NCBI GenBank assembly: GCA_947455215.1
Contig: CANGNA010000008.1
Coordinates: 1-64,000, forward strand
Direction: 5' to 3'
Source of the DNA: Chitinophagaceae bacterium
GTDB taxonomy: Bacteria > Bacteroidota > Bacteroidia > Chitinophagales > Chitinophagaceae
DNA: 64,000 nucleotides
Shown here piece after piece: positions 1 through 64,000 of this stretch. The notes under the pieces are model-generated. The model made no database searches and was not told the origin of the DNA. It saw only the letters and a program-made list of their open reading frames with translations. Made by a program: the position numbers and the translations under genes. Every line of letters begins with the position of its first letter. Positions within the stretch are counted from its first letter, which is position 1.

Positions 1-12
1 ATTCGACCGATA

Positions 13-1341
13 ATGCAGAACGACAAAACAACATTAAAAGACCTTTCTATATATACCGCTGATGCAAGCGGGGGTATTTTTTCGCTTATAGACCGCACTA
101 CATCTCAGGTGGGCCGCGATCACCTCAAGAGGCATATTGCCCAGCCACCGGCCACGGCCAGCCACCTGGTCAAGCTGCAGGATGCGGTAAAGTTCTGGCA
201 GGCCAATGTGGTGCTGTGGCCTAAGGTGATCTCCAACGGCACCATCATCATGCTGGAAAAGTTCTTCGAGTCAGCCGACCATGTGAGTGCCCCACCAACG
301 GGCGTTACGCTGATGATGGGGGCCATGTTGCAGCGGCTGCTGAACAGGCAGGAGTATTTTCTTACCCGGTTCTCATTATCGCACCTGTCCGACTTTCTGA
401 AAGGTTGCCGGCAGTTGGCTGATATTGCGGCACGCCCCGATGTGCCCGAGCTGCTGAAGAGCGAGCTGGACAACATCAATAAAGAGCTGGAGCACCGCCT
501 TGTAGAGCGGATGATGGCCGTGAACAACGAGACCAAATATGCAGACCTTGCCCAGCTGAACTACCTGGCGCGGCGCGAGATGAAAAGCATGATATACAGG
601 CTCATTGCCTCATATGCCCGGCTGGATGCCTGGCAGGCAATGGCCAGGGCCACTACGGAGCATAACTGGGTGTTCCCGGAGATACTGCCGGAATCGCCCA
701 TACAGTTCGAGATGGAGCAACTGTATCACCCGCTGGTGACCACCCCGGTGGCCTACGATATACAGTTTGATAACAGCCGCAATTTCCTGGTGATCACCGG
801 CGCCAATATGTCGGGTAAGACCACCTTTATGCGCTCACTGGGCGTGGGTGCATTGATGGCACACCTGGGTATGGGCGTGCCGGCAAAGGCGCTGCGCATC
901 AGCTTTCTGCATGGTATCATTACCAACATGCACGTAGAGGACAACATCCTTAAAGGTGAAAGCTACTTCTTTGCCGAGGTGCAGCGCATCAAACAAACCG
1001 CCGAACGGATATGCCAGGACAAGCCCCACCTGGTATTGATGGATGAACTGTTCAAGGGCACCAATGTGCACGACGCATATGAGTGTACCAAGGCTGTAAT
1101 GGATGGCCTGCTTAATCATAACCATCACCTGATGATCCTCTCTACCCACCTGTATGAGGTAGCGCATAAATTCCAGGATCATAAGGAAATATTGTTTGCC
1201 TACTTTGTAACCGAGATGGAGCATGACGACTATAAATTTACCTACGAGCTGAAGCCGGGCATATCCAACGACAGGATAGGCTATCGGATATTGCAGCAGG
1301 AAGGCGTAATTTCGCTGCTACAAAACAAGGCCAAACAATGA
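13..1341 (+). CDS. MutS-related DNA mismatch repair ATPase (short form)
   Basis: The protein (442 aa from the first ATG) matches the short MutS-like family of Bacteroidota. It has a helical lever/clamp region in the first 240 residues and a C-terminal MutS domain V ATPase. The Walker A loop GANMSGKTT lies near residue 264 and the Walker B segment LVLMDE near 343, followed by FKGTN. The N-terminal mismatch-recognition domain of full MutS is absent, so mismatch binding is not expected; DNA-structure binding coupled to ATP hydrolysis is the inferred role. The frame is open to the left edge, so a start further upstream cannot be excluded, but the first residues resemble the N terminus of short relatives. 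Its stop overlaps the start of the next small gene (ATGA). Confidence 0.85.
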   Translation: MQNDKTTLKDLSIYTADASGGIFSLIDRTTSQVGRDHLKRHIAQPPATASHLVKLQDAVKFWQANVVLWPKVISNGTIIMLEKFFESADHVSAPPTGVTLMMGAMLQRLLNRQEYFLTRFSLSHLSDFLKGCRQLADIAARPDVPELLKSELDNINKELEHRLVERMMAVNNETKYADLAQLNYLARREMKSMIYRLIASYARLDAWQAMARATTEHNWVFPEILPESPIQFEMEQLYHPLVTTPVAYDIQFDNSRNFLVITGANMSGKTTFMRSLGVGALMAHLGMGVPAKALRISFLHGIITNMHVEDNILKGESYFFAEVQRIKQTAERICQDKPHLVLMDELFKGTNVHDAYECTKAVMDGLLNHNHHLMILSTHLYEVAHKFQDHKEILFAYFVTEMEHDDYKFTYELKPGISNDRIGYRILQQEGVISLLQNKAKQ

Positions 1342-1499
1342 TAAAAGCACGCGTGTTTGTTGTTATTCTTACCCTTTTCATTTTTTTACCGGTAGCTTAC
1401 TTGCTCTTCCGCGAAGGCATGTACAGGTCAAAGCACGGGAATACCCCCATTCCCGCAGAGCAGCAAGCAGATACTGTGCGGAAGGACACCTTGAAATAA
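1338..1499 (+). CDS. Small single-pass membrane protein, translationally coupled to the MutS-like gene
   Basis: A 53-residue frame starts at an ATG that overlaps the preceding stop codon by four bases (ATGA). It begins with a basic MIKAR, followed by a strongly hydrophobic stretch of about 18 residues ending near YLLF, then a polar tail rich in Pro, Gln and Lys. This is the pattern of a single N-terminal membrane anchor. No function is recognised. The overlap suggests co-translation with the ATPase, but conservation would be needed to be sure that it is a gene. Confidence 0.5.
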   Translation: MIKARVFVVILTLFIFLPVAYLLFREGMYRSKHGNTPIPAEQQADTVRKDTLK

Positions 1500-1548
1500 T
1501 TATCTATTGATTTTAAGTTACTTATATAACTTTGAACAAACCGAAAAT

Positions 1549-2007
1549 ATGGCGTTACCCAACATTTTTACCCGTAGTGTCACCGATGAGGTGATCGGGC
1601 GTATCAATAAACTCACCCCGGCCACGCAGCCGCAATGGGGAAAGATGAGCGTATCGCAGATGCTGGCCCATTGCTGCGTGACCTACGAAATGGCGTATGA
1701 AAATAAGCATCCTAAGCCGTCGGGGCTGGCCAGGTTTTTCCTGAAAGCATTTGTAAAGGATATTGTTGTGTCGGAAAAGCCATACAAGCATAACTCCCGC
1801 ACAGCACCTGCCTTCCTGGTTACCGACGAAAAAGTGTTTGAGACAGAAAAGAAACGCCTGACCGATTACCTGAACAAAACAGAGCAGCTGGGCATTGCCC
1901 ATTTTGACGGCAAAGAGTCGCTCTCTTTCGGCAAACTGAATAAGCAGGAGTGGAATAATATGCTTTATAAACACCTGGATCATCACCTTACCCAGTTTGG
2001 TGTATAA
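1549..2007 (+). CDS. DUF1569 (DinB-like) family protein
   Basis: The 152-residue product (start MALPNIF) has the pattern of DUF1569, a four-helix DinB-like fold. It shows KMSVSQMLAHC near residue 35 and a C-terminal YKHLDHHLTQFGV. The spaced histidines are the residues expected to bind a metal in this fold. Related DinB enzymes are thiol-dependent transferases, but no substrate can be assigned. The ATG at 1549 is preferred over an earlier non-ATG start at 1507, because the extra residues look unrelated to the family. Confidence 0.75.
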   Translation: MALPNIFTRSVTDEVIGRINKLTPATQPQWGKMSVSQMLAHCCVTYEMAYENKHPKPSGLARFFLKAFVKDIVVSEKPYKHNSRTAPAFLVTDEKVFETEKKRLTDYLNKTEQLGIAHFDGKESLSFGKLNKQEWNNMLYKHLDHHLTQFGV

Positions 2008-2104
2008 TAATTAACGGTATCGATACGTTTATAGTGCAATAGCGGCAGCATCAGATAATAGAATATTTAATAAGCTGTTAAATACCTCCATTCTCCGGTG
2101 CCTG

Positions 2105-2136
2105 TTTGTTCCTGAGGATTTATGAAGTTATCTTTG
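2105..2136 (+). promoter_or_regulatory. Bacteroidota -33/-7 promoter of the EGF-like lipoprotein gene
   Basis: TTTG at 2105-2108 is followed, after a 20-base spacer, by TATCTTTG at 2129-2136. Together these match the Bacteroidota housekeeping consensus (TTTG, about 19 bases, TAnnTTTG). It would give a leader of roughly 45 bases before the ATG at 2186. Confidence 0.6.
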
Positions 2137-2185
2137 CCGCCGGTCGTAGTGATCAAAGAACAATAATCAAAATAAGAAATAGTAT

Positions 2186-2701
2186 ATGAAAACATTCCGT
2201 CTTCTTGCGCTGAGCGCTCTTGTAACTGTAGCATCGGCTACTGCTATCTTCTACGCTTCCTGCTCTAAAGATGAATGTAAGAACACAGTTTGTAAGAACG
2301 GTGGCACTTGCAGTGGCGGTACTTGTGTTTGCCCTATAGGGTTCACAGGATCTACCTGCAGCACACGCTCTTTTGTAGGCCGTTGGGCTGGTAATGATGC
2401 GTGCAATCCTGATTCTATAGCCGGTGCAGTTGTCATCAACATGGCCACTGCTACAGACACTACCAAGATCACCATCAGCAATATTGCCGGCAGCACTGCC
2501 AGCATACAGGGCACTATCGTGTCTCCTACAGTAATTACTTATAATAACCTGGTGCTCAACCGCACCATCGGAGGTGTAACAGCAGCGGATACACTGGATG
2601 GCAACATAACGCTGACCAACAATGCTACCTTTACACATACCTATACCGAGCGCAGGGGTACTATTAAATATACCTGCACCGGCACTTACAGCAAAATGTA
2701 A
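2186..2701 (+). CDS. Secreted lipoprotein with an EGF-like domain (copy 1)
   Basis: This 171-residue protein starts with a signal peptide ending in a lipobox (FYASC). It is followed by a six-cysteine EGF-like module of about 30 residues with spacing C-x4-C-x5-C-x4-C-x1-C-x8-C, including KNGGTC and CVCP. A Thr/Ser/Asn-rich C-terminal region of about 110 residues is probably a beta domain. It is closely related to the genes at 3291 and, more distantly, 36780. EGF modules are adhesion or protein-binding domains in eukaryotes; here an outer-surface lipoprotein is inferred and no partner is known. Confidence 0.7.
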   Translation: MKTFRLLALSALVTVASATAIFYASCSKDECKNTVCKNGGTCSGGTCVCPIGFTGSTCSTRSFVGRWAGNDACNPDSIAGAVVINMATATDTTKITISNIAGSTASIQGTIVSPTVITYNNLVLNRTIGGVTAADTLDGNITLTNNATFTHTYTERRGTIKYTCTGTYSKM

Positions 2702-2722
2702 TATCCTGATAACAGAATTGAC

Positions 2723-2765
2723 AAGAGGGTGTCGCCGTAACCGGGACACCCTCTTCTTATTTTTG
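2723..2765 (+). terminator. Rho-independent terminator after the EGF-like lipoprotein
   Basis: An 11-base stem (AAGAGGGTGTC at 2723-2733 with GACACCCTCTT at 2745-2755) has an 11-base loop and is followed by a T-rich tail. It separates this gene from the convergent lipoprotein gene. Confidence 0.7.
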
Positions 2766-2785
2766 TTGCTTTGTGTGTAGTGTTA

Positions 2786-3115
2786 TCAATGCCCTGTAGG
2801 ATGAGGGGGCACAGGCGTGGCCGGCGCAGGCGGCGGTGGCGTGACCGTAGGTATAGACCGCGCAGTATTGCCATGCCGGGTGGTTGTAGTGCCGGCGGCA
2901 TTAGCTGTTTTAATAGAATCAGCTAAGCGCTGGGCTTCGGCATTTATAATGGCTGCATTCTGTGCATCTAATGCTCTGGCAATGCTGTCTTTTTTAAAAT
3001 TGACGGCAGAATCTGTTTGGGCTTGCGCGCCGGATTGCTTCTCTCCCTCTTTACCCCCGCAAGACGCCAGGCTGCCCATTATAGCCAGTAATAATAGCTT
3101 TTTAATTGCACGCAT
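2786..3115 (-). CDS. Small Ala/Pro-rich lipoprotein
   Basis: The product is 109 residues from the ATG at 3115, chosen because a purine-rich GGAAAAGGAAAC lies directly before it. A short basic/hydrophobic signal ends in a lipobox (GSLASC) followed by GGKEGEK. The mature part is low in complexity: an Ala/Asp/Ser stretch with DSI motifs and a Pro-rich tail. It resembles the lipoprotein gene at 3950-4378 (same CGG start and repeated ADSI-type segments). No function is recognised; a surface or periplasmic spacer protein is possible. Confidence 0.6.
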   Translation of the reverse strand: MRAIKKLLLLAIMGSLASCGGKEGEKQSGAQAQTDSAVNFKKDSIARALDAQNAAIINAEAQRLADSIKTANAAGTTTTRHGNTARSIPTVTPPPPAPATPVPPHPTGH

Positions 3116-3204
3116 CGTTTCCTTTTCCTTCATAAATACTAAGCGCTAAAGTAGTGAACATGGACGGAAAATGATCCGTGGTGATTTAAATTTATATGGG
3201 CTTT

Positions 3205-3237
3205 TTTGTCAAATAGAGCATATTTGCTGTATCTTTG
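3205..3237 (+). promoter_or_regulatory. Bacteroidota -33/-7 promoter of the second EGF-like lipoprotein gene
   Basis: TTTG at 3205-3208 and TATCTTTG at 3230-3237 are separated by 21 bases. The -7 element is identical to that of the paralogous gene at 2186, suggesting that promoter and gene were duplicated together. Confidence 0.6.
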
Positions 3238-3290
3238 GCACGAATTTTATTGAAGATATAACCAATTAATCAATCAAAAAAGGAGAATAT

Positions 3291-3800
3291 ATGAAAACAC
3301 TTCGTCTTATTGCGCTGAGCGCCCTTGTAACTGTAGCTTCTGCTACTGCCATTTTTTCAACGTCTTGCTCTAAGGATGCATGCAAGGACGTAACTTGTCA
3401 GAATGGCGGTACTTGTTCCGATGGTACTTGTGTATGCCCTACAGGTTATGAAGGCACCAGCTGCGAAACGATGTCAAGGACCAAATTCACGAAATCGTGG
3501 TCTGCAACAGATCACCTGGTAGGTGGAACTTTTGTTGCTTCTTATACTGCAAATATATCTGCAGGTACTGCAACTACAGATGTACTGATCGGTACATCAT
3601 TCTCCGACAATTTCTTTACTCACAATATCAACGCCTCTGTAGCAGGCAACACTATTACCATTGTAAGCCAGAAGCCTGATAACAACCATTATGTAGTAGC
3701 AGGCACAGGTACTTATGCCAGCGGTTCGATCACATGGAATTACACGATCACCAACGATTCTACTTCAGTTACCCAGACTTACACCGGTACCTGGAACTAA
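3291..3800 (+). CDS. Secreted lipoprotein with an EGF-like domain (copy 2)
   Basis: This 169-residue paralogue of the gene at 2186 shares an almost identical signal peptide, a lipobox ending in STSC, and the same EGF spacing (C-x4-C-x5-C-x4-C-x1-C-x8-C, with QNGGTC and CVCPTGYEG). The C-terminal beta-like region has diverged. The ATG follows a GGAG ribosome-binding site. The pair is interrupted by a convergent lipoprotein gene, so it is not an operon. The role is unknown beyond a probable surface lipoprotein. Confidence 0.7.
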   Translation: MKTLRLIALSALVTVASATAIFSTSCSKDACKDVTCQNGGTCSDGTCVCPTGYEGTSCETMSRTKFTKSWSATDHLVGGTFVASYTANISAGTATTDVLIGTSFSDNFFTHNINASVAGNTITIVSQKPDNNHYVVAGTGTYASGSITWNYTITNDSTSVTQTYTGTWN

Positions 3801-3822
3801 GGAACAACACCATATTTTATAG

Positions 3823-3852
3823 GAAAAGCCCCATATTGGGGCTTTTCTTTTT
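3823..3852 (+). terminator. Terminator of EGF-like lipoprotein copy 2
   Basis: GAAAAGCCCC (3823-3832) and GGGGCTTTTC (3838-3847) form a 10-base stem with loop ATATT, followed by TTTTT. Confidence 0.8.
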
Positions 3853-3877
3853 GGGGTAAGCCCGTTGGCTTAAAGAC

Positions 3878-3913
3878 AAAAAATCCCGGCAACTTCTGTT
3901 GCCGGGATTTTTT
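3878..3913 (-). terminator. Terminator of the lipoprotein gene at 3950-4378
   Basis: A perfect 16-base stem (3878-3893 with 3898-3913) built on TCCCGGCAAC with loop TTCT has A/T runs at both ends, so it could act in both directions. It lies just 3' of the minus-strand lipoprotein gene. Confidence 0.8.
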
Positions 3914-3949
3914 TGTATGATCTATAGCCTCATTTGCGGGCCGGAAAGA

Positions 3950-4378
3950 TTATTTCCTTCCGTTGAACTTAGCGTCCTGTGCTTTTTGCTGTTCAGGAGT
4001 TGGCTTAGATGTCTGAGCATTGTTACCATTCCTGCTGTCGAACTTGCTATCCTGTGCAGATTTTGTTGGTACCGGTGCTGCAGGAGTTTTAGTTGTGGTA
4101 GTAGAATGGGCGGCGTGTGCCTTTGTTCCACCCTTAGAACCCTTTTCAGCAGCAGCCTTTTCGTCAGCAGCCTTTGTAGAGTCTGCAGCATGCTGAGCAG
4201 CGGCCGCAGTAGCAGCCTGCATTTCTGCATCCTTAGCCTTTACAATAGAATCCTGCTTTGCAGCGTTAGCGATAGAATCAGCCTTAGCCTGCTCTGCAGC
4301 CTTATCGGCTTCTTTGTTGCCACCGCAAGATGCGAACAGTATGGCACTGCCGGCAAGGAGTAAAAATGTTTTCTTCAT
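3950..4378 (-). CDS. Ala/Lys-rich lipoprotein
   Basis: The protein is 142 residues from MKKTFLLL, with a signal peptide and lipobox (LFASC) followed by GGNKEADK. The mature chain is almost entirely low-complexity: Ala, Lys, Asp, Gln and Thr with recurrent ADSI and AQDSKF segments, probably extended or coiled. Two near-repeats (AQDSKFDSRN and AQDAKFNGRK) occur near the C terminus. It is related in style to the lipoprotein at 2786. Function is unknown. The longer frame (to 4441) adds residues before the signal peptide and is not used. Confidence 0.65.
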   Translation of the reverse strand: MKKTFLLLAGSAILFASCGGNKEADKAAEQAKADSIANAAKQDSIVKAKDAEMQAATAAAAQHAADSTKAADEKAAAEKGSKGGTKAHAAHSTTTTKTPAAPVPTKSAQDSKFDSRNGNNAQTSKPTPEQQKAQDAKFNGRK

Positions 4379-4450
4379 TGTATATGTTTTAATTGGTGCA
4401 AAATTATCATTAAATCTAAATCCTGTAAAGGCGCAGTACAAATATCTTTG

Positions 4451-5998
4451 TTAATTATCGCGATCCTTTTTATCATCGACTTCATCCTCCGGGCAACCGT
4501 GATTCCGCCATGGGCCACCATCGTCCGGACATTTATCTCTTTTGTCAGACACATGGTCGCCGTCGCGGTCTCTGATCTTCTTTTTGTGGAATGGTACAAA
4601 CCCACCTACATAAAAATTCATGCCATGCTGGTGCGATACGAAGGCCAGCATATCATCGCTGCCAACATAAAAGCCATAGGCCCGCAGGCCGATGCCCATC
4701 TTAAAATCGTTGGCCAGCATGCTATAGGTGAGCGGCACAGCCACCATAAAGCGGCGGGTATCGTATCGCGGTGTAACTGTTAACTGGTTGTAATAAGAGT
4801 TGCCGAAATAGCCACGGTTCACCATATTATTAAAGTACGTGGCGTTGATGTACACATTGCGTTTAAGGTGGTAATCAGCAGTGAGCACCAACGTGGCCGG
4901 CATATACAACCTGTTCGATTGCTTACCGGTATCTACCGAAAACCCCTGGCGGGTAGCATATGCCCTAAGATCGTCGTAGTTTTTTACATTATCAGAAAGC
5001 CCTTTGCCGGTAAGATAACCGTTGCCCTTTATATCTACAGTAAAATTATTGTTCGTATTGTAGAGGATCGACCCCAGATCGGTAACCGATGCTGCCAGCC
5101 TGAACTTGTACCTGTTCACTGTCTGGTCGCTCTCTGTTTTGCCATCCATCTCGTAGCGCGTAGCCTCGGGGTTCTCTATATAGTCGTACACTACCCCAAA
5201 GTCGGCACCAAAACCATTGCCGCTCTTACTGTTCACCAACTGATCGAATATGCTGTTGCTGCCTATGCCCGATGAGAGCGACTTAGTGCTGCCGGCCAGG
5301 TTGCTGGAATATAATACTTCGGTATTATTGGCATAGATAGAATCTTGTCCCGGCGCATAGTGCAGATCCAGGTTATTGCCTTTCAGGCCTATGTAGCCTA
5401 TGCCATTCAGGTAGCGCAAGGTTGCGCCGGCCTTCAGTTCGTGATGGCCTTTTTCAATCAGTACCGCACCATAGGTCAGCGCTGCTTCGCCCCAGGCATG
5501 GCCTGTCCAGTTAAAGTTTTTCGAGACAAGGTCTATGTTAGTGCCCGTTGTGTAATCGAAATCCGTAACGGTGCGGTATAATGAGGTACTAAAATTATTG
5601 AATTGGTTGATGGCCCGTAAGCGGGTGGAGATGCCAATACTATGGCGGTGGTTGATGGCGACCATCACTCCCGGCCCCCTCACTTCAGCCGATGGTGCTA
5701 CCAGGCTGAAGCTCTGCTTGTCGGAAAACGTGAATACATCATTTATATTGGTACTGTTGCCGTTGATGAACCGCTTGATGCCGCCCACTGTATTCAGCTT
5801 GCCCAGGTCGTTATCAACCCCGGCATTGATGCTCAACAGGTCTATCACCAACCTGTCCCTGTTATCGGCAATATTGGCCGGGTTAAGGTATAGGCTGCTC
5901 ATGCCGCTCCAGCTGCCGGTAGCCACGCCCATATAATGCTGGGCATTGGCATAGGCGCAGGGGGCAAGTAATGCGGTGACAAGTATGAATTTTTTCAT
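4451..5998 (-). CDS. Outer-membrane beta-barrel protein of the DUF5723 type with calcium-binding-like tail
   Basis: The 515-residue protein begins with a signal peptide (MKKFILV...ANAQ) and a segment typical of DUF5723 proteins (SSLYLNPANIADNRDRL). Long alternating beta strands of an outer-membrane barrel follow. Near the C terminus (about residues 485-510) is a thrombospondin type-3-like Asp-rich stretch, DRDGDHVSDKRDKCPDDGG, normally a calcium-binding linker before an OmpA domain. Here the protein ends soon after it, so no peptidoglycan-binding domain is present. A structural or gliding/secretion-associated surface role is possible but not shown. Confidence 0.65.
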   Translation of the reverse strand: MKKFILVTALLAPCAYANAQHYMGVATGSWSGMSSLYLNPANIADNRDRLVIDLLSINAGVDNDLGKLNTVGGIKRFINGNSTNINDVFTFSDKQSFSLVAPSAEVRGPGVMVAINHRHSIGISTRLRAINQFNNFSTSLYRTVTDFDYTTGTNIDLVSKNFNWTGHAWGEAALTYGAVLIEKGHHELKAGATLRYLNGIGYIGLKGNNLDLHYAPGQDSIYANNTEVLYSSNLAGSTKSLSSGIGSNSIFDQLVNSKSGNGFGADFGVVYDYIENPEATRYEMDGKTESDQTVNRYKFRLAASVTDLGSILYNTNNNFTVDIKGNGYLTGKGLSDNVKNYDDLRAYATRQGFSVDTGKQSNRLYMPATLVLTADYHLKRNVYINATYFNNMVNRGYFGNSYYNQLTVTPRYDTRRFMVAVPLTYSMLANDFKMGIGLRAYGFYVGSDDMLAFVSHQHGMNFYVGGFVPFHKKKIRDRDGDHVSDKRDKCPDDGGPWRNHGCPEDEVDDKKDRDN

Positions 5999-6120
5999 GC
6001 AAATAATATTTCCACGCCGTAACACGGACATTATATTATGCTAAAGTAATAAACATGCACTATAACAGGTAATATTTCGGCAATTCATTTGGCAGCCTAT
6101 ACATCTATAGGACAATTCTA

Positions 6121-6152
6121 TTTCCATAAATGCATGTACCTACATACATTTG
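6121..6152 (+). promoter_or_regulatory. Probable -33/-7 promoter of the YceI gene
   Basis: TTTC at 6121-6124 and TACATTTG at 6145-6152 are separated by 20 bases. The 31-base leader is nearly all A and C (repeated AAAAC), the A-rich unstructured leader typical of well-translated Bacteroidota genes that lack a strong Shine-Dalgarno sequence. Confidence 0.5.
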
Positions 6153-6183
6153 CATTACAAAACAAAACAAAAAACAAAACAGT

Positions 6184-6840
6184 ATGAAAAAGATCACACT
6201 ATTCCTGGCCTTTGCCGCAGCAGCGCTGACAGTAAACGCACAGACAAAGACAACAACTACTAAAACAACAAAAACTACAACCACTACTAAGACAGCGGCA
6301 CCCGTAGCCGGCCCTGCAAAGTGGAATGTGGATGCGTCTCATTCATCAGTTAAATTCTCTGTATCACATCTTACCGTGTCTGAAGTAGAAGGTACATTCA
6401 AAGTATTTAATGGTACTATCGATGCACCTACTGCTGACTTCAACAATGCTAAAGTTGCTTTCGATGTAGATGTGAACAGCATCAATACAGATAACGAAAT
6501 GCGTGACAAGCACCTGAAGAGCGATGACTTCTTCAATGCTGAGAAATATCCTAAGATGACCTTCACCAGCACTGCTTTCCGCAAAACAACCGGTAACAAC
6601 TATGTACTGGAAGGCAACCTGACCATCCGCGACGTAACTAAGAAGGCAACTTTCGCTGTTGTTTACGGTGGTACTGTAAAGGATCCATATGGTAACATCA
6701 AGGCCGGTTTCAAAGCAACAGGCAAGATCAGCCGTAAAGCTTATGGCCTGAAGTGGAGCGCACTGACAGAAGCGGGTGGTGCTGTAGTAGGCGACGAAGT
6801 GAGCATGAACATCAAGCTGGAATTTGCACAGGCAAAATAA
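6184..6840 (+). CDS. YceI family periplasmic lipid-binding protein
   Basis: The 218-residue product has a signal peptide (ending VNAQ), a Thr/Lys repeat linker of about 25 residues (TKTTTTK type), and a YceI domain from about residue 40. The domain begins WNVDASHSSVKFSVSHL and contains the family segments MRDKHLKSDDFFNAEKYP and MTFTST. YceI proteins are lipocalin-like barrels that bind isoprenoid or similar amphiphilic molecules in the periplasm. The ATG at 6184 is preferred because the signal peptide starts there. A strong terminator follows, so the gene is monocistronic. Confidence 0.88.
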   Translation: MKKITLFLAFAAAALTVNAQTKTTTTKTTKTTTTTKTAAPVAGPAKWNVDASHSSVKFSVSHLTVSEVEGTFKVFNGTIDAPTADFNNAKVAFDVDVNSINTDNEMRDKHLKSDDFFNAEKYPKMTFTSTAFRKTTGNNYVLEGNLTIRDVTKKATFAVVYGGTVKDPYGNIKAGFKATGKISRKAYGLKWSALTEAGGAVVGDEVSMNIKLEFAQAK

Positions 6841-6868
6841 GAGTGGTTTTTATAGTGAGTAAATGTGT

Positions 6869-6894
6869 AAAGCGGCCCTTCGGGGCCGCTTTTT
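6869..6894 (+). terminator. Terminator of the YceI gene
   Basis: AAAGCGGCCC and GGGCCGCTTT form a stem around a stable TTCG tetraloop, followed by further T residues. Confidence 0.85.
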
Positions 6895-6990
6895 CCGTAT
6901 TGCCTTTTTGGTTAAAAAAGACAGCACATAAGTTATTAGCTATCGGGAATAGTGCTGATGTACTATTTTTATGGACTAAAACTATAGACC

Positions 6991-7545
6991 ATGGTAAGGC
7001 GCATTGCTATTATTGCACTCTTCCTGATATTCAGCAACAATATCCATACATGCTATGCAGGCAGCTATCCATGGCAGCCCGGGCTGCAGCTGACGTGGAG
7101 CGACTTCCAGGGAGCACCCGATGCGACGAGCAGCTTCCTTGCCAATACCCATTACACCATCAACTACCGGTATGTGTGGGATGGAGAGGGCACCATGAAG
7201 TGTACGGTCAATTGTCTTTTCGACCAGGATAAGTCGTGGAAAAAAGCAGGCAACCTATCGGATGCCTTATTAAGGCATGAGCAATTGCATTTTAATGTGG
7301 CTGAATTGTTTGCCCGCAAGATGCGGCAGGCATTCAACAGCTATGTGGCTTTTCATAAACACACGGCCAACACAGATAATGAACTGAAAGCCATCTATGA
7401 CCGGCTGTGGGCCGAGTGCAAGAGTTATAACGAACTGTATGATAAAGAGTCTGACCACTCGCGCAACAAGGCCAAGCAAGATGAGTGGGACAGGAAGATA
7501 ACTAACGATCTGCGCGGACTAGAACAGTTTGCTATAAAGGATTAA
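6991..7545 (+). CDS. DUF922 family secreted protein, putative zinc-dependent peptidase
   Basis: The 184-residue protein has a signal peptide (cleavage near CYAG). The mature part resembles DUF922: LTWSDFQG near residue 33, and RHEQLHFNVAELFARK near residue 92, which contains an HExxH zinc-protease signature (HEQLH). The C-terminal third is helical and charged. A secreted metalloprotease activity is inferred from the motif only. Its stop codon overlaps the stop of the convergent membrane-protein gene (shared bases 7542-7545). Confidence 0.7.
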   Translation: MVRRIAIIALFLIFSNNIHTCYAGSYPWQPGLQLTWSDFQGAPDATSSFLANTHYTINYRYVWDGEGTMKCTVNCLFDQDKSWKKAGNLSDALLRHEQLHFNVAELFARKMRQAFNSYVAFHKHTANTDNELKAIYDRLWAECKSYNELYDKESDHSRNKAKQDEWDRKITNDLRGLEQFAIKD

Positions 7546-8174
7546 GGCATCGGTATATAACCTGAACCATTACACCTTTTGCAATCGCCAGGCATCCATA
7601 CGGCTCCATGCCCAATCCGTGCTATATCATTTTTTGTCAGGTACGATTTGCCGAGGCAATTGGGGCAGATCAATGCCCGATCAGTATTTACTTTTACCAG
7701 CGGCCTTATTACATCTGGTTTATTGGTGGAAACGATATCTTCAATTTGCTTTATCAATTTTTCCTGCCCGGCATATAAGGTATAAAAGATACGCACTTCC
7801 TCATTGTCATTAAAGACCAAGACTACGGCAGGGCTAAATTTTCGCTGTTTACCCGGAGTCCCGAAATCCCTTATTGTATGGAGATTGCATTCAAGAATAT
7901 CTGTCCAACGCCATGTCTGACTGCCAACAGACAAGCGCTCCGAATCAATTAGTATTGACTTTGTTTGAGTCAGAAGAGCCCTTGTTGTTGTAGTTAAAAA
8001 CCATGTACAAGCTATCAATGCGAGCATAAGCGCCAACATTTTGTTGTCATATTTGTTGCCGGGGCTTGCAACAAAAAACAGAATCGGTACAAGGATCACC
8101 ATAAACAGGGTATAGACTACTATTAGTTGCCCCCAAACCTTTACGCTATTACGGTGATACTCGTGCCGTTCCAT
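7542..8174 (-). CDS. Two-pass membrane protein with C-terminal zinc-ribbon-like cysteines
   Basis: The 210-residue protein has two membrane helices (about residues 15-35 and 45-62). A PH-like or YcxB-like strand-rich region (SERLSVGSQTWRWTDI) follows. The C terminus carries two CxxC pairs (ICPNCLGK and DCKRCNGSGY), the second like the CxxCxGxG repeat of DnaJ. A cytosolic zinc-binding tail on a membrane anchor is inferred; the function is unknown. It lies 11 bases downstream of polA on the same strand, so it may be co-transcribed with it. Confidence 0.65.
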   Translation of the reverse strand: MERHEYHRNSVKVWGQLIVVYTLFMVILVPILFFVASPGNKYDNKMLALMLALIACTWFLTTTTRALLTQTKSILIDSERLSVGSQTWRWTDILECNLHTIRDFGTPGKQRKFSPAVVLVFNDNEEVRIFYTLYAGQEKLIKQIEDIVSTNKPDVIRPLVKVNTDRALICPNCLGKSYLTKNDIARIGHGAVWMPGDCKRCNGSGYIPMP

Positions 8175-8185
8175 TTAAATAACAG

Positions 8186-11020
8186 TTAGTGCGCCTGTAG
8201 CCAGTTTTGTCCGCTGCCGGTCTCGGCATTCAGCGGCACACCGCCGGGCAGTTCCATAGCGCGCTCCATGCACATCTTTATCAGTTCTTTTACCTGGTCC
8301 ACTTCTGCGGCCGGCACATCAAATACCAATTCGTCATGCACCTGTAGTATCATCTTGCTCTTCAGGCCGCTGTGCTGCAGTTCTCTGTACACGTCTATCA
8401 TGGCCAGCTTTATCATATCGGCAGCAGTGCCCTGTATCGGCATGTTGATGGCATTTCGCTCGGCATAACCACGCACCGTGAAGTTGGCCGAATAGATATC
8501 CTTCAGCCAGCGCTTACGGCCCATCACTGTTTCTACATAGCCATGCTCTTTGGCAAAGTTGATAGAGCGATCCATGTATTGCTTGATGGATGAATATTGT
8601 GCAAAGTAGTTGTCAATAATGGTCTTGGCCTCGCTACGGCTGATGCCCAGGTTTTCAGATAAGCCGAAAGCCGACTGGCCGTAGATGATGCCGAAGTTTA
8701 CTGCCTTGGCTGCGCGGCGCATATCGCCGGTCACAGCGCTTTCTTCTACGCCGTATACTTTGGCTGCTGTCGCGGTATGTATGTCCTTATTTTCTTTGAA
8801 TGCCTGTATCATATTGGCATCGCCGCTTATGGCGGCAACAATGCGCAGCTCTATCTGTGAATAGTCGGCAGATACCAGCAAGTGACCTGCATCGCGTGGA
8901 ATGAATGCCTTACGTATCTCGCGGCCACGCTCTGTGCGGATCGGAATGTTCTGCAGGTTGGGGTTGTTGCTGCTCAGGCGGCCGGTAACGGCTACTGCCT
9001 GGTTGTAGCTGGTGTGCAGCCTGCCCGTGCGCGGATTGATAAGGCCGGGCAGGGAGTCTACATAAGTGCTCTTCAGCTTGGTCAGTTCGCGGTAGGTGAG
9101 TATCTCGTCTACTATCTGGTGTTTGTTGCGCAACTTGGCCAATACATCCTCACCCGTAGCATACTGCCCGGTCTTGGTCTTCTTCTGGCCGGCGTCTATC
9201 TTCATGATGTCGAACAACACCTCGCCCAATTGCTTGGGAGAGCCTATGTTGAAGTTGACACCAGCGTGGTTGTATATACTGCTCTCTGCCTGCTTTATAT
9301 CGCCTTCCAGCAGTTTAGAATATTCGTTAAGGAATTGGAAGTCCAGGTTCACACCTTCATACTCCATATCCAGCAATACCGGCACCAGCGGGTTCTCTAC
9401 CTTGCTGAACACACTGCGCACCTCTTTGCTATCCAGCTCTTTCTCGAATACTTCTTTGAACTGTAGTGTCACGTCGGCATCCTCTGCCGCATACTCTTTC
9501 ACCTGCTCCAGTGGTGCATCGCGCATCGTTAGCTGCCCCTTGCCCTTCTTACCTATCAGTGTTTCTATAGATACCGGCGAATAGCCCAGGTATTTTTCGG
9601 CCAGCATATCCATGTTGCGCTTACCGTCTGGGTCTATCACATAGTGGGCCAGCATGGTATCAAATATGCGCCCTTTCAGCTCATGACCATACCATTTCAG
9701 TATCATCATGTCGTACTTGATGTTGTGGCCTACCCATGTAATGTCTTCCTTCTCAAACACCATGCGGAATTGTGCCAAAGTAGCCATTACACTTTCTCGC
9801 TCGGCAGGCACGGTTACATAGTAGGCTGTGCCTTTTTCCCAACAGAAGCTCATGCCCACCATATCGGCCAGGTTAGCATCTATGTCGGTAGTCTCCGTAT
9901 CAAAGGCCACTTCGGTTTGCTGCATCAGCTTACCTACCAGGTCGGTTATCTCCTCGGGTGTTGATACCAGTATATAGTTATGTTCTATATCGGCAATGGT
10001 CTTAAAGTTGCCAAACAGTTCCGGCTCTGCGTCTTCCGCAGGGCTGCTGGTTGGCACACTTACACTTTGTGCTACCGGCTGTTGCTTAACGGGGTTACCA
10101 AACAGATCCAGCACTACAGGCTGCTCTATGGTTGGTGCGCCGCTATCGCCCAGTACGCGCTTGGCCAGTGTGCGGAACTCCAGTTCGTTGAATATCTCTG
10201 TGAGCGCCTCTACATTTTTCTCTTTTACCCGGAAGTCTTCATCATGAAATGGCACATCGGGTACATTGGTAATAATGCGGGCCAGCTTCTTAGACATGAT
10301 GGCCAGTTCTTTGCCATTCCGCACCTTCTCGCCCAGCGCACCCTTTATCTTGTCGGCATTTTCCAGTACCCCTTCTATGGTGTCGTACTCGGCCAGCAGC
10401 TTTGCGGCGGTCTTCTCGCCTACGCCGGGTATACCCGGTATATTATCTACGGCATCGCCCATCAGGCCCAGCATATCTACTACCTGGTCTACGCGCTTGA
10501 TGTTCCACTTCTCGCATATCTCCTTCTCGCCGTATATCTCTTCTTTATTGCCCTGGAATGGCGGCTTGTACATGAACACCCTTTCGCGCACTATCTGCCC
10601 ATAGTCTTTATCGGGCGTTACCATATATACCGTATAGCCCAGCTCTGCAGCTTCTAATGCCAGCGTGCCTATGATATCATCTGCCTCGTAGCCATCTTTC
10701 TCCATGCAAGGCAGGTTAAAACCTTTTATGATACGCTTGATATCCGGCACAGCCGCGCTCAGGTCTTCGGGTGTTTCCTGGCGGTTGGCCTTATACCCTT
10801 CAAAGTCGGTATGGCGTTCTGTAGGTGCCGATGTATCGAATACTACAGCCAGGTGGGTGGGCTTTTCTTTATTGATGAGGTCGAGCAGTGTAGAGGTAAA
10901 ACCAAACTGCGCATTGGTATTCTTTCCCTTACTGGTGATGCGGGGACTGCGGATCAAAGCATAGTATGCACGGAAGATAAGTGCATACGCATCGAGCAGA
11001 AATAATTTCTTTTCAGGCAT
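8186..11020 (-). CDS. polA: DNA polymerase I
   Basis: The 944-residue polymerase I has all three modules. The 5'-3' exonuclease domain (about 1-290) contains KDGYEADDIIGTLA and DNIPGIPGVGEKTAA. The 3'-5' proofreading domain (about 345-540) keeps its acidic residues (FDTETT, HNIKYD, EDADVT). The polymerase domain carries SADYSQIELRI (motif A), the O-helix RRAAKAVNFGIIYGQSAF, and QVHDELVFDVP (motif C). It fills gaps in repair and removes Okazaki RNA primers. The proofreading residues are intact, unlike in many Gram-positive enzymes. A TACCTTAG element ends 5 bases before the ATG, close to the Bacteroidota -7 consensus. Confidence 0.97.
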   Translation of the reverse strand: MPEKKLFLLDAYALIFRAYYALIRSPRITSKGKNTNAQFGFTSTLLDLINKEKPTHLAVVFDTSAPTERHTDFEGYKANRQETPEDLSAAVPDIKRIIKGFNLPCMEKDGYEADDIIGTLALEAAELGYTVYMVTPDKDYGQIVRERVFMYKPPFQGNKEEIYGEKEICEKWNIKRVDQVVDMLGLMGDAVDNIPGIPGVGEKTAAKLLAEYDTIEGVLENADKIKGALGEKVRNGKELAIMSKKLARIITNVPDVPFHDEDFRVKEKNVEALTEIFNELEFRTLAKRVLGDSGAPTIEQPVVLDLFGNPVKQQPVAQSVSVPTSSPAEDAEPELFGNFKTIADIEHNYILVSTPEEITDLVGKLMQQTEVAFDTETTDIDANLADMVGMSFCWEKGTAYYVTVPAERESVMATLAQFRMVFEKEDITWVGHNIKYDMMILKWYGHELKGRIFDTMLAHYVIDPDGKRNMDMLAEKYLGYSPVSIETLIGKKGKGQLTMRDAPLEQVKEYAAEDADVTLQFKEVFEKELDSKEVRSVFSKVENPLVPVLLDMEYEGVNLDFQFLNEYSKLLEGDIKQAESSIYNHAGVNFNIGSPKQLGEVLFDIMKIDAGQKKTKTGQYATGEDVLAKLRNKHQIVDEILTYRELTKLKSTYVDSLPGLINPRTGRLHTSYNQAVAVTGRLSSNNPNLQNIPIRTERGREIRKAFIPRDAGHLLVSADYSQIELRIVAAISGDANMIQAFKENKDIHTATAAKVYGVEESAVTGDMRRAAKAVNFGIIYGQSAFGLSENLGISRSEAKTIIDNYFAQYSSIKQYMDRSINFAKEHGYVETVMGRKRWLKDIYSANFTVRGYAERNAINMPIQGTAADMIKLAMIDVYRELQHSGLKSKMILQVHDELVFDVPAAEVDQVKELIKMCMERAMELPGGVPLNAETGSGQNWLQAH

Positions 11021-11120
11021 ACCCGCTAAGGTAAGCCAATATGCGGGAAGGGCAAAAGCAACGCAGGAATTGCATTTTAGAAATGCGTATATTTATATCA
11101 TTACCAAAGCACTAAGCAAT

Positions 11121-11876
11121 ATGAAAGTCGTCCTCTTCTGTATTGGTATTTCTCTTATGGCGAGTGCATTTATGCCGCATAAGCAAAAGAATATCAATAA
11201 CGATCTTGCCCGTGAAAACCTGAAGGGAAGAGTGAAGACAGTAGAAGAAAAAACATGGTATGTAGGATATGAAAAGCAAAAACCAGTATTCTGGAACAGG
11301 CAGACCTATGACGTACACGGCAATATGCTTAAATACGAGGATATGAACGACAGCGCTCGCACCTTCGGATCTCGCAGCTATACTTATAATGCCAGTGGCT
11401 ACCGGATCGAGAGAAGTCCGGATGGTGGTTCGGGCGACAGAACAATTTATATCTACGACACCATAGGCAGGCTTAGTGAAACGAACAGATATAGCCCCGA
11501 TGGACATTCGATACAGCATGTGTTTATGAAGTATGACATGTATGACAAGCTGATAGAAGAGCAAAGTTTATGCGGCGATGTGCCTAATGGCCGGACGGAA
11601 TACAAATATGAGAAAGGTCTTTTAAAACACGAGTATCAATACAGCGATTTTTATGAAGGCAACTATGGATTGATACGCCATTATGTGTTCGACACAAAGG
11701 GTGACATTGCTCTACTGGAGACGTACAACCAGCAACAAAAGGTAATGCACGAGGACCGATACCGCAATATGGTGTACGATTATAGGGGCAACAGAACAGG
11801 CTGGCGTGTAGATGTAAAACGCATGAAGGGCGGACCGTATGCGTCTGTAACAAAACGGGTGATCACTTATTACTAG
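11121..11876 (+). CDS. Secreted RHS/YD-repeat-like protein (copy 1)
   Basis: The 251-residue protein has an N-terminal signal peptide. NDLARENLKGRVKTVEEKT follows, then a series of YD-type beta-hairpin repeats such as YDVHGNMLKY, YDTIGRLSETNRYSPDGH and YDYRGNRTGWR. These resemble single RHS repeats and are common in small secreted Bacteroidota proteins. It is paralogous to the next gene (same order of repeats, ITYY/IKYY end). No toxin or core domain is attached, so it is not a polymorphic toxin as seen here. Function is unknown. Confidence 0.65.
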   Translation: MKVVLFCIGISLMASAFMPHKQKNINNDLARENLKGRVKTVEEKTWYVGYEKQKPVFWNRQTYDVHGNMLKYEDMNDSARTFGSRSYTYNASGYRIERSPDGGSGDRTIYIYDTIGRLSETNRYSPDGHSIQHVFMKYDMYDKLIEEQSLCGDVPNGRTEYKYEKGLLKHEYQYSDFYEGNYGLIRHYVFDTKGDIALLETYNQQQKVMHEDRYRNMVYDYRGNRTGWRVDVKRMKGGPYASVTKRVITYY

Positions 11877-11936
11877 GCAGCCATACAATTATTGAAAATA
11901 AATATTATATTTACAATAGTGCTAAAATTCCAACAC

Positions 11937-12695
11937 ATGAAAATAACACTTTTACTCGCAGCCACTGCTATCATTGCCTCAGCGTATACTGTTGAAAAAA
12001 CAGACAATAGTAACAACGACCTTGCCGAAGCACACCTGAAAGGCAGAGTAAAGAGTGTGGCTACAATGCTCGACCATACATCGGAAGATCAGAATTTCGA
12101 CTATCATAAGGTTGAAGTATTTGATGAGCATGGCAACAAAATAGCCGACAGCAATTTCAATGAGCTGAATTTCCGCCCCGTGTATCACAAATGTCAATAC
12201 AGCCAGCAAGGGGCTATAATGGAGAAACAGCAATACTGTGCAGGTACCGATGCCGGGTGGAAGACCACCTTTACTTACAATGATGCCGGTATACTAAGCG
12301 AGACCAAAACATACCATACCAGTGGTAAAATGGAGCAAAGGATAGTGTATAACTACGATGCGCAGGGGCGAAACACGGAGCGCTTAAGCTATGCCGCCGA
12401 TGGCCACCAGAACGGCCGCACGGTTTTGAAATATGATGCAAGCGGATCGCTTACCGAACAAAGCAAGTATAGTGAGATCAACGGCAGCTTATCGTTAGTA
12501 TCCCACGATACTTACTATGCTAATGGCAATAGCACATCAGAACAATATAACAGCAACCACAAGGTGGAGCGATCTTCTGCGGTACAGCAACTGGAAACCG
12601 ATGACGAGGGCAATTGCATTAAATGGCGGGAAGACATTAAGGGGGGAGGCAAGAGCTTTTCTCTTTTTTACAAAAGAGAGATCAAGTATTATTAA
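11937..12695 (+). CDS. Secreted RHS/YD-repeat-like protein (copy 2)
   Basis: A 252-residue tandem paralogue of the preceding gene, with a signal peptide, NDLAEAHLKGRVKSV, and YD-type repeats such as FDEHGNKIADS, YDAQGRNTERLSYAADGH and YDASGSLTEQSKY. The spacing between the two genes is 60 bases, so they may be co-transcribed. The start is taken at the ATG of MKITLLLAA because the hydrophobic signal starts there. A terminator follows immediately. Confidence 0.65.
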   Translation: MKITLLLAATAIIASAYTVEKTDNSNNDLAEAHLKGRVKSVATMLDHTSEDQNFDYHKVEVFDEHGNKIADSNFNELNFRPVYHKCQYSQQGAIMEKQQYCAGTDAGWKTTFTYNDAGILSETKTYHTSGKMEQRIVYNYDAQGRNTERLSYAADGHQNGRTVLKYDASGSLTEQSKYSEINGSLSLVSHDTYYANGNSTSEQYNSNHKVERSSAVQQLETDDEGNCIKWREDIKGGGKSFSLFYKREIKYY

Positions 12696-12698
12696 TAG

Positions 12699-12726
12699 AA
12701 CAGGCCTTGCTATTGCAAGGCCTGTT
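12699..12726 (+). terminator. Bidirectional terminator between convergent genes
   Basis: AACAGGCCTTGC and GCAAGGCCTGTT form a perfect 12-base stem with loop TATT. It lies between the ends of the RHS-like gene (+) and the response regulator (-). Confidence 0.75.
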
Positions 12727-12729
12727 GCT

Positions 12730-13155
12730 TTATTTAGGATAGTTATTCGGCGAATAGCATTCGTTCCAATACTGGATGATAACGTTGATCGTATGTTTCA
12801 ACTTCTGGTAGGTGTCCGGTTTCAGAAAGAAACCCTGCACCGACATGGTATAGGCATCGTACACCGCTTTTTTATCTACCGAGGTAGAAAAGAACAGGTA
12901 CGGTATACATTTGGCACTCAATCCTTCATTGGTATGGACCATTTTCCTCAGTTCAAACCCGCTCAGTTTTGGCAGATTGATGTCTGATAAAATGATAAAG
13001 GGGTATACATCGCCCTCCAGGTATACCAGTGCATCTGCGCCATTCTCAAAAAAGGTTATCTCGTTCGGATAATTCAGTTCTTTAAAAATGGATGCCAGTA
13101 TATCCCTGTCATCCGGATCGTCTTCTATTACTATAATTGGGCCTTGCTTATTCAT
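12730..13155 (-). CDS. Single-domain response regulator (CheY-like)
   Basis: The 141-residue protein is a stand-alone receiver domain. It has acidic residues EDD at 11-13, the phospho-acceptor Asp58 (ILSDINLP), Ser90/Thr91 (FFSTS) and Lys112 (FFLKP). It lacks an output domain, so it probably acts by protein contact, as in phosphorelays or CheY-like control. No histidine kinase is adjacent. A large inverted repeat begins at its start codon (see separate entry). It follows glyS by 61 bases on the same strand. Confidence 0.88.
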   Translation of the reverse strand: MNKQGPIIVIEDDPDDRDILASIFKELNYPNEITFFENGADALVYLEGDVYPFIILSDINLPKLSGFELRKMVHTNEGLSAKCIPYLFFSTSVDKKAVYDAYTMSVQGFFLKPDTYQKLKHTINVIIQYWNECYSPNNYPK

Positions 13156-13187
13156 ATATGCATATGCTGGTTAAGCATATGCATATA
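13155..13187 (-). promoter_or_regulatory. Inverted repeat covering the start region of the response regulator
   Basis: A perfect 13-base inverted repeat (13155-13167 with 13175-13187; arms contain ATATGCATATGC) has a 7-base loop. It begins at the A of the ATG. On the message it would form a hairpin that hides the ribosome-binding region, or on DNA it could be an operator. There is no T-run, so it is not a standard terminator for glyS. Confidence 0.55.
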
Positions 13188-13216
13188 AATAGCGTACCAC
13201 AGTATAAGACAACGTT

Positions 13217-14647
13217 TTAGAACATGGCTATCTTCTCCATCACTATGCGCTTCACATCGTTCAGGGCAATGCGCTCCTGCTGCATGCTATCGCGGTAGCG
13301 GATGGTTACGGTGCCGTCTTCCTTGGTCTGCTGATCGATGGTTACGCAGAATGGAGTGCCCAGGGCATCCATACGGCGGTAACGCTTACCTATACTGTCC
13401 TTTTCTTCGTAGAAGCACCTGAAGTGTGGCTTGCACTGCTCTATCAGATCTTTGGCCAGCTCCGGCATGCCATCCTTTTTGGTAAGTGGCAATACGGCCA
13501 GTTTTATCGGCGCCAGCATTGCGGGCAGCTTCAGCACAGCACGGCTGTCTTGCTTTTCTGCAGTGCTCAGGTCCTGCTCTTCATAAGCTTCGCTCAGTAC
13601 CATCATCACAGCGCGATCCAGGCCTATAGAGGTCTCAATCACGTAAGGCACGTAATGCTGGTTGATCTCGGTATCGAAGTAGGTCAGCTTTTTACCGCTG
13701 TACTGCTGGTGTTGCTTCAGGTCGAAGTCGGTACGGCTGTGTACGCCTTCAACTTCCTTGAAGCCCATCGGGAAATCATATTCTATATCACAAGCCATAT
13801 CGGCATAGTGAGCCAGTTTCACATGGTCGTGGAAGCGGTAGCGCTCAGCCGGTATGCCCAGCTTTAGGTGCCATTCCATGCGGGTTTTCTTCCAATGCTC
13901 GTACCATTCTTTTTGTGTGCCGGGGCGCACAAAGAACTGCATCTCCATCTGCTCAAATTCGCGCATGCGGAAGATGAAGCCACGGGCCACTATCTCGTTA
14001 CGGAATGCCTTACCCGTTTGTGCAATACCGAAAGGTATTTTCATACGGCCGCTCTTCTGCACATTCAGGAAGTTAACGAATATCCCCTGTGCCGTTTCCG
14101 GGCGCAGATATACGGTGTTGGCCTCATCGGCCACAGAACCCATTTCTGTAGAGAACATCAGGTTGAACTGGCGGATGTCCGTCCAGTTGCAGGTGCCGCT
14201 AACGGTACATTTTATCTTATTGTCTTCTATCAGTGTTTTAAGACCGGCAAAATCGTTGGCTTCCAGCAACTGCTCCATGGTGTGTATCAGTGCTGCGCCT
14301 TTATCTGCCTCCAGGGTCTCGGCATATGCTTCTATCAGGTGGTCAACACGGTAGCGCTTCTGGCTATCCTTGTTGTCTATCATCGGGTCGCTGAAGTTGT
14401 CTACGTGGCCGCTGGCTTTCCATACAGTGGGGTGCATAAAGATGGCCGCATCAATACCCACAATGTTATCCTGCATCTGGGTCATGCTTTTCCACCAGTA
14501 TTCGCGGATGTTGCGTTTAAGCTCAGCACCCATCTGGCCGTAGTCGTAAACTGCGCTCAGGCCATCATATATTTCGCTCGATTGAAAGATAAAACCATAT
14601 TCTTTGCAGTGCCCTATAATGGCCTGCAACTTATTATCGTTTGCCAT
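13217..14647 (-). CDS. glyS: Glycyl-tRNA synthetase (dimeric, eukaryote/archaea-like type)
   Basis: The 476-residue class II synthetase charges tRNA-Gly. It is of the single-chain alpha2 type (also called glyQS in some annotations) rather than the alpha2beta2 type. It shows YGFIFQSSEIYDGL at the N terminus, YLRPETAQGIFVNF (motif 2 region), EFEQMEMQFFV, and GLDRAVMMVLSEAY (motif 3 region). The anticodon-binding domain is C-terminal (LAVLPLTKKDGMPELA). The start MANDNK is preferred over an upstream in-frame start. TATTTTTG (14655-14662) lies 7 bases before it. Confidence 0.95.
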   Translation of the reverse strand: MANDNKLQAIIGHCKEYGFIFQSSEIYDGLSAVYDYGQMGAELKRNIREYWWKSMTQMQDNIVGIDAAIFMHPTVWKASGHVDNFSDPMIDNKDSQKRYRVDHLIEAYAETLEADKGAALIHTMEQLLEANDFAGLKTLIEDNKIKCTVSGTCNWTDIRQFNLMFSTEMGSVADEANTVYLRPETAQGIFVNFLNVQKSGRMKIPFGIAQTGKAFRNEIVARGFIFRMREFEQMEMQFFVRPGTQKEWYEHWKKTRMEWHLKLGIPAERYRFHDHVKLAHYADMACDIEYDFPMGFKEVEGVHSRTDFDLKQHQQYSGKKLTYFDTEINQHYVPYVIETSIGLDRAVMMVLSEAYEEQDLSTAEKQDSRAVLKLPAMLAPIKLAVLPLTKKDGMPELAKDLIEQCKPHFRCFYEEKDSIGKRYRRMDALGTPFCVTIDQQTKEDGTVTIRYRDSMQQERIALNDVKRIVMEKIAMF

Positions 14648-14654
14648 AGTGGCG

Positions 14655-14662
14655 CAAAAATA
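14655..14662 (-). promoter_or_regulatory. Bacteroidota -7 promoter element of glyS
   Basis: TATTTTTG matches TAnnTTTG and ends 7 bases before the glyS ATG, so the transcript would start at or next to the start codon. No clear TTTG was seen at the -33 position. Confidence 0.4.
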
Positions 14663-14678
14663 GAATAATAAAGGGGAA

Positions 14679-15713
14679 TTACATGGCGCGGAGGTAGCCC
14701 AGCACCGTTTCGGCACGCGCGTCCAGCGAATGGTCTTTCAGCGCCCGTTGGTGCCCGGCCATGCGTATCTCGTTTCGCAACTGCTCATTAGGCAGGAAAC
14801 GCTTTATCTGCTGCACCAGTTCTTCCGGCCCATCGAAAAAGCCGGCCTCCCTGTCTTCTACAAAACACGCCAGCGATTCTTCATTACGCTCGTGCAGCAT
14901 AAACCCACCTGCGCCAGGTATATGGAATGTACGGGAGGTGATCAGGTCTCCCGAAGAAGAGCCCACACGCTGCTCCGATAGGATACCCAGGTTTATCTTA
15001 GAGCATTGTATGGCCATGGCGTAGAGGTCGCCAAGTATTTCTGTACCCTGTATACTGTCTTTCAATATGGGTGAAGACGACTTATGCCATTGCCCTCCCC
15101 ATATCTTTAGGTTGAGTTGTGGTATATTTTCTTTAATATAACTCAGCCACTGTTCTTTTTTTGGCGACCAGGTACCTATAAAAGAGGCATCATTGCCGTA
15201 AATAGCCAGTTCTTTTTCACTTACAGGTAGTTGTCGGTGTATCTCCGGATCATAACCGTGCGGTATCACTTTCATATTCCGCGAGCCGTATTTCGCAGCC
15301 ATGTCCTTCATGCCAAAGGTTTTGGTTGTGAAGATCAGTTCGTAGTGCGGGATGCATTGGGGAATGTACGGGCCGTGGGCTGTGGTGCTCACATCGGGGA
15401 AAAACAGTGCCAGGCGACAGCCGCGTTGTTTGGCAAACTCAAGTGTATCGGGTGTTACAAAAGTGCCCTTATATACCAGTAGCACATCAGGTGCAAATAG
15501 TTTTATCTTGTTTTGTATGCTGGTATTGAATTCTTTCACCTGGCGCGGCCGTACCAGGCGCTCCATTATCTTCGTCACCTTGTCTTTTGACTGCAGGCTT
15601 ACATAGTAAAACTCGTCAGCTACTTCTATCATACACCCCTGCCGGCTCAGTGCTTTAAAAAGCCCGCCGGCATTACTGCCACGCCATAAAGGGCCTACAC
15701 AAAATATACGCAT
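14679..15713 (-). CDS. CgeB-like glycosyltransferase
   Basis: The 344-residue protein looks like a GT-B glycosyltransferase of the CgeB/DUF3880 kind. The N-terminal Rossmann half starts MRIFCVGPLWRGSNAG and contains PDVLLVYKGT and ALFFPDVS. The C-terminal half has SFIGTWSPKK, the nucleotide-sugar-binding segment RTFHIPGAGGFMLHE, and a terminal helix region (MAGHQRALKDHSLDARA). It overlaps the upstream polymerase-like membrane protein by 19 bases, so the two are translationally linked. A role in assembly of a surface polysaccharide is likely; the sugar is unknown. Confidence 0.75.
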   Translation of the reverse strand: MRIFCVGPLWRGSNAGGLFKALSRQGCMIEVADEFYYVSLQSKDKVTKIMERLVRPRQVKEFNTSIQNKIKLFAPDVLLVYKGTFVTPDTLEFAKQRGCRLALFFPDVSTTAHGPYIPQCIPHYELIFTTKTFGMKDMAAKYGSRNMKVIPHGYDPEIHRQLPVSEKELAIYGNDASFIGTWSPKKEQWLSYIKENIPQLNLKIWGGQWHKSSSPILKDSIQGTEILGDLYAMAIQCSKINLGILSEQRVGSSSGDLITSRTFHIPGAGGFMLHERNEESLACFVEDREAGFFDGPEELVQQIKRFLPNEQLRNEIRMAGHQRALKDHSLDARAETVLGYLRAM

Positions 15714-17068
15714 AAGATCTTTTTAATAGCGTAAAACACAAGGTAGAATGACAGGTAGTTAATAACGATCTGCAGATCGATAGAGATACCGGTTAGTGCC
15801 AGATAGAGCAGGTAGCCGCCAAATATGGCACCTAAAAAGTTATAGTTAGATGCGTAAAATTCGCAGCAATTCCAAAGCATGCGTATCAGCACACCAAATA
15901 AAAAGCAACCTATAATTACACCTACCCATCCGAAGTCAATATACAATTCGCCGGGGATAGTAATATTTACAGAGTTATTTACTGTTGTTTCCGATATCTG
16001 GTACGCGGCACCCGCAGCTATAGCAAACCACTGCCCTATGGCTATTTTGGGCTTGTCGGGCCACAGGAATCGGGGTATTACCGCCGTAAGCAACGGAGCA
16101 GATACCACGCCTTCGTAATAGCCATTAGTATTAACCAGGTCTATAACCTTAGAAACCTGTGCCAATGTTGATGACCTGTCGAGAAATCCTCCCCGGTCAA
16201 TAGGCTTCAGCGACGGGTCCAGGTAGTCGTCTACTTCCAATTCTAACGCCTGTTCCGGCACGTCTTCATCGTCACTTGGGGCAAGGTATAGGTTATATAA
16301 CGCCATGCCGAAGTTGGCCCTGCTGCTGCCCAGTTGTGCAAAAGAATTGGCAAAAAGAACAATGGCAACAACCAGCGGGATCGCCCGGTAACTAAGCAAT
16401 GACTTAACAGATTTGGTGCCGGCAAAGTACCCGATATATAATAGCAGTGTTGGTAGTACAACAAATAAACGAAGATAGGAGTTGAATAGGCCCTCATATG
16501 TTTGTACAACATATAGGATCATGGTGTAATTTCTATATTGCGGATTGTCTTCTGCAGCCCATAGCCGGGCATAAAAGAGTACGCCGATAAGACCGGAAAA
16601 GCCGAGTATTTTGCCTACGGCTGCAGGCAGAAAGAGAAAGTGGGAGATCTCCTTACTGAATAGGCTCATTACGATCAGCCCATAAAAGACGTATTTTAAG
16701 ATATCTCCTCCAAACTTTAAACCAATAGGCGGCAGTGATGCTTTTTTAGCAGCCAGGTAGCCGATATAAAACACCGAACAGGCAACCGTCCACACCTGCG
16801 TGGCAAGAGGGATGTCGTCCGCAGAAGCAAAAAAGTACATGAGATTCGTGCCATTGTGTATGCGGGCGATCAGCGACAAATTACCCAGGTTGGTAATAAT
16901 AAGCCCCGCCAGGTTGATGGTGTATGGCGAGATCAATTCATCTCCTTTCCATAGCGTTAGGGCAATGCCGGCAATACCTTGGGCAATAGCTACATACAGA
17001 AGGGTCTCGGGCGTTAAAGAACTGCCCATGACCGCAAAAAAGACCAAGAATATAGCGTGTAAGATCAT
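15695..17068 (-). CDS. Polytopic membrane protein, O-antigen/oligosaccharide polymerase-like
   Basis: The 457-residue protein has roughly ten hydrophobic helices and a large polar loop near residues 255-300 (acidic EDVPEQALELEVDDYLD). This topology is shared with Wzy-type polymerases and oligosaccharide repeat-unit polymerases. Short charged motifs in the loop (SSRANFGMALYN and FLDRSSTL) are the most distinctive. It overlaps the glycosyltransferase gene, which supports a polysaccharide role. The assignment rests on topology and context; Wzy proteins have little sequence conservation. Confidence 0.6.
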   Translation of the reverse strand: MILHAIFLVFFAVMGSSLTPETLLYVAIAQGIAGIALTLWKGDELISPYTINLAGLIITNLGNLSLIARIHNGTNLMYFFASADDIPLATQVWTVACSVFYIGYLAAKKASLPPIGLKFGGDILKYVFYGLIVMSLFSKEISHFLFLPAAVGKILGFSGLIGVLFYARLWAAEDNPQYRNYTMILYVVQTYEGLFNSYLRLFVVLPTLLLYIGYFAGTKSVKSLLSYRAIPLVVAIVLFANSFAQLGSSRANFGMALYNLYLAPSDDEDVPEQALELEVDDYLDPSLKPIDRGGFLDRSSTLAQVSKVIDLVNTNGYYEGVVSAPLLTAVIPRFLWPDKPKIAIGQWFAIAAGAAYQISETTVNNSVNITIPGELYIDFGWVGVIIGCFLFGVLIRMLWNCCEFYASNYNFLGAIFGGYLLYLALTGISIDLQIVINYLSFYLVFYAIKKILCVYFV

Positions 17069-17180
17069 CAGTAAACAACTGCTTCAGAGGTGTCCGCTCT
17101 TCTAAGACCAGCAAAGATAGAATTTATGCGCTGTCGGGCGACAGTATATTATTATTTTTAAAAAAAGACGGCTATTAAAT

Positions 17181-17208
17181 AAAAGGGTGCGCAATAGCGC
17201 ACCCTTTT
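17181..17208 (-). terminator. Terminator of cphA
   Basis: AAAAGGGTGCGC and GCGCACCCTTTT form a perfect 12-base stem (loop AATA as read on the plus strand) located 18 bases after the cphA stop. Confidence 0.85.
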
Positions 17209-17225
17209 GCTCCTATATATTATTG

Positions 17226-19853
17226 TTATTCCGTTACCACCGCTCCATCTTCTTTGGCCTTGTAGGCTTTTACCTGCTCCAATGCATCCGGTATCACATC
17301 GCTGATAATTATTATAAAACTATCTTTTACTGCGTTCTTCATTGCGAATTCAATGGCCTCAGATTCTTTCTTGATAACTGTTGTCTTTTTCGCCGGGTCA
17401 ATGGAGTAGATACCCTTTGTCATCAGGTCTATGATCTCCTGCTCGGTACGTCCGCGCAGATTCTTATCCTGGCGGATGATGATCTCGTCAAATATCTGTG
17501 CAGCTACCTCGCCGAGTGAAATGATGTCTTCGTCGCGGCGGTCACCAACACCGGCTATGATGCCCACCTTTACCGATGCCTCTACCGATGCCAGGAATTT
17601 GCCTATCGCTTTCAGGCCATGGGTATTGTGTGCATAGTCGAGCATTACCGAGTAATTGCGGAAGTGGAACATGTTCATACGGCCCGGGGTCTGCGCAGGA
17701 GACGGCACGAACGTTTGCAGCGCCTGGCGGATATCTTCCGTCTTAAAGTCCTGCACATAAGCGGCCAGGGTAGCCGCCAAAACGTTGGCTATATTGAACT
17801 CTGCCATGCCGGAGAACGTAAGCGGTATGTTGGTCACTTTCTCTACACGTATCTTCCAGCCGCCCTTCAGTATTGTAATAAAGCCGTGTTCATATATTGC
17901 TGCCAGTCCGCCTTTCGCACAATGCGCCTGTACCCTTGGGTTATCCTCGTGCAGCGAGAAAAAGGCGACCTTGCAATCCAATTGCTTGTGCATGTCATAT
18001 ACCAGGTCATCATCGGCGTTCAAAATGGCATATCCACCCGGGAACACGGTATTAGCTGCCACGGCTTTTACCCGCGCCAGTTGCTCCAGGGTATCTATAC
18101 CGCCCAGGCCAAGGTGGTCTGCGGCAACGTTGGTCACTACTGCCACATCACAGTTATGGAAGCCCAGGCCTGCGCGTAAGATGCCCCCACGGGCACATTC
18201 CAGCACGGCATAGTCTACCGTTGGGTCGCGCAGCACAAACTCTGCCGATACCGGCCCGGTGCAGTCGCCCTTCATCATTATCTGGTTTTGTATGTATACG
18301 CCATCTGTGGTGGTGTAGCCTACCTTATAGCCCATCTGTTTTACAATATGTGCTATCAGGCGCGTGGTGGTGGTCTTACCGTTGGTACCAGACACGGCTA
18401 CTATGGGTATGCGGGCGCTGGTACCCGGCGGATACAGCATGTCTATCACCGGCTCGGCCACATTGCGCGGCAGGCCCTCGGTAGGGTCCAGGTGCATACG
18501 GAAGCCAGGTGCGGCATTTACTTCCAGCACGGCGCCTCCGTTTTCCGACAGCGGCGTAGAAAGGTCAGATGCCATAATGTCTATACCGCATATATTCAGG
18601 CCTATGATCTTAGCAATGCGCTCTGCCATAAATACATTGGTAGGATGCACATAGTCGGTCACATCTGTTGCGGTGCCACCGGTGCTCAGATTGGCAGTCG
18701 GCTTTAGCCACAGCTCTTCCTTATCGGCGATCACCGTATCCAGGGTATAGCCTTTCTTCTCCAGCATGTCCATGGTGAAGTCGTCTATCTTAATGGCCGT
18801 CAGCACCTTTTCGTGCCCGTAGCCACGACGCGGGTCCTGGTTCACAATATCTATCAGCTCCTTTACCGTGTGCTTGCCATCGCCTATCACTGCCGCAGGT
18901 GTGCGCAGCGCAGCGGCTACAAACTTATAGTTCACTACCAGCACGCGGAAGTCGCGACCGGTGATGAATTTTTCACAGATCACAGCCCTGCCGTATTGTT
19001 TGGCCGCTTTAAGACCGGTTACAGCATCTTCCCAGTTGCGTATGTTAGTGGTAGCCCCCTTGCCGTGGTTGCCATTTACCGGCTTGGTCACTATAGGGTA
19101 GCCTATTTTATCTATTGCTGCCTGTAGATCTTCCTCGTCATACACTATTCGGCCGCGTGGCACGGGTATCTCCGATGCTTCCAACAGGTTCTTGGTCTCT
19201 TCCTTATCGCAGGCTATCTCTACAGCTATACTGCTGGTGGTGCTGGCTATGGTAGCCTGCACACGCTTCTGGTTCACACCATAGCCCAGCTGCACCAGGG
19301 AGTGCCTGTTGAGGCGGATATAAGGTATCTTCCTTTTAATAGCTTCGTCTACAATAGATCCGGTGCTTGGGCCCAGGCGTTCGTCTTCACGTATCTCGCG
19401 CAGGTTCTGTATGTCTGCCGCCAGATCATAATCCACATTGTCGGCAAGTGCCTGGGCAATTTTTACAGCAGCTTTAGCCGTGTAGATGCCTGCCTTGGCC
19501 TCCTGGTAAGAGAATACTACATGATACACACCCGGCTCTTTGGTCTCGCGTGTGCGGCCATAACCTGTGTCCATACCTGCCAATGTTTGTAGTTCCAGTG
19601 CTATGTGCTCTATCACATGCCCCATCCAGGTGCCTTCTTTGATGCGGGAATAGAATCCGCCGGGCACGCCTTCGGAGCAGCGATGCGTATACAATGTTGG
19701 CATCATGGCCGATATCCTGTCTAAAAAACCGGGTATCTTATCCGTTGGCCTCTGCTCCATTTCCTCCAGGTCAAGGAGCATCACGATCAGTTTATGTCTT
19801 GTTGGCGACCAGTAATTGGGGCCATTCATTGCTTTAATGTCCAGGATTTTCAT
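17226..19853 (-). CDS. cphA: Cyanophycin synthetase
   Basis: The 875-residue enzyme polymerises Asp and Arg into the storage peptide multi-L-arginyl-poly-L-aspartate using ATP. The N-terminal domain (1-160) is followed by an ATP-grasp module (about 215-470) with KPVNGNHGKGATTNI and VLEVNAAPGFRMHLDP. A Mur-ligase-like module (about 490-875) carries the P-loop VSGTNGKTTTTRL, then NVAADHLGL and MLDYAHNTHG. The length equals that of cyanobacterial CphA1 and both active sites look intact. No cyanophycinase gene adjoins it, although an isoaspartyl peptidase lies at 28408-29337. The start agrees with the family (MKILDIKAMNGPNYWS). Confidence 0.95.
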   Translation of the reverse strand: MKILDIKAMNGPNYWSPTRHKLIVMLLDLEEMEQRPTDKIPGFLDRISAMMPTLYTHRCSEGVPGGFYSRIKEGTWMGHVIEHIALELQTLAGMDTGYGRTRETKEPGVYHVVFSYQEAKAGIYTAKAAVKIAQALADNVDYDLAADIQNLREIREDERLGPSTGSIVDEAIKRKIPYIRLNRHSLVQLGYGVNQKRVQATIASTTSSIAVEIACDKEETKNLLEASEIPVPRGRIVYDEEDLQAAIDKIGYPIVTKPVNGNHGKGATTNIRNWEDAVTGLKAAKQYGRAVICEKFITGRDFRVLVVNYKFVAAALRTPAAVIGDGKHTVKELIDIVNQDPRRGYGHEKVLTAIKIDDFTMDMLEKKGYTLDTVIADKEELWLKPTANLSTGGTATDVTDYVHPTNVFMAERIAKIIGLNICGIDIMASDLSTPLSENGGAVLEVNAAPGFRMHLDPTEGLPRNVAEPVIDMLYPPGTSARIPIVAVSGTNGKTTTTRLIAHIVKQMGYKVGYTTTDGVYIQNQIMMKGDCTGPVSAEFVLRDPTVDYAVLECARGGILRAGLGFHNCDVAVVTNVAADHLGLGGIDTLEQLARVKAVAANTVFPGGYAILNADDDLVYDMHKQLDCKVAFFSLHEDNPRVQAHCAKGGLAAIYEHGFITILKGGWKIRVEKVTNIPLTFSGMAEFNIANVLAATLAAYVQDFKTEDIRQALQTFVPSPAQTPGRMNMFHFRNYSVMLDYAHNTHGLKAIGKFLASVEASVKVGIIAGVGDRRDEDIISLGEVAAQIFDEIIIRQDKNLRGRTEQEIIDLMTKGIYSIDPAKKTTVIKKESEAIEFAMKNAVKDSFIIIISDVIPDALEQVKAYKAKEDGAVVTE

Positions 19854-19917
19854 ACTACACTATTTTTGAGTGTATTAAGATATGTATTTTATTGAGCAAT
19901 TCAAATATTTGTCTTTT

Positions 19918-19951
19918 TTTGAACCAGATTTTTTTCAGATCCCTACATTTG
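19918..19951 (+). promoter_or_regulatory. Bacteroidota promoter with start codon at the predicted +1
   Basis: TTTG (19918-19921) and TACATTTG (19944-19951) are separated by 22 bases. The ATG of the next gene begins only 4 bases after the -7 element, so transcription would start at the start codon (a leaderless message). Confidence 0.45.
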
Positions 19952-19955
19952 TAGC

Positions 19956-20165
19956 ATGGGCCCAGATGCATTAGATTTTGGTTTTGGCACGTTGATATTG
20001 TCCCTGTTACTGTTTATGTTCAGCATAACGCTGTTCATCAACTATAAAACATCAGGCAATCCGGTGCATAAACTATATGCCAAGCGCTCATTGTTCTTTG
20101 CCGTGATCGTACTTATTATGTCATTCGCGGCTTGCTCCGCCGGCTTCAGGAGCATTCAATGTTGA
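19956..20165 (+). CDS. Small two-helix membrane protein (copy 1)
   Basis: The 69-residue protein has two hydrophobic segments (about residues 11-30 and 47-65) separated by a basic loop (KTSGNPVHKLYAKRS). It resembles the next small gene in size and topology. No function is recognised. It lies divergently from cphA with about 100 bases between them. Confidence 0.5.
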   Translation: MGPDALDFGFGTLILSLLLFMFSITLFINYKTSGNPVHKLYAKRSLFFAVIVLIMSFAACSAGFRSIQC

Positions 20166-20204
20166 TATTATTCTGTAATCTTGCCTTAACTGATCACTAA
20201 ACAA

Positions 20205-20399
20205 TTGCCGCAGTCTGTATTGATAGTGTTTTGGCTTACTGTTGCCATATTACCTACGGGCATAATACTCACCATTGTTTCGTGGGTAAAAGATTCGGAG
20301 CGGCTGGAGCGGGTAGGCATACGAGTGTCGCTCATCGGGCTGTTGCTGCTTATTATTACATTCGGCACTTGTACTGCAGTACTCCTTGATGGGTTTTAA
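20205..20399 (+). CDS. Small two-helix membrane protein (copy 2)
   Basis: A 64-residue frame with two hydrophobic segments around a charged loop (KDSERLERVGIR). Both small genes end their second helix with a similar FGTCTA/FAACSA-like stretch, so they may be paralogues. The start is a TTG at 20205; internal TTG and GTG codons (20220, 20226) are alternatives and no ATG is available. Function is unknown. It ends 9 bases before the DUF4440-like gene. Confidence 0.4.
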   Translation: MPQSVLIVFWLTVAILPTGIILTIVSWVKDSERLERVGIRVSLIGLLLLIITFGTCTAVLLDGF

Positions 20400-20408
20400 A
20401 CTTGATTT

Positions 20409-20837
20409 ATGAAGCATATACTAACAACCTTCCTTCTGGCTATTTTACTGTGTAATATCGCAGCTGCCCAGTCGCGCAACGAGCGTGCTATCCGTACCAT
20501 GCTGGCCGCACAGGTAACTGAGTGGAACAAGGGCAATATAGAAGGTTACATGCGCGGTTATTGGGAGAACGACAGCCTGGTATTCATCGGCTCAAAAGGG
20601 CCGCGTTACGGTTACGACATTACCCTGAAAAAATATAAAGAAGCCTACCCCGACCTTGCCCATATGGGCCAACTTACCTCAACTATCACCCGCATACAGA
20701 AACTATCGCACAGGTATTATTTTGTTATTGGCACATGGGCGCTAAAACGCACTGCTGGCGATGTTGGCGGCAGCTATACGCTCCTGCTCAAAAAGGTAAA
20801 AGGTGAGTGGGTAGTCATTACTGACCATAGCAGTTAG
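20409..20837 (+). CDS. Secreted DUF4440/SnoaL-like (NTF2 fold) protein
   Basis: The 142-residue protein has a signal peptide (ending AAAQ) and an NTF2-like domain. The first helix is AIRTMLAAQVTEWNKGNIEGYM, a family pattern with the W-N-x-G-D/N motif; YWENDSLVFIG follows, and it ends with KVKGEWVVITDHSS. Such domains are small binding or ketosteroid-isomerase-like folds. The secreted location is predicted, the ligand is unknown. Confidence 0.75.
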   Translation: MKHILTTFLLAILLCNIAAAQSRNERAIRTMLAAQVTEWNKGNIEGYMRGYWENDSLVFIGSKGPRYGYDITLKKYKEAYPDLAHMGQLTSTITRIQKLSHRYYFVIGTWALKRTAGDVGGSYTLLLKKVKGEWVVITDHSS

Positions 20838-20874
20838 CCAGGCGATATATTACCATTTGTCGTAACTTTACATT

Positions 20875-21474
20875 ATGTATGTAAGAGAACCCGCTATAGC
20901 CTACGGAAAACAAAAGTTCACCATCGAAGAATACCTGAAGCTGGAAAATGCCAGCGATGAAAAGCATGAGTATTACCAGGGCGAGATATTTGATATGTCT
21001 GGTGCCAAACAGGAACATAACAGGATCATGATGAACTTGTACAGAGAACTTGGTAATATGCTTAGGGGCAAACCATGTCAGCCGAATAGTAGCGAAATGA
21101 GGGTGCATATCCCGCAGAACACATTGTTCACATATCCGGATATGTCCATCGTTTGCGGTGAGCCTGAATATCTTAACAATGACGAATTCAACTTACTTAA
21201 TCCTACTGTAATAATCGAAGTGTTATCGCCTTCTACAAGATCATACGACCGTGGTGATAAATTCCAACTATACAGGGCCATCCCAACGCTGAAGGAGTAT
21301 ATCCTTATCGATCCTGAAAAGATCTGCATAGAGGCATTTTATATTAACGGGCAAGGCGAATGGGCGCTTCGCGAATATGCGAACATGAATGATACGCTTT
21401 CCATTCTTGCCGTTGGTGTCACACTGCCACTTACGGACATTTACGAGGATACAAAAATTTCGAAGGGCGCCTGA
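20875..21474 (+). CDS. Uma2 family (DUF820) putative restriction-endonuclease-fold protein, copy 1
   Basis: The 199-residue protein shows the Uma2/DUF820 pattern: [15 protein letters not shown] near residue 30, YPDMSIVCG near 101, [18 protein letters not shown] near 124, and YILIDPEKI. The acidic residues in YPD and the Glu of IEVLS form the PD-(D/E)XK-like active site of this fold. Members are often multi-copy and of unknown role; nuclease activity is inferred from the fold. It is closely related to the gene at 23988, with the fatty-acid oxidation gene between them. Confidence 0.85.
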
Positions 21475-21571
21475 TAAACATATGTGCAAAGATGTTATTG
21501 TTAAGAAATGACGCCGGACAGCACTCTGCGGCATTTTTTTCAATAAATTGTGTAGCTAAATCAGTCAGGTC

Positions 21572-23965
21572 ATGAACAGGAGTATCCGCAAGGTTGCCAT
21601 ATTGGGCAGTGGGGTAATGGGATCGCGCATCGCATGCCATTTTGCAGGCATTGGTGTGCAGGTATTGTTATTAGATATTGTGCCGCGTGAACTTACTCCT
21701 GCAGAACAAGCCAAAGGACTGACCCTGGATAGCAAAGCCTTCCGCAATCGTATTGTGAATGATGCATTGCAGGCTACGCTGAAAAGCAAACCCTCCGCTG
21801 TTTATACCAAACAGGTAGCTGCCCTGGTGCAAACCGGCAACTTCGACGATGATATGAAACGCATTGCCGACTGTGACTGGGTGATGGAAGTAGTGGTAGA
21901 GCGGCTGGACATCAAACAGAAAGTATTTGAGCAGGTAGAAAAATACCGCAAGCCGGGCACACTCGTCACCACCAATACATCGGGCATACCGGTGCACCTG
22001 ATGAGTGAGGGTCGTAGCGAAGACTTCCGCAAGCACTTTTGTGGTACACACTTCTTCAATCCGCCGCGCTACCTGCGTCTGTTGGAGATAATACCTGCGC
22101 CTGAAACTGATCCCGCAGTTATCGACTTCCTGATGAGCTATGGCGACAGGTTCCTGGGTAAAACGACGGTGCTCTGTAAAGACACGCCGGCATTCATAGC
22201 CAACCGTGTAGGCGTATTCGGCTTTATGGCAGTGTTCAAAGCCATGGAGCAGGTAGGGCTGAATGTTGATGAGGTAGATGCACTGACAGGTCCCATCCTG
22301 GGCCGTCCTAAATCGGCCACCTTCCGCACAGGCGATGTGGTAGGCCTGGATACCCTGGTGCACGTAGCCAAAGACCTGCCGCAGAATGCGCCCAATGATG
22401 AGGCTAAAGACTTTTTTATCCTGCCGCCGTTCCTGGAAAAGATGATAGAGAACAAATGGCTGGGCGATAAGACGGGTCAGGGCTTCTATAAAAAACAAAA
22501 AGGAAGTAAAGACATACAAACGCTCAACCTCCAGACCATGGAGTATGCGCCTAAACAAAAAGCAAAGTTTGCCACTGTTGAAGCAGCCAAACCTGTAGAC
22601 GACCTGGCACAGCGCCTTAAGGTGCTGTATAAAGGCACAGATAAGGCCGGCGATTTCTACAGGCTGTTCCACCATATGTTATTCTCTTACAGTTCTAATC
22701 GAGTACCCGAGATATCTGATGAGCTGTACAAGATAGACGATGCCCTTAAGGCCGGCTTTGGCTGGGAGATAGGCGCTTTTGAAAGCTGGGATGCGCTGGG
22801 TGTGCAGAAAACCGTAGATGCTATAAAGGCCGAAGGTCGCAGTGTAGCATCATGGGTAGATGAGATGCTGGCAGCCGGTAATACCACCTTCTACAAAACG
22901 CAGAATGGTAAGCGTATGTATTACGATATACATACCAAAACATACCAGTTGATACCGGGCCAGGATGCCTTTATCCTGCTGGAGCATATGGACGAAAAAG
23001 TGGTGTGGAAGAACAGCGCCTGCAAGCTCTACGATATTGGCGACGATGTGGTAGCCCTGCGTTGGAACACCAAGATGAATAGCATTGGCGGTGAAGTGTT
23101 GGCCGGCGTGCAGAAGAGCGTGGCCATTGCAGAAGAGAAATATAAGGGGTTGGTGATAGCCAATGGTGGTGCCAACTTTAGCGCCGGTGCCAATGTAGGC
23201 CTCATCTTCATGTTTGCGGCCGAGCAGGAGTACGATGAGCTGGATATGGCTATCCGCCAGTTCCAGGCCACTACCATGCGCCTGCGCTATAGCAGCATAC
23301 CTACAGTAGTTGCACCTCATGGGCTTACCTTGGGTGGTGGCTGCGAGATGTGCCTGCATGCCGATGCGGTACAGGCCTCTGCCGAAAGTTACATAGGCCT
23401 GGTGGAAGTAGGTGTAGGTCTGATACCCGGCGGTGGTGGCAGCAAGGAAATGGCCGTACGCGCTCACGACCGGAATATAAAAGAAGACATAGAGACCAAC
23501 TACCTGCAGCAGCTGTTCATAAATGTAGGTACGGCCAAGGTGTCCACGTCAGCACACGAGGCGTTTGAGAACTTTATACTGCGCAAGGGTCACGATGGCA
23601 TATCTATGAACCCCGACAGGCGCATAGCTGATGCAAAACGCAAGGTGCTGGACATGTGGGAGACCGGCTATACACAACCCGCAGCGCGCAATGATATCAA
23701 GGTGCAGGGCCGTGGCGGATTAGGGGGTATTTTAGCCGGCGTGCACGGCATGTGGCGTGGTAACTATATAAGCGACTACGACAAACTGATTGCAGAGAAG
23801 CTGGCCTACGTAATGTGTGGCGGCGACCTCAGCTACCCGGCTACCGTTAGCGAGCAATACCTCCTCGACCTGGAGCGCGAAGCCTTCCTCAGCCTCTGCG
23901 GCCAGAAGAAGACCCTCGAGCGCCTGCAAAGCATATTAACTACTGGTAAGCCGCTGAGGAATTAA
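21572..23965 (+). CDS. 3-hydroxyacyl-CoA dehydrogenase / enoyl-CoA hydratase (FadN-like)
   Basis: The 797-residue bifunctional beta-oxidation enzyme has the dehydrogenase first, with an NAD-binding loop VAILGSGVMGSRIACHFAG at residues 8-26 and NTSGIPVHLMSEG near 130. A crotonase domain comes last (about 490-690), with GANFSAGANVG and LTLGGGCEMCLHADA. This order is that of FadN, the reverse of E. coli FadB. It hydrates trans-enoyl-CoA and oxidises the hydroxyacyl-CoA. FadN genes are usually followed by a thiolase and an acyl-CoA dehydrogenase; here both neighbours are Uma2 genes instead. Confidence 0.9.
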   Translation: MNRSIRKVAILGSGVMGSRIACHFAGIGVQVLLLDIVPRELTPAEQAKGLTLDSKAFRNRIVNDALQATLKSKPSAVYTKQVAALVQTGNFDDDMKRIADCDWVMEVVVERLDIKQKVFEQVEKYRKPGTLVTTNTSGIPVHLMSEGRSEDFRKHFCGTHFFNPPRYLRLLEIIPAPETDPAVIDFLMSYGDRFLGKTTVLCKDTPAFIANRVGVFGFMAVFKAMEQVGLNVDEVDALTGPILGRPKSATFRTGDVVGLDTLVHVAKDLPQNAPNDEAKDFFILPPFLEKMIENKWLGDKTGQGFYKKQKGSKDIQTLNLQTMEYAPKQKAKFATVEAAKPVDDLAQRLKVLYKGTDKAGDFYRLFHHMLFSYSSNRVPEISDELYKIDDALKAGFGWEIGAFESWDALGVQKTVDAIKAEGRSVASWVDEMLAAGNTTFYKTQNGKRMYYDIHTKTYQLIPGQDAFILLEHMDEKVVWKNSACKLYDIGDDVVALRWNTKMNSIGGEVLAGVQKSVAIAEEKYKGLVIANGGANFSAGANVGLIFMFAAEQEYDELDMAIRQFQATTMRLRYSSIPTVVAPHGLTLGGGCEMCLHADAVQASAESYIGLVEVGVGLIPGGGGSKEMAVRAHDRNIKEDIETNYLQQLFINVGTAKVSTSAHEAFENFILRKGHDGISMNPDRRIADAKRKVLDMWETGYTQPAARNDIKVQGRGGLGGILAGVHGMWRGNYISDYDKLIAEKLAYVMCGGDLSYPATVSEQYLLDLEREAFLSLCGQKKTLERLQSILTTGKPLRN

Positions 23966-23987
23966 AGCACATCAACCATCCCACATC

Positions 23988-24584
23988 ATGGAAGTAAACG
24001 AAGCAGCACCCGACTACCAAAAGCGCAAGTACACCATCCCCGAGTACCTGGAGATGGAGGCAGCCGCTACCGAGAAACACGAGTACTACAAAGGCGAGAT
24101 ATTTGCCATGTCTGGAGTGAAGCGCACACACGATGTTATTGTTACAAACCTTAGCCGGGAAGTGGGCAATAAACTAAAAGACAAACCTTGCCAGACTTTC
24201 AGCAGCGATATGCGGATACACATCCCCGCAAATACATTGTTTACCTACCCCGACCTTTCTATAGTTTGTGGCAAGGAAGAATTCCTGAACGACGATGATT
24301 GGAATTTACTCAACCCGACAGTGATCGTGGAAGTATTATCGCCATCAACAAGATCTTACGACAGAGGCGATAAGTTCAAATTATACCGAGACATCCGTGG
24401 TCTGAAGCAATATATTTTGATCGATACCGAAAAGGTCAGCATCGAAGTATGGTCTGTTAATACCTCCGGCCGTTGGGGCGATCTTATTGAGTACCGCGAT
24501 ATCAACGACCTGTTGACAATATCATCCATTGGTGTAGTAATACCAGTTACTGATATTTATGCCGGAACTGGATTGGTAGAATGA
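23988..24584 (+). CDS. Uma2 family (DUF820) putative restriction-endonuclease-fold protein, copy 2
   Basis: A 198-residue paralogue of the gene at 20875: [43 protein letters not shown] and YILIDTEKV are nearly the same. The N-terminal leader differs (EAAPDYQKRKYT). It begins 22 bases after the FadN-like stop and is probably co-transcribed with it. The catalytic-type acidic residues are retained, so it is not an obvious pseudogene. Confidence 0.85.
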   Translation: MEVNEAAPDYQKRKYTIPEYLEMEAAATEKHEYYKGEIFAMSGVKRTHDVIVTNLSREVGNKLKDKPCQTFSSDMRIHIPANTLFTYPDLSIVCGKEEFLNDDDWNLLNPTVIVEVLSPSTRSYDRGDKFKLYRDIRGLKQYILIDTEKVSIEVWSVNTSGRWGDLIEYRDINDLLTISSIGVVIPVTDIYAGTGLVE

Positions 24585-24612
24585 TATCGGCACAATATTT
24601 ATCTCTTCTGCA

Positions 24613-24987
24613 ATGGAAAAAACCATCCATATGCTACACGATGATCAGGATATAGCAAGTACAAACCTGGCTGCCGATACGGTGCTGTCGTGCGTGCATG
24701 CTATCAATAATGAGGATTTTGACGAGGCGCGCACCTACCTGGATGACCATATGCAGTTCTCGGGGGGGTTAGGTTCCCGTGATGGTGGTGACGCTTACAT
24801 CGCCGACATGAGGCATATGAAGCTGAAGTACAGCATAATTAAACTATTTGCCAACCGCGACGATGTATGCCTGCTATACGACCTGGAGATGAATGGTAAA
24901 ACTATTTATTGCTGCGGATGGTATCATGTACACGATGGGCGCATCAATATGTTGCGCGTAGTGTTCGATCCCCGCCCTATGCTTTAG
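24613..24987 (+). CDS. SnoaL-like (NTF2 fold) protein, copy 1
   Basis: The 124-residue cytosolic protein begins its NTF2 domain with VLSCVHAINNEDFDEARTYL. It ends with a conserved YCCGWYHVHDGRINMLRVVF and FDPRPML. It has no signal peptide. It is paralogous to the following gene, with which it shares DGGDAY, the DDVCLLYDL-type strand, and the FDPRPM end. The function of this fold (enzyme or ligand binding) cannot be told from sequence. Confidence 0.7.
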   Translation: MEKTIHMLHDDQDIASTNLAADTVLSCVHAINNEDFDEARTYLDDHMQFSGGLGSRDGGDAYIADMRHMKLKYSIIKLFANRDDVCLLYDLEMNGKTIYCCGWYHVHDGRINMLRVVFDPRPML

Positions 24988-25034
24988 ACCGTAGCTTCGC
25001 ACTAAACTGCCCGGGCTTTTACTATCTTAGCTAC

Positions 25035-25358
25035 ATGGATGCAAAACAGGTGGTCATCAACTGTATTGAAGCAGTGAACAACGGCAACTATACCGAAGCA
25101 CGCAAATATGTAACAGCCGATATGCGCTTTGTAGGTGTGTTTGGCGCTACCGATGGCGGCGATGCTTACGTCGACTATTTAGAAAAGAAACACATCCGCT
25201 ACCAGGTGCACAAAGTTTTTGCCGATGGCAATGATGTATGTGTACTCTACGACCTGTTGATGGGTCCGCATGCCATTTACGGCTGCGGCTGGTACACGCT
25301 AACCGATGGTAAGGTGAGCCTGTTGAAAGTTGTTTTTGATCCCCGGCCAATGATGTAA
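25035..25358 (+). CDS. SnoaL-like (NTF2 fold) protein, copy 2
   Basis: The 107-residue tandem paralogue of the preceding gene has VINCIEAVNNGNYTEARKYV, TDGGDAYVDYLEKK, NDVCVLYDL and VVFDPRPMM. It begins at ATG 25035; a longer frame to 24909 runs inside the preceding gene and is not credible. TATCTTAG (25023-25030), one base away from the Bacteroidota -7 consensus, ends 4 bases before the ATG, so it may have its own leaderless transcript. Confidence 0.7.
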   Translation: MDAKQVVINCIEAVNNGNYTEARKYVTADMRFVGVFGATDGGDAYVDYLEKKHIRYQVHKVFADGNDVCVLYDLLMGPHAIYGCGWYTLTDGKVSLLKVVFDPRPMM

Positions 25359-25370
25359 AATAACGGTGGG

Positions 25371-26324
25371 CTATTTTAGCAACTGCTTTAATTTCACTGC
25401 ATTCACAGGGCCAAGTATTTTAACCATTAGCTTGAATGGTGCCGCTCCGCCCGGGTCTACCGGCCAATATAACTCTTTAGATAACGCAAGGAATTGCTCA
25501 GACATCGCAGGGTTCACCTTTCTTAATGACTGCCACGTAGTGAACAGGTAAAGACTCAGCGCGTTATAGTATTTCTTGTCCTGGTGTTGCGGGCTATTCT
25601 TCAATGATACAAACAGCTTCCTGCGCAGGTCAAGGATATGTTGCCATTTGTCGTCGGTGGATGCACTACCTACACGTGCATCAATGGAATGCGTGCGGAT
25701 ATAAGCTTTTGTACCATCCTGTATGGCCTCAAATTTTGCACCCTTCAACAACGCTCTTATCACCAGTTCTACATCCTGGTTGATGACGAGCGTAACATCG
25801 TGGCCGCCTATTGTTTCTAAGAACGATTTGCGCCATATGATATTAAGCGGTGGTAGATAGCGCCCTGCCAGGTAATTCAATAAATGTACTTCATCGTTGC
25901 CTTTGCCAAGCAACGGGTATTTACGGGACGAGATAAGGCGATCTTCCGTCAGCTCGGTATCTGATCTGAAATATTGGTAATCGCCATAGCAAGCAGTAAG
26001 GCTATCATCGTTTTCCAGCAGCGGTATCTTTTTTTCAAAGATACCCGGGCCTAAAAGGTCGTCGGAGTCCAGGTACACTACATACTTGCCTTTGGCGGCA
26101 GCAAGGCCTGCATTGCGTGCATAGGGAGCGCCTTTCTTAGGGCTGCTCATCACTATCACGTTCGGGTAATGCTCTTTTACAAATGATATAGTGTCATCTG
26201 TGGAGCCATCATCTACAAGGATCACTTCCAGGTCTATACCGGGGTGATGCTTTTTATCCACTGAGTTGAGCGTGTACCTGACGAGGTTGCGCCTGTTATA
26301 TGTTGGAATGATGATGCTTACCAT
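25371..26324 (-). CDS. Family 2 glycosyltransferase
   Basis: The 317-residue GT-A enzyme starts directly with the nucleotide-binding strand MVSIIIPTYNRRNLV. It carries VILVDDGSTDDT (about residue 36) and the metal-binding DxD-like VVYLDSDDLLGPG (about residue 94). The C-terminal 120 residues are helical and less conserved. It transfers a sugar from a nucleotide donor, probably to a surface glycan or lipid. The nearby genes do not form a polysaccharide operon, so the acceptor is unknown. Confidence 0.85.
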   Translation of the reverse strand: MVSIIIPTYNRRNLVRYTLNSVDKKHHPGIDLEVILVDDGSTDDTISFVKEHYPNVIVMSSPKKGAPYARNAGLAAAKGKYVVYLDSDDLLGPGIFEKKIPLLENDDSLTACYGDYQYFRSDTELTEDRLISSRKYPLLGKGNDEVHLLNYLAGRYLPPLNIIWRKSFLETIGGHDVTLVINQDVELVIRALLKGAKFEAIQDGTKAYIRTHSIDARVGSASTDDKWQHILDLRRKLFVSLKNSPQHQDKKYYNALSLYLFTTWQSLRKVNPAMSEQFLALSKELYWPVDPGGAAPFKLMVKILGPVNAVKLKQLLK

Positions 26325-26421
26325 TATGTACAGTGGTTTCGGACAAATATACGCTGTCGGCCAAACAAATTCCTATTCGCAGCGCAGTTATCCTCCGAAA
26401 TAACTATTTGGCCATATATAG

Positions 26422-26449
26422 TGCGGGCCGGATATTAACCCGGCCCGCA
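26422..26449 (-). terminator. Terminator of hscA
   Basis: TGCGGGCCGG and CCGGCCCGCA form a 10-base GC-rich stem with an 8-base loop, 4 bases after the hscA stop. A long T-run is lacking, but A/T-rich sequence follows on the minus strand. Confidence 0.65.
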
Positions 26450-26453
26450 ACTA

Positions 26454-28325
26454 TTATATTATCTTCTTCCCGCGCATCGCATCCTTCAGCGCGGCATCCA
26501 TCACACGCTCTGCATACGGCCGCGATACTTCGTTCAGTGCTTCTGTTTCATGCTGTATCTTGTTCTTGTCTTTTTCCGCTATTGCATTGCGCAGGTCTTG
26601 CAGCTTAGCTTGTGTCGCCGCTACTTCATCATCACTCAGTATATCCCTGTTCTTCGCTATGAACTTTTCGGTTGTCTCCAGCATTTGCTGTGCCTCGGTG
26701 GTCGCTTCCATCAGTGCGCGCATCTGTATATCGTCCTTGGCATGGGTGAGGGAGTCCATCAGCATGTTCTCTACATCTTCATCAGTAAGGCCATACTGAG
26801 GTTTCACTTCTATGCTCTGAGCCACGCCGCTGCGCAGTTCTGTAGCGCTTACTTTCAGTATGCCGTCAGCATCTATCAAAAAGGTTACTTCCACTTTAGG
26901 GAGGCCGGCCGGCATAGCGGGTATACCATTCAGGTTCAGCTCAGCCAGCTTGCGGTTGTCCTGCACCATATCGCGCTCGCCCTGGTACACGGTTATGCGC
27001 ATGCCACTCTGCCCGTCCTTCTGAGTGGTATACTGGCGGCCAGCCTTGGTAGGTATCTTGGAGTTGCGGGGTATTAGCACATCCATCAGTCCACCCATGG
27101 TTTCTATGCCCAGCGATAGCGGGGTTACATCCAGCAGCAGCATTTCGGTGTTCTTACCGGCCAGTATATCGGCCTGCACAGCGGCACCCAGCGCTACTAC
27201 TTCATCAGGGTTCAGTGCATCATGCACATCACGGCCAAAGAATTGTTTCACCGCTTCCTTCACGGCAGGCACCCTTGTCGATCCGCCCACCATTACCACC
27301 GCATCTATCTGGCCAACACCCAGGTTGGCATCTTTCAATGCACTGGTGCAGGAGTGCAGTGTGCGGTCTATCAGTGGCTGTATCAGTCCGTTAAAATCAT
27401 CTTTTGTTATGCGCACCTTGCGGCCTGCTACCTCGCCTTCAAACACATCGTTGTTGGTCAGGTGTTTTTTGGCGTGCTCGGCAGTTACGCGCAGCTCCTG
27501 TGCCAGTGCCTTATCTATATGTGTGCCAAAGCCTGGCGCATCATCGCTGGTGCCTGCATCTTCCTGCCAGTACCGCACAATAAGGTTGTCCATATCATCT
27601 CCACCCAGGTAAGTGTCGCCATGTGTGGCCAGCACTTCGAAAATACCATGGTTAATGGTCAGTATCGACATATCGAAAGTACCACCGCCAAGGTCGTACA
27701 CGGCAATGGTCTTTTCGTCGCTACCCTTAATGCCCAGTCCATAAGCCAGGCTGGCGGCTGTAGGTTCATTGATGATACGCAACACATCCAGGCCCGCCAG
27801 GCGGCCAGCATCGCGGGTAGCCTGCCTTTGCGCATCATTAAAATATGCCGGCACCGTGATCACCGCCTTAGTGACCGAAACCTTTAAAATGTGTTCCGCA
27901 CGCTTCTTTAATTCCTTCAGTATATAAGACGATAACTCAATAGGCGAATAGAATTTATCACCCACCTGCACCTTTACCAGCGCGTCAGTACCATCATCAA
28001 TGATATTGTAGGCGAACATGCCGGAGTCGTGGCTCACATCTTTATAAGATTTGCCCATCAGCCTTTTAGCGCTATATATGGTACGCTCAGGCTCCTTTAC
28101 CAGCAGCTCTTTGGCCGGTGTACCCACGGTAGTGCCACCCATCTGGTCGAAGTGTACAATAGATGGTACCAGCGTCAGCCCGTCTATCTCGCGCAGGGCT
28201 ATCGGCTCGTGTGTGTCACTCTTTACTATGGCTATCAGGCTGTTAGTGGTGCCCAGGTCTATCCCTACTATCACTTCTTCCTGCAGCAGGCTGCCCGTGG
28301 CTATATTAATGGCTACTTTGCCCAT
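26454..28325 (-). CDS. hscA: Hsp70 chaperone of the HscA type (Fe-S cluster assembly)
   Basis: The 623-residue Hsp70 starts with the HscA-type N terminus of Bacteroidota (KVAINIATGSLLQEEVIVGIDLGTTNSL splits as leader plus phosphate loop GIDLGTTNS). It has the ATPase motifs AVITVPAYFNDAQRQATRDAG, YDLGGGTFD and VVMVGGSTRVP. The substrate-binding domain includes LLLDVTPLSLGIETMGG. Unlike DnaK it lacks the long DnaK-type C-terminal lid tail. HscA helps transfer Fe-S clusters from the IscU scaffold, with HscB; neither is adjacent here. TACCTTTG (28344-28351) lies 18 bases before the ATG. Confidence 0.85.
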   Translation of the reverse strand: MGKVAINIATGSLLQEEVIVGIDLGTTNSLIAIVKSDTHEPIALREIDGLTLVPSIVHFDQMGGTTVGTPAKELLVKEPERTIYSAKRLMGKSYKDVSHDSGMFAYNIIDDGTDALVKVQVGDKFYSPIELSSYILKELKKRAEHILKVSVTKAVITVPAYFNDAQRQATRDAGRLAGLDVLRIINEPTAASLAYGLGIKGSDEKTIAVYDLGGGTFDMSILTINHGIFEVLATHGDTYLGGDDMDNLIVRYWQEDAGTSDDAPGFGTHIDKALAQELRVTAEHAKKHLTNNDVFEGEVAGRKVRITKDDFNGLIQPLIDRTLHSCTSALKDANLGVGQIDAVVMVGGSTRVPAVKEAVKQFFGRDVHDALNPDEVVALGAAVQADILAGKNTEMLLLDVTPLSLGIETMGGLMDVLIPRNSKIPTKAGRQYTTQKDGQSGMRITVYQGERDMVQDNRKLAELNLNGIPAMPAGLPKVEVTFLIDADGILKVSATELRSGVAQSIEVKPQYGLTDEDVENMLMDSLTHAKDDIQMRALMEATTEAQQMLETTEKFIAKNRDILSDDEVAATQAKLQDLRNAIAEKDKNKIQHETEALNEVSRPYAERVMDAALKDAMRGKKII

Positions 28326-28343
28326 ATTTCTCTATTTCGGCTG

Positions 28344-28351
28344 CAAAGGTA
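28344..28351 (-). promoter_or_regulatory. Bacteroidota -7 promoter element of hscA
   Basis: TACCTTTG on the minus strand matches TAnnTTTG exactly, 18 bases upstream of the ATG. No good TTTG at -33 is visible. Confidence 0.4.
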
Positions 28352-28407
28352 GCATTTAGGCAGGGAATGGGTATTGGTGTTAATTATGGGGGTATTATTC
28401 CTGATAC

Positions 28408-29337
28408 TTACCTATATATCAACACCTCACTCCTCCCATCGCTGCTTTTACAAGCGCGGTACATACCCTCGCTGTTAAAGGCCATTTCTATATTGCCATG
28501 CTTGTCTAAGGCTACCAGGCCACCCTCACCGCCTATTTTTACCAGTTTGTCCTGCACTACTATATCGCAGGCTTCGCGCAGGCTAAGGCCCTTGTATTCC
28601 ATCAGGCAGGAAATATCGTAGGCCACTACACGGCGGATGAACAGCTCGCCAACCCCTGTGCATGATATGGCGCAGGTATCGTTATTGGCGTAAGTGCCTG
28701 CTCCTGGTATAGGGCTGTCGCCAATGCGGCCAAACTTTTTGTTGGTCAGTCCGCCGGTGCTGGTCGCTGCGGCCAGGTTGCCGTCCTTATCCAGCGCCAC
28801 TGCGCCTACGGTGCCAAACTTCTTGCTTTCTTTATCGGTATGGTCCAGCTGCACCACGCCTTCTTTCATGGCTTCCTGCCATTGCTTATAGCGTTGCTCT
28901 GTATAGTAGTAATCGTCACTCATTTGTTCAAAGCCCTGTGTTTTGGCAAACTCATCGGCACCCGCGCCTGCCAGCATTACATGGCCGCTATTTTCCATCA
29001 CCGCACGGCACACCTGCACGGGGTTCTTTACGTGGCTGATGCCCGCTACAGCGCCTGCTTCCAGCGTGCGGCCATCCATTATGGCCGCGTCCATCTCGTG
29101 CCCGCCCTTGTTGTTGAACACGCTGCCGCGCCCGGCGTTGAACAGCGGGAAATCCTCCAGGCTGCTCACGGCTGCTTCTACAGCATCTACGGCACTGCCG
29201 CCGGTTTCCAGTATAGCATAGCCCTTGTCTATGGCGGCCTGCAGGCCCTGCTCATACTGCTGTTGCAGCTCAGGTGTCATGCTGCTGCGCAAAATAGTAC
29301 CCGCCCCCCCATGTATAGCTATGCTGAATGTAGACAT
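28408..29337 (-). CDS. Isoaspartyl peptidase / L-asparaginase (Ntn hydrolase)
   Basis: The 309-residue protein is a plant-type asparaginase (EcAIII/IaaA family). It is made as a precursor and cleaved before the nucleophile Thr176 in KKFGTVGAVALD. Other family segments are IAIHGGAGTI, LFNAGRGSVFNNKGGHEMDAAIMDG, STGGLTNKKFGRIGDSPIPGAGTYA and TGVGE. It hydrolyses beta-aspartyl dipeptides, including the beta-Asp-Arg released from cyanophycin, which fits the cphA gene 8.6 kb away. The ATG at 29337 matches the family N terminus; a GTG right after the porX stop would add 19 unrelated residues. Confidence 0.92.
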   Translation of the reverse strand: MSTFSIAIHGGAGTILRSSMTPELQQQYEQGLQAAIDKGYAILETGGSAVDAVEAAVSSLEDFPLFNAGRGSVFNNKGGHEMDAAIMDGRTLEAGAVAGISHVKNPVQVCRAVMENSGHVMLAGAGADEFAKTQGFEQMSDDYYYTEQRYKQWQEAMKEGVVQLDHTDKESKKFGTVGAVALDKDGNLAAATSTGGLTNKKFGRIGDSPIPGAGTYANNDTCAISCTGVGELFIRRVVAYDISCLMEYKGLSLREACDIVVQDKLVKIGGEGGLVALDKHGNIEMAFNSEGMYRACKSSDGRSEVLIYR

Positions 29338-29342
29338 AAAAA

Positions 29343-29370
29343 TCGCCGGGCTGTTGTTATAGCCCGGCGA
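29343..29370 (-). terminator. Hairpin with U-tract between porX and the isoaspartyl peptidase gene
   Basis: TCGCCGGGCT and AGCCCGGCGA form a 10-base stem with an 8-base loop. On the minus strand five T residues follow and run straight into the ATG at 29337. It looks like the porX terminator but leaves no room for a separate promoter after it. Confidence 0.7.
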
Positions 29371-29394
29371 TAAAAATACAGTATTTATATTCAC

Positions 29395-30954
29395 TTACTT
29401 ACTCTCCATCCTTACCACGGGCACTATCATCTCCTCCAGCGATATACCCCCGTGCTGGAAGGTATTGCGGTAGTAGTTCACATAGTAGTTGTAATTGTTG
29501 GGGTAGCATAGGAATACATCCTCTTTGGCAAAGATGAACGATGAGCTTACATTGGGTGTGGGCAGCCCCGCCATCTTAGGGTCTTTAAAGGCCAGTACAT
29601 CCCTGTTCTCGAACTGCAGGTTGCGACCATGCTTGTAGCGCAGATTCGAAGTGGTTTGCCTGTCGCCAACACACTTGCTTGGCGTTTTTACGCGCACGCT
29701 GCCATGGTCGGTGGTCATCAGCACCTGAATGTTCTTATCGGCTATTTTGCGTAATGCCCTGTGCAGCGGCGAGTGTTCGAACCAGCTGGTCACCAGTGAG
29801 CGGTAAGATACCTCATCGCCTGCCAGCTCCTTCAGCACTTCCATTTCTGTGCGGGCATGGCTCAGCATATCCACGAAGTTATATACCACTACCGTCAGGT
29901 CGTTGGTGAGGTAGTTGTGTATATTGTCTTCCAGTATCTTGGCGTCGTCGTTGTTGGTGATCTTTACATACTGCCATTTCAGCTTGTCTAGCTTCAGGTG
30001 CTTTAGTTGGTTGGCCAGGAACTTTTCTTCGTACAGGTTCTTACCGCCATCCTCGTCGTCATTCTTCCACTCCAGCGGGAAATGCTTTTCTATATCTATC
30101 GGCAGCATGCCGGCAAATATGGCATTGCGGCAATACTGCGTAGCTGTGGGCAATATGCTGTAATACATATCTTCCTCCATCACCCGGAAGGAGTCCGATA
30201 TTGTAGGTTGCAGCGCCTTCCAATGGTCGAAGCGCAGGTTGTCTACTACCACCAGAAAGGTGGACTTACCTGCCTGCAGGTGTGGTGCTATCTTGGTCTC
30301 GAACAGGCGGTGAGAAAATAGCGGGCCGCTCTTACCGTTGTCCTTTATCCAGTTAGCGTAGTTCTTGCTGATGTATTTATAGAACTCGGTGTTGGCCTCG
30401 CTCTTCTGGTTCTGCAGTATCTCCATCATCTCGGGGCTGTCGCTGCGGCTTATTTCCAGTTCCCAGTATACCAGGCGCTTATACAGCTCCTTCCACTCTT
30501 CGTGGCCGGGGCCATCGTTCAGCGCCATGAACAGGTTGCGGAAATCCTGCTGGTAGGCTACCGTTGTTTTCTCAGATACCAGTCTTTTTCCTTCCAGTAT
30601 CTTCTTCAAAGACAGCAGTACCTGGTTAGGGTTCACCGGCTTTATCAGGTAGTCTGTTATCTGCGATCCCAGGGCTTCTTCCATTATGTTCTCTGCCTCG
30701 TTCTTGGTGATCATCACTACCGGGAGTGTGGGTTGTTGTTCTTTTATCCGGGCCAGTGTTTCCAGGCCGGTGATGCCAGGCATGCTCTCATCGAGCAGGA
30801 CCACGTCTACCTGCTTTTCTTTCAGCAGCTCCAGTGCATCGTAGCCGTTAGACAGGGCTGTAACGCTGTAACCTTTATTGGTAAGGAACATGATCTGGGA
30901 CTTCAACGAATCTATCTCATCGTCTACCCATAATATATCGCCCTGTGTATTCAT
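29395..30954 (-). CDS. porX: PorX, two-component response regulator with PglZ effector domain (T9SS control)
   Basis: The 519-residue protein combines an N-terminal receiver (ILWVDDEIDSL with acidic residues 11-13, phospho-acceptor Asp55 in LLDESMPG, Lys in LIKPVNP) with a C-terminal PglZ/alkaline-phosphatase-like domain. The latter has VVVDNLRFDHW, GMLPIDIEKHFP, VVYNFVDMLSHAR and MTTDHGSVRVKTP, all consistent with a metal-dependent phosphodiesterase site. PorX works with the kinase PorY and sigma factor SigP to regulate the type IX secretion system. The start is MNTQGDILWVDDE; upstream in-frame sequence of 117 codons is not part of the protein. PorY is not in this window. Confidence 0.93.
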   Translation of the reverse strand: MNTQGDILWVDDEIDSLKSQIMFLTNKGYSVTALSNGYDALELLKEKQVDVVLLDESMPGITGLETLARIKEQQPTLPVVMITKNEAENIMEEALGSQITDYLIKPVNPNQVLLSLKKILEGKRLVSEKTTVAYQQDFRNLFMALNDGPGHEEWKELYKRLVYWELEISRSDSPEMMEILQNQKSEANTEFYKYISKNYANWIKDNGKSGPLFSHRLFETKIAPHLQAGKSTFLVVVDNLRFDHWKALQPTISDSFRVMEEDMYYSILPTATQYCRNAIFAGMLPIDIEKHFPLEWKNDDEDGGKNLYEEKFLANQLKHLKLDKLKWQYVKITNNDDAKILEDNIHNYLTNDLTVVVYNFVDMLSHARTEMEVLKELAGDEVSYRSLVTSWFEHSPLHRALRKIADKNIQVLMTTDHGSVRVKTPSKCVGDRQTTSNLRYKHGRNLQFENRDVLAFKDPKMAGLPTPNVSSSFIFAKEDVFLCYPNNYNYYVNYYRNTFQHGGISLEEMIVPVVRMESK

Positions 30955-31113
30955 GCTTTTAGTTGTTGTGTTTTTTGTGTGTGCTGAAGTTATAAAAATA
31001 TACCGCAACGTAGGTATGTATATCGTTGCTTTAACGCAAGTTTGACATGGCAGAGTTTTGGAATAACGTGCAATTGCCTGTACTATTGCATTCAGCCTGA
31101 ATACATTAACATT

Positions 31114-31572
31114 ATGCCAACAGCCATAGTAAGAAGAGCTATCAAAGATGATTGCCCCCGCATGCTGGAACTGGTGCGCGAGCTTGCCCTTTATGAACGT
31201 GCCCCGGACGAAGTGACCGTGACGCTGGACCACTTTATAGAAAGCGGCTTTGGCGCTAACCCCGTATGGTGGGCTTTTGTAGCTGAGGAGGATGGCATGA
31301 TACAAGGCTTTGCGTTGTACTATATTCGCTACAGCACCTGGAAGGGGCAGCGTATGTACCTGGAAGACATCATTGTTACCGAAGAAGCCCGTGGCCGCAA
31401 GCTGGGCAAGATGCTGATGGATGCGCTGGTAGCGGAAGCAAAAGAGCGCAAGTTCAGCGGCATAGTGTGGCAGGTGCTGGAGTGGAACGAACCCGCTCTG
31501 AACTTCTACCGCAAGTTCAACGCCTCTTTTGACCCTGAATGGGTAAATGCGGCCCTGAACTTTGACAACTGA
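31114..31572 (+). CDS. GNAT family N-acetyltransferase
   Basis: The 152-residue enzyme has the acetyl-CoA-binding motif EARGRKLGKMLMDALVAEAKER (about residues 86-107, with the R/Q-x-x-G-x-G/A pattern as RGRKLG). The strand IVWQVLEWNEPALNFYRKF follows. It resembles the diamine/thialysine acetyltransferase subgroup (N-terminal VRRAIKDDCPRMLELVRELALYE). The substrate is not determined. A longer frame starting at 31042 is not supported. Confidence 0.88.
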   Translation: MPTAIVRRAIKDDCPRMLELVRELALYERAPDEVTVTLDHFIESGFGANPVWWAFVAEEDGMIQGFALYYIRYSTWKGQRMYLEDIIVTEEARGRKLGKMLMDALVAEAKERKFSGIVWQVLEWNEPALNFYRKFNASFDPEWVNAALNFDN

Positions 31573-31600
31573 CCACTGCTATGAGCATGTAGCATCACGG

Positions 31601-31834
31601 CTATATACTCTTCTTCTTTCTGCCAAGCCACCAGCTGACGCACGCCATAAGTAAGCAGATAGCGCCCATTATCATGCGCTTTACCTGTGCATCATTCCAT
31701 ACCCGAGTATGCCAGCCAGGGACCACCGAAGAAGCCCCAAACCAAGTAGCAATGATCAGGTACGCTGCCGCGGCCAGGTATGCAATGGCTATTTTCCGGT
31801 ACCAGTTGATTGTCCTAAGATAAAATGTTGACAA
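31601..31834 (-). CDS. Small two-helix membrane protein
   Basis: The 77-residue protein has two membrane helices (about 14-33 and 54-70) and a basic C terminus (GRKKKSI). The start is a TTG at 31834; an in-frame stop lies shortly upstream and no ATG is suitable, so the call is moderate. It is divergent from the SRPBCC/ArsR operon, and its 5' end lies next to the double-palindrome operator, so it may share that control. Function is unknown. Confidence 0.5.
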   Translation of the reverse strand: MSTFYLRTINWYRKIAIAYLAAAAYLIIATWFGASSVVPGWHTRVWNDAQVKRMIMGAICLLMACVSWWLGRKKKSI

Positions 31835-31838
31835 AGTA

Positions 31839-31887
31839 TTTGTGTAACTTAAAAGTTACGCGTATGTTTGTGTAACTAAAAAGTTAC
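31839..31887 (+). promoter_or_regulatory. Promoter with two ArsR-type palindromic operators
   Basis: TTTG (31839-31842) and TATGTTTG (31863-31870), 20 bases apart, form a near-ideal Bacteroidota promoter. Two related palindromes overlap it: GTAACTTAAAAGTTAC (31844-31859), perfect over 16 bases, and GTAACTAAAAAGTTAC (31872-31887), with 6-base arms. Their centres are 28 bases apart. The first fills the spacer, the second covers the start site. Both are preceded by TTTGT or TTTGTGT. This is the arrangement expected of autorepression by the ArsR-family regulator encoded by the second gene of the operon. Confidence 0.75.
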
Positions 31888-31894
31888 TTGTTTT

Positions 31895-32329
31895 ATGAAT
31901 AAGGACATTAACCAGGTTTGGGAACTGGCACAGTCGCCGGATATAGTGTGGCAGTACCTGACCACCCCAGAGCTGATAGCCCAGTGGCTGATGAAGAACG
32001 ATTTTAAGCCTGAGGTTGGTCACAAATTCAACTTCCATACCATGCCGATGAAGGCTTTTGGTTTTGATGGTGTTGTATATTGCGAAGTGCTGGAGCTGGT
32101 GCCCATGCAAAAGCTGGTGTATAGCTGGCGCGGTGGTAATAACGGTAAGATCAATCTTGATTCTGTTGTTACCTGGACACTGACGCCCAACAGCACAGGC
32201 ACCACCCTGCAACTACAGCACACCGGCTTTAAGGGCTTAAAAAACCTGATGGCCTATGTGTCTATGAACGCAGGATGGGGCAGCAAGATCAAAACCCGTT
32301 TTACCGAGCTTGTAACACAACACAAATGA
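31895..32329 (+). CDS. SRPBCC/AHSA1 family protein
   Basis: The 144-residue START-like fold protein carries the AHSA1 pattern: VWQYLTTPELIAQWLMKNDF (residues about 18-37), HKFNFHTMPM, LVYSWRGGN, VTWTLTPNSTGTTLQLQHTGF, and a C-terminal helix. These proteins bind hydrophobic ligands. Genes of this kind are often paired with an ArsR regulator, as here: the TGA stop overlaps the ATG of the regulator (ATGA). The pair is probably controlled by the two palindromes just upstream. Confidence 0.88.
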   Translation: MNKDINQVWELAQSPDIVWQYLTTPELIAQWLMKNDFKPEVGHKFNFHTMPMKAFGFDGVVYCEVLELVPMQKLVYSWRGGNNGKINLDSVVTWTLTPNSTGTTLQLQHTGFKGLKNLMAYVSMNAGWGSKIKTRFTELVTQHK

Positions 32330-32664
32330 ACACACAAGACATCTTCTTAGCCATTGCCGACCCCAGCCGACGCCAGATATTGCAACTGCTATCCACTGAT
32401 AAGATGAGTATCAATACGCTGGCAGAGAACTTTGACATGAGCCGGCCTGCAGTGTCGAAGCATATAAAGATGCTGGCGCATTGCGGTTTTGTAATGATAC
32501 AGGACATAGGCCGCGAGCGCTATTGCACACTGAACAAGCAAGGCTTTGACGAGTTGCACGAGTGGCTGAACTACTACGACAACTTCTGGAAAGCAAAAGT
32601 GGGCAAACTACAGCAACTACTGGATACCAACCACCCGGTAAATGGAAGGGACAAGCGCAAGTAA
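32326..32664 (+). CDS. ArsR family transcriptional regulator
   Basis: The 112-residue winged-helix repressor has MNTQDIFLAIADPSRRQIL at the N terminus, MSINTLAENFDMSRPAVSKHIKML as helix-turn-helix (about residues 27-50), and YCTLNKQGFDELHEWL. It lacks the ELCVCD metal-binding motif of arsenic sensors, so it belongs to the non-metal group that partners with SRPBCC proteins. It is translationally coupled to the preceding gene by a 4-base overlap. The likely binding sites are the two GTAACT-AGTTAC palindromes at 31844-31887. Confidence 0.88.
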   Translation: MNTQDIFLAIADPSRRQILQLLSTDKMSINTLAENFDMSRPAVSKHIKMLAHCGFVMIQDIGRERYCTLNKQGFDELHEWLNYYDNFWKAKVGKLQQLLDTNHPVNGRDKRK

Positions 32665-32672
32665 ATTGCTCC

Positions 32673-33380
32673 TTACAAAAACACTGTAGTGAACTGAATG
32701 CCTATAACATAATTACCCACTGTAGTGTTTGATGCCGAGGACAAGTTGCCAAGTGTATAGCTGAGGAACGGCCCTACCATGCCCTTGGCATTGCGCCCTT
32801 CCAGCGGGCCATGCTTTATCTGTCCGTCGCCGGAAACACCCAGGCTGACAAAGGGAGTGAACGATACAGGGTTGAACGACTTTACCAGTGAACCCTCTTC
32901 GGATGCTGTGCCACTGGTGTAGCCTATAGCGACACCGCCCTGCCAATAAAATCGCGCCCTGCCATTGCCCTGAAATCCGCCGATAGCTATGGGTAATACT
33001 ACCCTTTCGACATGGGTATTGATGTTCTGTTCATTGCCGAGCGCATCGGTATATTTTGTTTTGATGCTGGCGAGCTGGTAACCCAGTGAAAATGAAAGAA
33101 AGGTACTGCCACCACCACCGTAGCCACGGGTCATTTTGAATGGCACCTTTACGCCAAGTTCTAATTGCACGCCCAGACCACCGCCGGTGGCTTTGATATC
33201 GCCTGCCTTTTGCGGCATGATGCTGTAAAGGGGAACAATATTAGTGAAGACGCATACACGATCGATGTCTTCGCTACCGCTGCCGTAGCCGCCGTAGCGG
33301 GGCAGGGTAACTTCGTTGGGGTTGGCAAGTGCAGAAAAAGCGGGTAACAGTGCGAGTGCTGCTAGTGATAATTGTTTCAT
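32673..33380 (-). CDS. Secreted outer-membrane beta-barrel-like protein
   Basis: The 235-residue protein starts with a signal peptide (ending ALANP). It then has alternating-residue strands such as GVQLELGVKVPFKM, TFLSFSLGYQLASI, RFYWQGGVAIGY and VGPFLSYTLG, ending in an aromatic/hydrophobic strand (IGIQFTTVFL). The pattern is that of an outer-membrane barrel of about 8-10 strands. It is Gly-rich near residue 90 (GYGGGGS). No specific family is recognised. Confidence 0.6.
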   Translation of the reverse strand: MKQLSLAALALLPAFSALANPNEVTLPRYGGYGSGSEDIDRVCVFTNIVPLYSIMPQKAGDIKATGGGLGVQLELGVKVPFKMTRGYGGGGSTFLSFSLGYQLASIKTKYTDALGNEQNINTHVERVVLPIAIGGFQGNGRARFYWQGGVAIGYTSGTASEEGSLVKSFNPVSFTPFVSLGVSGDGQIKHGPLEGRNAKGMVGPFLSYTLGNLSSASNTTVGNYVIGIQFTTVFL

Positions 33381-33429
33381 AGATAATTGATTGCGTTGCT
33401 AAGATAGTAGAAATGAAACACAGCACACA

Positions 33430-33624
33430 TTAATGCGTGATAATAATAATTGTGGTATTGGGTCGGGTCATATATTCTTTTAGCGGGCGCACCCAATTGT
33501 CAGCGGCTTCCCAATCGAACAGAGTACGAAGGCTGACGCCAGTGATGCGTGCTATCTCTCGCCGTGTGATGGCGGCATTCTGGAACAGGGCTTTCGCCTG
33601 CGCCCTTACTTGTTTACTGTACAT
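33430..33624 (-). CDS. Small helix-turn-helix protein
   Basis: The 64-residue protein begins MYSKQVRAQAKALF and contains AAITRREIARITGVSLRTLFDWE, a clear helix-turn-helix of the kind found in phage terminase small subunits and transposon resolvase tails. An aromatic/basic DNWVRPLKE and a Thr/Ile-rich end follow. It could be a remnant of a mobile element or a small regulator. The longer frame to 33690 adds an unrelated N terminus. It borders the longest gene-free stretch of the window. Confidence 0.5.
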   Translation of the reverse strand: MYSKQVRAQAKALFQNAAITRREIARITGVSLRTLFDWEAADNWVRPLKEYMTRPNTTIIIITH

Positions 33625-34335
33625 AGTGCTTTGTTTTTGAGGTTGAAAAGGTTGATCTGCTGTTTTCTGCCGATGAAAAATTTTTGACACTTGCCGGCAA
33701 TTTTACTTGAGGTATGGGGGGTTAACTTATTGTATTTAGTTGGTTTAGAGAAATAACGTTTTTATGCATATCTGCCGATGTGGCAATTTGTGCAATTTTT
33801 TCTGCCGGTGGTGTTTGCATAGTGATGGTGCGGCGAGGTTTTGGTTTTGCATCAGCCGCGGTGTAAAATTGATGTAAGAATAAATAATTGCCAAATTGAA
33901 AAAGCATCATGCCACGCCATTTTGTGGATAACTGTTGCCAATTATTTGACGGCGTGCGGTATAAACATATTGATCGTTTTTCATGTTGTACTAAAAATTT
34001 TCTGCGCGAAGAAAGTGGTGTTTTGAGGGTTAAACAGATGAGATGATATCGCGTGGTTGTGTACCTACGGCACACATGTTGTTTTATATGTTTCCCGCTA
34101 CAAACCTTTTGCCGCCTACGGGGCAATGTTAGTTGATGATCTTTTGCGTTGAGGCGTGTAGCATAAAGGTATCTTTCGCGCTTTCAGCGCTTGTGTCTTT
34201 TTGTTTTCGTACCCGGGACTGCATCCCGGGCTATTGTCTTTCGCGCTTTCAGCGCTGCTCATTTGCTAACTACGGCAATGGGAAACCAACATATCTATTG
34301 GTGTAGGAATATTAATCGTTACGGCCCTTATGCGC
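33625..34335 (+). other. Gene-free region of about 710 bases with REP-like hairpins
   Basis: No convincing gene is seen; the only long frame (33722-34126, minus strand) is basic, low in family-like features and has no start signal. The left part is moderately AT-rich, and the right part (34058-34256) contains a run of hairpin repeats described separately. It lies between the helix-turn-helix gene and a convergently ending membrane protein gene. Confidence 0.6.
34058..34256. repeat. REP-like hairpin cluster A
   Basis: Five short hairpins occur in 200 bases: TGTG..CACA around CCTACGG (34058-34076), TTGCC..GGCAA around CCTACGG (34109-34126), GCGCT-TTC-AGCGC (34178-34190), CCCGGGA-CTGCA-TCCCGGG (34212-34230), and GCGCT-TTC-AGCGC again (34243-34255). 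The 20-base unit TCTTTCGCGCTTTCAGCGCT is present twice exactly. The order (small hairpin, CCCGGG hairpin, CTATT, small hairpin) is the same as in cluster B at 43833. These are probably non-autonomous REP-type elements. Confidence 0.65.
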
Positions 34336-34863
34336 TTAATCTTCTATAATAGCTTTTATGCCCGCTCTCACGCGTTTATATTTCCCCCTCGTTATTGTCC
34401 ACATTATTACAATGATAAGGGTGAGTACGCCAATAGGAATAAGAAGCGGCAATGCATTAAATACCTTACTGCCGGCAAGCCAGCTAAAAAGAAGTATTAT
34501 AAATAGCAGGCTCAAAACAAGCCATAGTATAACAACAATATTCGTAAAGAAAATGGATTCTCCTGCACGCCGCAGCTCCACTGTCACGGTTACGCCACGT
34601 CCACTATATCTTATAGTAGTCTCAGCCTCATTATTAATGGGCATTGAAGAACCCCGGTTAACTATCCCTGAATCATAGAACTCCAGTATCACAATTTCTT
34701 CTTCAGCAACAGACACCATAACATTATCGTCAATCGTCAGCTGAGTGGTGAAATAGCGAAAGTTATCTTGCACGTTTGCCCAGTTTACCGGTTCTATTGC
34801 ATAGCTGTACTGTAACGACCGGCCAGACAAGGAGCAAAATATGTACTGGAAAAACTCTTTCAC
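34336..34863 (-). CDS. Two-helix membrane protein of unknown function
   Basis: The 175-residue protein has a soluble N-terminal half with strand-rich segments (VMVSVAEEEIVILEFYDSGIVN). Two adjacent membrane helices follow (about residues 107-127 and 138-157), then a basic tail (TRGKYKRVRAGIKAI). The start is a GTG at 34863, 12 bases after the TPR gene, with AAGGAACTG as a possible ribosome-binding sequence. The two genes are probably one operon. No family is recognised. Confidence 0.6.
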   Translation of the reverse strand: MKEFFQYIFCSLSGRSLQYSYAIEPVNWANVQDNFRYFTTQLTIDDNVMVSVAEEEIVILEFYDSGIVNRGSSMPINNEAETTIRYSGRGVTVTVELRRAGESIFFTNIVVILWLVLSLLFIILLFSWLAGSKVFNALPLLIPIGVLTLIIVIMWTITRGKYKRVRAGIKAIIED

Positions 34864-34875
34864 CTTGGTTATTTA

Positions 34876-35613
34876 TTACAGTTCCTTTTTCGACTTCTGT
34901 ATCCACTCCGCGTTCAGGCGGCGTACGTGTTTGGGGTGCAGGTCTTTTTCGTTTTGTATGGTTTGGAACTGTTCCCGGGCCTCGTTTGTGCGGCCAGCGT
35001 TTTTCAGCATCAACCCGTAGAAGTAGTGCCCCGCAATGGAGTGGTGTACCCGTACGCATTTCAGGTACTCTGTTTCTGCCTTTTCCATTTGCCCGTTGCC
35101 TTCCAGGGCGCGGGCGTATAGCAGGTCGTCTTCGGGTTTATCGAACCGGTTGTTCTTTTCTTTCAGTGCTTTTTCGAAATACTGCACGCTCTCTGCAAAC
35201 TGGTTGTCTTGAAACAGCAGGCGGGCCAATTCCAGCATCATACCGGGATCGTGCTCGTAAATGCCGGTGAGGCAGGAGCGTACCAACTCTATAGCACGGG
35301 TATACTGGCGCTGGCGGGCGTATTCTGCGGCCAGGTTGAGGCGGTTGGCATCGGTATCGGCCACGCGTAATGTGCGTTCCAGGTCTTTGATACGGCCGGT
35401 GGGGTTGATCGTGTATTGTACGTCGGTTGCTATTTTATCGGTGCGCAGGCCGGGCAATATCTCCCGCACAAAATAGATGACCGCGCCCACCAATGGCAGG
35501 AAGATGAGCAGGTACAGCCAATCTTTACGGTTAGTTTTTATGGCATGAAAAATAAAGATGACCTGGACGATACCTACCAGATAGTAATAAGATGAGTTTA
35601 TATAAGGGAACAT
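34876..35613 (-). CDS. Membrane-anchored TPR protein with PLDc_N-type domain
   Basis: The 245-residue protein has two N-terminal membrane helices with the pattern of the phospholipase D nuclease N-terminal domain (FIFHAIKTNRKDWLYLLIFLP, residues about 20-45). Five to six TPR-like helical repeats (about 75-235) follow, with LNLAAEYARQRQYTRAIEL, SVQYFEKALKEKN and ARALEGNGQMEKAETEYLKC. It is likely a scaffold facing the cytosol. It is probably the first gene of a two-gene operon. Confidence 0.7.
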   Translation of the reverse strand: MFPYINSSYYYLVGIVQVIFIFHAIKTNRKDWLYLLIFLPLVGAVIYFVREILPGLRTDKIATDVQYTINPTGRIKDLERTLRVADTDANRLNLAAEYARQRQYTRAIELVRSCLTGIYEHDPGMMLELARLLFQDNQFAESVQYFEKALKEKNNRFDKPEDDLLYARALEGNGQMEKAETEYLKCVRVHHSIAGHYFYGLMLKNAGRTNEAREQFQTIQNEKDLHPKHVRRLNAEWIQKSKKEL

Positions 35614-35668
35614 TCAACGTGTGGTTTTGGCAAAGAAATGAAAAATGCGGGATAGTTTGCGGCGATCG

Positions 35669-35684
35669 TGGCACTGATACTGCA
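35669..35684 (+). promoter_or_regulatory. Possible sigma-54 promoter upstream of hsp20
   Basis: TGGCAC, 5 bases, CTGCA matches the -24/-12 consensus (TGGCAC-N5-TTGCA) except for one base and preserves the GG-N10-GC spacing. It lies about 185 bases before the Hsp20 start, so the leader would be long. A chance match is possible. Confidence 0.3.
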
Positions 35685-35868
35685 GTCATATAATACCGAG
35701 CCGAGTATAATGCGCAATTATTATTCTTGAAAATATTGTTAAGTGACATACTATTTTTCATGCTGACAGTAATGGGGCTGAAAAAATTGCAAGTCATATG
35801 TCAAACTTTCTTATCAAGTGCTCCGGCATGATGGTTGCATGAAGATGAGTAAACAAAAGGAGGAAAAT

Positions 35869-36336
35869 ATGAACACGCTAATGAAAAGGACGAACGGCAC
35901 AAATGCGCCGGCAGCAGGTTTCAGCGGTATGGTGGATAGGATCTTCCAGGACAACCTGAACCGCTTTTTTAACGATGACTTTTGGGGTTTTAACGGGCCC
36001 GACCGGTCGCTAAGTGTGCCGGTCAATATCCGGGAGACAGCGAAGAGTTATGAAATAGATGTAATTGTGCCGGGACTTAAGAAAGATGATCTTAAAGTGA
36101 CGGCAGATGGCCATGTGCTTACCATCAGCTATGAGCATCGGAATGACGATACTGCGGCGCAGGACGGCTGGTTACGTAAAGAGTATAAAACGCGCTCTTT
36201 CAGTCGCAGCTTTACCATTGATGATACGGTGGATGTATCGAAGATAGCAGCCAGCTATGAGCAGGGTATCCTGCACGTGGACGTACCTAAGCGGCAAGAG
36301 GCGCAGGCACTCGCCCGTACTATAGAAATAAAATAA
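35869..36336 (+). CDS. Hsp20 / alpha-crystallin small heat-shock protein
   Basis: The 155-residue chaperone has a short N-terminal arm (GMVDRIFQDNLNRFFNDDFWG). The alpha-crystallin domain (about 48-140) contains PVNIRETAKSYEIDVIVPGLKKDDLKV, split here as NIRETAKSYEIDV and VPGLKKDDLKV, and ends with the A-x-x-x-n-GvL motif as ASYEQGILHVDVPKR. It holds unfolding proteins in an ATP-independent manner. The start at 35869 follows an unusually strong Shine-Dalgarno (AAAGGAGG), rare in this window. A 17-base hairpin follows. Confidence 0.93.
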   Translation: MNTLMKRTNGTNAPAAGFSGMVDRIFQDNLNRFFNDDFWGFNGPDRSLSVPVNIRETAKSYEIDVIVPGLKKDDLKVTADGHVLTISYEHRNDDTAAQDGWLRKEYKTRSFSRSFTIDDTVDVSKIAASYEQGILHVDVPKRQEAQALARTIEIK

Positions 36337-36347
36337 AGTAGGATTTT

Positions 36348-36384
36348 GAGGCTCGGCAGGCGTAGTATACGCCTGCCGAGCCTC
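36348..36384 (+). terminator. Long perfect hairpin after hsp20
   Basis: A 17-base perfect inverted repeat (36348-36364 with 36368-36384; GAGGCTCGGCAGGCGTA) has a GTA loop. There is no strong T-run, so termination is probable but not certain. Confidence 0.6.
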
Positions 36385-36451
36385 TATGTTAGCTGGTTTT
36401 CTTGTTGTTATTTGACCGGCAGTTATTGTTGAACCTTAAAACGTTAAACAT

Positions 36452-36769
36452 ATGGCTACCCTTCAAAAAATATTTGAGAATATTCAACGCTTAGCCGGGA
36501 TAGTTGGTGTTGTGTTCCTGGTTGCGTTTTTATTTACCTGTTTTATTTCCGGGCTGCTTTTATTCATGCCCATTTTTGTAGTGATCGCCCTGTCCTTGCT
36601 CATGGCCACACAAATACGCGCTGCGTATTTGCGTGCCAGGGCTGTGGCAGGGTCCTATTTTGCACACGAGCTTTCGTCGCTATCGAAGATATGGGCTATG
36701 CATAGGCGCCATATTATTCACTACAGGAAGAATAACGCACAGCATCGGAATGCAGGCTTTACAGTATAA
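36452..36769 (+). CDS. Small two-helix membrane protein with basic tail
   Basis: The 105-residue protein has two adjacent hydrophobic helices (about residues 15-35 and 38-58). A His/Arg-rich cytosolic tail (WAMHRRHIIHYRKNNAQHRN) follows. No family is recognised. It stands alone between the hsp20 hairpin and a convergent lipoprotein gene. Confidence 0.5.
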   Translation: MATLQKIFENIQRLAGIVGVVFLVAFLFTCFISGLLLFMPIFVVIALSLLMATQIRAAYLRARAVAGSYFAHELSSLSKIWAMHRRHIIHYRKNNAQHRNAGFTV

Positions 36770-36779
36770 GTGTCTTTCG

Positions 36780-37298
36780 CTACTGTTTGGTATAATTCCC
36801 GTTTATAGAATAGGTTACCCCATCTGCTACATTGTCGTAAGTATAATTACTTGTAGCAGCTGTGGCGTCAAGTAGATGTATCGTTCCGCTGATGGTATCG
36901 GGGATGGCAGTAGCGGTGCTGATGAGCCGCTTATAAAAAGTAATGGTCGACCTGTTGGCATCTATGATACCGGTAATGGTCTTACCGGCCGGCTGCCCTG
37001 CCAGAAAGCTGACAGACACAGTGGTGTCTGTAGCGCCGGGTGCTATTACCAGTGTTTGCATGTAGTTTGTTGCAGCGTTTACATTGTCGTAGCCCTTCCA
37101 ACTGCCGGTGAAGCTCAACTGATCGCAGTGAGCGCCCGTATAGGCCGGAGGGCACAGGCAGGCGTTATCGGTACAGGTGCCGCCATTATTGCACACTACG
37201 CTGCACTTATCGTCGGGTGTGCAGGATGTATATAATATTGCTGCCGCCGAAATGATGACAGTAAGTATGCTGATGATGCCGGTACGCAAACGGGACAT
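36780..37298 (-). CDS. Secreted lipoprotein with an EGF-like domain (copy 3)
   Basis: The 172-residue protein has a signal peptide with lipobox (LYTSC) and an EGF-like module (C-x3-C-x5-C-x4-C-x1-C-x8-C; CNNGGTCTDNACLCPPAYTG). A beta-rich Thr-heavy region follows, starting FTGSWKGYD. It is related to the proteins at 2186 and 3291 over the whole length, although 33 kb away. The start MSRLRTG at 37298 fits the signal peptide; the longer frame does not. Confidence 0.68.
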   Translation of the reverse strand: MSRLRTGIISILTVIISAAAILYTSCTPDDKCSVVCNNGGTCTDNACLCPPAYTGAHCDQLSFTGSWKGYDNVNAATNYMQTLVIAPGATDTTVSVSFLAGQPAGKTITGIIDANRSTITFYKRLISTATAIPDTISGTIHLLDATAATSNYTYDNVADGVTYSINGNYTKQ

Positions 37299-37424
37299 AG
37301 CGTATAATTTTTTGCAAAATAAAGGTAGTAAAGGATCCGTGCCAACAGGTATTATTAAGTTTTTTATAAGAATGATGCAATTCAATAAACCTTACATTTG
37401 ACCATATAAAGTATTACAAAGAAC

Positions 37425-39266
37425 ATGATGCCTGGCAAGTGGCTTAAAATAGTATTGGTGAGTGGCATGGCAATAATGTCTTGCGACACTTTGTGGGCGC
37501 AGGGCGGCACATGGACAGCGCCGCCTGTAAACAGGCTGGAAAAGGCCCAGGGCTACGAGGCTACCAGGGAATATGATAAGGCCATAGAATTGTATCGTCA
37601 GCTATACGAGGAAAGCGGCGAGGCCATGTACCCGCCCTATATCAATGTACTGATCGCCGCGCAGAAATATAAAGATGCCGAGAAGGTAGCGCAGGGGCTT
37701 ATTGCCAAAAACAGCACTACCAATATGCCCGAGGTGGACCTGGGGCGTATATATAAACTGGAAGGCAAGGATAAAAAAGCGGCGGAAATGTTTGACGGTG
37801 TGGTGGCCCGGATCAACGGCGACGACATGCTTACCCAACGTATTGTAAGGGCATTTACCGATGCCGGCCTTAACGATTACGCTATAAAGGCGTATGAGAC
37901 TGCCATACAAAAGCTGGGCAACTCTATACTCTATGGTTTGCAGCTGGCAACGCTTTATGCAAAGGCCGATAAACTGGATAAGGCCATGGAGACGGTACTG
38001 GCTACCGGGCCGGGGCAGTTCTTTACCATAGAGAATGTAAAAGCACTCTTCCTGCAATGGATAGGTACGGACCCAAAGAAGTTGCAAACGGCACAGAAGT
38101 ATCTGTTGAAACGCATCAACGATGATCCGGGCAATATCTTTTATGTGCAGTTGCTTACGTGGATATATACCCAGAAAGATGACTGGGATGGCGCCCTGAT
38201 ACAGATGGAGGCGATAGACGAGCGGAACAATGAAGATGGCCGCACATTGATAGACTTTGCAGCCACGGCAGTAAGGGCAGAAAAATATCAGACAGCATAT
38301 AAGGCATACGACGAGGTGCTGGCCAAAGGCGCAGATAGGCCGCTGTATGCGGTAGCAAAAAAGGAAAAGATGAGCGCAGAGTTGCAGGAATTGCAACACA
38401 CCCCCGACTACAAACCGGAGACCGTTACCAGCCTGCTGGGTGAGTATAATGAGTTGTTTAACACGTACCCTTCTTTTTATGGTACACCCACCGTGAGCGA
38501 TTATGCCATGGTGGCGGCCCAATATGCCGACAGTATAGATAAGGGCATTGCCATTTTAGAAAAGGCGATCAAATACCCGGACACCAAGCCAAAGCTGGCC
38601 GGTACACTGAAGCTGCAGTTGGGCGACTATTACCTGATAAAGGGCAAAGTGTGGGAAGCATCGCTGCTGTATAGCCAGGTAGATAAAGAATTTAAGCAGG
38701 ATGCGCAGGGCGAGGAGGCCCGTTTCCGCAATGCCAAGCTGCATTATTACCGTGGCGATTTTGACTGGGCCCAGAGCATGCTTACAGTACTGAAACGCAG
38801 TACCAGCGAACTGATAGCCAATGACGCGCTGTTCCTGTCGGTGCAGATAACGGAGAATGCGCCCGATAGTAACTACTATGCGCTGTCGCGCTTTGCGTAT
38901 GCTGACCTGTTGCTGTTCCAGAACAAGGATAAACAGGCCGAAGCATTGCTGGACAGCATATCGGCAGCCTTCCCTAAACATGAGCTGAATGACGATATCA
39001 TTATGCAACGTGCCAAGATAGAACTGAAGCACCGCCAATATGATAAGGCCATAGCGTTACTGACCGACATAGCACAGAAATACAGCCAGGATGTGCTGGC
39101 CGATGATGCCATCTTCCAGATAGCGGAGATATATTATAACAACCTGCACAAGAAAGACAGCGCCAAGGAATATTACGAACGGTTAATAATAGACTACCCT
39201 GGCAGCACATTTGTGCAAACTGCCCGCCAACGCCTGCAGGATATCAATAACCCTGTAGCGCCATAG
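37425..39266 (+). CDS. Secreted TPR-repeat protein
   Basis: The 613-residue protein has a signal peptide (ending LWAQ) and then tetratricopeptide-like repeats throughout. Examples are YEATREYDKAIELYRQLY near residue 44, AEKVAQGLIAK, KDKKAAEMFDGVVARI, and C-terminal YDKAIALLTDIAQKYSQDVLADDA and SAKEYYERLIIDYPGS. The last repeats resemble YbgF/BamD-type periplasmic TPRs. A periplasmic scaffold in envelope assembly is likely. There is no partner gene next to it. Confidence 0.75.
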   Translation: MMPGKWLKIVLVSGMAIMSCDTLWAQGGTWTAPPVNRLEKAQGYEATREYDKAIELYRQLYEESGEAMYPPYINVLIAAQKYKDAEKVAQGLIAKNSTTNMPEVDLGRIYKLEGKDKKAAEMFDGVVARINGDDMLTQRIVRAFTDAGLNDYAIKAYETAIQKLGNSILYGLQLATLYAKADKLDKAMETVLATGPGQFFTIENVKALFLQWIGTDPKKLQTAQKYLLKRINDDPGNIFYVQLLTWIYTQKDDWDGALIQMEAIDERNNEDGRTLIDFAATAVRAEKYQTAYKAYDEVLAKGADRPLYAVAKKEKMSAELQELQHTPDYKPETVTSLLGEYNELFNTYPSFYGTPTVSDYAMVAAQYADSIDKGIAILEKAIKYPDTKPKLAGTLKLQLGDYYLIKGKVWEASLLYSQVDKEFKQDAQGEEARFRNAKLHYYRGDFDWAQSMLTVLKRSTSELIANDALFLSVQITENAPDSNYYALSRFAYADLLLFQNKDKQAEALLDSISAAFPKHELNDDIIMQRAKIELKHRQYDKAIALLTDIAQKYSQDVLADDAIFQIAEIYYNNLHKKDSAKEYYERLIIDYPGSTFVQTARQRLQDINNPVAP

Positions 39267-39385
39267 TTGCCATATATAATGATGATTAACAGGTGGATAA
39301 GCTTGTTTTTTCAAAAAATGCCGGGTTGCGCCCATAGTTTGGCATAAAACCTTTATTTTTGCTACCCTTTTACATATATATAAAT

Positions 39386-39955
39386 ATGCAGTATAGAGAG
39401 ATCGTATCAGTAACCGGATTGAGTGGATTGTACCAGTTATTGACCACCAAGAGCGACGGAGCCATAGTGCGCAACATTGGAGATAAGACTACCAAGTTCA
39501 TCTCTGCCCGCCAGCACAACGTTACCCCGCTCGAAAGCATCGAGGTATATACTACTTCAGATAACGTGCGCCTGCACAATGTGTTCCAGAGCATGCAGCA
39601 GAGCGAGGCTACTACTCCACTGGCCGACCCTAAGTCGTCTAACGATGTGATCAAGGGTTACTTCCGTGTAGTGTTCCCTGATTTTGATGAGGAGCGCGTA
39701 TATGTAAGCGACATGAAGAAGATGCTGAAGTGGTATGAACTGCTGAAAGCAAACGATCTGCTGAACTTTGACGTGGCTGCTGAAGAAGCACCTGCTACAG
39801 AAGAAGCGCCTGCTGCTGTGGAAGTACCGGCTGAAGAAAAGCCAGCTAAGAAGGCTGCTGCCAAGAAGAAGAAGGCAGAACCAGCTGCTGAGGGTGAAGC
39901 AGAAGAGAAGCCAGCTAAGAAGGCTGCTCCTAAAAAGAAGAAGACAGAAGAGTAA
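39386..39955 (+). CDS. DUF5606 protein with a Lys/Ala-rich tail
   Basis: The 189-residue protein starts MQYREIVSVTGLSGLYQLL, the typical N terminus of DUF5606, a conserved Bacteroidota domain. It continues through YFRVVFPDFDEERVYVSDMKKMLKWY (positions about 92-117). The last 60 residues are low-complexity Ala/Glu/Pro/Lys with KKAAAKKKK and KKAAPKKKK blocks, like histone-H1-type or DNA-binding tails. Nucleic-acid binding through the basic tail is inferred. It has a terminator directly after it. Confidence 0.8.
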   Translation: MQYREIVSVTGLSGLYQLLTTKSDGAIVRNIGDKTTKFISARQHNVTPLESIEVYTTSDNVRLHNVFQSMQQSEATTPLADPKSSNDVIKGYFRVVFPDFDEERVYVSDMKKMLKWYELLKANDLLNFDVAAEEAPATEEAPAAVEVPAEEKPAKKAAAKKKKAEPAAEGEAEEKPAKKAAPKKKKTEE

Positions 39956-39978
39956 TCATTTTCTGCTACCTATATTTA

Positions 39979-40010
39979 CACAGCCCGCAACTTGCGGGCT
40001 GTTGTGTTTT
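39979..40010 (+). terminator. Terminator of the DUF5606 gene
   Basis: ACAGCCCGCAA and TTGCGGGCTGT pair around a tight loop, followed by TGTGTTTT. Confidence 0.75.
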
Positions 40011-40111
40011 AGCGGCCGTTTGTTTGTTAAGATTTTAATAAAGGGCTACCTTAGGAAAACCGCATGATAATGGCATGCGTTTATTATATCCAAACAATCA
40101 AACCAATACAC

Positions 40112-40630
40112 ATGCGTACATCATTATTGCTGGTGTTCTGTTTCTTCGTCATGGCCAGTTGTGCCAATGCGCAGCGGTCGAACACCAATGCCAGCCACAA
40201 GAACAATCCATATTATTCCCGTACTGATACTACACCGTTGCATGTGAGCAATGCCGAATGGAAGAAGGTGCTGCCGGCAGAGGTGTATGACATAGCACGC
40301 ATGAAAGGCACAGAATATGCCTATAGCGGCGAATACTACAAGACCGACGAGAAGGGCACCTACTACTGCTTTGCCTGCGGCAATAAGCTGTTCCGGTCTA
40401 CGGGCAAGTTTGCCAGCACCTGTGGGTGGCCAAGCTTCTTTGAGACCATCAGGCCCAATGCAGCTAAATATACCCCGGACAATTCTCATGGCATGGAACG
40501 CACAGAAGTGACCTGTGGCCGCTGCGGCGCGCACCTGGGTCACTTGTTTGATGACGGTCCGCCACCAAGCTATAAGAGATATTGCATGAACTCGCTGGTA
40601 CTGGAATTTGTGCCTGATGCACATAAATAG
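40112..40630 (+). CDS. msrB: Secreted peptide-methionine (R)-S-oxide reductase (MsrB)
   Basis: The 172-residue enzyme reduces methionine-R-sulfoxide in proteins. A signal peptide with a lipobox-like VMASC suggests an envelope location. The MsrB domain (about 40-172) has the two zinc CxxC pairs (CFACG and CGRCG), CGWPSF, HLGHLFDDGPPPSYKRY and the catalytic Cys in RYCMNS. It would repair oxidised periplasmic or surface proteins. Family start motifs agree (EWKKVLPAEVYDIAR). It is convergent with the histidine kinase gene, 7 bases apart. Confidence 0.92.
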   Translation: MRTSLLLVFCFFVMASCANAQRSNTNASHKNNPYYSRTDTTPLHVSNAEWKKVLPAEVYDIARMKGTEYAYSGEYYKTDEKGTYYCFACGNKLFRSTGKFASTCGWPSFFETIRPNAAKYTPDNSHGMERTEVTCGRCGAHLGHLFDDGPPPSYKRYCMNSLVLEFVPDAHK

Positions 40631-40637
40631 TGCGTGC

Positions 40638-42680
40638 TTACGACTGCGCTACAGGTAGCGATATGTAGAAGGTAGAGCCTTTATCTTCCTTGCTTTCGAA
40701 CCATACACGGCCGCCGCTGTCCTCTATTATCTTTTTGCTGATAGACAGGCCCAGCCCGAACGATTGTTCGCCCTGCGTGCCACGACGTTTGGCCTCGGAA
40801 AACTCATCAAATACATGAGGTTTCATTTTATCGGGTATGCCGATGCCATTGTCTGCAACGCTAATAATAGCTGTGTTGACGGTAGCCACCAGTGATACTT
40901 CTACCTTATCGCCGGGTTTGCTGAACTTGATAGCATTGGTGATGAAGTTGTTGATCACACGATTGATGTTCTCTTTATTGGCGTTGATGGGCACGGGCCG
41001 GTCGGCGCCTTTAAGTATAAGCTCCTGCTGTTTTTCACCGGCCCTGAAGCGCAATAAGGATACTGCATTGCCCAGCAGTTCATTCACGTCAAATACCTCG
41101 GGCACCGCTTTTGTCCTGGCATCGGCCTTGTTGCTGCGGGCCAATAACTCGTTGATAAGCGACAACTGGCTCTGGCAAGACACATTGATCAGGCGGAGCA
41201 TATTCTTTGCTTCGCCTTCTTCCACCTCATCCATTACCAATTCTGTAAGCATGGTGATGGCACTTACCGGTGAGCGGAGGTCGTGAGCCACTACGTGCAG
41301 GATGCGGTCTTTCTCGCGGTTGCTTACTACCAGCTCGTCCATGGCTGTGGCCAGTTGTTTGTTCTGCACGTTTATCTTGTCGTTGAGTGCCTGCATCTCT
41401 TTCAGGGTCTTGCGCGATCTGCGGTAGTTGAACAGCACGCCAACACTTACTATAAGAATGATAACAATGAACGCCACTGAAGCGAGCAGGTAAGCCTTGG
41501 CCACCTGGTTGTTCTTACGGAGGATGCTCAACTGGTATTCTTTCTCCTGGTTCTGCATCAGCTGGGCATAGTCTGTTTGTTTCAGCTGCTGGCTGCTCCG
41601 TTCCAGCGCCTCTTTGTGCTGCAGGTAGCTGTTGATGAAGTCTGTTGCTGCATGCCACTCGCCCTGTCGGCGGTCATGGTCAAACATCAGCTTGTTCCAG
41701 CGCATATAGATGGTCTCATCCTCAATGCTGTCCATAGCGTGTTTCATACCATTGAGTGTGGCCAGCATCATAGGGGCATTACCGTTTTTTTGGTATAGTT
41801 CTGCCAGCTTCATGCTGGTGTACAAGGCGTCTTTATTATCGTAGGCGGGTTTGGTGTTGATGGCGATACTCTTGTTCAGCAAAGCGATGGCGGTATCGTA
41901 TTGCAGTCGGGCTATCAGCACATCGGCAATATTGCCATAGGCAACCGCATGAGCCACCTCGGCAAACTTGTTGATGTTGGGGTCCGTATATTTTACATGC
42001 TCAGTGTCTATGTACACCAGCAGTTGCTCGTAACGCCGAAGGGCAGAGTCGTACAAGCCCAGGTGCCCCTGCGCCAGTGCTATGTTGGTTTCCAGTTCGC
42101 ACCGGCGATAGAAGATCACATTGCCGTCCTTGCATCTGCCGGTCTCGTTCCACGATGCTGTAAAGTACTTAATGGCTTCCCTGTATTTCTCCTGCCGGTA
42201 GCAGATCATGCCCAGGTGATACGACTGATCGGCCAGCAGGCAGGTATCTCCGGTCATTACTACGGATACGCGAGCCTTGTAGTAATATTCAAAAGCAGTG
42301 GCCAGGTTATTGACCTCGAAGAACATATTGCCCTTGTTGTTGAGGGCATCGGCATATACAGCGGGATATTTATTCTTCAGATCGTAGTGTTCCAGTGCGT
42401 AGATGATGCTATCGACATACAGGTTGTTGGTGTCGGTTGCCTCCTGGCGGTAATAGAACTCTTTTTTACATTGATAGACCCGTAGCCGTAGTTCTCCATT
42501 ATCGCTGTCGCGTGCAACAAGAGAGTCGAGCGTATGCAGTACTGTGCGGCCTGCACCGGCTTTGATGTTTTGGTAAACGGCATCAGTAACCGGTTCAAAG
42601 TACCGGTTGTTGGTATTGTGGCAGCCGGCCATAACGACCAGCAACCCCGAGAGCAGGAGGCAATAGATCTGTGTTTTCAA
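40638..42680 (-). CDS. TPR-containing sensor histidine kinase
   Basis: The 680-residue kinase has an N-terminal signal/lipobox (VVMAGC). A periplasmic TPR-like helical region (about 60-370) follows, then a membrane helix near 398-418 and a coiled coil (KEMQALNDKINVQNKQL). The HisKA domain has the phospho-acceptor HDLRSPVSA (about residue 465), and HATPase_c carries NNFITNAIKFSKPGD, VADNGIGIPD and GLGLSISKKII. No response regulator is adjacent. The start is a TTG at 42680; no ATG gives the signal sequence. The sensed signal is unknown. Confidence 0.88.
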   Translation of the reverse strand: MKTQIYCLLLSGLLVVMAGCHNTNNRYFEPVTDAVYQNIKAGAGRTVLHTLDSLVARDSDNGELRLRVYQCKKEFYYRQEATDTNNLYVDSIIYALEHYDLKNKYPAVYADALNNKGNMFFEVNNLATAFEYYYKARVSVVMTGDTCLLADQSYHLGMICYRQEKYREAIKYFTASWNETGRCKDGNVIFYRRCELETNIALAQGHLGLYDSALRRYEQLLVYIDTEHVKYTDPNINKFAEVAHAVAYGNIADVLIARLQYDTAIALLNKSIAINTKPAYDNKDALYTSMKLAELYQKNGNAPMMLATLNGMKHAMDSIEDETIYMRWNKLMFDHDRRQGEWHAATDFINSYLQHKEALERSSQQLKQTDYAQLMQNQEKEYQLSILRKNNQVAKAYLLASVAFIVIILIVSVGVLFNYRRSRKTLKEMQALNDKINVQNKQLATAMDELVVSNREKDRILHVVAHDLRSPVSAITMLTELVMDEVEEGEAKNMLRLINVSCQSQLSLINELLARSNKADARTKAVPEVFDVNELLGNAVSLLRFRAGEKQQELILKGADRPVPINANKENINRVINNFITNAIKFSKPGDKVEVSLVATVNTAIISVADNGIGIPDKMKPHVFDEFSEAKRRGTQGEQSFGLGLSISKKIIEDSGGRVWFESKEDKGSTFYISLPVAQS

Positions 42681-42780
42681 GAGGTAACGGCGATAAAGGG
42701 TAAAAAACTTCCGTTTGGTAAAAATACCTTAAATAGATTACATTTTATGTCATTAACAAAAACACGTTAATGGGAGAAAG

Positions 42781-43758
42781 TTACCTGTGTTTGGTAAAAC
42801 GGTCGTCGGTGAGTGTGAGCAGGAATTGCTCCAGGTCGGTCTTTTCCTGCTCTGTGAGGTGCAGGGGCTGTTGCAGCAGGGTGTCTATATTGATGGGGCG
42901 CGCAACAACCTTAGAAGGGTCGTCGTAGTAGTCTATTACCTCCCTGAGTGTTTTGAACATGCCGTTATGCATATAAGGTGCTGTTACCGATACATTGCGC
43001 AGGCCCGGCACCTTGAACTTACCTGCATCGGCCTTGTTGTGTGTAATGCCTGCACGGCCTTCATCGGTAAACTTTACCGCATCGTACAGGCCTATATTAC
43101 GGAACTCATCGCCTGTAAAGTCGGGGCTGAAGTGGCATTCAAAGCATTTGGCCTTCGCGCCCATAAATACTTCGCGCCCGCGCTCTGCCGACTTGCTGAT
43201 GGCTGTTGTGTCGCCCGCCATATAGCGGTCGAAGGGCGTGTGGCTGGTCTCCAGTGTACGCTCAAAAGCGGCTATGGCACCTTTAAGGTTGTCGGTGGTA
43301 GGACGGCTACCGTATATCTTGCCGAAGTATTCCACGTATTTTTTATCGTCATTCAGGCGGGCCACTACATCGCCAATGGGTATGCCCATCTCGTTCTTAT
43401 CCTCTATGGGGAATTGTACCTGGTCTTCCAGCGAGGCTGCACGGCCATCGAAGAACAGTAAAGACCTATCGGACAGGTTGGTGCAGGATGGGGCGTTGCG
43501 CTTGCCGAAGCGTCCGTAAATACCCTTACTAAAGGCAACAGTGTCAGCAAAGGCATGTTCCGGTATGTGGCACGATGCACATGCCAGCTGTCGTGTAGCC
43601 GAAAGTTTGCTTTCAAAAAACAACATTTCGCCCAGTTGCTCTTTGGTGGCTGGCGGGCCATCGAACGATAACGGGGACGGACGTTTTTTTATACCTGTAA
43701 AAGAATAGCAGATGGTCATTGCAACTGTTACAATGCCCAAAGCGTAGATCTTCTTCAT
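42781..43758 (-). CDS. Di-haem cytochrome c peroxidase (MauG/CcpA-like)
   Basis: The 325-residue protein has a signal/anchor segment and two c-type haem motifs: CASCH (about residue 72) and CFECH (about residue 220). Family segments are NAPSCTNLSDRSLLFFDGR, FERTLETSHTPFDRYMAG and APYMHNGMFKTLREVIDYYD, the last carrying the distal Met/His region. It reduces hydrogen peroxide in the periplasm with electrons from small donors. TACCTTTG (43763-43770) lies only 4 bases before the ATG. Confidence 0.93.
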   Translation of the reverse strand: MKKIYALGIVTVAMTICYSFTGIKKRPSPLSFDGPPATKEQLGEMLFFESKLSATRQLACASCHIPEHAFADTVAFSKGIYGRFGKRNAPSCTNLSDRSLLFFDGRAASLEDQVQFPIEDKNEMGIPIGDVVARLNDDKKYVEYFGKIYGSRPTTDNLKGAIAAFERTLETSHTPFDRYMAGDTTAISKSAERGREVFMGAKAKCFECHFSPDFTGDEFRNIGLYDAVKFTDEGRAGITHNKADAGKFKVPGLRNVSVTAPYMHNGMFKTLREVIDYYDDPSKVVARPINIDTLLQQPLHLTEQEKTDLEQFLLTLTDDRFTKHR

Positions 43759-43762
43759 GCTG

Positions 43763-43770
43763 CAAAGGTA
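43763..43770 (-). promoter_or_regulatory. -7 promoter element adjacent to the peroxidase start codon
   Basis: TACCTTTG on the minus strand matches TAnnTTTG and ends 4 bases before the ATG, predicting a leaderless transcript. The -33 element is weak. Confidence 0.4.
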
Positions 43771-43832
43771 AGATTAACAGCCTGAAGTGGTTCTGTTTGT
43801 GGTCATAGGTGGTTATTGATGTCGAGATAAAT

Positions 43833-43947
43833 ATCTTTCGCTCTTACAGAGCTTATTACATATTGTGTTCATCCCCGGGACTATTGTCCCGGGCTATTAT
43901 CTAATGGTCTTTCAGACCAAATACCGCTTATTCGGCCCTTTCAGTGG
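43833..43947. repeat. REP-like hairpin cluster B
   Basis: Hairpins GCTCT-TAC-AGAGC (43840-43852), CCCGGGAC-TATT-GTCCCGGG (43874-43893), GGTCT-TTC-AGACC (43906-43918) and a weaker one at 43934-43947 occur in a row. The TCTTTCG lead, the CCCGGG element followed by CTATT, and the TTTCA loops are shared with cluster A, so the clusters are related elements. Confidence 0.65.
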
Positions 43948-44337
43948 TTATTGCTCATAAAACTCGATGGGCAGGCCATCAGGGTCGGCAATGAAGGTGA
44001 AGCGCTTGCCGGTATATTCGTCGGTGCGGATGGGTTCTGCAACTATTTGTTGATCAGCCAGGTGTGCAACGGTTGCCTGTATGTCCGGTACCTGGAAGGC
44101 CAGGTGCCGCAGGCCGCAGGCTTCCGGGCGCGACACACGTGCAGGCGGATCGGGGAAGGAGAACAGCTCGACTACATATTGTCCATTCAACGCCAGGTCC
44201 AGCTTGTACGACTGTCGTTCGGCCCGGTATACCTCGGCGATCACAGAGAGCCCTAATACTTGCGTATAAAAGTGTTTAGATGCCTGGTAATTGGAGCAGA
44301 TAATGGCTATATGGTGAATATTGGTGATGTGCAGCAT
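43948..44337 (-). CDS. Glyoxalase/VOC family protein (YaeR-like)
   Basis: The 129-residue protein has two VOC half-domains. It shows HITNIHHIAIICSNYQASKHFYTQVLGL at the N terminus (split as IHHIAIICSNY and FYTQVLGL), HLAFQVPDI, and FIADPDGLPIEFYEQ at the end. The expected metal ligands His and Glu are visible (IHHIAI, VVELF, HLAF, IEFYE). It may isomerise or cleave a small substrate; glyoxalase I activity is not proven. Its stop abuts REP-like cluster B. Confidence 0.85.
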   Translation of the reverse strand: MLHITNIHHIAIICSNYQASKHFYTQVLGLSVIAEVYRAERQSYKLDLALNGQYVVELFSFPDPPARVSRPEACGLRHLAFQVPDIQATVAHLADQQIVAEPIRTDEYTGKRFTFIADPDGLPIEFYEQ

Positions 44338-44486
44338 GGGGTGTCAATTTATATTAATAACTGAATGCTTGTTTGCAAATATAGCAGCAGAGCAGAAGGC
44401 GTCGTAATCTGACTCTGTCCCTATTAACAATATTTTTAAGTACAAAAAATTAAAATATCGTTCATTTAAGTGCAATTTTGCGCGTC

Positions 44487-47135
44487 ATGTCATACATCAA
44501 AAAGATGTTGGCGGTGCCGGCTATGCTGCTGGTATTGTCAGCTGCTCAAACATCCTCTGCCCAATCGGGCCCCGCCAGTGTAAAACAAGTTGCCGATGCA
44601 CCCACCAGTATAGGTAGAGTGTCGGGTAAGATAACAGACGATAAAGGTGAAGCCATTTCTTATGCCACGGTTACGTTACTCCGCACAGATTCCAGCGTAG
44701 TGAACGGAGACCTGTCTAAAGATGACGGATCTTTCTCTATCTCACCAACGGGTGTTGGCAGCTTTATATTGCGCATACAGTCGCTGGGGTTAACTACACA
44801 ATACATCAATGTAACCATTACCGCTGACGCGCCGGAAAAGAGCCTGGGCAAAATAAAACTGAAGCAAACCGACAATACGCTGAAGGGCGTAAGCATTGTT
44901 GGCGAGAAACCGGTGGTAGAGCTGAAGGTAGATAAGAAAGTATTTAACGTAGAAAAGAACATTACTACTGCAGGCGGCAGCGCGACAGATGTGTTGCAAA
45001 ATGTGCCGTCGGTATCTGTAGATGTGGATGGAAATGTGAGCCTGCGCGGCAACAGTGGTGTGACCATATTGATAGATGGCAAGCCCGCTACCATGCTGGG
45101 TAGCGATGTTACCTCTGCCCTGCAGAGTTTGCCTGCATCGAGCATAGAGAATGTGGAAGTGATCACCAATCCATCGGCCAAGTATGATGCGCAGGGTACT
45201 ACGGGCATCATCAATATCATTACCAAGAAGGATGGCCGCCTGGGCATCAATGGGAATATTACTTTGGGTGCGGGTACGCGCGATAAGTACAATGGCAATA
45301 TTGGCCTGAATATCCGCAAGGGTAAGTGGAGCGCCTTTATCAATAGTAGCGGCAGGGAGAATAATACATATAACAATGTGATCACCGACAGGACAGATAA
45401 AATGGCTGACCCCGTAAGCGGCCAGCAGCGCACTTATCATACCTATGAACATGTGCCGCGAATGTTTGGTGGGTTCTTCAATACCATTGGGGTGACTTAC
45501 GACCCCAACAAGAACAACTCCTTCACGCTCACAGAGAACATCAACAGGATGGCCTTTGGGTTCAATGATGTGTCGGATTACTATGTGTATGCATCCGGCG
45601 ACCATTCTATATCGCCGTTGTTCCATCAGTACCGATATAGTGAATCGTCGGGCGGGCCATTGTCCATCTCCTCTTCATTCGATTTTAAGCACAAATTCAA
45701 AAAGAAGGATGAAGAACTGAGTGTGGATGCAACGTATGCCACTACCAGTATTCACCGCTCGCAGTACTACCAGACTATCAATGACAGCGCAGGTATCATA
45801 CAGCCCTACTTTCCTGTGAACCAGTATGCACCGGGCGCGGGAGGTAACAGTTCTGTGAACGTATGGGCAGATTATTCTGATCCGCTGTTCACTAAGAATG
45901 GTAAGCTGGGCTTAGGGTTCAAATCGCAGTTCTATTTCTTCAACAGCCATAATACGCCGCTGGTAGATACCAACGGTAAGCCGGAAGCGGTAGACTCATC
46001 TATGCTGGTGAAGTATGATTACACCCAGACTATTCATGCCGTGTATGTGAACTGGAGCGATCAGCTGGATAAATTCAGCTACCAGGTGGGACTGCGTGCA
46101 GAGACCGCAGACTATAGCGGTACTATGGAAAGCCGTAGCAAAGCCGACCTGAAGAATAATTTCACCAATCTGTTCCCTTCGGCGTTCTTGTCTTATCAAC
46201 TGGGTGGCCAGCAAAGCGTGTTCCTGAACTATAGCCGCCGGACCAACAGACCTAACTTCTTTCAGCTGTTGCCATACAGGGACCTTTCTAACCCGAGCAC
46301 AGTAAATGTGGGTAATCCGAACCTGATACCTGAGTTCATAGACAACATAGAGTTTAGTTATAACAAGCTGGACAAGAAGGGTAATAATATAATACTGAGT
46401 GCGTACTACCAGCACACGAGTAACCTGATAGAACGCATACTTACCAAGGACCCTACAGACACGGCCAGACTGATGTCTATGCCACAAAACATTACCAGCG
46501 GTACTACTTATGGTTTTGAGGCAATAGGCAACCTGAAGCTGACCAAGATATGGGATGCTACAGTAAGTGCAAACCTTTTCCAGAACGATCTGAATGTGAA
46601 CAACATTCCTAATCTGCCTAACATGAGCGGCTTCGGATGGTTCGGCAAGCTGAATACAAGTGTAAGGTTGCCCGGAGGATTCTCCTTGCAGCTGAATGGC
46701 AACTATGAATCGAAGAAGGTGGTAGCACAGGGTTCAGTGAAAGATACTTACTGGTTTGACCTGGCGCTGAAAAAGAGCATGTTGAAGAACAAGCTGACCA
46801 TAACAGCCAACTGTTCAGACATCTTTAAGACCCACAGGTTCATCAACGACTATGACCTGGCCTATTATTCACAAACCATAAATCGTGTTAAAGAAACGCG
46901 TATCGGCAACCTGACTGTAACATGGCGTTTTGGTAAAACGGATATTGGCAAGAATATTGCAGGAGGAGATAAGAAGGACATGATGAAGCAGCGGCCGAAG
47001 GAAGACACCAAGAAGCCAGCACAGCCAAATACTGAAGATCGTGGTAAGAACATGAAGGACGGTGATGGTGATGACCAGGGCGGCGGTGGCGGCACACCAC
47101 AAGGTGGCGGCGGTGGCCAGAAGGGTGGTAAATAA
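44487..47135 (+). CDS. Outer-membrane TonB-dependent receptor-like protein with CarboxypepD_reg domain
   Basis: The 882-residue protein has a signal peptide (ATG at 44487; a TTG three codons earlier is possible). A carboxypeptidase-regulatory-like domain follows (about 45-125; GRVSGKITDDKGEAISYATV), then a plug domain with VLQNVPSVSVDVDGNVSLRG and TGIINIITKKDGR. The barrel ends near residue 815. The tail is Gly-rich and charged (DGDGDDQGGGGG type), unusual for a TonB receptor, whose barrel normally ends at the C terminus. It belongs to the outer-membrane beta-barrel family close to SusC-like receptors; the substrate is unknown. DUF4197 follows. Confidence 0.85.
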   Translation: MSYIKKMLAVPAMLLVLSAAQTSSAQSGPASVKQVADAPTSIGRVSGKITDDKGEAISYATVTLLRTDSSVVNGDLSKDDGSFSISPTGVGSFILRIQSLGLTTQYINVTITADAPEKSLGKIKLKQTDNTLKGVSIVGEKPVVELKVDKKVFNVEKNITTAGGSATDVLQNVPSVSVDVDGNVSLRGNSGVTILIDGKPATMLGSDVTSALQSLPASSIENVEVITNPSAKYDAQGTTGIINIITKKDGRLGINGNITLGAGTRDKYNGNIGLNIRKGKWSAFINSSGRENNTYNNVITDRTDKMADPVSGQQRTYHTYEHVPRMFGGFFNTIGVTYDPNKNNSFTLTENINRMAFGFNDVSDYYVYASGDHSISPLFHQYRYSESSGGPLSISSSFDFKHKFKKKDEELSVDATYATTSIHRSQYYQTINDSAGIIQPYFPVNQYAPGAGGNSSVNVWADYSDPLFTKNGKLGLGFKSQFYFFNSHNTPLVDTNGKPEAVDSSMLVKYDYTQTIHAVYVNWSDQLDKFSYQVGLRAETADYSGTMESRSKADLKNNFTNLFPSAFLSYQLGGQQSVFLNYSRRTNRPNFFQLLPYRDLSNPSTVNVGNPNLIPEFIDNIEFSYNKLDKKGNNIILSAYYQHTSNLIERILTKDPTDTARLMSMPQNITSGTTYGFEAIGNLKLTKIWDATVSANLFQNDLNVNNIPNLPNMSGFGWFGKLNTSVRLPGGFSLQLNGNYESKKVVAQGSVKDTYWFDLALKKSMLKNKLTITANCSDIFKTHRFINDYDLAYYSQTINRVKETRIGNLTVTWRFGKTDIGKNIAGGDKKDMMKQRPKEDTKKPAQPNTEDRGKNMKDGDGDDQGGGGGTPQGGGGGQKGGK

Positions 47136-47163
47136 TTGTTGTAAACGATCAAAAAAATTGAAC

Positions 47164-47919
47164 ATGGGCAGGATCATTAAAATATTGGCAGGTGTGGCAT
47201 TACTGACGGCCACTGCTGTGACCAGCGACGCACAGGTGTTGCGCGACTACGTGAATGACGCAGGGCGCATGCTGAGTGGCGGCAAGAAGAAGGCTGACAA
47301 TAAGACCATAACCAATACCGAGATAGTGGCCGGCCTTAAAGAAGCGCTGGACCTGGGTGCGAAGACCGCTACCAACAAACTATCTGTAAAGGATGGTTTT
47401 TTGGGCAATGCTCTTGTGAAAGTGATGATGCCCCCGGAGGCTGCCAAGGTAGAAAATACCTTGCGCCAGTTTGGTATGGGCGCTTATGTAGATAAAGCCA
47501 TAGTGTCTATGAATCGTGCGGCTGAAGATGCTGCTATACAGGCGCAGCCTATCTTTATTAATGCTATTAAAGGGATGACGATACAGGATGCGCTGAACAT
47601 ACTAAAGGGCAGCAATGATGCCGCTACGCAATACCTGAAGTCTAAAACCATGGCGCAACTGACTACGGCTTTTAAGCCGGTGATCAGTGCATCGCTGGAA
47701 AAGGTGAATGCCACAAAGTACTGGACAGAAGTTTTTGAGGTGTATAACAACCTGCCGACAACGCATAACAAGGTGAATCCAGATCTGACAGCTTATGTAA
47801 CAGAGCGGGCATTGAATGGTGTGTTTCTGTATATAGCAGAGGAAGAGAATAAGATACGCATGAACCCCGCAGCACGGGTATCGGACCTGTTGAAGAAGGT
47901 GTTCAGCTACGGGAAGTAA
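47164..47919 (+). CDS. DUF4197 family secreted protein
   Basis: The 251-residue protein has a signal peptide (ending SDAQ) and the DUF4197 pattern: NTEIVAGLKEALDLGAKTAT, DGFLGNALVKVMMPPEA, MNRAAEDAAIQAQPIF, and DALNILKGSNDAATQYLKSK. It is all-helical and probably periplasmic. The start at 47164 lies 28 bases after the receptor gene, so the two are likely co-transcribed. Function is unknown. Confidence 0.85.
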   Translation: MGRIIKILAGVALLTATAVTSDAQVLRDYVNDAGRMLSGGKKKADNKTITNTEIVAGLKEALDLGAKTATNKLSVKDGFLGNALVKVMMPPEAAKVENTLRQFGMGAYVDKAIVSMNRAAEDAAIQAQPIFINAIKGMTIQDALNILKGSNDAATQYLKSKTMAQLTTAFKPVISASLEKVNATKYWTEVFEVYNNLPTTHNKVNPDLTAYVTERALNGVFLYIAEEENKIRMNPAARVSDLLKKVFSYGK

Positions 47920-47934
47920 TTGCGTCATATACGT

Positions 47935-47978
47935 CGGGTTGAAACCCTACGCTGAGATAGCCGGCCCTTCCAGGGCCA
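47935..47978. repeat. REP-like hairpin element C
   Basis: GGGTTGAAACCC (47936-47947) is followed by TACGCTGAGATAGCC and GGCCCT-TCC-AGGGCC (47963-47977). The two small hairpins in this order are similar in style to clusters A and B. It lies between convergent genes. Confidence 0.55.
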
Positions 47979-47997
47979 GTCATTCGCAAGAGAGATA

Positions 47998-48573
47998 TTA
48001 TACGCTCAAGACCACACCATTGGTTTTGAGCGTATTTTTTATTTGCAAAAAATGGCGCTGCTGGTGGGCTATGAGAAACCGGAAGGTATCGCCCAATCTT
48101 ATTTTGATGAGCTTGCTGATACTGATGGGCACAGTTATCTTAGTAAGATCGACCCTGCGTGCGTCCTTTAATAATTGCAGTAATTTTTTCTGGCCATCGA
48201 TGAAGGTGGAGATGGCTTGGGTGTCGTTATATCCGTTGGCAGCAACATGGTCTTTCGGGGCTTTCATTGCATTTTTAACAGTGCCATCGTTGCCGGGCAT
48301 CATGGCATTGACGAAGTAGTTGCCGATAACACCTGCCTTGAATGTGGCGGAGTATGGAATAGTGTTCTTCCGCATTGCCAGCTCGATGTGCGGTAGATAA
48401 TAGTCGTTATAACTGTTCAGGTGGTAGAGTATCTGTATCACACTCCACTTGCCAGACGGCGCGGTGCATAAGGCATCCTGGTTTATTTGCTGCAATGCTG
48501 TGGCTGCTTGTATGGTTTGGGTTACTGCCTGTTCCAGTGAATCGATAAGCTGTGTGCTGTTGAATGTTGGCAT
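47998..48573 (-). CDS. DinB superfamily protein
   Basis: The 191-residue four-helix protein has the DinB/DUF1572-type metal site: ILYHLNSYNDYYL (about residue 50) and FLIAHQQRHFLQ (about residue 168), giving three histidines in the right spacing. Related enzymes transfer thiols such as bacillithiol or mycothiol, but many members have no known activity. It has an ATG start and stands alone. Confidence 0.8.
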   Translation of the reverse strand: MPTFNSTQLIDSLEQAVTQTIQAATALQQINQDALCTAPSGKWSVIQILYHLNSYNDYYLPHIELAMRKNTIPYSATFKAGVIGNYFVNAMMPGNDGTVKNAMKAPKDHVAANGYNDTQAISTFIDGQKKLLQLLKDARRVDLTKITVPISISKLIKIRLGDTFRFLIAHQQRHFLQIKNTLKTNGVVLSV

Positions 48574-48649
48574 AACTACTGTTTTTCTGAGGGCAAAAGT
48601 ATAGGCAGGGTGTAGAAAGAATCTTGGTATACACCATGATTTTTTGTTG

Positions 48650-49231
48650 TTACAATCGCACGCTACTCAGTAGTTTGCTAAAGTTGGTGGGGTCTACGCC
48701 AATGTAGGACGCCAGGTATTTGTGCGGTATCATATTGAGTACCTGCGGACTGCGACGCAGCAATGCAGTGAACTTTTCCTCGGCTGTATAAGATGCAAGC
48801 TCCATTTCGCGCTGCAGGGTGGCAGCAAGCACCTGTGTTACAGCTATGCGTACCCATGTCTCCAGGCTGCGGTGTTTGTGCATCAGTGTGGTGAAATCGT
48901 GATGGCTGATGCGCAGCAGCCGGCTGTCCGTTATGGTCTCCAGCTGATACAAGGAGGGTGTTTGTAACAGGAAACTATCCACCACGCCCGAGAAAGAGTG
49001 CGGATAAGAGAACACCAGGGTTACTTCTTTATTGTTGTGTATGTAGAACGCCCGTTGCACTCCTTCAAGCACCAGGTACAGGTATTTCTCGGTATCGCCC
49101 GCCATGGTGAGCGGCTGTTTCCGTTTTACCGTTATCTCTGTCCATGGCGTGGCAATGTCGAGCCAGGCCTCCTCGTCAACAGGATGGAAGGAGAAGAGTT
49201 GTTTGCGCAATATGTCAGCATACTGGTGCAT
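48650..49231 (-). CDS. Crp/Fnr family transcriptional regulator
   Basis: The 193-residue regulator has an N-terminal cNMP-binding beta roll (about 20-120; EKYLYLVLEGVQRAFYIHNNKEVTLVFSYPHSF region) and a C-terminal helix-turn-helix. The HTH end reads PHKYLASYIGVDPTNFSKLLSSVR. This short form is common in Bacteroidota, where ligand-contact residues often diverge from Crp. It is divergent from the YcxB-like gene (56 bases between starts), which it may control. Confidence 0.85.
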   Translation of the reverse strand: MHQYADILRKQLFSFHPVDEEAWLDIATPWTEITVKRKQPLTMAGDTEKYLYLVLEGVQRAFYIHNNKEVTLVFSYPHSFSGVVDSFLLQTPSLYQLETITDSRLLRISHHDFTTLMHKHRSLETWVRIAVTQVLAATLQREMELASYTAEEKFTALLRRSPQVLNMIPHKYLASYIGVDPTNFSKLLSSVRL

Positions 49232-49287
49232 GGCGGTGGTCGCAAGATAAGGAATACAGGTGTATATTGCCCGTAAATTGCAGCACT

Positions 49288-49824
49288 ATGATGCTTAAAT
49301 ACCAGCTGACCGAGGAAGACTATATCAGGTATAACCAGTACATCATGTGGCGGTCGCCAATCATGAAAAAGGTGATTCTCATCTTGAGGATGATCGTTGT
49401 TATCAGCGCGGTAACTGTTATTGCAATGGAATACAAGGCTGACCGTGCATGGGTAGCTTATATACCTATAATTGTATTCGGCATAGTGGGGTTTCTGGTG
49501 ATGCCCGCTGCTTACCGGCTGGTGTCTGATAGTATGAACAGGCAATTGCTTAAGGGCCGCTTCAAAGATGTTGCGGGAGTGCCCATGTACGTAGAGTTGA
49601 AGGACGACCTGCTGCTGGTTAGCTCAAAAGGTAGCGAACGCCGCATTGATACGGCGCAAATAGAGGCTGTAATAGAATTGCCTACGTTGCTGTTGATGAA
49701 GATAAAGAACAACAGCCACCTGATCATGCCGAAGCAGGGTGTGGCAGGTATAGATAAGGTGAAAGAAGAATTGAAGCAGCTATGCAATAAACTAGCCATA
49801 ATGTATCAATACGCTAAATGGTAG
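49288..49824 (+). CDS. YcxB-like membrane protein
   Basis: The 178-residue protein has two membrane helices (about 29-46 and 52-72) after LTEEDYIRYNQYIMW. A YcxB-like C-terminal beta domain follows (ELKDDLLLVSSKGSERRIDTAQIEAVIEL). YcxB-like domains are of unknown function. The start is the first of two ATGs (49288, 49291). Confidence 0.7.
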   Translation: MMLKYQLTEEDYIRYNQYIMWRSPIMKKVILILRMIVVISAVTVIAMEYKADRAWVAYIPIIVFGIVGFLVMPAAYRLVSDSMNRQLLKGRFKDVAGVPMYVELKDDLLLVSSKGSERRIDTAQIEAVIELPTLLLMKIKNNSHLIMPKQGVAGIDKVKEELKQLCNKLAIMYQYAKW

Positions 49825-49880
49825 GGCAATATATTGCGGGGATATGCCGTTAAATCAAAATACCTCAAAAACTCGTCCTG

Positions 49881-51212
49881 ATGAAAAAACTATTCTACTC
49901 CTTTCTCTTGCTCACATCTGTTGGTGCACAGGCGCAACATATAACCACCATTGCAGGCACGGCAGCAGCCGGCTTTAGCGGTGAGAATGGCCCGGCAACC
50001 AGCGCCATGCTGAATGGTCCGCTAGGTATAGTGGCAGACAATGCGGGCAACATCTACTTTGCAGACCGCTATAACCAAAGGGTACGGAAGATAAACAGCG
50101 CAGGCATTATAACTACTATAGCGGGCACCGGCACAGCAGGATATAATGGAGATGCCATACCGGCTACCACTGCGCAACTGAACGATCCGTTTGGTGTAGC
50201 TATAGATCTATCCGGCAATATATATGTTGCAGAGCACAGCGGTAACAGGGTGCGCAGGATAGATAACGTGGGTGCAATAACAACAGTAGCCGGTACGGGC
50301 ATAGCGGGGTATAATGGCGATGATATAGCGGCAACTACGGCACAACTGAACCAGCCGCGTGGCGTAGCAACAGATAAGTACGGACACCTGTATATAGCCG
50401 ACCAGGCCAACAGCAGGGTGCGCATGCTGACGTTTGCCACCGGCATCATTACCACAATGGCAGGCAATGGCATGCCGGGCTTTGGTGGCGATAACGGCCC
50501 GGCTACGGCAGCTATGCTGAACGGCCCTTATGCAATGGGAGCCGATACGCTGGGCAATCTCTTTATCTGCGATGTGGATAATGAGCGCATACGCAAGGTG
50601 AACGCAGCGGGTATTATAACAACAGTAGCGGGCACTGGTGTGGCCACATATACGGCAGACGGTATACCGGCCACTAATGCAGCACTGAACGAACCTATAG
50701 GGATAGCGGTAACACCGGCAGGTGAGTTCTTCATTGCTGATGCCTGGAATGAGCGCATCAGGCGGGTAGATATTGGTGGCACGATCATCACCTACGCGGG
50801 CGATGGTGCTGCCGGGTTGGGTTTTGATAATGTGGCGGCTACGGCAGCCCGGTTTTATTACCCTTATGGTATAGCGCTAACACCCAATGGCAGCCTGCTG
50901 GTATCGGACCACGGCAACTACCGCATACGGCAGACCTATGCCGGAGTAGGTGTAGCAGGCCCGGCAAAACAAGCCATTGCCTTAAAGGTATACCCTAACC
51001 CCGCGACCGGTGGTAGTTTTACTATAGCGATGCTGGCTGAGGATCCGGAAGAGGTTACTATAAAGATATATGACCTGGCAGGCAGGTGTGTGTATGAACA
51101 ACCTGCGCTGACAACGGATGCGGTGCCTTGCCAGTTGCATACTGCAGGCGTATATTTGGTGAGTGTGGTTACTGAAAAAGGCGCCGCGGAAAGGCTGGTA
51201 GTGGTGGAATGA
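49881..51212 (+). CDS. NHL-repeat protein secreted by the type IX system
   Basis: The 443-residue protein has a signal peptide (GAQAQ). Six NHL beta-propeller repeats of about 55 residues follow, with recurrent IITTIAGTGTAGYNGD, LNDPFGVAID and RVRKI/RVRRI units. A T9SS type A sorting domain ends the chain (LKVYPNPATGG near 368, VTIKIYDLAGRCVYE, and a final GVYLVSVVTEKGAAERLVVVE). The sorting domain sends it through the T9SS to the cell surface. The repeats probably form a six-bladed binding propeller. It has its own terminator. Confidence 0.92.
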   Translation: MKKLFYSFLLLTSVGAQAQHITTIAGTAAAGFSGENGPATSAMLNGPLGIVADNAGNIYFADRYNQRVRKINSAGIITTIAGTGTAGYNGDAIPATTAQLNDPFGVAIDLSGNIYVAEHSGNRVRRIDNVGAITTVAGTGIAGYNGDDIAATTAQLNQPRGVATDKYGHLYIADQANSRVRMLTFATGIITTMAGNGMPGFGGDNGPATAAMLNGPYAMGADTLGNLFICDVDNERIRKVNAAGIITTVAGTGVATYTADGIPATNAALNEPIGIAVTPAGEFFIADAWNERIRRVDIGGTIITYAGDGAAGLGFDNVAATAARFYYPYGIALTPNGSLLVSDHGNYRIRQTYAGVGVAGPAKQAIALKVYPNPATGGSFTIAMLAEDPEEVTIKIYDLAGRCVYEQPALTTDAVPCQLHTAGVYLVSVVTEKGAAERLVVVE

Positions 51213-51216
51213 CAAT

Positions 51217-51246
51217 AAAAAAAGCTCCGCAATTGCGGAGCTTTTT
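51217..51246 (+). terminator. Terminator of the NHL-repeat gene
   Basis: Seven A residues, GCTCCGC, AATT, GCGGAGC and TTTTT form a classic bidirectional terminator four bases after the stop. Confidence 0.88.
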
Positions 51247-51249
51247 GGA

Positions 51250-51296
51250 GTGGGGCGGGGATATGTCGAACTTTTTTGTGGAGGATTTGGAGCGGT
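51250..51296 (+). repeat. Direct repeat, copy 1, left side of the AT-rich island
   Basis: The core GTGGGGCGGGGATATGTCGA, continuing ACTTTTTT and TGTGGAGGATTTGGAGCGG, is repeated in the same orientation at 52274-52320 with one gap and a few substitutions. Both copies come directly after a terminator hairpin and flank the gene at 51362. Confidence 0.7.
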
Positions 51297-51361
51297 TTAA
51301 CGATCTAACGTAAGTTCTGAATGAGAAGGTTAACTATTTTGTGAAGCAATAAATTTTTCAA

Positions 51362-52216
51362 TTGAAAAGTAGGTTATACTATATCGGTCAGTTTATACAG
51401 CGATCTTTCTCGAAATATGGAATGGAATTTCGAGACTCTAAAGACTTAAATAAGGCGGCTAAAAGGTGTCTCTATTATATTGACAAAATGGAAAGAGATG
51501 ATTTTTTAGATAACGATGTTGATATTTTTATCGCGAGACTTATTGGAGTATTTACCGTTGGTATAAGTTATCAAGAAGCCATTACTTTATTATGCTTAAC
51601 AGGGCATGGCTTGAATTCGTCAACGCTTGTACGATCACAACTTGAGGCATTTTTAATTTTATTCTATTTGATAGAATCAGATGATTTGGATAAAGTTGCG
51701 CAACGAGTTGTGCTATATGAAGATTGGGTAATGATAAAAATGTATCTCAATTCTAAAAAATCGGGAACCTATGAGCTATTCACAATCAATAAATCTCACA
51801 GAGAATATTTAGAACATGTGGAAGCAAATTATTTAAGAATAAAAGCAAAGTACAGTAACAATGAAACACTATTTAAAGAACTTGAGAAATCGCAAAGCTT
51901 TTTAAAAAACAAAAGGGATATTGCCGTAGCAGCGGATATTGAAGATCTGTACAATGCTGTTTTTTCTGAAACTTCTGCTACCGTACATATTGCAGATATA
52001 TCAGACAGAATGATGGAAGTTGACAACGACTATGAGTATCGAATATATTCGAGTGAGCATTCAATGATGATGACAGGTTTATCAAATATTCTTCTGGTAA
52101 AATCGATTGTGCTTTTCACAACTTTTTTTAAGTTTTCAAAGGAAACCAAAAAGAAGATTTTCAAGAACGTTCGCCTCGCTAAAAGCTCTCAAGCCCACGC
52201 AACCTTCAAAGTATGA
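51362..52216 (+). CDS. DUF5677-like protein in the AT-rich island
   Basis: The 284-residue helical protein contains ITLLCLTGHGLNSSTLVRSQLEAFLILFYL (about residues 78-107), where the R-S-L-x-E-A pattern is typical of DUF5677-like proteins. VAQRVVLYEDWVMIKMY and a C-terminal SATVHIADISDRMME follow. Some members accompany defence genes; no activity is known. The start is a TTG at 51362 (first possible after an in-frame stop); an ATG at 51422 is the alternative. AT-rich composition unlike its neighbours suggests transfer. Confidence 0.65.
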   Translation: MKSRLYYIGQFIQRSFSKYGMEFRDSKDLNKAAKRCLYYIDKMERDDFLDNDVDIFIARLIGVFTVGISYQEAITLLCLTGHGLNSSTLVRSQLEAFLILFYLIESDDLDKVAQRVVLYEDWVMIKMYLNSKKSGTYELFTINKSHREYLEHVEANYLRIKAKYSNNETLFKELEKSQSFLKNKRDIAVAADIEDLYNAVFSETSATVHIADISDRMMEVDNDYEYRIYSSEHSMMMTGLSNILLVKSIVLFTTFFKFSKETKKKIFKNVRLAKSSQAHATFKV

Positions 52217-52232
52217 ATTAACGAGAAATAAA

Positions 52233-52263
52233 AACCGGGAGCTCTGGTTCTATGTTCCCGGTT
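52233..52263 (+). terminator. Terminator of the DUF5677-like gene
   Basis: AACCGGGA and TCCCGGTT form an 8-base stem with a 15-base loop, 17 bases after the stop. It immediately precedes repeat copy 2. Confidence 0.6.
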
Positions 52264-52273
52264 GTTGTGGAAA

Positions 52274-52320
52274 GTGGGGCGGGATATGTCGAACTTTTAT
52301 GTGGAGGAATTGGAAAGGTT
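52274..52320 (+). repeat. Direct repeat, copy 2
   Basis: GTGGGGCGGGATATGTCGAA, followed by CTTTTATGTGGAGGAATTGG and AAAGGTT, aligns with 51250-51296. Together the copies flank one gene and its terminator, a unit of 1,024 bases. Confidence 0.7.
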
Positions 52321-52358
52321 ATGTTTTTATATAAAAATTAAGCAGTCATAAAATTTGA

Positions 52359-53315
52359 TTATCTAAATGGGACAATTTTATTTACTTCAATAACATCTTT
52401 AAATGTTCCATCCATGTTGCATATTACTAATACACCCTGCTGCCAACTTTGTATTGTCGATTTGAATTCTCCATAAACAACGTCATCTAGCAAGTTGATG
52501 AATAATTCTATTATGGATTTATATGTCATGATTCTATTAATTACATTTTGGCCATCATCACATGTAAACGCAACAACGGGTTGATAGGTATTCTTAGTAT
52601 AGTCGCCAACGCTGAGCATATGGACCAATTCACAATCCAAATAATCTTTTAATTTTTTTAACCGCATCGAGCCGTTCATTTTTTCGATTGTTTCATTTGA
52701 ATAATCACTTTTTTTCAGCAATGAGGGGTAGGCTATATCCCAAAGTTTTTTTGCAATCCTAAACTTGCTCAATCCAGCTACAAATGAATCATTAATGAAA
52801 AAAGTTGGGATAAAATAAGTGTGTAAAGCCTGTAGTTGAATTTCCTTTGGAAATTCAAACTTGTAAAGAAAGTCGAAAGCCAAACATAGAACTATATAGT
52901 CTTCAAAGTTATCATCATTTAAGGGGTCGAGTATGCATATCTTCTCAAAAGCAGTTGCTTCAAAAGATGTGAATTTCATTTGTTCTTGGGCTTTATCTAA
53001 AAAATACTGCTTTTTTAAATTTGGTGAACTATAATAGAAAGATTTTGCCTCAGAAATAACGTAGTCTAAAAGCTCCCGCAGTTTCTTCCCACTATTCAGA
53101 TGCCTAGGAATGCTAATTGGAGGATTGGGAGCCGTTATTCCAAGGGCCTCCATAATTGTAAAAGGAGTCATTCTAAATGCAATTGGTCGACTGGCAATTT
53201 TTTTTGTAATTTCATACTTGTCAATTGCATTATTGAAGTTTTTTAATGCGAGTCCGTTTGGCGAAGTAGTAAGTTGTCGGTATAAATTATTGTCGAATAG
53301 ATAGCTATATCTCAT
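52359..53315 (-). CDS. Uncharacterised protein of the AT-rich island, possible PIN-like nuclease
   Basis: The 318-residue protein is not clearly assigned. The first strand MRYSYLFDNNLYRQL carries an Asp at the position of the PIN-domain motif. FTIMEALGI near residue 52 carries a Glu, and a late segment LDCELVHMLSVGD plus VVAFTCDDGQNVI places acidic residues as in PIN folds. The middle (about 70-215) is helical. A PIN-like RNase is an inference from these spaced acids only. The start is ATG 53315; a TTG six codons earlier is possible. It is divergent from the next gene with 31 bases between starts. Confidence 0.5.
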   Translation of the reverse strand: MRYSYLFDNNLYRQLTTSPNGLALKNFNNAIDKYEITKKIASRPIAFRMTPFTIMEALGITAPNPPISIPRHLNSGKKLRELLDYVISEAKSFYYSSPNLKKQYFLDKAQEQMKFTSFEATAFEKICILDPLNDDNFEDYIVLCLAFDFLYKFEFPKEIQLQALHTYFIPTFFINDSFVAGLSKFRIAKKLWDIAYPSLLKKSDYSNETIEKMNGSMRLKKLKDYLDCELVHMLSVGDYTKNTYQPVVAFTCDDGQNVINRIMTYKSIIELFINLLDDVVYGEFKSTIQSWQQGVLVICNMDGTFKDVIEVNKIVPFR

Positions 53316-53346
53316 AACACTAAAGTAGTTCAACTTAGATCAATAT

Positions 53347-54237
53347 ATGGCATCTTCTGAAAAAACGTCCTTGAAGCATTATTGCAGTGTATGTCAAAAT
53401 GAGAATCATCATCATGTTCTTATGGCTAAGACTATCAATAATGATGAAGACGATTATAAAATATCGTGGAAATACTATATGCTTCAGTGCATGGGATGTG
53501 AATCAATATCATTTCGAATTGAGACACATGATTATGAGGTTTCTTACCCCGACGAGTATGAGAACTGGATTCACGAAATAACAGTGGAAGTTTATCCGAA
53601 GCCCCTAAAAAATCACAGCCCCATTTCAGAGCAATACAATCTTCCCAGTACGATTCGCACTGTGTATAAAGAAACTTTAGACGCTTTGAAAAATGAATGT
53701 AATCTGCTTGCTGGTGTCGGATTTCGAGCAGTTATAGAAGCGGTATGTAATGATAAAAAAATTACTGGAAAAAATCTTGCTACGCAAATTGACAATCTAT
53801 CTAAAAACAGACTTATAACAGAAAGCGAAGCTAAACGATTGCATGCAGTACGTTTTTTAGGCAATGACAGTATTCATGAGATCGCTGTTCCCAAAAAGGA
53901 AGCTCTCATTGTTGTTCTTGAAATAATTGAACATTTACTTAGAAATATTTATCTTATTGATTTGCATGCGAAATCTGTATTAGACACATTTATAACAGAA
54001 TTTGAAGATTTTGAAGATTTGCTATTGCGAAAACTAAAACAATTTAACGCGGGCGATGACTACCCGTTAGCTAAGTATTTGGATAAGGATATTCGAAGAT
54101 TGAATAATCAACTAACGAAATTTGAACAAGAACTTATTAACGCGATTAATAATGGGGATTTCCCAAAATTAAGTGTCGGTGCAGTAAAGCGGTTTGGAAA
54201 TAACCCCGATCAACTACAACATTTTATTAAGCAATAA
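53347..54237 (+). CDS. DUF4145 protein with N-terminal zinc ribbon
   Basis: The 296-residue protein has two CxxC pairs (HYCSVCQNENHHH and LQCMGCESI), a zinc ribbon. A DUF4145 domain (about 110-205) follows with VGFRAVIEAVCNDKKITGKNL, LHAVRFLGNDSIHE and LEIIEHLLRNIYL. The C terminus is a coiled-coil-like helical tail. DUF4145 occurs alone or attached to restriction enzymes; its role is unknown. It is transcribed away from the PIN-like candidate, so the two probably share a regulatory region. Base composition is about 30% GC in its core. Confidence 0.75.
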   Translation: MASSEKTSLKHYCSVCQNENHHHVLMAKTINNDEDDYKISWKYYMLQCMGCESISFRIETHDYEVSYPDEYENWIHEITVEVYPKPLKNHSPISEQYNLPSTIRTVYKETLDALKNECNLLAGVGFRAVIEAVCNDKKITGKNLATQIDNLSKNRLITESEAKRLHAVRFLGNDSIHEIAVPKKEALIVVLEIIEHLLRNIYLIDLHAKSVLDTFITEFEDFEDLLLRKLKQFNAGDDYPLAKYLDKDIRRLNNQLTKFEQELINAINNGDFPKLSVGAVKRFGNNPDQLQHFIKQ

Positions 54238-54280
54238 TAGAATTTAAGAACAAAGGTTCGACTTTGCGATATTTACGAAA

Positions 54281-54314
54281 CAATAAAACCCTTGCCTCAG
54301 CAAGGGTTTTATTG
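54281..54314. terminator. Bidirectional terminator between the DUF4145 gene and tRNA-Ala
   Basis: A perfect 15-base inverted repeat (CAATAAAACCCTTGC, loop CTCA) with A and T tracts on both sides ends transcription of the tRNA (-) and of the DUF4145 gene (+). It marks the right edge of the island. Confidence 0.85.
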
Positions 54315-54316
54315 TT

Positions 54317-54390
<74 letters not shown>

Positions 54391-54458
54391 CCGTGTGGGC
54401 TGCAAATATAGGGATATCCGCCAATTTTTTCCGTAATTTTATAAAAAAGAGAAAATTT

Positions 54459-54632
54459 ATGAAAGGTGGTATTTGGCAGCAGATCTTAACCTATTTCTAC
54501 CTTCGGAAAAGAGATCCTTCCGACCCTACGAACGCGAACATAAAGATGATGCACGGCATGAACCGTATTTCTTTGTTTATGTTTCTTATTGCCATTATTG
54601 TGATGGTATACAGGATCTTTTTCAAGCACTGA
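54459..54632 (+). CDS. Small conserved single-pass membrane protein (DUF6728-like)
   Basis: The 57-residue protein has a soluble start (MKGGIWQQILTYFYLRKRDP), MMHGMNRIS, and a C-terminal membrane helix (about 36-53, ending FFKH). This arrangement resembles short conserved Bacteroidota proteins (DUF6728, tentative). The ATG at 54459 is used; the longer frame includes the tRNA edge. A terminator follows 47 bases later. Confidence 0.65.
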   Translation: MKGGIWQQILTYFYLRKRDPSDPTNANIKMMHGMNRISLFMFLIAIIVMVYRIFFKH

Positions 54633-54678
54633 TAAATTTGCAAATTACTAGTTGATATTAAGCTGAGTTTAACCAATA

Positions 54679-54709
54679 AATAAAGCCCTGCTGCCAGCAG
54701 GGCTTTATT
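54679..54709. terminator. Bidirectional terminator between the small membrane gene and the ROK kinase
   Basis: AATAAAGCCCTG and CAGGGCTTTATT form a 12-base stem around CTGCCAG. It abuts the ROK kinase stop on the minus strand. Confidence 0.85.
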
Positions 54710-54710
54710 A

Positions 54711-55649
54711 TTACCACACCAGGGCGCTGGCGCCGAGTATAGCGGCATCAGAGTCGGGCAGGGCCGATTGTATGAGTTTTACTTTGTTCTTATAAATGTT
54801 GAGCAGGTTGTCTTCCATGTGGGTGCGTACGTGGGTAAACAACAGGTCGCCGGCATTGGCCAGTCCGCCGAAGAAGATGATAGCTTCGGGCGATGTGATG
54901 GCCACTGCATCGGCCAGGGTTTGGCCCAGTATCATGCCGGTATATTCCATCAGCTCCAGGGCAAATTTGTCGCCCTTTTCTGCGGCTTCGTGTATCGCTT
55001 TCGCGGTCAGCGGGTGCTCATCTCTGAGGATGGATGCATCGTTGCGTTCCTTCATCCATTCCGTGGCCGACTGCACGATGCCCGTGGCTGAAGCATAACG
55101 CTCCAGGCAGCCATGGCGGCCGCAGCCGCACTTACGGCCATTACGCACAGCTATTACATGTCCCAGTTCGCCGGCAAAGCCATCGTGCCCGTATATGAGC
55201 GATCCGTTGGCCACAAAGCCGCTACCTACGCCGGTGCCCAGTGTTATCAGGATAAAGTCTTTCATGCCTTTGGCGGCGCCATAGGTCATCTCGCCGTAGG
55301 CCGCAGCATTGGCATCGTTGGTCAATATAGCTTTAAGGTTCAGCGCTTCTGATATGATGCGGGCCATTGGTACCACTCCCTGCCATGGCAGGTTAGGGGC
55401 AAAAACGATCTCCCCGGTATAAAAGTTGCCGTTGGGTGCGCCAATGCCCACGCCTGCAAAGCGCTCGTGGCTGATACCGCCCGTTACCTCATCCAGGCGT
55501 TGCTTTAATGCCGAGATATAATGGTAGGGCGTATCGTGCCCTGTTGTGGGCATCTTGCCCTTGGCAATGATCTCTCCGCGCCTGTTTACAATGCCGAAGG
55601 CCGTATTTGTACCGCCTATATCAATGCCCAGCGCCAGTTCCTGCGTCAT
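54711..55649 (-). CDS. ROK family sugar kinase (glucokinase-like)
   Basis: The 312-residue kinase starts [18 protein letters not shown] (phosphate 1 motif). It has [31 protein letters not shown], and the ROK zinc motif [10 protein letters not shown] near residue 172. FFGGLANAG is near the C terminus. It phosphorylates glucose or a related hexose with ATP. It overlaps the upstream sugar permease gene by 29 bases, so uptake and phosphorylation are linked. The permease suggests glucose or galactose as substrate. Confidence 0.88.
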
Positions 55650-57285
55650 AATCTATTCCTTGTTTTTGTAACATACGGCGAACACCAAATCCGTACCACG
55701 CCAGGTAAGCAAAGCCTATGGCTGGCACCCAGTACGATTGATGTATACCTATGGATGGCATATCTGCCAGTTTACCTTGTATAGGCGGTATGATAGCGCC
55801 ACCCAATATCATCATGATGAGAAAAGCAGAGCCCTGCGATGTGAGCGTGCCCAGCCCGGCAATGGCCAGGGCAAAGATGCACGGCCACATAATGGAGCAG
55901 AACAGCCCCCCGCTAAGGAAGGCATAAGTAGCCACTGTGCCGGTGGTCATGATACCGAGTATCATGCTTAATGCGCCCAGCATAGAGAATATCATCAGCG
56001 TAGTGGCCGGTTTGTCTTTACTGATGTAGAAGGCGATGCCCTGCACCAGTACACAGGCAACATAACCATACAATGGTGTTACATCGTTCTGTGCCACAAC
56101 ATTCACAAGCAGTACAACGGCGAATGCAATGAGCGGCACTACGAAAAGGAGTATGGTCTTTAAAGACTGGCCGGGTTCAAACACCTTAATGGATCCTGTC
56201 CAGCGGCCTACCATCAGGCTGCCCCAATACATGGAGATGAACGGTGCTATCTGCGATGAGGTATAACCGCCGAATGCCGGTTGCTCCAGCAGGGCACCCA
56301 TATTGCTTTGTATGGTCACCTCTACACCTACGTAAGTGAATATGGCCAGCATACCCAGTACCAGCTGCGGGTAGCGCATAGCGCCCCAGCCGGTAGGGTT
56401 GCTCCTGGCGCTGAATAACGATACGAACAATGTACCCAGGATAACGGCCAGGCCCGCAAGGGCCAGTTTTACACGGGTGTCTTCTATGCCTGCCAGTATG
56501 GCCTTGTCTGTAGTAACTACGGTATAGCTTTTGAATACGAAGACAAAGATGCCAATGAGCAGGGCGGTCATTATCAGCAATGCCATCAATGCCTTGGGCG
56601 AGCGCTCGGTAACATCATCGTACTTTCTTTCGGGTAGTTTCTTAGAGAAGAAGAACAATGCAGCGGCAATGATGAACAGTGCAGCCACACAGGCGTAAAG
56701 TACCGATACTTTGTCCAGCCCCAGCGATTGTATCTGTGCATCGTTGGCCTTGGTAGCGCCGAACAATGCCAGTGCCACAACTATAGGGCCAATGGCTGTG
56801 CCGAATGAGTTGATACCACCGCCCAGGGTGATGCGTTGTGCGCCCGTCTCCGGTGCACCAAGCATGGCTGCAAAGGGGTTGGCTGCTGTTTGCTGTAAAG
56901 AAAAGCCCAGTGCCACCACGAACAAACCACCCAGCATGCCCGGGAAGGTATTGGCATTAACGGCTACGATCATCATCAGCGCGCCGATGGCAGAGAACAG
57001 AAGCCCATACACAATACTTCGCTTATAGCCCCAGCGGCCTACTATCTCGCGCCGCAGTGCATACGATATCATGTACAATACCAGCGCACCTATATAATAG
57101 GCAAAGTAAAAAGCAAAGTCTATCAGCTGCGACTGGAACTGGTCGAGGTGAAAATAGTGTTTGCAGAAGGGGATGAACACACCGTTGCCGGCAGCAATAA
57201 AGCCCCAGAAAAAGAACACCGTTACCAGTGTTGATAAGGCGCCGGAGTTAGCCGACCCCGGCTTCTCGTTGTAAGCATCAGCCAT
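55621..57285 (-). CDS. MFS sugar permease of the FHS (glucose/galactose or fucose) family
   Basis: The 554-residue transporter has about 12-14 membrane helices. The first helix [17 protein letters not shown], and [18 protein letters not shown] and [20 protein letters not shown], are typical of FHS-family GluP/FucP symporters. The central part (around residues 205-290) is longer than usual. It would take up a hexose by proton or sodium symport. It is the first gene of an operon with the ROK kinase. Confidence 0.88.
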
Positions 57286-57451
57286 GCGGATAAAAAATTT
57301 CAGGGAAGATAAATAAAAATGAACAGTAAACGACGGCGGGGTGAAACAGTTCTATAAACAGCTGGTTTAGTGCTTTCGGTTTTCTTTAACTTTTATTGCA
57401 CGTGTATGGCACACAAAATGAAGTAGTAAGGTAAAAACACAACAACAGCGT

Positions 57452-57709
57452 ATGAAAAAAATGATGGTAACCGCAGTGATGGCGGCAGCGTTCTTCGGTG
57501 TATCGGCGGCACATGCACAGGAAGCCAAAAAAACGGAAAGGGCAACTTTGAACAAAAGGAAAATGGTGACAGAGCACAAGGCACCTACCTTGGTAAAGGC
57601 AACCAAAGCACCTGTGACGGCCACTAAGCCAACCGAGAAAGTAAAGAAAGCCGCCACGGCGAAGCCGGTAGCCAATGCGCAGAAAGAGAAGGCAGCAGTT
57701 AAAAAGTAA
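57452..57709 (+). CDS. Small secreted Lys/Ala-rich protein
   Basis: The 85-residue protein has a signal peptide (MKKMMVTAVMAAAFFGVSAA, cleavage near AHAQ). The mature part is made almost only of Lys, Ala, Thr, Val and Pro (TEKVKKAATAKPVANAQKEK), highly basic and probably unstructured. It may bind nucleic acid, lipopolysaccharide or acidic polymers, but no family is known. Overlapping minus-strand frames are shadows. Confidence 0.55.
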   Translation: MKKMMVTAVMAAAFFGVSAAHAQEAKKTERATLNKRKMVTEHKAPTLVKATKAPVTATKPTEKVKKAATAKPVANAQKEKAAVKK

Positions 57710-57824
57710 AGGGGCGTGTTTAGGTTTAGGTTTGCAGCAAGCTGCCGGCAGTATAGCCGGTGGCTTGTTGTTTACATGGTTTTTAACAGGATATATACTA
57801 AGTTTGGGGCCAGAAATAAAAGCT

Positions 57825-58241
57825 ATGAAGCAAATAGTTACCATACTCATGTTGTCGGCCATTGCCGTAGGTTGTAAGAACTCTGCCAACCAGCAGCGCC
57901 CGTCGACCCAATACGAAGAGAAGAAGGCATCTATAGCCGATATGGAGAAAGAGAGCCCGCTGAAGTTCCTGAAGATATCAGGCTCTCATCGCAACAACCT
58001 GGTGAACAGGACGGTTGTAGAGGGTGAGATAATCAATAAGGCTACGCTTACTACATATAAAAACATTGAAGTGCAAGTAGACTTCAAAGATAAAGAGGGA
58101 GCTACGATAGAAAAGCATAAGCAAACAGTTGAAGGGGAAGTTGAGCCGGGTGGAACGCTCGGGTATAAAATCAAGACTGACCATGTGAAGGGAGCAGAGT
58201 CTGTGACCATTGATATTACGGATGCGACAGCAGATAAGTAA
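57825..58241 (+). CDS. Small lipoprotein with FxLYD-like beta domain
   Basis: The 138-residue protein has a signal and lipobox (AIAVGC). After a polar linker comes a beta-sandwich-like region (about 55-130): NRTVVEGEIINKATLTTYKN, VQVDFKDKEGATIEKH, and VEPGGTLGYKIKTDH. This resembles FxLYD/DUF3426-type domains of surface proteins. Function is unknown. The ATG at 57825 is used; the longer frame adds non-signal residues. A strong terminator follows. Confidence 0.65.
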   Translation: MKQIVTILMLSAIAVGCKNSANQQRPSTQYEEKKASIADMEKESPLKFLKISGSHRNNLVNRTVVEGEIINKATLTTYKNIEVQVDFKDKEGATIEKHKQTVEGEVEPGGTLGYKIKTDHVKGAESVTIDITDATADK

Positions 58242-58258
58242 TAGACAGCGATACAATC

Positions 58259-58298
58259 TTATAAGTAAAGGCTGCCCTCTGGCAGCCTTTACTTATAA
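58259..58298. terminator. Bidirectional terminator after the small lipoprotein gene
   Basis: An 18-base perfect stem (58259-58276 with 58281-58298; TTATAAGTAAAGGCTGCC, loop CTCT) lies between convergent genes. Confidence 0.88.
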
Positions 58299-58318
58299 AG
58301 AGATAAAGTAGTAATGAA

Positions 58319-58504
58319 TTAGAGGTGTTTTTTATTGTTCTTTCTGCGGGCATTCACATTGATAAGTACTTGCTCCCAGGTTAGCATTGGCGTGGTTCCT
58401 GAGAATGCGTCATCGCTCAACTGTTTTAATTCAGCAATAGTTGCCGCATCGTACGTATACTCCGCCTTATTGACGTTGTGTTCCTCAATAGTATTGTCTG
58501 CCAT
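58319..58504 (-). CDS. Small hypothetical protein
   Basis: The 61-residue acidic-to-basic protein starts MADNTIEEHN, has one amphipathic helix (AATIAELKQLSDDAFSG), and ends with MLTWEQVLINVNARRKNNKK. The W-E-x-V end is like that of some small antitoxin-type proteins, but no toxin gene lies beside it. Function is unknown. Confidence 0.5.
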   Translation of the reverse strand: MADNTIEEHNVNKAEYTYDAATIAELKQLSDDAFSGTTPMLTWEQVLINVNARRKNNKKHL

Positions 58505-58599
58505 GTCGCGCTCTTTTGCTGTTATAAATGTACGAAGGCTTCAAAAAAAGCAGAGACGCAAATATTGCGTCTCTATTCTTGTCAATGCTATAAAGCAAA

Positions 58600-61560
58600 C
58601 TATATCACCACGTTGATCATCTTGCCTTTTACAAAAATGATCTTCTTGGGCTGCTTACCTTCCATCCATTTTTGCACGGCCTCGTTGGCCAGCACGGCTG
58701 CTTCTATATCTGCCTGTGCCGCATCAAGGGCAAACTCCATTTCTACACGGGCTTTACCATTGATGGCTACAGGGTAGTTCTTGGTATTGTCTACAGTGTA
58801 CTTTTCTTCGTATTGAGGATAGGCGGCTTTCACCACACTGTCTGTATGGCCCAGCTTGTGCCACAGCTCTTCGGCCATGTGTGGTGCGAACGGACATATC
58901 AGTATGGCCAGTGGCTCCAGTATGGCGCGCTTGTGGCAGTTAAGGCTGCTCAGCTCGTTCACGGTGATCATGAACTGACTTACCGACGTGTTGAAAGAGA
59001 AGCGCTCCATATCCTCGCTTATCTTCTTTATGGTCTTGTGCAGCACTTTCAGTTCCGCATCAGTTGCAGCCTCATCGGTCACTATCCAGCCCTTCTGCTC
59101 ATCAGCATATAAGCGCCACAGCTTCTTCAGGAAGCGGTGTACACCTTCTATGCCCTTGGTGTCCCACGGCTTGCTCATGTCTATAGGCCCCAGGAACATC
59201 TCGTACATACGGAAGGTATCGGCGCCGTATTCCTTTACAATGTCATCGGGGTTAACAACATTGTATTTGGACTTGGACATTTTTTCGACTTCGGCTTCAC
59301 AAACAAATCTGTCATCTTCGTTACAGAGAAATTTAGCATTCACATTTTCAGCCCGCCATTTTTTGAACGCATTAACGTCGAGCTCAAGACCGTTGACGAT
59401 ATTTACATCTACTCGACTTCGACCTAAAGGGATGCCGTCATATTTTTCTTTTTCCCAGTCCATCAAGATTGAATAGACTCCGCCATTTTCTTTAATGAAG
59501 TGCTCAACCTTTTCTTTTACCGATGGTTCTCTAGAAATTAATTTGTCTACAATGTCTTTAGAAATGTAGATATCTGGAAGAGATGAAACATCAAAATCGC
59601 CAGGGAATATTCCACCATTCATAAGTTTATACACAAACCTCGAACTCCCCTGTATCATCCCCTGGTTCAGCAACTTCCTGAAAGGTTCATCGAAGCTGAT
59701 ATAGCCCAGGTCGTGCAGGGCTTTGGTCCACATACGGCTGTATAACAAGTGGCCTACAGCGTGTTCGGTACCGCCTACATACAGGTCTACCTGCTGCCAG
59801 TAGTCTGTAGCGGCGCGGCCTGCAAATTCAGTGCCGTTATGCGGATCCATATAGCGGAGGAAGTACCAGCTGCTGCCGGCATAGCCGGGCATGGTGTTGG
59901 TCTCGCGGGTAGCCTCACCCCGGCCCTCTCCAAGGGAGAGGGAGACCCAATCTTCTATATTGGCGAGCGGGCCCTGTCCTTCGGGGCCTGGTTTGTAGTG
60001 CTCTACCATCGGCAGTTCTACTGGCAACTGCGATAAAGTTGCATCGTTCAGTTCGTCGGTACCATAAGGTACATCGTCCTTATACACTATCGGGAAGGGC
60101 TCGCCCCAGTAGCGCTGGCGGCTGAAGCCCGCATCGCGCAGGCGATAATTTACTTTCTTAGTACCCACGCCTGCATTTACCAAAGCTGCTATGGCAGCAT
60201 CAATAGCGCTGCTCACCGGCATGCCGTTCAAAAAGTCGCTGTTCTCAATGGTGCCTGTTTTGCTGCTGTAGGCCTTATCTCCGGTATAGGCATCACCAAA
60301 CACATTGGTAATGGCTATGTCGAAATGCTTAGCAAACGCATGGTCCCGATCGTCGCCGCTTGGCACGGCCATAATAGCGCCTGTGCCATAGCCCGCTAAT
60401 ACGTATTCCGATATCCACACCGGTATCTTTTTGCCTGTGAACGGATGCAGCACATACGCACCGGTAAAAGCACCTGTCACCTGCTTCACCTCGCTCATGC
60501 GCTCGCGCTCGCTGCGGCTCTTTACATAGGCCTTGTACTCATCTACTTTTTGCTTCTGGTCGGCGGTGGTGATGCTATCAACCAGCTCATGCTCGGGTGC
60601 CAGCACCATAAAGTCTACACCAAATATGGTATCGGGTCGGGTAGTGAAGACCAATACCTCACCTTCACCCCCTGCCAGTTTGAATGATACTTCAGCACCG
60701 TTGCTCTTACCTATCCAGTTACGCTGCATCTCTTTCATTGCCTCGCTCCAGTCCAGGTTGTCCAGGCTGTTGAGCAGGCGCTCTGCAAACTCGGTGATGC
60801 GTAAGAACCACTGGCGCATGTTCTTGCGCTCTACGGGGTGGCCGCCGCGCTCACTTACGCCATTTACCACCTCATCGTTGGCCAGTACGGTACCCAGTGC
60901 TTCGCACCACCACACCTGGGCATAACCCTGGTAGGCATTGCGGTAGTTCATTAATATGTTGCGCTGGTCTTTTTCGCTGTAAGCTTTCCATTGCTCTGCG
61001 GTAAATGAGCAGGTGTCATCGCCGGGGCAAGGATAGCCGGCGTTGCCTGTCAGCTCAAATATTTTCACCAGGTCGGCAATAGGGCGCGCCTTGTCCATGC
61101 TCCTGTCGTACCAGCTATGGAACAACTGCAGGAATATCCACTGCGTCCACTTATAATAGCTGGCCTCGCTGGTGCGCACCTGGCGGCTCCAGTCGTAGCT
61201 GAAGCCGATGTTATCCAGCTGCTCGCGGTAGCGGGCAATATTCTTTTCTGTTGTCACTGCGGGGTGCTGTCCTGTTTCCAGGGCATATTGCTCTGCGGGC
61301 AGGCCAAAGGCATCAAATCCCATGGGGTGCAGCACGTTGTAGCCACACAGCCTTTTATAGCGGGCGTATATGTCGGACGCTATGTAGCCCAGCGGGTGAC
61401 CTACATGCAGGCCGGCACCACTAGGGTAAGGGAACATGTCCAGCACATAAAACTTAGGCTTGGGTGTTTGGCCCGGTGCCGGGTTCTCCACCTTATATAC
61501 GTGGTTGTCGGTCCAGTATTTTTTCCAGTGTTGCTCTATTTCAGAGAAATTATATTCCAT
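58600..61560 (-). CDS. leuS: Leucyl-tRNA synthetase
   Basis: The 986-residue class I synthetase charges tRNA-Leu. The HIGH motif is HVGH (52-55), the CP1 editing domain holds TRPDTIFGVDFMVLAPEHE, and KMSKS is at 760-764. Anticodon and C-terminal domains follow. Two oddities appear: residues about 539-550 (SLSLGEGRGEA) are encoded by a GC-rich dispersed-repeat-like sequence (59913-59946), and residues about 640-760 are encoded by AT-rich DNA (about 37% GC by hand count, flanks 53-55%). The protein is somewhat longer than many bacterial LeuRS. The frame is intact, so it should be functional. Confidence 0.96.
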   Translation of the reverse strand: MEYNFSEIEQHWKKYWTDNHVYKVENPAPGQTPKPKFYVLDMFPYPSGAGLHVGHPLGYIASDIYARYKRLCGYNVLHPMGFDAFGLPAEQYALETGQHPAVTTEKNIARYREQLDNIGFSYDWSRQVRTSEASYYKWTQWIFLQLFHSWYDRSMDKARPIADLVKIFELTGNAGYPCPGDDTCSFTAEQWKAYSEKDQRNILMNYRNAYQGYAQVWWCEALGTVLANDEVVNGVSERGGHPVERKNMRQWFLRITEFAERLLNSLDNLDWSEAMKEMQRNWIGKSNGAEVSFKLAGGEGEVLVFTTRPDTIFGVDFMVLAPEHELVDSITTADQKQKVDEYKAYVKSRSERERMSEVKQVTGAFTGAYVLHPFTGKKIPVWISEYVLAGYGTGAIMAVPSGDDRDHAFAKHFDIAITNVFGDAYTGDKAYSSKTGTIENSDFLNGMPVSSAIDAAIAALVNAGVGTKKVNYRLRDAGFSRQRYWGEPFPIVYKDDVPYGTDELNDATLSQLPVELPMVEHYKPGPEGQGPLANIEDWVSLSLGEGRGEATRETNTMPGYAGSSWYFLRYMDPHNGTEFAGRAATDYWQQVDLYVGGTEHAVGHLLYSRMWTKALHDLGYISFDEPFRKLLNQGMIQGSSRFVYKLMNGGIFPGDFDVSSLPDIYISKDIVDKLISREPSVKEKVEHFIKENGGVYSILMDWEKEKYDGIPLGRSRVDVNIVNGLELDVNAFKKWRAENVNAKFLCNEDDRFVCEAEVEKMSKSKYNVVNPDDIVKEYGADTFRMYEMFLGPIDMSKPWDTKGIEGVHRFLKKLWRLYADEQKGWIVTDEAATDAELKVLHKTIKKISEDMERFSFNTSVSQFMITVNELSSLNCHKRAILEPLAILICPFAPHMAEELWHKLGHTDSVVKAAYPQYEEKYTVDNTKNYPVAINGKARVEMEFALDAAQADIEAAVLANEAVQKWMEGKQPKKIIFVKGKMINVVI
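59913..59946. repeat. Dispersed palindromic repeat inside leuS
   Basis: CCTCACCCCGGCCCTCTCC and AAGGGAGAGGGAG contain the inverted pair CCCTCTCC/GGAGAGGG. This resembles a GC-rich palindromic element widespread between genes in Bacteroidota genomes; here it lies in frame in leuS and encodes SLSLGEGRGEA. Confidence 0.65.
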
Positions 61561-61634
61561 GTTTATTGTATGCGATAAAATCGGATGGCAAAAGTCCGAA
61601 AATTCTGAAACTATTTTGTGATTTGATAAGCCAG

Positions 61635-61663
61635 CTTACGACTTACGACTTTTGACTTACGAC
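61635..61663 (+). repeat. Short tandem repeat CTTACGA between leuS and the MBL gene
   Basis: CTTACGACTTACGACTTTTG followed by ACTTACGACT is an array of ACTTACG-type units with one TTTG variant, placed in the leuS leader next to the end of the MBL-fold gene. Similar arrays recur between genes of Bacteroidota. Confidence 0.5.
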
Positions 61664-61666
61664 TCT

Positions 61667-62431
61667 TTAAAATTCCAGCACCAACCCATCATATGCAAGT
61701 TGCATGTTGGCCGGTAGCGTTGCGTTCACGTCGTTGTGCAGGCCCAGTTGGTGGCTCACGTGTGTAAAATACGTTTGCTTTACGTCCAGGCTCTGGGCTA
61801 TCTCTATCGATTCGGCCAGCGTAAAGTGCGACGGGTGCTTCTCGTGGCGCAGTGCAGTAAGCACCAGTGTGTCGCTGCCATTTACCTTGTCCAGTTGCTC
61901 CGGCGCTATGTAATTGGCATCCGTTATATACGTGAACTTACCTATGCGGAAACCGAGCACCTCCATTTTATAGTGTTGCACACGGATGGGGATGAACTCC
62001 AGCCCGTTAATGGTGAATGGCTGGTCCGGGTCCAGCGTTACCAGGTCCAGTTGCGGTATGCCGGGGTAAGTGGGGTTATCAAACACATAGCTGAATTCCC
62101 TTTTGAGTACAGTTTGTGTTTCCGGCGTGGCATATACCGGCATGGCCTTCTGCTGAAAGTAATTGTAGGCACGTACGTCGTCCAGTCCCGCCACATGGTC
62201 TTTATGGCTATGGGTAAATACAATGGCGTCTAGGTTGTTCACCTTTGCGCGCAGCATCTGGTAGCGGAAGTCTGGTCCTGCATCTATCACCACAGTAGCG
62301 CCTGGTGCCTCCACCAGTATGGCGCTGCGCAGCCTGTTGTCTTTTTTATTGGCCGAGGTACACACCGGGCAATGGCAACCTATCAAAGGAACGCCCTGCG
62401 ATGTGCCGGTGCCTAAGAATGTTATCTTCAC
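61667..62431 (-). CDS. MBL-fold metallo-hydrolase (PhnP-like)
   Basis: The 254-residue enzyme begins VKITFLGTGTSQGVPLIGC. It has cysteines CHCPVC near residue 22, the zinc motif THSHKDHVAGLDD (HxHxDH), ITDANYI, and a C-terminal THVSHQLG. This resembles the PhnP/RNase Z-like phosphodiesterase branch; the substrate is unknown. The GTG start at 62431 overlaps the TAG of the upstream gene by one base (translational coupling). A longer frame to 62503 lies inside that gene. Confidence 0.85.
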   Translation of the reverse strand: MKITFLGTGTSQGVPLIGCHCPVCTSANKKDNRLRSAILVEAPGATVVIDAGPDFRYQMLRAKVNNLDAIVFTHSHKDHVAGLDDVRAYNYFQQKAMPVYATPETQTVLKREFSYVFDNPTYPGIPQLDLVTLDPDQPFTINGLEFIPIRVQHYKMEVLGFRIGKFTYITDANYIAPEQLDKVNGSDTLVLTALRHEKHPSHFTLAESIEIAQSLDVKQTYFTHVSHQLGLHNDVNATLPANMQLAYDGLVLEF

Positions 62432-62739
62432 TACAGGTCCATTTGTGTTTGTACGGCGTCGGGCTTGCCAAAGTCGGGTTGTTCTTTCAATTGGCGGTAC
62501 CATTTCAGCATTTCGCCGCTCAGCTCATCCTCGTTAATGTTAATATTCTGCAATATTTCCACCAGTGCATTGATGCGGCCTTCCACGTTGAAGAACTTAT
62601 TGATCACCACAATGCGCTTATCCTCAAGAATGCAGTAGCCACTGTTGAAGTGGCCTTTCTCAAAACGCACTACGTAGCGGGCTTCTTCAAAAAGCTCTTC
62701 CAGTTTTTTCAGCGTATTCGGCGTATATTTGAAACTCAT
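62431..62739 (-). CDS. Conserved hypothetical protein
   Basis: The 102-residue protein starts MSFKYTPNTLKKLEELFEEA. A beta segment (YVVRFEKGHFNSGYCILED and KRIVVINKFFN) and a C-terminal helix (LVEILQNI, MLKWYRQLKEQ) follow. It is soluble and has no signal. It precedes the MBL-fold gene with overlapping stop and start, so a joint function is possible. No family name is certain. Confidence 0.65.
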   Translation of the reverse strand: MSFKYTPNTLKKLEELFEEARYVVRFEKGHFNSGYCILEDKRIVVINKFFNVEGRINALVEILQNININEDELSGEMLKWYRQLKEQPDFGKPDAVQTQMDL

Positions 62740-62757
62740 TTTAGTACTGCTCTTTCG

Positions 62758-63438
62758 ATGGTTAAAAGTAGAAAATTCGGAGCAATAACAGCTATTGTCT
62801 TTTTTTTAAGTATGTTTCTTGCCGGCTTCCGTGTTGCTGCACAGGTAGAGGATGACAAGAACGGTAACCCCAAGGTGTTTTCTATAGGTGCCATTGCCGG
62901 TGGCAACTTTGCGCAGGTAGATGGTGATAATTTTGCCGGGTATTACAAATTTGGTGCAAACGTAGGTGGTATAGCTTACGCCAAGATCCGTAAGAACACC
63001 GCCCTCAGTTTTGAGCTGTTGTACAGCCAGAAGGGGGCTCGAAGCAATATTACCAGGTATGGCGATATCGACAGCTCTATTGTCATCACCAAATACAGTG
63101 TAGACCTCAGGTACGCCGAGATACCTGTCATGATCAATTTCTTCGATCAGCACCGCAGCCACCTGGGCATTGGCGTTTCTTACGGCCAGTTGCTCAATGC
63201 TACAGAAAAGGTGACCACCGTGCCTGCATACACCCACGACCTTAATAATTACCCTTTTAAAAAGAGCGATCTGCAACTGATAGCCGGTGCACAGCTGCAT
63301 GTGTGGAAGGGGTTGTTCGCCAATTTGCGCTTCCAGTACTCGCTTATTCCTATACGTACCAATGTGCCGTCGGGTATTTCCCGCTCCTCACAATATAATA
63401 ACGTGTGGACCGTTCGCTTAATGTACCTGTTCATATAA
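62758..63438 (+). CDS. PorT-like outer-membrane beta-barrel protein (copy 1)
   Basis: The 226-residue protein has a signal peptide (ending RVAAQ). It then shows the pattern of the PorT/outer-membrane-beta-barrel family: GAIAGGNFAQVDGDNFAGYYK, SFELLYSQKGAR, RYAEIPVMINFF, LGIGVSYGQLL, and a final strand VWTVRLMYLFI. These barrels have 8 strands; PorT itself belongs to the T9SS, but many paralogues exist and this one is not proven to be PorT. It is divergent from the preceding small gene with 18 bases between starts. Confidence 0.75.
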   Translation: MVKSRKFGAITAIVFFLSMFLAGFRVAAQVEDDKNGNPKVFSIGAIAGGNFAQVDGDNFAGYYKFGANVGGIAYAKIRKNTALSFELLYSQKGARSNITRYGDIDSSIVITKYSVDLRYAEIPVMINFFDQHRSHLGIGVSYGQLLNATEKVTTVPAYTHDLNNYPFKKSDLQLIAGAQLHVWKGLFANLRFQYSLIPIRTNVPSGISRSSQYNNVWTVRLMYLFI

Positions 63439-63468
63439 AAGGTATATTTGCCGGGTCCGCTACCGAAC

Positions 63469-64000
63469 ATGAAAAAACTAACTTTTGCGCTTGTATTGTT
63501 GCTGATGGGCATGAGCCGCGGCCTGCTGGCCCAGGAAGAATATGCCATGTACGAGAACCGTACCTTTTACGGTGGCCTTATAGCCGGCGTGAACCTGACG
63601 CAGATAGATGGCGACAACTTTGCCGGCTACAGCCGCAAGGGTATGAATGTGGGCGGTGTGGTATTCTTTAAAATGGATGAGCATATTGCGGGCAGCATAG
63701 AGGTGCTGTTGTCGCAAAAGGGCAGTGTATCCAAAGAACCGCAAATGCTGGCAGCGGGTTACTACATCACCAAGTATGGCGCCGATCTTACCTATGGCGA
63801 GATACCCCTCATGATCAATTATTTCGATGATCATAAGAATCACTTTGGTGGTGGCTTCTCCTATTCCAGGTTGGGTACCTCCAATGAGTACATCACTACT
63901 AATCCGCCGCAAACTACCCCACTCGACCAGACAAAGTATCCTTTCCGGAAGAACGATTTCCAGCTATTGCTGGGTGGTTCCGCACACCTGTACAAAGGCT
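63469..64000 (+). CDS. PorT-like outer-membrane beta-barrel protein (copy 2), cut by the window edge
   Basis: The frame starts at ATG 63469, 30 bases after copy 1, and is open to the last base (about 177 codons seen). It has a signal peptide (MKKLTFALVLLLMGMSRG, ending LLAQ). Barrel strands parallel to copy 1 follow: GGLIAGVNLTQIDGDNFAGYS, SIEVLLSQKGS, YGEIPLMINYF, and HFGGGFSYSRLG. It is a tandem duplicate. The C terminus is outside the window. Confidence 0.75.
   Translation, partial: MKKLTFALVLLLMGMSRGLLAQEEYAMYENRTFYGGLIAGVNLTQIDGDNFAGYSRKGMNVGGVVFFKMDEHIAGSIEVLLSQKGSVSKEPQMLAAGYYITKYGADLTYGEIPLMINYFDDHKNHFGGGFSYSRLGTSNEYITTNPPQTTPLDQTKYPFRKNDFQLLLGGSAHLYKG

Follow-up and report, generated by a model that had tools for sequence, protein, structure and literature searches.

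Our analysis of a 64,000-nt stretch of Chitinophagaceae DNA (the window) suggests that an AT-rich island at 51247-54317 probably consists of two non-autonomous, integrase-less cassettes that accreted at the 3′ end of a tRNA-Ala(GGC) gene and were moved in trans. The island carries a 45-nt direct repeat, R, at 51253 and 52276, whose copies are identical at 39/45 positions; shuffling gave 0 matches in 100 trials. Because R is present at both places, we divide the island into two cassettes, and the single three-gene module of a preliminary description of this DNA has to be given up. The features are listed below, with the strand where one applies.

51219-51246: terminator-like hairpin of 12 pairs, directly 5′ of R1 (terminator scan, repeat search)
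51248-51298, plus: R1, first tag copy; core TCGAAC at 51266-51271; mini-ORF MSNFFVEDLERFNDLT from 51263
51272-52294, plus: cassette 1, core to core; boundary predicted from other cassettes
51362-52216, plus: DUF5677 protein, 284 aa (Pfam PF18928, E 1.6e-12)
52277-52320, plus: R2, second tag copy; core TCGAAC at 52289-52294; mini-ORF MSNFYVEELERLCFYIKIKQS
52295-54317, plus: cassette 2, from R2 core to tRNA 3′ end; boundary predicted
52359-53333, minus: 324-aa protein, no family assigned; 318 aa from ATG at 53315
53347-54237, plus: DUF4145 (HEPN superfamily) protein, 296 aa (Pfam E 5e-18; PHROG 1305 E 4e-31)
54256-54340: cassette 2 right end; GTTCGAC, terminator-like hairpin and tRNA 3′ end up to GTCGAACC
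54318-54392, minus: tRNA-Ala(GGC), array anchor; T-loop TCGAAC at 54334-54339 (plus-strand reading)

The tRNA-Ala island and its borders

The composition of the island is foreign-looking. Its GC content is 34.0%, about 8 sd under the 48.3% (sd 1.8) found elsewhere in the window, and it is similar in cassette 1 (0.336 over 51298-52276) and cassette 2 (0.335 over 52321-54317). The AT-richness with neighbours near 50% that had been described beforehand is thus borne out (0.340 against a mean of 0.483, sd 0.018 and minimum 0.447, in 547 overlapping windows of the same length), as is a hand count of 17 G/C among the 60 positions 53761-53820. Vertical inheritance of the genes in what is simply an AT-rich stretch is scarcely credible and is not the view that we favour. 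The wide distribution of the DUF4145 and DUF5677 families would be in keeping with it, but the GC deficit, the occurrence of the 324-aa gene in 2/394 family genomes (source genome included; E limit 1e-8) and the R-bounded units common to different genomes all argue against it.

The borders agree largely with the preliminary description. The left terminator is the 12-pair hairpin listed above; at the right, a hairpin is present near 54285-54310, within inverted repeat I1, but it is absent from the terminator-scan output. The tRNA-Ala(GGC) was found at the island edge on the minus strand, which turns its 3′ end towards the island, and the three genes were located as described. Horizontally acquired accessory cargo at a tRNA is likewise supported, in the form of R-bounded cassettes of a family common to several genomes. 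The right end of cassette 2 resembles the units that precede R in two other loci, L089 (identity 0.67; shuffle maximum 0.54) and L086 (0.62; shuffle maximum 0.53).

Relatives were searched for an empty site, with a mixed outcome. Three same-genus genomes carry the tRNA-Ala with a terminator-like hairpin (judged by eye) and no adjoining R (L182-L184, L193-L195), but a strict empty site, with the island's left and right neighbours joined, was not found. The left neighbour gave partial, weak matches in the genus and no clear ortholog, and no tRNA lies within 1.5 kb of the relatives' ROK-gene loci. For a second array of the source genome (C24), comparison through its DHODH flank was uninformative, since this flank stops short of the tRNA even in the source genome.

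Tag R in other arrays and genomes

R is composed of a mimic of a tRNA 3′ end, a short spacer, TCGAAC and a conserved left end, TTTTTTGTGGAGGATTTGGAG, which lies just after TCGAAC and translates in frame as FFVEDL. The mimic is clear in tRNA-Ser arrays and weak in the window. Within the source genome, R occurs at two more AT-rich islands, C24 (GC 0.359; flanks 0.495 and 0.481) and C94 (GC 0.389 and 0.335; flanks 0.484 and 0.509). All three arrays end at a facing tRNA, namely Ala in the window, Arg(CCG) at C24 and Ser(GGA) at C94. Thus, an array lies at a tRNA 3′ end in 3/3 known cases in the source genome and, within 2.5 kb, at 7/53 loci overall, a sample made up of the stronger matches from R searches plus some others. 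Downstream tRNAs within this distance of the 53 loci were all facing (8, at 7 loci) and none was on the same strand, while 5 lay upstream (4 loci); no facing downstream tRNA was found within 2.5 kb at 46/53 loci, several of which are on short contigs.

Likeness to tRNA ends concerns the left half of R and is seen in part of the copies. A 15-nt piece of R that lies 6 nt ahead of TCGAAC agrees with a tRNA 3′ end at 12/15 or more positions in 15/77 copies and in 0/385 shuffles. At C94 (L108) the match to that array's own tRNA-Ser is 15/15, and at another tRNA-Ser array (L070) it is 14/15. The left halves of the window's R copies are not conspicuous in this respect; the best score of R1 is 10/15, to tRNA-Ser at another offset, which shuffles also reach. 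One tag R serves several different tRNAs.

R arrays occur in two genera. Their tag copies are about 50 nt long and well conserved, and neighbouring copies are in direct orientation in 28/28 pairs examined; cassette genes run in both orientations. A hairpin is found at most R junctions, and an upstream core is recognisable in only 17/80 R copies. A class-wide scan with an R pattern matched 11/396 genomes (10 besides the source) as against 4 for the reversed pattern, so that, apart from the two genera and some named strains, the signal is thin. The isolates that carry R include Mucilaginibacter sp. OK268 and X5P1. Viral contigs held no exact match to an R 24-mer, and plasmids none to type A R. 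Plasmid matches to type B R were pieces of 24-32 nt in 8 proteobacterial records (E 0.2-0.8) and were taken as chance. Rfam returned tRNAs only for five R loci.

R also bounds segments that different genomes share. All segments of at least 300 bp and at least 85% identity between different genomes were taken from 47 loci; an earlier listing had been biased, as it showed only segments ending near R, and the analysis was rerun on all that qualified. Five of the eight segments come within 60 bp of R at one end or both, and three of them at both, although independent events number fewer than eight because two pairs of neighbouring pieces are among them. Random placement of R (1000 trials) gave a mean of 0.63 and a maximum of 4 for one end, and 0.006 and 1 for both ends. 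Breakpoints fall at (T/G)TCGAAC, a core of 6-8 nt, and the left halves differ on either side (L081/L095, L079/L089). A terminator unit that lies exactly between two TTTCGAAC is present in L075 and absent from L097. Shared integrase-free units measure 0.8-3.6 kb, and one match that begins at R is a TOTE primase-helicase gene, whose copies in G401 and G371, genomes from different genera, have 93% identity along 2.6 kb.

These breakpoints bear on a different account, in which R belongs to the dispersed mobile or extragenic repeats and homologous recombination between its copies swaps the cassettes. The length and conservation of R mean that its copies could seed recombination, and those of Kordia, Cytophagales and Mucilaginibacter have mainly the right half in common. 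However, exchange at so short a core with differing left halves does not sit well with such a process, nor do the uniformly direct orientation and the association with facing tRNA 3′ ends, and we regard it as quite improbable.

A further property of R is a mini-ORF with the conserved peptide S-N-F-F-V-E-D-L. The right half shows codon-like constraint, which is not explained by a pure recombination site. Among 73 distinct sequences kept of 79, synonymous changes in the forward frame were 59/131 against 37.5 ± 4.6 expected; a reverse frame shows the same excess (66 against 43.7 ± 5.0), so this comparison does not discriminate between the strands. Type-B copies have a stop at a fixed codon, about 15 to 16, a sequence feature that favours the forward frame. 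In the C24 array, the mini-ORF stop overlaps the start of a GmrSD-type gene. Tentatively, R arrays could be a cassette system of Bacteroidota that is integron-like but not an integron. In it, a trans-acting recombinase would capture standardised mini-cassettes, whose common tag imitates a tRNA 3′ end and T-loop, and stack them at tRNA genes, providing an exchange market of defence and toxin-antitoxin genes. The mini-ORF would have a function of its own in this system, perhaps as a leader peptide. Such a peptide, if real, would couple translation of the incoming gene.

Proposed accretion, candidate movers and known systems

Under accretion of non-autonomous cassettes, the reading that we prefer, cassettes would have been added one after another at the tRNA-Ala(GGC) 3′ end. 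Each would start with the conserved left end just after TCGAAC, continue with one or two accessory genes and finish with a terminator and a tRNA 3′ end mimic up to the T-loop TCGAAC. With such an ending, the tRNA would keep its 3′ end and terminator after insertion. The junction R would be left on the far side, where later cassettes may stack in the same orientation. The mover would be a putative site-specific recombinase acting in trans and encoded outside the arrays, and cargo was presumably kept for defence or addiction.

Several candidates for this enzyme were considered. The integron integrase profile (TIGR02249) was over the cut-off in 0/33 genomes and in none of 14 control genomes, and in the source genome the search met only two proteins, Xer-sized open frames that are 332 and 308 aa long. 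Pfam recognised no tyrosine recombinase among the island's proteins, and by name or sight none recurs near R. In Mucilaginibacter OK268, an R pair (L151) has as its neighbour a tyrosine recombinase of 596 aa (Arm-DNA-bind_5/SAM_5), close to tRNA-Pro. This enzyme was rejected as a general mover, being one case; at tblastn E 1e-4 over the loci then assembled, its only other matches were in loci of the integrase search (Xer-type). In L101, R is preceded by an ORF that by eye is GIY-YIG-like, and members of the same ORF cluster are found at R in L016, L074, L077 and L078. A GIY-YIG nuclease was set aside as the mover, since part of that cluster is R itself.

The OK268 recombinase would suit an origin from decayed integrative elements (CIMEs), that is, ordinary ICEs or IMEs that inserted at tRNA 3′ ends, lost their integrases and accumulated by accretion. 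R would then be what remains of the attL/attR sites of a single integrase family. The process itself is established; the part of PMC5704250 drawn on here describes elements devoid of an integrase that retain their att sites and pile up next to the target gene's 3′ end. Unlike CIMEs, which in that part are decayed larger elements, R units look standardised; no transfer gene was seen in the scanned cargo, and different genomes have whole units in common. Since integrase-free units of this small size are common to several genomes, they seem still mobile as such. Transfer or integrase remnants were not recognised in the scanned cargo, and a single tag is used at several tRNAs. Taken together, we consider decay of larger elements unlikely.

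Integrons offer another comparison. The attC boxes have the consensus GTTRRRY and RYYYAAC. The cores GTCGAAC and TTCGAAC do not fit these boxes by eye and no IntI exceeded the cut-off, and the attC reading was rejected on both counts. That the arrays are CALINs, integron cassettes with unusual attC sites and a lost integron integrase, is therefore very doubtful; genes on both strands, the mimicry of tRNA 3′ ends by some of the tags and the anchoring of several arrays at such ends also separate them from integrons. Nevertheless, the R arrays resemble CALINs, as portrayed in the relevant part of PMC9024848, in their small head-to-tail cassettes (about 1 kb, one or two genes each) in direct orientation, hairpins at most junctions and toxin-antitoxin and defence cargo. 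In the same part of that IntegronFinder 2 survey, the one complete integron named for Bacteroidota is that of Salinibacter ruber.

Closer parallels exist among tRNA-anchored islands. In the portion of PMC10872708 used here, Methylopumilus fGI-2 is an additive flexible genomic island at a tRNA, with stepwise insertions, tRNA 3′-end repeats and cargo mostly of little-known function. The R arrays are alike in their probably stepwise, repeat-marked insertions at tRNA sites and obscure cargo, but differ in having a conserved composite tag, several tRNAs and genera, and units of 0.8-3.6 kb. Tycheposons, from the same portion, are tRNA-anchored cargo elements of 4-200 kb with a tyrosine recombinase; R cassettes share the anchoring, but are smaller and no tyrosine recombinase was found in them. 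Accretion islands are thus already known, and as far as our literature searches show, the miniature, tag-delimited form is new. If our reading is correct, R would be a sequence tag by which small accessory cassettes, known and candidate defence systems among them, could be found directly in Bacteroidota genomes, and it would raise the question of which enzyme moves cassettes that encode none.

Cargo of the island and of other cassettes

The three island proteins may plausibly have a role in defence. The DUF5677-like protein of the preliminary description has its Pfam match and no PADLOC match. The 324-aa protein has no Pfam match above the cut-off and no PADLOC match, and its sole other homolog among the 394 family genomes (in G133) is 32% identical. 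The two share D8-N-N, E56, D227 and D253, residues that would fit a PIN site. The earlier suggestion that this protein is possibly PIN-like is not confirmed by these results, though it may be right. Single-sequence structure models of the DUF5677 and 324-aa proteins were unusable (pLDDT 37.6 and 46.8).

The divergent partner of the 324-aa gene encodes the DUF4145 protein, for which the zinc ribbon described earlier corresponds to N-terminal CxxC pairs (C13/C16, C48/C51). The catalytic HEPN motif is Rx4-6H, and this protein has R169-FLGNDSI-H177, a spacing of 7. Its profile score of 65.4 bits against a cut-off of 23.1 places it in DUF4145, a family assigned to the HEPN superfamily in the pertinent part of PMC3710099. 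With its zinc ribbon and DUF4145 domain, the 296-aa protein bears a likeness to PD-T7-4, to which PADLOC gave a weak, partial match (E 1.1e-7, 29.5 bits, profile 13-159 of 211). To our knowledge, a divergent gene of the 324-aa type is not part of PD-T7-4. Should R prove to be such a tag, it would give a cheap route to choosing these three proteins for defence tests.

R cassettes elsewhere carry IetAS, a GmrSD-type protein, TOTE primase-helicase and toxin-antitoxin pairs. At E ≤ 1e-10, PADLOC matched 4 of 23 cargo proteins scanned (IetA, IetS, GmrSD/NsnA-like and TOTE/PrimPol) and 1 of 10 control flank genes (a TPR protein); some of the 23 were picked after the Pfam result was seen, and enrichment of cargo over flanks cannot be claimed. 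AT-richness is not seen in the IetAS cassette of L081, whose GC content is 0.454 against 0.422 in its left flank.

The island and its direct repeat

The preliminary description had called an AT-rich three-gene island beside a tRNA-Ala. Our analysis has confirmed its composition, as GC computed at 51247-54317 is 0.340, below the minimum of 0.447 among 547 overlapping same-length windows elsewhere (mean 0.483, sd 0.018). Its placement was also borne out. Regarding gene content, the DUF5677 and zinc-ribbon DUF4145 assignments stood, but the "PIN-like" label of the 324-aa ORF is unproven. The features are as follows.

51253-51297: R1, first copy of a 45-nt direct repeat, R
Cassette 1: DUF5677 gene (Pfam E 1.6e-12)
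52276-52320: R2, second copy of R
Cassette 2: 324-aa ORF, no Pfam family above cut-off
Cassette 2: DUF4145 gene with N-terminal zinc ribbon (Pfam E 5e-18)
54318-54392, minus strand: tRNA-Ala(GGC), 3' end toward the island
54393-54632: DUF6728 gene, starting beside tRNA-Ala (E 5.7e-27)

The repeat, which the preliminary description missed, is identical at 39 of 45 positions, splits the island into its two cassettes, and has a pattern that 100 shuffled versions of the window never produced. R comprises a terminator-like hairpin, which is usually present, a type-A or type-B stretch, TCGAAC, and TTTTTTGTGGAGGATTTGGAG or similar. In type A, to which the window's copies belong, GGAGAAGGGCGGGAATATG precedes TCGAAC; in type B, GCGGAGAGAGAGGGACAACTT and variants do. 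Nearly all copies carry a mini-ORF in the frame of TCGAAC (Ser-Asn), reading SNFFVEDL or a close variant followed by a short tail and a stop. Synonymous changes in its codons 3-8 numbered 59 of 131 versus 37.5 +/- 4.6 expected, an excess equally present in one reverse frame of R. A leader peptide is one idea that might account for this coding pattern. A 14-nt match (13/14) to the left half of R at window 49836-49849, upstream of an NHL gene, is probably chance.

R arrays in the genome and its relatives

The window's own genome holds two further known R arrays, C24 and C94, both AT-rich relative to their own flanks. In C24, the genes bounded by R copies encode a 209-aa protein and a GmrSD_N-type protein with a PADLOC NsnA match (E 1e-35); as read from the sequence, the stop of the R mini-ORF overlaps the ATG of the GmrSD-type gene. 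In C94, R copies accompany genes for proteins of 526 and 353 aa. These arrays end at facing tRNAs, Arg(CCG) and Ser(GGA) respectively; thus all three arrays found in this genome run from R through cargo to a second R and then, with or without further cargo, to a tRNA 3' end. In C24, the final 100 bp separating R from the tRNA contain no recognisable gene.

Among relatives, which were mostly metagenome bins with short contigs, the strict R pattern was present in 5 of 394 family genomes and 2 of 101 genera; read backwards as a control, it was found in none of the 394. In these genera, more sensitive searches covering 11 and 35 genomes recovered R multiple times. An exact 24-mer of R matched 27 stretches in the species-genome collection, all titled as Bacteroidota lineages (Bacteroidetes/Chitinophagaceae bins, Sphingobacteriales, Cytophagales, Mucilaginibacter, Kordia, Taibaiella), and nothing in viral contigs. 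The class-wide signal is thin, with 11 of 396 genomes versus 4 for the backward control. The DUF6728 gene accompanies tRNA-Ala(GGC) in other genomes too, including at locus L081, where an array with different cargo ends at the same tRNA kind.

Association with tRNA 3' ends

Across 53 loci, sampled from the stronger R matches only, tRNAs within 2.5 kb of arrays comprised eight that were downstream and facing (7 loci) and five upstream (4 loci); none was downstream on the same strand. In the type-B array of locus L070, the last unit, ...TTCGAATGACAAAACCCGCGC..., runs directly into the tRNA-Ser 3' end GCGGAGAGAGAGGGATTCGAAC. Units before R could be delimited in only 17 of 80 copies, and 12 of the 14 delimited type-B units showed 0.64-0.86 identity to this flank (0.57 and 0.47 for the other two; shuffles, at most 0.55). 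The window's right end, formed by the end of cassette 2 and the tRNA 3' end, likewise resembles units before R at L089 (0.67) and L086 (0.62), with shuffle maxima of 0.54 and 0.53.

R was also compared with tRNA itself, using 15 nt of R and 12 distinct tRNA segments. At least 12 positions matched in 15 of 77 copies, the matching stretch invariably sitting 6 nt before TCGAAC, compared with 0 of 385 shuffles; for at least 11 positions the counts were 38 of 77 and 9 of 385. R of the C94 array matched its own tRNA-Ser at 15/15. The highest score for type A was 12, with 11 common; R1 of the window scored no more than 10, to a tRNA-Ser at a different offset, a level also attained by shuffles. By eye, degenerate near-full-length tRNA-Ala copies whose anticodon arm is altered lie in tandem left of the real tRNA-Ala(GGC) at L181 (G349:C298) and L190 (G089:C5); at L190 the degenerate and real copies seem to be separated by a GIY-YIG-like ORF.

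Exchange, candidate movers and cargo

As judged by sequence comparison, we have shown that units were exchanged between genomes. The 47 loci compared contain, in total, eight segments that different genomes share at a length of at least 300 bp and an identity of at least 85%; these represent fewer independent events because they contain two pairs of adjoining pieces. At least one end lay within 60 bp of R in five of the eight, and both ends did in three; 1000 random placements of R gave means of 0.63 (maximum 4) and 0.006 (maximum 1). The clean cases, whose surroundings differ between genomes, are cassettes of IetAS (3.6 kb, 95% identity), a 209-aa protein (1.0 kb, 95%) and HigBA (0.8 kb, 87%). 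In one genome each of the IetAS and HigBA pairs, the right end carries TCGAAC with no R following. Genomes of two genera share a TOTE primase-helicase gene at 93% identity over 2.6 kb, in a match that begins at R. Alignments place breakpoints at (T/G)TCGAAC, and two TTTCGAAC exactly enclose a terminator unit that is present in L075 and absent in L097. The IetAS defence pair, a subtilase and an AAA ATPase as profiled in the L081 copy, occupies one R-started cassette at L081 7662-11108 and L095 1900-5346. Separately, L077 3611-11598 and L078 8064-882, from genomes G410 and G420, share more than 7 kb starting exactly at R, ~99% identical in two matching pieces with differing left flanks, which we take to be a larger recent transfer.

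Breakpoints were fixed, R copies shared an orientation in all 28 neighbouring pairs, and the arrays held no recombinase; from this we infer that exchange would occur by site-specific recombination in trans. In the best-supported mechanism, small cassettes without their own integrase would insert beside tRNA 3' ends and then stack, each supplying a terminator and tRNA-end mimic at its right and a conserved end at its left. Two comparable kinds are already known: CIMEs, which have att sites only and accrete at the ends of target genes (PMC5704250), and additive islands in which tRNA 3' ends recur (PMC10872708). Among papers listed by text searches of an open-access library, subscription papers and preprints aside, no title or abstract opening described the R tag or its arrays. 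Integrons are similar in layout but unlike in integrase and site (PMC9024848). No protein in 33 genomes passed the integron-integrase cut-off, and the search of the window's genome returned only two proteins, of Xer size.

In Mucilaginibacter sp. OK268, one R pair lies beside an Arm-DNA-bind_5-type tyrosine recombinase, which we regard solely as a candidate mover. This 596-aa protein (L151 2750-4540; Arm-DNA-bind_5 and SAM_5, plus a long additional C-terminal region) is encoded between tRNA-Pro and two R copies. Small ORFs directly before R at L101 1776-2171 and at L016, L074 and L079, named GIY-YIG-nuclease-like by eye, may indicate a homing-type nuclease in the vicinity of tRNA ends.

Defence-type matches in scanned cargo were IetA, IetS, a GmrSD/NsnA-like protein and the TOTE primase-helicase (beside a single R). 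The scanned cargo also included HigB toxins with HTH partners (two arrays), a PemK-like toxin and an Ntox23-domain protein; many proteins had no family. PADLOC matches at E <= 1e-10 occurred in 4 of 23 cargo proteins versus 1 of 10 control flank genes (a TPR protein), a small sample partly chosen after Pfam results and not a test of enrichment. For cassette 2, we infer only that an RNase-type abortive defence role would be likeliest. DUF4145 belongs to the HEPN superfamily, with reported fusions to restriction, helicase and zinc-ribbon domains (PMC3710099), and the window's DUF4145 protein has a weak PD-T7-4 match.
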